Shown: positions 1 through 16,699 of the stretch, in pieces
How the letters are laid out: every line of letters starts with the position of its first letter
Numbering within the stretch: the first letter of the stretch is position 1
Source of the DNA: an uncultured bacterium
GTDB lineage: Bacteria; CALINM01
NCBI GenBank assembly: GCA_938045315.1
Contig: CALINM010000083.1
Span: 1 to 16,699, forward strand
DNA length: 16,699 bases
Reading direction: 5' to 3'
Notes under the pieces: generated by a model
What the model was told of the DNA's origin: nothing
Seen by the model: only the letters and a program-made list of their open reading frames with translations
Database searches by the model: none
Made by a program: the position numbers and the translations under genes

Positions 1-1
1 T

Positions 2-139
2 AATGAAATTCTTATTTATGTGCCTTTTTTTATCAAAGATATGAGCGATGATCGTTTAAAAGAAGAGTTGATAGATATGTATAATATATGCAATAGGGAA
101 AAGAATAAAGGAACTGTTGAAAAGGAGGTTATTAGATGA
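2..139 (+). CDS. C-terminal fragment of an unidentified protein (5' end outside window)
   Basis: An open frame of 45 codons runs from base 2 to a TGA at 137-139. It begins outside the window, so only the C-terminus is seen: a hydrophobic stretch (ILIYVPFFI) followed by a charged, probably helical tail rich in Lys, Glu and Asp. The stop overlaps the ATG of the next gene (ATGA at 136-139), the same 4-base coupling seen at the next two junctions, which is the main reason to believe it is translated. The other two forward frames are broken by stops. I do not recognise the family. It is most likely the upstream member of the exbB-exbD operon. Confidence 0.6.
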   Translation, partial: NEILIYVPFFIKDMSDDRLKEELIDMYNICNREKNKGTVEKEVIR

Positions 140-747
140 TCGATTTTTTTATTAAAGGTGGGATTTTTATGTATCCCATACTTTTATGTTCAATACTTTC
201 CTTATGGTTTTTTATTTACAAACTACTTGTTTTAAAAAAGGATAGAAATATTCCACCAAAACTTGTTAATGAATCGAAAAAACTTCTTTTAGAAGGTAAA
301 TTAGAAGAGTTGTATAAAGTTAGTGTTAAATATCCATCTCCTCTGGCGAAAATTTTAATTGTAATATCAAAAAATTATAATAGGGATAAAAGTAGTTTAA
401 AAGAAGCTGTAGAGATAGCAGGTAAAGCTGAAGTTTTAGAATTAGAAAAATTCATTGATGCTATTGGTACCATAGCAGGAATTAGCACTCTTTTAGGATT
501 ATTAGGTACAATTTCTGGCTTAATTTCTATTTTTTCTACCATATCTTTAGATCCCGTGGTCAATCCTGCTCGTTTGGCCGGTGGTATTTCTGAAGCTTTG
601 AATACCACTGCATTTGGACTTGTTGTAGCTATTCCTTCTGTTGCATTCAATAAATATCTGGAATCTAGGGTAAATAAAATTGTTACCGAGTTAGAACAAG
701 TTACTGCAGAGTTAATTGATTTAATAGTGGGAGATATGGAAAAATGA
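136..747 (+). CDS. MotA/TolQ/ExbB family proton channel protein
   Basis: This 203-residue inner-membrane protein fits the ExbB/TolQ/MotA family, which forms the oligomeric channel that uses proton motive force to energise outer-membrane processes together with ExbD/TolR. Three membrane segments are visible, roughly residues 10-31, 105-133 and 155-180. The conserved glycine-rich part (LLGLLGTISGLI, then GISEALNTTAFGL) is the family signature around the second and third helices. A strong Shine-Dalgarno (AAAAGGAGG, about 120-127) lies 8 bases before the ATG. The gene overlaps the ExbD-like gene by ATGA. No TonB, TolA or TolB gene is visible, so whether this serves TonB-type uptake, Tol-type envelope constriction or another process is undecided. 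The ftsB-like gene downstream makes a Tol-like envelope or division role worth considering. Confidence 0.85.
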   Translation: MIDFFIKGGIFMYPILLCSILSLWFFIYKLLVLKKDRNIPPKLVNESKKLLLEGKLEELYKVSVKYPSPLAKILIVISKNYNRDKSSLKEAVEIAGKAEVLELEKFIDAIGTIAGISTLLGLLGTISGLISIFSTISLDPVVNPARLAGGISEALNTTAFGLVVAIPSVAFNKYLESRVNKIVTELEQVTAELIDLIVGDMEK

Positions 748-1181
748 ACTTTAGAAGTGAAAAAAGAGCTAAAAGTTCAAATTTTATAGATTTTACACCA
801 ATTGTTGATACTGTTTTTAATCTTATCATTTTTTTTGCTGTTTCTCTAAATTTTATAGGGACACCGGCAATTAAGTTAAAACTTCCACAAGCATCTATGA
901 AAGAAAGTGTACGAGAAAAAAGTGAGATAAGGGTATTTATTACCAGGGGAGAAACAAAAGATGGTTACACATTTGGTGTTTTCAGGATTGAAGATAAAGT
1001 TCTTAATTTAGATGAACTTTCAAATCTCATTCATCAAAGAGTTTTATCAAATCCAGATATGGTTTTGATTATTCAGGCCGATGAAAGCGTATCACAGGGA
1101 GAGGTGGTAAAGATTATGGATATAGCAAAAAATGCCGGGATAGATAAAATTGCTATAGCTACAAGACCTAAGGAAAAATGA
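744..1181 (+). CDS. ExbD/TolR family biopolymer transport protein
   Basis: This 145-residue protein has one N-terminal membrane helix (about residues 18-38) preceded by a short cytoplasmic part, then a periplasmic domain, the ExbD/TolR architecture. The helix contains the conserved proton-carrying aspartate (Asp22, in FTPIVDTVFNLIIFF), equivalent to the essential Asp of ExbD/TolR. The periplasmic part ends with the typical pattern of VLIIQADESVSQGEVVKIMDIAKNAGI. It partners with the ExbB-like protein encoded just upstream (4-base ATGA overlap, so translational coupling is likely). It overlaps the next gene in the same way at 1178-1181. Confidence 0.87.
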   Translation: MNFRSEKRAKSSNFIDFTPIVDTVFNLIIFFAVSLNFIGTPAIKLKLPQASMKESVREKSEIRVFITRGETKDGYTFGVFRIEDKVLNLDELSNLIHQRVLSNPDMVLIIQADESVSQGEVVKIMDIAKNAGIDKIAIATRPKEK

Positions 1182-1498
1182 ACAGGATAATAAATATTTT
1201 TGTTAATCTGCTTTTTAGTATTGTTATTGCTCATTTTATATATGGTTCTATATTTGGTGAAAGGGGATTGAAAAATTATTTTAAACTGCGAAAAGAAAGA
1301 ATAAAACTGGAAAAACAATTACAGAAAACAATCGAAGAGAGGGACAAGTTAGCAGAAGAATTAGTATTAATTAAAAATGATCCATTATATATAGAAGAAC
1401 AAATAAAGTTGAAGCTTCAAAAGGGTAAAAAAGGGGAAGTATTTTATATCTTTCAAGATAAAGATAGTGAGTTGGGAAATGTTAGTAACAGAAAGTAA
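1178..1498 (+). CDS. FtsB/DivIC-family septum formation initiator-like protein
   Basis: This 106-residue protein has a single N-terminal membrane helix (about residues 5-24) followed by a charged coiled coil (about 32-68) and a short C-terminal segment with the pattern DPLYIEEQIKLKLQ...GKKGEVFYIF. The pattern DPxYIE...GE-aromatic is what FtsB/DivIC proteins show after their coiled coil. Members of this family link FtsL/FtsQ-type partners in the divisome. The sequence is divergent and the call rests on architecture plus that short motif. The start overlaps the exbD-like stop by ATGA and its 3' end overlaps the diguanylate cyclase gene. Placement between a proton-channel pair and a c-di-GMP enzyme is unusual. 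Confidence 0.65.
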   Translation: MNRIINIFVNLLFSIVIAHFIYGSIFGERGLKNYFKLRKERIKLEKQLQKTIEERDKLAEELVLIKNDPLYIEEQIKLKLQKGKKGEVFYIFQDKDSELGNVSNRK

Positions 1499-3563
1499 AA
1501 AAAAAATATTTAAGGCCTTTTTCTTTTTAATTTTTTTACTCTATATAATTAGTTTAAAAGAAGAAATTATTTCAAACCCCTCTTTTTCGAAATATAAGCT
1601 GTTTTCCAATATAATTGTAGTTACATTATTAATCATTTTACTTATTTTGGATAGTCTTATTATTTTACAAAAGTTGAGAAGAAAAGAATCAGAATTACAA
1701 TACTGGGATATGTTTTTCTGGTTAAGCTGGGTTTTCCTGAGCATATTATTCTTTACCACAATAGAGTTTAAAAATTTTAATTTTTTACCAATTTTCAACG
1801 TTTTTTTTGCTGTAACTTTTGCCTTTTTCCCTATGAAAATTGCTCTTTTTTTCTTTTTTTTAACTTTTGTTGTTGAATATTTATATTTTTGTGTATTCCC
1901 ATGGCAGAGAGATTATGTTAACTATTTTTTCTTTGTTGCAATGATAAGCATATTTTCATTGTTTGGGTATATTTTAAAGAAAGAAAGAAAAGAAAAGTCA
2001 ATATATGAAACAAAATTAACGGAAATAAAAGAAGGGGCTAAAGCTTTCTTTGGGAGTGATGATGAGAATCTTGATTATCTAAAGTCAGAAAAAAGGATAG
2101 AACATTTACAAAGTACATATGGTTATTTTGAAGAAAGGGTGCTTAGAATATTGCAGCAAGTTAAGGAACTCATGGAACCATATACTGTTGCTTTCTTTAA
2201 AATAAAAGATGATGGTAAGTATTATAAAATCCTTGAGGCAATTTCTGAAAGTGATTATCTTAGATACAATGATGATATTCCACTGGATGAAGGTGTTGTT
2301 GGCTGGATTTTCAAACATGAAAAATCTCTAAATTTTAGTTCTGTAAAAGGAGGTAGAAGAGCTCTAAATTATTATGACCAGGACCTCCCGGTTTCATCTT
2401 TTTTAGGTGTACCTGTTATATGGAGAAACAATGTTGTTGGCGTTTTATGTGTAGATTCACTTCAAGATAATGCTTTCAATCCTGATAGTGAGAATATTAT
2501 AAAACTTGCGGTATTGCAAATACAGGAAACTTTGGAAAATGTTCAATTGTTACAGCAAACTAAACAGCAATATAAAGAGTTTTCTGCTCTTTATGAGGGT
2601 AGTAAGAAGATGATGATGTCTATTACTTTAGATGAAAATTTAAATACCTTCCTTGATATAATAAATCAGATTACCCATAATGATGCAGCTATCATCGCTA
2701 TAATTGAAGAAACACAGGAAAGCAAACTGATAATCAAAACCTACAGAGGCATAGCAGATGATATCAGTGGCAAAACAGTTGATGATAATAGTTTAATGAA
2801 GTGGGTTTTAGAACATAAACAATATTTAGATCTAAGGCATTTTAGCTCCAAGCAAAAAATTAAGCCTCTATTATCACAAAATATCAAAATCCCTGATTTA
2901 CAGAGAGTTATAATTTTTCCTTTAATGTTTGAAGAATCAATTTTGGGTGCTTTTCTTTTAGGATATAAAAATGAAGGACCAGATGATTATGAAAAAAGGG
3001 TTATCGAAATTCTTAGTAACCAGGCTTCAGTATGTATATCTAATGCTTTTCTGTTCGAAAAAGTAAAAAATATGGCTACTACTGATGGTTTAACTGGGGT
3101 TTTTAATCATAGGCATTTTCAGGAAAAATTTACTGAAATACTATTAAGAGCCGAGCGCTATAATGAAAAATTTTCTTTGATTCTTATTGATATAGATTTT
3201 TTTAAAAAGGTTAATGATACTTACGGACATCAGGTAGGGGATGTAGTTTTAAAAAGGGTAGCTCAAATTCTCAAAACAGTGGCAAGAAAAGTAGATATAG
3301 TTGCTAGGTATGGGGGGGAAGAGTTTGCTATTATATGTGTCAATGATGATAAGAAAAATGCATCAAAGTTAGCCGAAAGACTAAGAAAAGAAATTGAGAG
3401 CACAACAATACTTTATGAAGGTGGCAAACTGAATGTTACTGCAAGTTTAGGTGTAGCAAGTTACCCTGAAGATGGTAAGGATAAAATATCAATAATAGAA
3501 ATGGCTGATAGAGCATTATATAGAGCTAAACACGAAGGTAGAAATAGGGTTGTATTAGCATAA
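1467..3563 (+). CDS. Membrane-anchored dual-GAF diguanylate cyclase
   Basis: This 698-residue protein is predicted to make the second messenger c-di-GMP from two GTP. The N-terminus carries about six hydrophobic segments (roughly residues 14-33, 45-67, 82-98, 105-122, 124-145, 151-171). A short linker, two GAF-type sensor domains (about 215-360 and 370-530) and a C-terminal GGDEF domain (about 533-698) follow. The GGDEF domain looks active: GGEEF at 616-620 with the metal-binding segment DIDFFKKVND around 575. An RxxD inhibitory I-site (RKVD, 607-610) sits five residues before GGEEF, as required for product feedback. The GTG at 1467 gives this length and overlaps the ftsB-like gene by 32 bases. 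An in-frame ATG at 1479 is an equally reasonable start, since neither has a strong Shine-Dalgarno. The signal sensed by the membrane and GAF parts cannot be read from sequence. Confidence 0.9.
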   Translation: MSWEMLVTESKKKIFKAFFFLIFLLYIISLKEEIISNPSFSKYKLFSNIIVVTLLIILLILDSLIILQKLRRKESELQYWDMFFWLSWVFLSILFFTTIEFKNFNFLPIFNVFFAVTFAFFPMKIALFFFFLTFVVEYLYFCVFPWQRDYVNYFFFVAMISIFSLFGYILKKERKEKSIYETKLTEIKEGAKAFFGSDDENLDYLKSEKRIEHLQSTYGYFEERVLRILQQVKELMEPYTVAFFKIKDDGKYYKILEAISESDYLRYNDDIPLDEGVVGWIFKHEKSLNFSSVKGGRRALNYYDQDLPVSSFLGVPVIWRNNVVGVLCVDSLQDNAFNPDSENIIKLAVLQIQETLENVQLLQQTKQQYKEFSALYEGSKKMMMSITLDENLNTFLDIINQITHNDAAIIAIIEETQESKLIIKTYRGIADDISGKTVDDNSLMKWVLEHKQYLDLRHFSSKQKIKPLLSQNIKIPDLQRVIIFPLMFEESILGAFLLGYKNEGPDDYEKRVIEILSNQASVCISNAFLFEKVKNMATTDGLTGVFNHRHFQEKFTEILLRAERYNEKFSLILIDIDFFKKVNDTYGHQVGDVVLKRVAQILKTVARKVDIVARYGGEEFAIICVNDDKKNASKLAERLRKEIESTTILYEGGKLNVTASLGVASYPEDGKDKISIIEMADRALYRAKHEGRNRVVLA

Positions 3564-3595
3564 TTTTAAAGAGGGCTTTTTAAGAAGGGGTTAAT

Positions 3596-4405
3596 ATGAA
3601 AATAAAAGTTTCAGCTATTCAAATGATATCAAAAGATGACATAAGGGAAAATATAGAAAGGGCAGAGAAATTTATAAAAATTGCTGCTGAAAAAGGTGCT
3701 AATATTATTGCTTTTCCTGAGCTTTTTTGCAATAAATGGTTCCCCTGTGAGAGGAATAAGAAAAACTTTAATTTAGCTGATTCAAAAGATGGTTTAATAA
3801 TAAGAGAAATGGCTTCTCTTTCAAAGAAATATGATGTTTTATTGGCTGTACCTTTCTTCGAACGATATAGAAGGAGATTTTACAATTCCTGTGCCATAAT
3901 TGATGGAGGGAAGTTATTAGGTATATACAGAAAGGTTCACATACCAAACATACCCCTTTATGAGGAAACTTTTTATTTCACAAGAGGTAAGGAATTTCCT
4001 GTATTTGATACCAGGTTTGGTAAGATAGGGGTGCAAATTTGCTGGGATAATTTCTTCCCTGAAGGATATAGAATACTGGCTTTAAAGGGAGCAAAATTTA
4101 TTATTACACCGACGGCATCAGCTTTTAAAACTCAGAAAAGGTGGAAAATAGTGATTGCTTCCCATGCGCTTCTAAATAATATTTTTGTTCTTCGTGTAAA
4201 TAGAGTTGGGAAGGAGAAATTTCAAGAGTTTTATGGCAATAGCTTTTTAGTAGGTCCTGATGGTTCTTTCATTGGTGAAACTCTTGGATATAATGAGGGT
4301 ATATTTATTTCCAATTTTGATTTATCAGATACAGACAGAATGAGGAAAATATTTACTTTCTTTGATTGTAGGCAATCAGATCTCTATAAAGATTTATTAT
4401 TGTGA
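3596..4405 (+). CDS. Nitrilase-superfamily carbon-nitrogen hydrolase
   Basis: This 269-residue cytoplasmic enzyme belongs to the nitrilase/amidase superfamily. The Glu-Lys-Cys catalytic triad is visible: Glu42 (FPELF), Lys113 (YRKVHIPN) and Cys149 (QICWDNFFPEG). The CWDxxFPE context and overall length resemble N-carbamoylputrescine amidase or beta-ureidopropionase-like members, but substrate cannot be assigned on this alone, so a general amidohydrolase name is safer. The start is an ATG preceded by AAGAAGGGG at 3582-3590. It lies 32 bases after the diguanylate cyclase stop with no obvious promoter or terminator between, so it is probably the last gene of that operon. Its stop overlaps the convergent GntR gene by 9 bases. 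Confidence 0.85.
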   Translation: MKIKVSAIQMISKDDIRENIERAEKFIKIAAEKGANIIAFPELFCNKWFPCERNKKNFNLADSKDGLIIREMASLSKKYDVLLAVPFFERYRRRFYNSCAIIDGGKLLGIYRKVHIPNIPLYEETFYFTRGKEFPVFDTRFGKIGVQICWDNFFPEGYRILALKGAKFIITPTASAFKTQKRWKIVIASHALLNNIFVLRVNRVGKEKFQEFYGNSFLVGPDGSFIGETLGYNEGIFISNFDLSDTDRMRKIFTFFDCRQSDLYKDLLL

Positions 4406-5065
4406 TATGTTTAATGAGGCCAGTAAATCTGAAAAACGCTCACCTTGAACGATAATATGCTCTCTTGCCAGTTTAGATGCTAACTCAGAATCGCCTTTAA
4501 TTATTGCCTCGATAATCTCTTCATGTTCCTTTAATGATGATTCTATTCTTCCCCTTACTCTTAACTGAAGTCTTCTAAAGGAACTCAATCTTTTGTGAAG
4601 ATTTATTGCTTGTTCAATTAAAAAATCGTTATGACTTGCTCTATATAGGGCTATATGAAACTCTTCATTTTTATAATAATAAAGGTCTGGATTTTCAATT
4701 ATCTCCTTAACTTTACATTCTAAGTGAGTCTTTTGTAAATATTCTAGTTCCTTATTTGTAATTCTTCTTGCCGCGAGCCTTGCACAAAGAGCTTCTAATT
4801 CGGCCATAACTTCAAACATCTCATACAATTTCTTTGTATCAATAGGGGTTACAATTGCCCCCCGTCTAGGCCTCATCTCTACTAAACCAGTGGAAGATAA
4901 TTGTATCAGAGCTTCTCTTATCGGTGTTCTTGATACACCAAATTTTTGAGCTAAATCAATTTCATCTAACTTCATGCCTGGAGTAAATAACCCTGTTGCT
5001 ATAAATTCTTCGATTTTTTCTTTTAGATATTCTGATAGTTTGGAGTGTTTTGCTTTTTTCTTCAT
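4397..5065 (-). CDS. GntR-family (FadR/FCD subfamily) regulator, probably of the malonate locus
   Basis: This 222-residue repressor-type regulator has an N-terminal winged helix-turn-helix (about residues 8-75, with LAQKFGVSRTPIREAL as the recognition part). An all-helical FCD effector domain (about 80-215) follows. FCD metal/ligand residues are recognisable as His137 (EEFH), His181 and His203; an Asn (133) sits where many members have Asp. It is transcribed divergently from the dctPQM-matB-mdcDE genes, and a FadR-like TGTATACA palindrome lies in the shared promoter region. In rhizobial matABC the regulator MatR is also a GntR/FCD protein, so an orthologous malonate- or malonyl-CoA-responsive role is a good inference. 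The ATG start has only a weak Shine-Dalgarno. The gene ends inside the last 9 bases of the convergent amidohydrolase gene. Confidence 0.88.
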   Translation of the reverse strand: MKKKAKHSKLSEYLKEKIEEFIATGLFTPGMKLDEIDLAQKFGVSRTPIREALIQLSSTGLVEMRPRRGAIVTPIDTKKLYEMFEVMAELEALCARLAARRITNKELEYLQKTHLECKVKEIIENPDLYYYKNEEFHIALYRASHNDFLIEQAINLHKRLSSFRRLQLRVRGRIESSLKEHEEIIEAIIKGDSELASKLAREHIIVQGERFSDLLASLNISQ

Positions 5066-5085
5066 CTTTTATGCAATTGTTAAAT

Positions 5086-5114
5086 AATATAACTAATTTT
5101 TTATGATGTGTAAA
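5086..5114 (-). promoter_or_regulatory. Predicted sigma-70 promoter of the GntR-family regulator gene
   Basis: Read on the - strand there is TTTACA (5109-5114) and TATATT (5086-5091) separated by exactly 17 bases. The start of transcription would fall near 5079, about 14 bases before the ATG. It lies entirely upstream of, and points away from, the dctP promoter. The call is by consensus match only. Confidence 0.5.
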
Positions 5115-5120
5115 TATTTA

Positions 5121-5149
5121 TTGACTTAGTATTCAAAATTTTATAAATT
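5121..5149 (+). promoter_or_regulatory. Predicted sigma-70 promoter of the dctPQM-matB-mdcDE operon
   Basis: TTGACT (5121-5126) is followed after 17 bases by TAAATT (5144-5149). A better -10 match, TATAAA at 5142-5147, is available with a 15-base spacer. Either way transcription would begin around 5155-5157, inside or just after the TGTATACA palindrome, so a bound regulator would block initiation. The predicted leader is about 35 bases and carries the strong dctP Shine-Dalgarno. Confidence 0.5.
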
Positions 5150-5159
5150 GTATACACAA
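5148..5159. promoter_or_regulatory. Predicted GntR/MatR-type operator
   Basis: The sequence TTGTATACACAA contains the perfect 8-bp palindrome TGTATACA (5149-5156), of the TnGTnnACnA type used by FadR/FCD regulators. It overlaps the 3' edge of the dctP -10 region and the predicted start site. As I recall, rhizobial MatR binds a site with the core TTGTATACAC upstream of matA; the ten bases 5148-5157 are identical to that core. The operator call is an inference from the palindrome, its position and the adjacent regulator gene. Confidence 0.6.
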
Positions 5160-5190
5160 ACAATGTTTTATAAAAAAGGAGGGTATAAGT

Positions 5191-6219
5191 ATGCATACAA
5201 GAAATTTTAAGATTTTTGTTGCATTAAGTTTAATCTTTTTATTTGGTATTTTTAAAGTAAACATTGTTTCATCTCAACAGCCAAGGGTAATAAAAATTTC
5301 CCATCAGTTTCCAGCAAGCATGGGTGATGAGGGAGATTTCAGGGATAGGCTATGCAGAAAATTTGCTGCAGAAGTAGAAAAAAGGACAAAAGGGCAACTT
5401 AAGTTTGAGATTTATCCTTCAAGTTCTTTATTTAAGGCAACAGCTCAAGTTTCTGCTATGAGAAAAGGGGCGCTGGACATGGGTTTGATACCAATATCTT
5501 ATGGGAGTGGTGAGATACCTGAAGCTAATTTGGGGCTTATGCCAGCCCTTGTTACCAGTTATGAGCAGGGTTTGAGGTGGAAAGATGCACCTATTGGAAA
5601 AAAATTTTCTGAAATTTTAGCTAAACATAACATAATCATTCTTACCTGGGTATGGCAGGGTGGGGGAATAGCATCAACAAAAGGGAAATTGGTTGATCCT
5701 GAAGATTTTAAGGGTATTAAAATACGTGGTGGAAGTAGAGAAATGGATATGATGTTAAAAGAAGCTGGAGCATCAGTTGTAACCATGCCATCAAGTGAAA
5801 TATATAATGCTATGCAATCTGGTGTTATTGATGCAGCCCTTACTTCAAGTACTTCATTGATTAGCTATAGGTTGTATGAATTTACAAAAAATGTTACCAC
5901 GGCAAGAAAAAAATCCTTCTGGTATATGTTGGAACCATTAGTTATGTCTAAAAGTTTATTTGATTCGTTGACACCAGAACAGCAAAAGATTGTTCTTGAA
6001 GTAGGTGCAAGTTTAGAAAAATTTGGTATGGAAGAAGCAAAAAAGGATGACCAGAAGATGGCAGAGATTTATGCAAAGGCCGGTGCGAATGTTCATGATA
6101 TGGATGAAAAAACCTTTGAAAAATGGAGAGAAATTGCTATAAGGACGGCATATAAGGATTTTGCTGAAAAAGTTAAAAATGGTAAAGAACTATTAGATAT
6201 GGCACTTAGTGTTAAATAA
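5191..6219 (+). CDS. dctP: TRAP transporter substrate-binding protein, DctP family
   Basis: This 342-residue periplasmic receptor captures the substrate, probably a carboxylate, for the DctQM permease. Residues 1-28 form a signal peptide (basic start, hydrophobic core ALSLIFLFGIF, small residues before QQP). The mature part shows DctP hallmarks: GxLKFEIYPSS-like segment at 68-78, the KGIKIRG segment with the ligand-binding Arg179, and MPSSEIYNAMQSGVIDA at 199-215. The ATG is preceded by a strong Shine-Dalgarno (AAAGGAGGG, 5175-5183). As first gene of the operon it sits directly under the predicted operator, and a stable hairpin follows its stop. DctP sequence does not reveal the ligand, but the matB and mdcDE genes downstream point to malonate or a related dicarboxylate. 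Confidence 0.92.
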   Translation: MHTRNFKIFVALSLIFLFGIFKVNIVSSQQPRVIKISHQFPASMGDEGDFRDRLCRKFAAEVEKRTKGQLKFEIYPSSSLFKATAQVSAMRKGALDMGLIPISYGSGEIPEANLGLMPALVTSYEQGLRWKDAPIGKKFSEILAKHNIIILTWVWQGGGIASTKGKLVDPEDFKGIKIRGGSREMDMMLKEAGASVVTMPSSEIYNAMQSGVIDAALTSSTSLISYRLYEFTKNVTTARKKSFWYMLEPLVMSKSLFDSLTPEQQKIVLEVGASLEKFGMEEAKKDDQKMAEIYAKAGANVHDMDEKTFEKWREIAIRTAYKDFAEKVKNGKELLDMALSVK

Positions 6220-6223
6220 AAAA

Positions 6224-6249
6224 ATTGTGGCGGAGTAATCCGCCACAAT
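6224..6249 (+). other. Strong intergenic hairpin between dctP and dctQ
   Basis: ATTGTGGCGGA (6224-6234) and TCCGCCACAAT (6239-6249) form a perfect 11-bp stem with a GTAA tetraloop, beginning four bases after the dctP stop codon. No run of T follows, so it does not look like a complete intrinsic terminator. Such hairpins often protect the 3' end of an upstream transcript segment. Here it would allow more receptor (DctP) than permease (DctQM) to be made from one operon, as expected for binding-protein systems. Confidence 0.75.
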
Positions 6250-6264
6250 AATTAGAGGTAAACC

Positions 6265-6801
6265 ATGAAAACAATATCAAAATTAATTAAAAATATTAAC
6301 ATATTATTTGGTTATATCTCTGCTATTGTTATTGTAATTGTCTCTGGAATTTTGTTATTTGAAGTGTTTGTAAGATACTTTTTCTCAATGCCCACAGACT
6401 GGGAAATTGAATTAAGCGTAATGCTTTTAATAATATCCACATTTATGGCAGCAGGCTTTACGCAAATTACTCGTGGGCATGTAAATATTGAGATATTAGA
6501 TGCTCTACTGCCAAAGAAAATAATAAAATGGCGCATTTTAATTTCCGACTTAATTTCAATTTTGTTCTGCGCCTTTATTTCTTATAGTTCATGGATTTTA
6601 TTTTATGAGGCTTATATTGAAGGAAGAATGAGCGAATCATCATGGGGGCCTAAACTCTGGCCAGTTTTTTTATTTATGGCCATAGGAATGACATTTTTGA
6701 CATTACAAATACTTGTCCAAATAATAGAAGAAAGCATTCCCAATGTTTTTAAGAGAAAGAATATACTTCATGAACTTCACGATCCGGAATTAATGGAGTA
6801 A
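6265..6801 (+). CDS. dctQ: TRAP transporter small permease, DctQ family
   Basis: This 178-residue membrane protein has four predicted helices (about residues 15-37, 48-66, 88-110, 128-150). It carries the DctQ pattern RYFFSMPTDWEIELS near residue 37, followed by a TRGHVNIEI segment. It is the small subunit of the TRAP permease, working with DctM to move substrate released by DctP using an ion gradient. AGAGG precedes the ATG by a few bases. It lies 45 bases after dctP, with the hairpin between them, and 15 bases before dctM. Confidence 0.9.
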   Translation: MKTISKLIKNINILFGYISAIVIVIVSGILLFEVFVRYFFSMPTDWEIELSVMLLIISTFMAAGFTQITRGHVNIEILDALLPKKIIKWRILISDLISILFCAFISYSSWILFYEAYIEGRMSESSWGPKLWPVFLFMAIGMTFLTLQILVQIIEESIPNVFKRKNILHELHDPELME

Positions 6802-6816
6802 AAAAGGAGTAGTCAA

Positions 6817-8139
6817 GTGAGTACTTTAGAAATTGGCCTTTTATATACAATAGCAACAATTATTATTATGTTTTCTGGAGTACCAATTGCATTTGCAGTT
6901 GGTATTGTTGCATTGGTATTTATGTTTATATTTATGCCCACATCACAGGTTTTAATAGTCGCAGAGAGTATTTACAGCGAGCTAAACAATTTTACACTTT
7001 TAACTATTCCGCTTTTTATTTTTATGGGGGCTGCAATAGGGAAATCAAGGGCTGGTTCAGATTTATATAACTCTTTAAATAAATGGCTTTATAAAATCCC
7101 TGGTGGACTTGGTGTGGCAAATACGGTTGCTTGTTCCATATTCGCTGCTATGTGTGGGTCTTCTCCAGCAACTTGTGCTGCAATAGGGAGTTCTGGTATC
7201 CCAGAGATGAGAAAAAGAGGCTACTCTAATGCTCTGGCTACGGGAATAATTGGTGCTGGTGGAACTCTCGGCATTCTTATTCCACCCAGTCTTACAATGA
7301 TTTTATATGGGCTTGCCACTGAACAATCTATAGGAAAGCTTTTTATGGCTGGTGTTGGACCGGGTATCCTTTTAACTATTCTTTTTTCTCTATGGGTAAT
7401 AATAAAAGCCTGGCTGGAAAAAAAGTCAAAGATAAATGATAAAGCAGAAATTTATGAGTATTATTCACTAAAAGAAAAGATCAGTACATTGCCAAGATTA
7501 ATTCCATTCTTAATACTTATTGTTTTTATTATGTTTGCATTATATGGTGGTATGGCAACTCCATCTGAGGTGGCAGGTATTGGAGCAATTGGAGCTTTTA
7601 TATTAGTTGTTATAGTTTACAGAACTTGGAGGTGGAGAGATCTAAAACCCATTCTAACGGGGACAGCAAAAGAATCGAGCATGATAATGTTGATAATTGG
7701 GACATCATTTTTATTCACTTATGTAATGAGCTACCTCCATATAACACAAGAAGTAGCAGCATGGCTCATATCACTTAATTTGGGTAAGTGGCAGTTTATA
7801 TTTTGGATTAATATATTACTACTTTTTTTAGGGTGTTTGTTACCACCAGTGGCAATAATTCTTATGGTAATGCCAATTATATTACCACCCATGAAAGAAT
7901 TAGGTATTGATTTAATCTGGTTTAGTGCGATTCTAACAGTTAATATGGAAATGGGGCTTGTAACACCTCCTATGGGATTAAATCTCTTTGTTATAAAAGG
8001 TGTAGCACCTGATGTTAAATTTAAAGAGATTATGTTTGGAATAATACCATTTTTGGTTATCATGGTAATTGGCATAGTTTTATTGTGTATTTTCCCGGAA
8101 ATCGTAATGTGGCTACCAAACAAATATAAAGGAGTATGA
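6817..8139 (+). CDS. dctM: TRAP transporter large permease, DctM family
   Basis: This 440-residue, roughly 12-helix membrane protein is the ion-coupled transport subunit of the TRAP system. Family signatures are clear: FSGVPIAFAVG near the start, IPLFIFMG, the CGSSPATCAAIGSSGIPEM segment around residues 112-130 and GAGGTLGILIPPS near 146-158. A repeat of this pattern occurs in the C-terminal half (LLPPVAIILMVMPIILPPM, then MGLVTPPMGLNLFVIKG). The start is a GTG with AAAAGGAG 8 bases upstream. Its stop overlaps the matB start by ATGA, so transport and activation are translationally coupled. Confidence 0.93.
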   Translation: MSTLEIGLLYTIATIIIMFSGVPIAFAVGIVALVFMFIFMPTSQVLIVAESIYSELNNFTLLTIPLFIFMGAAIGKSRAGSDLYNSLNKWLYKIPGGLGVANTVACSIFAAMCGSSPATCAAIGSSGIPEMRKRGYSNALATGIIGAGGTLGILIPPSLTMILYGLATEQSIGKLFMAGVGPGILLTILFSLWVIIKAWLEKKSKINDKAEIYEYYSLKEKISTLPRLIPFLILIVFIMFALYGGMATPSEVAGIGAIGAFILVVIVYRTWRWRDLKPILTGTAKESSMIMLIIGTSFLFTYVMSYLHITQEVAAWLISLNLGKWQFIFWINILLLFLGCLLPPVAIILMVMPIILPPMKELGIDLIWFSAILTVNMEMGLVTPPMGLNLFVIKGVAPDVKFKEIMFGIIPFLVIMVIGIVLLCIFPEIVMWLPNKYKGV

Positions 8140-9668
8140 AGGTGAGTGAAAATCTTTACGAAATATTGAAAGCAAACTTTCCATTAGGTGAAGCTGTTCC
8201 ATGTCTTATTTTGTCTGATGGAAAAGTTATAACATACGATGATTTGGATAGGGAGGCTGCAAGGTTTGCTAATTTTCTTGTAAATAGATGTTATGTTAAG
8301 CCCGGAGATAGAGTTGCCGTTCAGATAAAAAAATCGCCATATGCAATGTTTTTATATTTAGCAGTATTAAGAGTAGGTGCTGTGTATCTTCCAATGAATG
8401 ATGCCTATCAAAGACATGAAATAGAATATTTTTTAAGCGATGCAAAACCTCAGGTTTTTTTCTGCATCCCTGAAAAAAAAGAAGTGTCTATAGAGATGGC
8501 AAGAAATGCAGGAGTGCCTTTTATTATTGATATTGATGAGAGAGGCATTGGCGGTTTTTTTGAACTTCTCTACAAAGAGGTTGATTATTTTAAAACTTAC
8601 GAATCAAAAGGTGATGATCTGGCAGCGATTCTTTATACATCTGGTACAACAGGTAGACCTAAAGGGGCGATGTTAACCCATAAAAACCTGTCAACTAACG
8701 CTATAACTCTTCACAGATATTGGGAGTTTAGAAAGGGTGATGTTTTACTTCATATGTTACCAATTTTTCATGTACATGGGTTGTTTGTTGCAAACCATAC
8801 GGCTCTACTAAATGGTAGTCCCATACTCTTCGAACCAAAATTCGATGCCAAAAGAGCGATTGAACTTTTACCTAAAGCTACTGTTTTTATGGGTGTACCT
8901 ACATACTATGTAAGACTTCTTCTTGAGAGAAATTTTACGGATGAAGTTTGTAAGAATATGAGACTTTTTATTTCTGGTTCAGCGCCATTACTACCTGAGA
9001 CTTTTTACGAATTTCAGGAAAGAACGGGGCATACAATCCTTGAAAGATATGGTATGACAGAAGGAGGTATGTTCTCATCAAATCCCTATAAAGGGCTGAG
9101 AAAACCTGGGACAGTTGGTTTCCCCTTGCCGGGTGTTTCAATCAGGATCGTGGACAATAATGGTAAAGAAGTTGGTATTGAAGAGGTTGGTTATATTCAG
9201 GTTAAGGGTGAAAATGTTTTTAAAGGATATTGGAATATGCCAGAAAAAACCAGGGAAGAGTTTACAGAAGATGGTTATTTTAAAACAGGTGATATGGGCA
9301 AGTGGGATAAAGATGGGTATCTTTCAATAGTTGGCAGATCAAAGGATTTGATTATAACAGGTGGTTTAAATGTTTATCCAAAGGAGATAGAAGAAGTAAT
9401 TGATAGAATTCCCGGTGTTTTTGAATCTGCAGTAGTGGGATTACCCCATCCAGACTTCGGTGAGGCAGTAACAGCGTTTGTAGTGAAAAAAAACGACGAG
9501 GATGGTAAAAACCTTTCAGAAGGTCAGATAATAAATCATTTAAAAACCACTATAGCCAATTTTAAAGTCCCCAAAAAAGTGTTCTTTCTAAGTGAACTAC
9601 CAAGGAATACGATGGGAAAAGTGCAAAAAAACATCCTGAGAGAAAAGTATTCAGACACATTTAAATAG
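8136..9668 (+). CDS. matB: Malonyl-CoA synthetase (MatB-type acyl-CoA ligase)
   Basis: This 510-residue cytoplasmic adenylating enzyme is predicted to convert malonate (possibly methylmalonate), ATP and CoA into malonyl-CoA. ANL-family motifs are in order: P-loop YTSGTTGRPKG (167-177), adenylation motif ERYGMTE (303-309), the GRSKDLIITGGLNVYP hinge (400-414) and the catalytic lysine Lys495 in LPRNTMGKVQKN. The MatB-like features are MGVPTYYVRLL (252-262), ERYGMTE with Arg304 rather than the QxYGxTE of many fatty acyl ligases, and SNPYKGLRKPGTVGFPLPGV (315-334). The length fits the MatB family (about 500). The gene starts in the dctM stop (ATGA, 8136-8139) with AAAGGAG just upstream. Methylmalonate use cannot be excluded from sequence. 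Confidence 0.85.
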   Translation: MKVSENLYEILKANFPLGEAVPCLILSDGKVITYDDLDREAARFANFLVNRCYVKPGDRVAVQIKKSPYAMFLYLAVLRVGAVYLPMNDAYQRHEIEYFLSDAKPQVFFCIPEKKEVSIEMARNAGVPFIIDIDERGIGGFFELLYKEVDYFKTYESKGDDLAAILYTSGTTGRPKGAMLTHKNLSTNAITLHRYWEFRKGDVLLHMLPIFHVHGLFVANHTALLNGSPILFEPKFDAKRAIELLPKATVFMGVPTYYVRLLLERNFTDEVCKNMRLFISGSAPLLPETFYEFQERTGHTILERYGMTEGGMFSSNPYKGLRKPGTVGFPLPGVSIRIVDNNGKEVGIEEVGYIQVKGENVFKGYWNMPEKTREEFTEDGYFKTGDMGKWDKDGYLSIVGRSKDLIITGGLNVYPKEIEEVIDRIPGVFESAVVGLPHPDFGEAVTAFVVKKNDEDGKNLSEGQIINHLKTTIANFKVPKKVFFLSELPRNTMGKVQKNILREKYSDTFK

Positions 9669-9675
9669 TTTAGTT

Positions 9676-10461
9676 ATGACTGGGAAAATATTCTCTTCTC
9701 TTAATGCGAAACAAAGAATTGTACATATCTGCGATAAAGGTACTTTTAAAGAAATAACAGCGCCTTGTTTAAAAAAACCAAGCCCTCACTTACAATATCT
9801 TAACCTTCCTGTAAAAGAGGACGATGGTGTTGTTATAGGTATGGGTGCTATAGGATCTTATAAATTATTATTAATTTCTCAAGATGGAACATTCTATGGT
9901 GGTTCTGTGGGAGAGATTCATGGTGCTAAAATAAAAGGCTTATTTGATTATGCTTCAATTTATCACCCAGACGCCATTATATTTGTTATTGATTCTGGAG
10001 GGGTGAGACTTCAGGAGGCAAATGCAGGTCTTGTTGCACTGTCTGAAGTTATGAAATCATTACTAAATGTTAGATATGATGGTATCCCGGTTATAGCAAT
10101 TATTCCTGGAAAGATAGGTGCCTTTGGTGGTATGGGCATTCTTGCAAGGTTATGCACTAAAATAATAATGACAGAACATGCTAAAATGGGGCTTAGTGGT
10201 CCTGAGGTAATAGAGACATTAAAAGGTGTTGAAGAATTTAATTCCCACAATAAAGACATTGTTTATGAAACAGTTGGTGCAAGACAAAGATACAAAATCT
10301 GCGAAATCAATATGTTAGTTGACGACAAAGTTAATGCTATAAAAAAAGCGATTGTAAAGATAATGAAAGAATTGGGAAAAAAGCCTGAATCATTCTACGA
10401 AGAAGTTTTAGCAGAGTGTTTGATTTTAAAGAATAGACTTGAGAGATATAAAAGTGAATAG
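9676..10461 (+). CDS. mdcD: Malonate decarboxylase beta-subunit-like protein (MdcD)
   Basis: This 261-residue crotonase-fold carboxyltransferase-like subunit, with MdcE, makes up the decarboxylase of biotin-independent malonate decarboxylase, which acts on malonyl-S-ACP. The MdcD signature is unusually clear: SPHLQYLNLPVKEDDGVV (36-53), GGSVGEIHGAK (75-85), DSGGVRLQEANAGL (106-119), the GAFGGMG oxyanion segment (148-154) and LSGPEVIE (173-180). The start ATG lies 7 bases after the matB stop; no good Shine-Dalgarno is visible, so re-initiation after matB is plausible. The 3' end overlaps mdcE. No mdcA or acyl-carrier mdcC is present beside it, and the adjacent ligase suggests its substrate may be malonyl-CoA instead. 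Confidence 0.85.
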   Translation: MTGKIFSSLNAKQRIVHICDKGTFKEITAPCLKKPSPHLQYLNLPVKEDDGVVIGMGAIGSYKLLLISQDGTFYGGSVGEIHGAKIKGLFDYASIYHPDAIIFVIDSGGVRLQEANAGLVALSEVMKSLLNVRYDGIPVIAIIPGKIGAFGGMGILARLCTKIIMTEHAKMGLSGPEVIETLKGVEEFNSHNKDIVYETVGARQRYKICEINMLVDDKVNAIKKAIVKIMKELGKKPESFYEEVLAECLILKNRLERYKSE

Positions 10462-11176
10462 TGAATTACTTTTCAATAGATTGTTTGGAGCAGGTAATTA
10501 TTCGATAACGATTGATGGCTATTTTATTGAAGGTTATGCAAAACTTGGTAAAATCAAAGCAAAAGTGATTGGCACATGTAGGAGCATTGCTATTGATTCA
10601 GCATTGGCATTAAGGATATCAGAAGAGATTTTAAAAACTATGCAAGAAGATTTAGATTTTGATAAAAGACCCATCATTTTTTTAGTAGATACACAGGGAC
10701 ATAAACTGTCAAGAAATGAGGAATTTTTGGGTATCAATGGTTATTTTGCCCTTATGGCAAAATGTATTTTTCTGGCAGGTCGCAAGGGACACAAAACAGT
10801 GTCAATTATCCATGGTGAGGCAGTAAGTGGTTGTTTCCTTGCTTTTGGGATGATGCCAGATATAGTATGTGCCCTGGAAAATTCAAAAATTTATGTTATG
10901 GATTTAAAAGCCATGTCAAAAATAACAAAAATAGATTATGATATTTTATTAAAACTTTCAAAAGAGTCACCTGTATTTGCACCTGGGGTTGAAAACTTTT
11001 ACAAATTGGGTGGAGTACATAAAATATGGAAAGAAGATGATGATTGGCATAGAAAACTCATTGAGGCTATTGATAATTGCAGCAATTATGATAATAGAAT
11101 CGAGCTTGCTTTTTGCCGAAATACTCGGCAAAATTCCAAAAATATTATTGATTTTTTAAGAAATTTGAAAGGTTGA
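10454..11176 (+). CDS. mdcE: Malonate decarboxylase gamma-subunit-like protein (MdcE)
   Basis: This roughly 240-residue partner of MdcD completes the decarboxylase active site. Family motifs are plain: LVDTQGHKLSRNEEFLGINGY, the GHKTVSIIHGEAVSGCFLAFGMM oxyanion and active-site region (split here as GHKTVSIIHGEAVSG and CFLAFGMM), VMDLKAMSKITK and SPVFAPGVENFYKLGG. I prefer the GTG at 10454 because GAGAG lies 8 bases upstream and it gives a compact 8-base overlap with mdcD (GTGAATAG). A TTG at 10439 would add five residues. The C-terminal 40 residues are less conserved. As for MdcD, the other mdc genes (A, B, C, G, H) are missing from the window. Confidence 0.85.
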   Translation: MNSELLFNRLFGAGNYSITIDGYFIEGYAKLGKIKAKVIGTCRSIAIDSALALRISEEILKTMQEDLDFDKRPIIFLVDTQGHKLSRNEEFLGINGYFALMAKCIFLAGRKGHKTVSIIHGEAVSGCFLAFGMMPDIVCALENSKIYVMDLKAMSKITKIDYDILLKLSKESPVFAPGVENFYKLGGVHKIWKEDDDWHRKLIEAIDNCSNYDNRIELAFCRNTRQNSKNIIDFLRNLKG

Positions 11177-11180
11177 TTGT

Positions 11181-11975
11181 TTGATTTATTTAATTTTCTA
11201 CATATTAATAGGTGCTTTTGTTGGCTTTGTTGCTGGGTTATTTGGTATTGGTGGTGGGACGACTCAGGTACCTCTTTTGCTCATGATATTTAAAGCTCAG
11301 GGTTTTTCAGAAAAGCACGTAATGCATTTAGCATTGGGCACTTCAATGGCATCCATATTTTTTACGTCCCTATCAAGTATGAGGGCTCATCATTCAAAAG
11401 GTGCTGTAAGGTGGGATATATTTAAAGGAATGTCTCCAGGATTGTTACTTGGGACGTTCAGCGGATCCTTTTTTGCGGGGTATATATCCTCATGGGGGCT
11501 GAAAATCTTTTTTGTAATAATAATGTATTTTGCAGCTTTTCAAATAATTTCAAATTTTAGGCCGAAGGCAAAAACAAAATTACCAGGTAAATTAGGTTTG
11601 TTTATTGTAGGATTAATTATTGGTGCCATTTCATCTTTAGCAGCGGCAGGAGGTGGGTTTTTAACGGTTCCTTTTATGCTTTACTGCAATGTAATAATAT
11701 ATGAAGCTGTTGGAACATCAGCGGCCTTAGGTTTTCCTATAGCTCTTGCTGGATTTTTAGGATATGTAATAAGCGGTTTAAATGCAATAGAGTTGCCAAA
11801 ATACTCTTTAGGGTATGTTTATTTACCTGCACTTTTAGCGATAGTTTCTATAAGTATATTAACAGCACCAAAGGGAGCGAACTTAGCCCATCGATTGCCC
11901 GTTCTAAAGCTGAGAAGACTTTTTGGTATATTTCTTGCAATTTTAGCAACTAAGATATTACTGGGGATAATTTGA
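11181..11975 (+). CDS. TSUP-family (TauE/SafE) membrane permease
   Basis: This 264-residue, roughly 8-helix membrane protein shows the two-repeat TSUP architecture: GFVAGLFGIGGGTTQVPLLL near the N-terminus and SSLAAAGGGFLTVPFM in the second half. Members move small anions such as sulfite, sulfonates or organic acids, in either direction. It starts with TTG four bases after the mdcE stop, with AAAGG at a suitable distance, so it is the last gene of the operon. In this setting it might export a product or serve as a second organic-acid carrier; the sequence does not say which. No sulfur-metabolism gene is near. Confidence 0.85.
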   Translation: MIYLIFYILIGAFVGFVAGLFGIGGGTTQVPLLLMIFKAQGFSEKHVMHLALGTSMASIFFTSLSSMRAHHSKGAVRWDIFKGMSPGLLLGTFSGSFFAGYISSWGLKIFFVIIMYFAAFQIISNFRPKAKTKLPGKLGLFIVGLIIGAISSLAAAGGGFLTVPFMLYCNVIIYEAVGTSAALGFPIALAGFLGYVISGLNAIELPKYSLGYVYLPALLAIVSISILTAPKGANLAHRLPVLKLRRLFGIFLAILATKILLGII

Positions 11976-12035
11976 AATCGTATGATATGGAACAAATTTA
12001 TTGTGTAATAGTTAAAAATTAAGTAAATTTTCTAT

Positions 12036-12974
12036 ATGAAAATAAAAGTTGGTATTAGTTCCTGTCTTTTAGGTGAGAAAGTAAGATATGATGGAAGTCA
12101 TAAGTTAGATTACTATTTAAAGGATACCCTTGGACAATTTGTTGAGTGGATACCAGTATGTCCGGAAGTAGAGTGTGGGCTTGGCATACCACGAGAAGCT
12201 ATGAGACTTGTTATGTTTAATAACGATGTTAGATTGGTTACAATAAATTCAAAAATTGATCATACAGAGAGAATGGAAAAATGGATAAAAGCAAAACTAA
12301 AAGAACTACAAGAGTTAAATTTATCTGGTTTTGTTTTTAAATCCCGTTCACCCAGTTCTGGTTTGTTTAGTGCTAAGATCTATTCTGTGGATGGGAAATT
12401 GCTTGGTAAATCTTCAGGTCTTTTTGCCAAAGCTTTTAAAGAATATTTCAAAGATGTACCAGTAGAAGAAGATGGAAGGCTCCAAAATCCATGGATTAGA
12501 GAGAATTTCATTGAGAGAGTTTTTGTTTATGCTCGCTGGCAAGAACTTAAAAAAGTGGGTTTGACATATGATAAATTAATAGATTTCCATAGTAAAATTA
12601 AATTAACACTCCTATCCCATTCTCCAGTTCATTATAAAATTTTAGGCAAGTTGGTAGCTGAAGGAAGAAAAAATAACAAAGTATACGAAGAGTATTTATA
12701 CCATCTTATGGAAGGATTAAAATTAAGAGCCACAGTAAAAAAGAACACCAATGTTTTATATCACATACTGGGATATTTTAAAAAGAACTTAGATGTTGAC
12801 GATAAAAATGAACTTTTAGAGGTAATTGAAAATTATTATAAGGGTTTGATACCTCTTATTGTCCCCATAACATTGATAAAGCATTATGTGAGAAAATTTA
12901 ATATTGAATATTTAAATAAACAGTTTTATTTGAATCCCTTCCCCATGGAATTGATGCTTAGGAATCATGTATAA
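12036..12974 (+). CDS. DUF523-DUF1722 two-domain protein
   Basis: This 312-residue protein joins an N-terminal DUF523 domain (about 1-150) to a C-terminal DUF1722 (YbgA-like) domain (about 190-305). DUF523 members include the thiouracil desulfidase TudS, which holds an iron-sulfur cluster on three cysteines. Cys10 (SSCLLG), Cys42 and Cys47 (VCPEVECGLGIPRE) are visible, together with RYDG. The third cluster position, expected as SPSCG, reads SPSSG here (codon TCT near 12357), so cluster binding as in TudS is doubtful. DUF1722 has no established function that I can cite. There is no recognisable Shine-Dalgarno before the ATG. Spacing of 60 bases from the TSUP gene allows either read-through or its own promoter. 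Confidence 0.85.
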   Translation: MKIKVGISSCLLGEKVRYDGSHKLDYYLKDTLGQFVEWIPVCPEVECGLGIPREAMRLVMFNNDVRLVTINSKIDHTERMEKWIKAKLKELQELNLSGFVFKSRSPSSGLFSAKIYSVDGKLLGKSSGLFAKAFKEYFKDVPVEEDGRLQNPWIRENFIERVFVYARWQELKKVGLTYDKLIDFHSKIKLTLLSHSPVHYKILGKLVAEGRKNNKVYEEYLYHLMEGLKLRATVKKNTNVLYHILGYFKKNLDVDDKNELLEVIENYYKGLIPLIVPITLIKHYVRKFNIEYLNKQFYLNPFPMELMLRNHV

Positions 12975-13027
12975 AAATTTATAAAGTAGAAAAAATAGGA
13001 TGGAGATATATTATTTTGTTTAACAGT

Positions 13028-13681
13028 TTAAAAACCCAAATCTTCATTTATTAATATGACCTCAAAATCCGTTAATCTTGGTTTTTTTTCGATAACAGCT
13101 ATTATCCTACAAATTCTGTCAGGGGAGTTACAATTTGAACAAAAGCCAGTATCCGCGCAAGGTGTTTTAAAATTAAGCCTTTTTGCGTTAGGTGGTGATG
13201 CCCAATCTTTTACTCTTTTTATTGCTGTAAAAATATCTCCCTCTACAATTTTATTTTTACCTGCAACTACAATTACTTTTTTGGGGCCAAATAACATGGC
13301 TGCTACTCTATTACCTGTGGCATCAATATTTATTATCTCTCCATTAGTTGTTATAGCATTTGCTCCAGTAAAATAAATATCTGTAAAAATAGCCTTTCTC
13401 ATTATCTCTAATTTTTCAGATTGTGTTAGTCCTGGCTGATTATGATTATATACCTCTTTTCCAAGGCTGATAATAATATCATGAAGGCCTAATTGAGCAA
13501 TTGTCATAGAACCACCGACTCCTATGCTTTTCGCAATTTTTAACTGTTCATTAATATACAAAAGGGCTTCATTTCTGTTGCTAAAATAATAAGCTGAAAA
13601 AGCATTTTTTTTGAGTGCTTCAATTGTTTTCAAACATTTTTGTTCATACTTCCAGAAATTAAGTTCCTCTGTTAAACCCAT
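13028..13681 (-). CDS. LUD-domain (DUF162) lactate-utilisation-type protein
   Basis: This 217-residue protein has the LUD fold found in LutB/LutC: SIGVGGSMTIAQLGL (52-66), TGANAITTNGEIINIDATGNR (105-125, interrupted here only by conservative changes) and FGPKKVIVVAG (131-141). A C-terminal cluster Cys175-x5-Cys181-x2-Cys184-x6-Cys191 could bind metal or an iron-sulfur cluster. This stand-alone type with a cysteine tail is common in anaerobes, and its reaction is not established. Lactate oxidation cannot be claimed, because no lutA or lutB lies nearby. The ATG is preceded on its own strand by AAAAGGAG. It is divergent from the acetoacetyl-CoA synthetase gene across 179 bases. Confidence 0.85.
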   Translation of the reverse strand: MGLTEELNFWKYEQKCLKTIEALKKNAFSAYYFSNRNEALLYINEQLKIAKSIGVGGSMTIAQLGLHDIIISLGKEVYNHNQPGLTQSEKLEIMRKAIFTDIYFTGANAITTNGEIINIDATGNRVAAMLFGPKKVIVVAGKNKIVEGDIFTAIKRVKDWASPPNAKRLNFKTPCADTGFCSNCNSPDRICRIIAVIEKKPRLTDFEVILINEDLGF

Positions 13682-13730
13682 GGTTGGCTCCTTTTGGTTT
13701 TATGTTTTAAAAAGCTGAAAAAATAAATAT

Positions 13731-13744
13731 ATGTTAACATTATA
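13731..13744 (-). promoter_or_regulatory. -10 element and short palindrome ahead of the LUD gene
   Basis: On the - strand a perfect TATAAT (13739-13744) lies about 58 bases before the LUD-gene start codon. It is overlapped by the palindrome ATGTTAACAT (13731-13740), which would cover the transcription start. The -35 region is poor (GTGCAA at 17 bases), which would suit an activated or weak promoter. The call rests on consensus matching in AT-rich DNA. Confidence 0.35.
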
Positions 13745-13820
13745 ACAAGATGGGTAATTAATTGCACAAAATTTTTTTCTATGCTTTTATAAAAAATTTT
13801 TATAAAATATTGTTTTAAAA

Positions 13821-13838
13821 CCACTTTACGTAAAGTGG
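13821..13838. promoter_or_regulatory. Perfect 18-bp palindrome, probable operator ahead of acetoacetyl-CoA synthetase
   Basis: CCACTTTACGTAAAGTGG is identical to its own reverse complement over all 18 bases. It ends 22 bases before the ATG at 13861, just ahead of the Shine-Dalgarno (GGGGAGG). The core TTTACGTAAA resembles operators of dimeric regulators of fatty-acid or ketone-body metabolism (TetR or MerR type), but no such regulator gene is in the window. AT-rich TATAAA-like candidates for a -10 lie just upstream (13788-13808), so the site would sit at or downstream of the transcription start. Confidence 0.6.
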
Positions 13839-13860
13839 AAAATATTAGGGGAGGTAATTT

Positions 13861-15816
13861 ATGAAGACACCACTTTGGGTACCATCAAAAGATAGGAAAA
13901 ATAATTCTAACATCAAGAAGTTTATGGATTTTGTGAATGGGAGATACAATAAGACATTTAGTGAGTATTTGGAGTTATATCAGTGGTCAGTGGACAACAT
14001 ATCAGATTTTTGGGCTTGTGTGTGGGATTTTGTAGGTATTAGGCATACTAATGGGTATGATTATGTTGTAGATGATCCATATAAGATGCCAGGGGCGAAG
14101 TGGTTTAGTGGTGCTAGGCTAAATTTTGCGGAGAATTTGTTAAGGTATAGGGATGATAAGACTGCTTTTATATTTATAGGGGAGACTCAGGAGAGGAAGG
14201 AGATAAGTTACAGGGATTTATATCATTATGTATCGAGGATTTCGAATGCGTTAAGGGAGATGGGTATAAAGGCTGGAGATAGGGTAGTGGGATATATGCC
14301 CAACATGATAGAGACAGTATCAGCTATGTTAGCTGCTACGAGTATAGGGGCAATTTGGTCGTCCTGTGCAGCTGATATGGGGCCAGAGGCTGTATATGAT
14401 AGATTTGGTCAGGTAGAGCCCAAGGTATTATTTACTGTTGATGGGTATTACTATAAGGGGAAGAGGTTTGACACATTATCAAATGCTTATAAATTAGCCC
14501 AGAAGTTACCAACCTTAGAGAGGGTTGTGGTTACTCATTATGCGGGCAGTGAAATGGATATAAAAGAATTCCCTAAAGCTGTAACGATGGAAGATTTTAT
14601 AAAGGAACAGAGGGATGAGATGGAATTTGAGCAGTTACCCTTTGAGACCCCAGTTTACATAATGTTTTCTTCAGGGACGACTGGCAAGCCTAAATGTATG
14701 GTACAGAGTGCAGGTGGCATATTGATAAATCATTTAAAAGAGCTTATTATACATTCTGATTTAAAGAGGGAGGATAGGATATTTTACATAACTACCTGTA
14801 GTTGGATGATGTGGAACTGGCTTATGAGTTCTTTGGGTGCAGGTGCTACGATAATATTATACGATGGTAATCCTCTTTATCCCGATGCTTATGCGATGTG
14901 GCAGATGGCGGAAAGAGAGAAGATAAGTATATTTGGTCTTAGTGCAAGCTATATAAATTATCTTATAAAAGAGGGTGTAAGTCCTAGAAAATATGATTTA
15001 TCATCTTTAAAGGAGATATCACAGACGGGGTCGCCTTTATCAGCTGATGGATTCAGGTATGTGTATAAGGAGATAAAAGAAGATTTACATTTCAATTCTA
15101 TAGCAGGTGGTACGGACATAAATGGTTGTTTTGCCATAGGAAGTCCAATGCAACCTGTTTATGCTGGGGAACTACAAGGGCCTGGTCTTGGTATGAGGGT
15201 ATTTGCATATGATGACAATGCTAATCCTATTTGGGATAGAGAGGGAGAGCTTGTATGTGAGGCAGCAAGTCCTTCTATGCCACTATATTTTTGGAATGAT
15301 CCTGACAACAAAAAGTATTTAGATTCCTATTTTAATTATTTCACACAGAAGAGGGTTTGGAGGCATGGAGACTATGTGATATTCTTTAGTGATACGAAGG
15401 GTATAACCTTTCTTGGCAGATCAGATTCGGTGTTGAAGCCATCGGGTGTTAGAATAGGTACAGCGGAGATTTATAACCAGATTGATAAAGTTGAGGAAGT
15501 AGCGGATAGTCTTGCCATAGGACAGAACTGGGAAGGTGATCAGAGGATAATACTATTTGTAAAGATGAAAGAGGGGCATAAACTAAATGAGGAAATAAAA
15601 AATAAGATAAAAAAAATACTAAGAGACAATGCATCACCGAGACATGTACCTGCAAAGATAATAGAAGTGCCTGATATACCATACACGAGGAATATGAAAA
15701 AAGTAGAGAGTGCAGTAACAAATATAATACATGGAAGACCTGTAACAAACATAGAAGCGCTTATTAATCCAGAATGTTTGGAATATTTTAAAGATCATCC
15801 AGAATTAAAGAGCTGA
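13861..15816 (+). CDS. Acetoacetyl-CoA synthetase (acetoacetate-CoA ligase)
   Basis: This 651-residue cytoplasmic ligase activates acetoacetate with ATP and CoA to acetoacetyl-CoA, which a thiolase can split to acetyl-CoA. Length and layout match the AACS branch of the acetyl-CoA-synthetase-like ligases: N-terminal GAKWFSGARLNFAENLL (78-94), IGAIWSSCAADMG (162-174), P-loop MFSSGTTGKPK (268-278), TTCSWMMWNW (311-320) and GGTDINGCF (416-424). Then come FLGRSDSVLKPSGVRIGTAEIY (517-538, partly shown) and the C-terminal catalytic lysine region IPYTRNMKKVESAV (607-620). GGGGAGG precedes the ATG. It is probably monocistronic, flanked by an operator-like palindrome and a hairpin. The first two thirds prefer AAG, GAG, AGG and GGG codons, unlike neighbouring genes; the last part returns to AAA/GAA. 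Confidence 0.9.
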   Translation: MKTPLWVPSKDRKNNSNIKKFMDFVNGRYNKTFSEYLELYQWSVDNISDFWACVWDFVGIRHTNGYDYVVDDPYKMPGAKWFSGARLNFAENLLRYRDDKTAFIFIGETQERKEISYRDLYHYVSRISNALREMGIKAGDRVVGYMPNMIETVSAMLAATSIGAIWSSCAADMGPEAVYDRFGQVEPKVLFTVDGYYYKGKRFDTLSNAYKLAQKLPTLERVVVTHYAGSEMDIKEFPKAVTMEDFIKEQRDEMEFEQLPFETPVYIMFSSGTTGKPKCMVQSAGGILINHLKELIIHSDLKREDRIFYITTCSWMMWNWLMSSLGAGATIILYDGNPLYPDAYAMWQMAEREKISIFGLSASYINYLIKEGVSPRKYDLSSLKEISQTGSPLSADGFRYVYKEIKEDLHFNSIAGGTDINGCFAIGSPMQPVYAGELQGPGLGMRVFAYDDNANPIWDREGELVCEAASPSMPLYFWNDPDNKKYLDSYFNYFTQKRVWRHGDYVIFFSDTKGITFLGRSDSVLKPSGVRIGTAEIYNQIDKVEEVADSLAIGQNWEGDQRIILFVKMKEGHKLNEEIKNKIKKILRDNASPRHVPAKIIEVPDIPYTRNMKKVESAVTNIIHGRPVTNIEALINPECLEYFKDHPELKS

Positions 15817-16066
15817 TGTTATGGGGCAGTGAACAACTGCCCCCTACAAATATTCTAATATAAAGAATGTCACTTTCTAAATCATAAAAAGTCTGGAATA
15901 ATGAAATCGAGTTCATAAATTCATAATACTAATTGAGAGTGATGAATATAAATTGGAAAATATCCTTTATTCAAAAGAACGAATCTAGATAAATCTCTAT
16001 TATTCAGAAAATTTTAACACTTTCAAAAATCAAATTTTCCCTCAGAAATTGGGCTGTAGGAGTAAT
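15817..16066. other. Non-coding stretch between acetoacetyl-CoA synthetase and the tRNA-Asn terminator
   Basis: No convincing gene lies here; all frames are interrupted by stops. The first 30 bases hold a GC-rich hairpin (listed separately) and the rest is AT-rich unique-looking sequence. A weak 5-bp inverted repeat around ATTCT and AGAAT at 15852-15868 is not convincing. Confidence 0.6.
15823..15843. repeat. GC-rich hairpin after acetoacetyl-CoA synthetase
   Basis: GGGGCAGT (15823-15830) pairs with ACTGCCCC (15836-15843) around a GAACA loop, seven bases after the stop codon. There is no T-run, so it is a poor intrinsic terminator on the + strand. The form GGGGC...GAAC...GCCCCTACA resembles short dispersed palindromic repeats seen between genes in many bacteria. 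Two similar GGGCA/TGCCC hairpins occur at 16274 and 16317. Confidence 0.6.
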
Positions 16067-16095
16067 AAAAAAAGGGAATTTGCGTTTATTTCCCT
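16067..16095 (-). terminator. Predicted intrinsic terminator of tRNA-Asn
   Basis: Read on the - strand, AGGGAA and TTCCCT form a 6-bp stem around an 11-base loop and are followed directly by a run of T (the A-run at 16067-16072 on the + strand). It lies about 28 bases beyond the 3' CCA end of the tRNA, where a terminator is expected. The stem is short but the U-tract is good. Confidence 0.6.
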
Positions 16096-16123
16096 GAAAA
16101 CCCCTGTGTGTATCGTTCAAAGA

Positions 16124-16199
16124 TGGCTCCCGAGGTAGGACTCGAACCTACGACCTAGTGGTTAACAGCCACCCGCTCTGCCGATTGAGCTACTCGGGA
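16124..16199 (-). tRNA. tRNA-Asn (anticodon GTT)
   Basis: The - strand folds into a standard 76-nt cloverleaf. The acceptor stem is TCCCGAG with CTCGGGA; the D arm is GCTC with GAGC. The anticodon arm is GGTGG with CCACT around CTGTTAA, giving anticodon GTT. The variable loop is AGGTC and the T arm is GTAGG-TTCGAGT-CCTAC. The discriminator is G and the 3' CCA is encoded. The first anticodon-stem pair is a G-T wobble, which is acceptable. GTT reads both Asn codons AAC and AAT. A promoter and a terminator of its own are visible, so it is a single-gene transcription unit. Confidence 0.97.
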
Positions 16200-16218
16200 G
16201 TGTTATAGACAGTTGATT

Positions 16219-16247
16219 ATAATAAATGATTTTAGCCGCTTTGTCAA
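16219..16247 (-). promoter_or_regulatory. Predicted promoter of tRNA-Asn
   Basis: On the - strand a perfect -35 TTGACA (16242-16247) is followed after 17 bases by TATTAT (16219-16224, one mismatch to TATAAT). Transcription would start near 16212, leaving a leader of about 12 bases before the mature tRNA 5' end at 16199. This near-consensus spacing fits a highly expressed stable RNA. Confidence 0.75.
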
Positions 16248-16265
16248 TAGTATAATATTGTTAAT

Positions 16266-16301
16266 CCATAAATGGGCAGGTAAAATTGCCCCCCTTTATG
16301 G
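16266..16301. repeat. Large imperfect stem-loop with GGGCA/TGCCC core
   Basis: CCATAAA (16266-16272) pairs with TTTATGG (16295-16301), and inside it GGGCA (16274-16278) pairs with TGCCC (16287-16291) around an 8-base loop, with a small asymmetric bulge between the two helices. It lies upstream of the tRNA-Asn promoter and is not linked to a recognisable gene. It shares its inner core with the hairpins at 15823 and 16317, so it may be a member of a dispersed palindromic repeat family. Confidence 0.55.
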
Positions 16302-16316
16302 TATGACTTAAATATA

Positions 16317-16329
16317 TGGGCACTGCCCA
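16317..16329. repeat. Short palindrome TGGGCA-C-TGCCCA
   Basis: TGGGCA (16317-16322) and TGCCCA (16324-16329) are exact inverted copies separated by one base. It is the third GGGCA/TGCCC element within about 500 bases. Function unknown; it could be a protein-binding site or a decayed repeat. Confidence 0.4.
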
Positions 16330-16699
16330 CAGAGAGAGGCTCAAAGAGTTCATAAGGGGGTTTTAGAGAAAGAGGATTAATGTAACCTAAAAAGGCTTCC
16401 ATAAACCTCCAAAGGAGTATAATTTTGTAAAACTGAAAAGAGGCGGTTTAAATGACAAAAGGGATGTACCAGGGAATCTTCCACATAAGACCCCAGAGGC
16501 TATGGAGCCGTATATGGTTGATTGGGGGAGGAAAGTTCCCTGCACAAGAAGGAGCGATAAAAAGGATCCTTAAGGAACAGGGTCTGACAGGGAAGCAAAA
16601 AAATATCAGAAAAGGTGGCAAAACCCCGGGGGAGATAATCAAGGAAGTTAGACCTGATATGTCACCTTAGGTGCTTCTATTTCCTGTAGTTGACAGGGA
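16330..16699. other. Unassigned purine-rich, higher-GC region, possible structured RNA or mobile-element remnant
   Basis: This stretch runs to the window end and differs from the rest: it is rich in AGG, GGG and GGAG runs and visibly less AT-rich than the flanking genes. One 72-codon frame (16452-16670, +) starts with ATG 9 bases after AAGAGGCGG and encodes a basic peptide (MTKGMYQGIFHIRPQR...), which I do not recognise. Several inverted repeats lie inside: TTCCCTG (16536-16542) with CAGGGAA (16588-16594), enclosing the palindrome AAGGATCCTT (16562-16571); CACCTTAGGTG (16663-16673); and CCTGT (16683-16687) with ACAGG (16693-16697). These suggest a folded RNA. The 5' part of an intron or other mobile element continuing beyond the window is one possibility, but no reverse transcriptase or transposase motif is visible. 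Confidence 0.35.

Follow-up and report, generated by a model that had tools for sequence, protein, structure and literature searches.

A malonate operon combining matB with mdcDE and lacking the ACP genes: a proposed CoA-linked route

Which substrate would the decarboxylase subunits MdcD and MdcE act on, if they are encoded directly downstream of the malonyl-CoA synthetase MatB and the ACP machinery is missing? The question arises from a stretch of 16,699 nucleotides of an uncultured bacterium, in the following called the window. We assign a probability of about 75 % to a CoA-linked malonate operon, in which MatB makes malonyl-CoA and MdcDE would decarboxylate it directly, replacing MatA. An organism with MatB and MdcDE, but without the ACP machinery, represents a natural experiment on the physiological relevance of the malonyl-CoA activity of MdcDE. 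It would link the two textbook malonate routes via an evolutionary intermediate and would provide a malonyl-CoA decarboxylase that is compact, built of two subunits and not related to MatA.

Operon layout and host genome

The gene order is GntR (minus strand), followed on the plus strand by dctP-dctQ-dctM-matB-mdcD-mdcE-tauE. The operon was fully sequenced and is bounded by tauE and unrelated genes. The features are:

4397-5065, minus strand: GntR/FCD-family regulator, divergent from the operon
5191-6219, plus strand: dctP, TRAP solute-binding protein (NF037995 148 bits, cut-off 50; PF03480)
6265-6801, plus strand: dctQ, TRAP small permease subunit (by position between dctP and dctM)
6817-8139, plus strand: dctM, TRAP large permease subunit (TIGR00786 368 bits, above cut-off)
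8136-9668, plus strand: matB, malonyl-CoA synthetase, AMP-forming (NF005702 772 bits, cut-off 558)
9676-10461, plus strand: mdcD, decarboxylase beta subunit (TIGR03133 291.4 bits, cut-off 278.15)
10454-11176, plus strand: mdcE, decarboxylase gamma subunit (PF06833 153 bits, cut-off 32.7; TIGR03134 200 bits, below the cut-off of 237)
11181-11975, plus strand: tauE, TauE/SafE-family membrane protein, last operon gene (PF01925 171 bits)

The initial annotation had described matB, mdcD and mdcE as consecutive, with a 7-base gap between the first two and an 8-base overlap of the last two, and the coordinates agree; dctM and matB overlap by 4 bases. The operon reaches beyond the coordinates 8136-11176 given there, since the GntR gene, dctPQM (5191-8139) and tauE also belong to it. 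The mdcE start was set to the GTG at 10454, with a TTG at 10439 as alternative; MdcE residue numbers count from this TTG.

The best PDB match of MatB was Malonyl CoA synthetase 4FUQ (E 1.6e-165). The regulator, likely malonate-responsive, was mostly 54-62 % identical to GntR genes adjoining canonical mdc operons and 79-82 % identical to those in two related genomes. DctP, the presumed malonate binder, shared 66-72 % identity with DctP in several Rhodocyclales/Azonexaceae mdc operons, DctQ 58-59 % with DctQ of the mdc operons L036 and L071, and DctM 70-73 % with DctM in several mdc operons. TauE genes also flank several Rhodocyclales mdc operons. More generally, mdc operons repeatedly have permease genes of the TauE/SafE family at one end or at both, e.g., L036:2288-3076 and 13057-13845. 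The occurrence of TRAP, GntR and TauE homologues in canonical malonate operons supports malonate as substrate. It speaks against an action of MdcDE on another MatB product, e.g., methylmalonyl-CoA, in an operon for the degradation of substituted malonate. This reading seems quite improbable, although MatB enzymes can accept methylmalonate and the exchange of an active-site Gln for His together with lid changes, both described below, could shift the specificity.

The window comprises the entire contig C83 of a draft genome of 1.86 Mb in 244 contigs, a MAG with 91.8 % completeness. One genome of the same genus and one of the same family were available for comparison. The same-genus genome was collinear with window positions 119-4734 at 76 % DNA identity, and the GntR-dctP stretch matched the same-family genome at 78 % DNA identity. 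The contig is part of the host lineage, with flanks syntenic in both related genomes. Contamination by binning was rejected on the basis of this synteny and a fairly even GC content along the contig. DctP was 91 % identical to its same-family counterpart over 213 residues, up to the contig end inside dctP. As the contigs of the two relatives (L132 end, L133 start) break inside GntR (same genus) or inside dctP (same family), these genomes neither confirm nor deny the operon. Downstream of the operon, an acetoacetyl-CoA synthetase gene is located at 13861-15816, its C-terminal 198 residues being 95 % identical in the same-genus genome. A tRNA-Asn gene (16124-16199) and a repeated sequence (16263-16699) follow, parts of which are also present in at least three further contigs (C154, C175, C32) of this genome.

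Related mdc loci and the absence of the ACP machinery

Profiles for MdcA (PF16957), the ACP MdcC (PF06857) and CitG/MdcB (PF01874) had no match in the 91.8 %-complete genome. All three matched in the positive control E. coli, presumably to citrate-lyase homologues. The MdcG profile PF10620 was without match in the genome and in the two relatives and matched in 6 mdc genomes used as control; likewise, the MatA profile PF05292 found nothing in these three genomes and matched in the Azospirillum control. The window itself contained no mdcA, mdcB, mdcC, mdcG or matA, which bears out the initial annotation, and the search of the whole 92 %-complete MAG for these genes yielded none.

The missing 8 % of the genome leaves a small residual doubt on these absences. 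With 91.8 % completeness and 244 contigs, mdcA, mdcC, mdcB and mdcG might sit in the unassembled part and the enzyme be ACP-dependent. Several observations make this very improbable: the sequence of the operon is complete, with tauE and unrelated genes at its border, every other locus examined has mdcA and mdcC adjoining mdcD, mdcG is absent also from the two relatives (whose copies of the locus lie outside their assemblies), and conserved features of MdcD and MdcE were lost.

The comparison set of 84 mdcD loci consisted of the 80 top-ranking MdcD relatives from GTDB genomes plus four plasmid loci; one extra MdcD match (G808) stands outside the mdcA count. In 84 of these 84 loci, mdcA and mdcC were located just upstream of mdcD, and both genes were likewise present at two further mdcD loci which a broad survey covering 386 genomes had added. 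The initial annotation had suggested a survey for matB-mdcD-mdcE adjacency without mdcA. No second case appeared among the best 80 GTDB loci, the 386 broad relatives, the plasmids and three samples at phylum level (395, 44 and 395 genomes, the larger two overlapping at least in the genomes listed), and a scan of viral contigs yielded none either. The survey revealed operons combining matB with a full mdc set. Many Rhodocyclales loci show the order GntR-dctPQM-mdcACDEGBH-tauE, their DctM being 70-73 % identical to that of the window. Three Desulfuromonadia/Myxococcota bins carry dctPQM-matB-mdcACDEGBH (L041:2745-10382, L046:5412-13097, L097:971-8636). In these three bins, MatB might supply malonyl-CoA for ACP priming. 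In two bins, a second, divergent mdcA-mdcC-mdcD-mdcE set adjoins the first (L081:12824-16477, L112:12357-16012).

By gene content, the window resembles a combined matB-mdc operon of this type minus mdcA, mdcC, mdcG, mdcB and mdcH, and dctPQM-matB-mdcACDEGBH is a plausible ancestral form. A tree of MdcD and MdcE together grouped the window with the three matB-mdc bins (SH-aLRT 99), and MdcE by itself gave the same grouping (SH-aLRT 93). In the tree of MdcD alone, the window did not join the matB-mdc loci; its position there is unreliable because the window MdcD stands on a long branch. The TRAP and TauE proteins were closer to the Rhodocyclales type, thus the operon history may be mosaic.

Sequence changes in MdcD and MdcE

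The MdcD of the window has no C-terminal tail: full-length ACP-linked relatives run 33-41 residues past its last aligned residue. Full length was taken as ~290 residues or longer; the shorter relative L100 (262 aa) was excluded, as were reading frames that were fused or cut. At 96 columns with at least 93 % conservation among 79 ACP-linked sequences, the window MdcD differed in 25, the others in 10 at most (median 1). Residues 189-203 were affected most, with changes in 9 of 11 conserved columns versus 14 of 83 elsewhere in MdcD; this segment was picked post hoc, and the p value of 3e-5 is therefore descriptive. It includes an aspartate pair that even distant ACP-linked MdcD proteins retain and that is Asn/Asn in the window. 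The segment probably covers the active-site lid helix, an assignment derived from the text of the Pseudomonas MdcDE paper and a predicted helix at 193-207. Val110, Leu112 and Gly152 were kept, corresponding to Val121, Leu123 and Gly162 of P. aeruginosa, and the solved structure nearest to the predicted fold was Pseudomonas MdcD (5VIP/5VIT).

Towards the three matB-mdc bins, MatB of the window had 63-64 % identity and MdcD 45-47 %, while among the bins the values were 74-79 % and 69-75 %, respectively; thus divergence was faster in MdcD than in the adjoining MatB. In the trees its branch was many times longer than those of its relatives, which may point to relaxed constraint and not to a new role.

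MdcE retained Ser130, the equivalent of the catalytic Ser142 of P. aeruginosa, so that this serine and the oxyanion-hole residues (MdcD Val110 and Gly152) are both kept. Gln88, corresponding to Gln100 in P. aeruginosa, is replaced by His, as in 2 of 80 relatives; a Q100E exchange in the P. aeruginosa enzyme lowered the activity about tenfold. The C-terminal region lacks conserved glycines found in 79 of 80 and 80 of 80 relatives. In Pseudomonas, the C-terminal extension of MdcE that matches this region contacts MdcA (PMC5534430). The nearest solved structure to the predicted fold was Pseudomonas MdcE (5VJ1 chain E). The MdcD changes and those in the MdcA-contacting tail of MdcE fit a loss of the ACP partners, and we infer that the MdcD changes follow from this loss.

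Divergence of this kind may also mark decay. MatB would then feed malonyl-CoA to biosynthesis, and mdcDE would be a decaying, no longer working remnant of the complete mdc set of an ancestor. The truncated MdcD with its long branch and the replacement of the catalytic Gln in MdcE agree with such a history, but both genes have open reading frames and are closely spaced within the operon, the oxyanion-hole and catalytic serine residues are in place, the predicted folds are those of MdcD and MdcE, and the import genes were kept, as catabolism would predict. We regard a remnant as unlikely.

Proposed pathway and comparison with known systems

In the CoA-linked pathway, the TRAP transporter DctPQM would import malonate under GntR control. 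MatB, judged by its family, would activate it with ATP and CoA to malonyl-CoA, and MdcD-MdcE would convert malonyl-CoA to acetyl-CoA and CO2, in the place of MatA in the mat route. No enzyme of the operon other than MatB activates malonate, therefore malonyl-CoA would be the natural substrate. The pathway would yield acetyl-CoA rather than acetate. The ATP cost would then be roughly that of the mdc route plus an acetyl-CoA synthetase step.

A precedent in vitro exists in two MdcDE pairs that decarboxylate malonyl-CoA, one from A. calcoaceticus and one from P. aeruginosa, the latter with a K0.5 of 100 uM and a kcat of 2.3 per s; CoA binds in the active site of MdcDE and leaves its 3'-phosphate exposed (PMC5534430). 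The counterpoint is that MdcDE is in vitro a weak malonyl-CoA decarboxylase, and the authors of the Pseudomonas structure left the physiological relevance open (PMC5534430). According to the initial annotation, the arrangement is not known to have been characterised. This holds insofar as no report of matB-mdcDE without ACP genes was found in the open-access literature; the malonyl-CoA activity of MdcDE in vitro, in contrast, was already known (PMC5534430). The CoA-based reading of the annotation gains support from the genome-wide absences, the activity of the two other MdcDE pairs and the altered MdcD and MdcE sequences.

The likely ancestor would be an operon with matB and the full mdc set, as in some Desulfuromonadia/Myxococcota bins. 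MdcC, MdcA, MdcB and MdcG, all absent from the 92 %-complete host genome, would have been lost, and MdcD would then have shed its C-terminal tail and altered residues 189-203, changes that are present in the sequence and that we tie to the ACP loss. That a combined matB-mdc operon lost its ACP half and remodelled MdcD to match, leaving a physiological ACP-free pathway with MdcDE as dedicated malonyl-CoA decarboxylase and non-orthologous replacement of MatA, appears moderately likely. The arrangement is real and unusual, the mechanism is plausible with a precedent in vitro, and the window is so far a single instance.

The biotin-dependent Mad system of Malonomonas rubra shares with the window malonate as substrate. 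It requires an ACP, a biotin protein and a membrane decarboxylase, whereas no mdcC-type ACP was found in the genome of the window. The biotin-independent malonate decarboxylase (mdcABCDEGH; Klebsiella, Acinetobacter, Pseudomonas) is alike in MdcD by profile and fold and in MdcE by the Pfam profile and fold, with the NCBIfam score of MdcE below its cut-off, and the regulator and TRAP genes are arranged as in many mdc operons. In contrast to it, the window has no MdcA, MdcC, MdcB and MdcG, has matB directly upstream of mdcD, and encodes an MdcD without C-terminal tail and with a changed segment 189-203. The operons L041, L046 and L097 resemble the window in the gene order around matB and mdcDE, in MatB (63-64 % identity) and in the MdcE grouping; unlike the window, they have retained the whole ACP machinery, and their MdcD is of full length. 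With the mat route (matPQMAB of Ensifer/Sinorhizobium, matABC of Rhizobium) the window has in common the GntR regulator, the TRAP importer, MatB and, as proposed, a CoA-linked decarboxylation, but MatA (PF05292) is missing and MdcDE, an unrelated crotonase-fold pair, would take its place.
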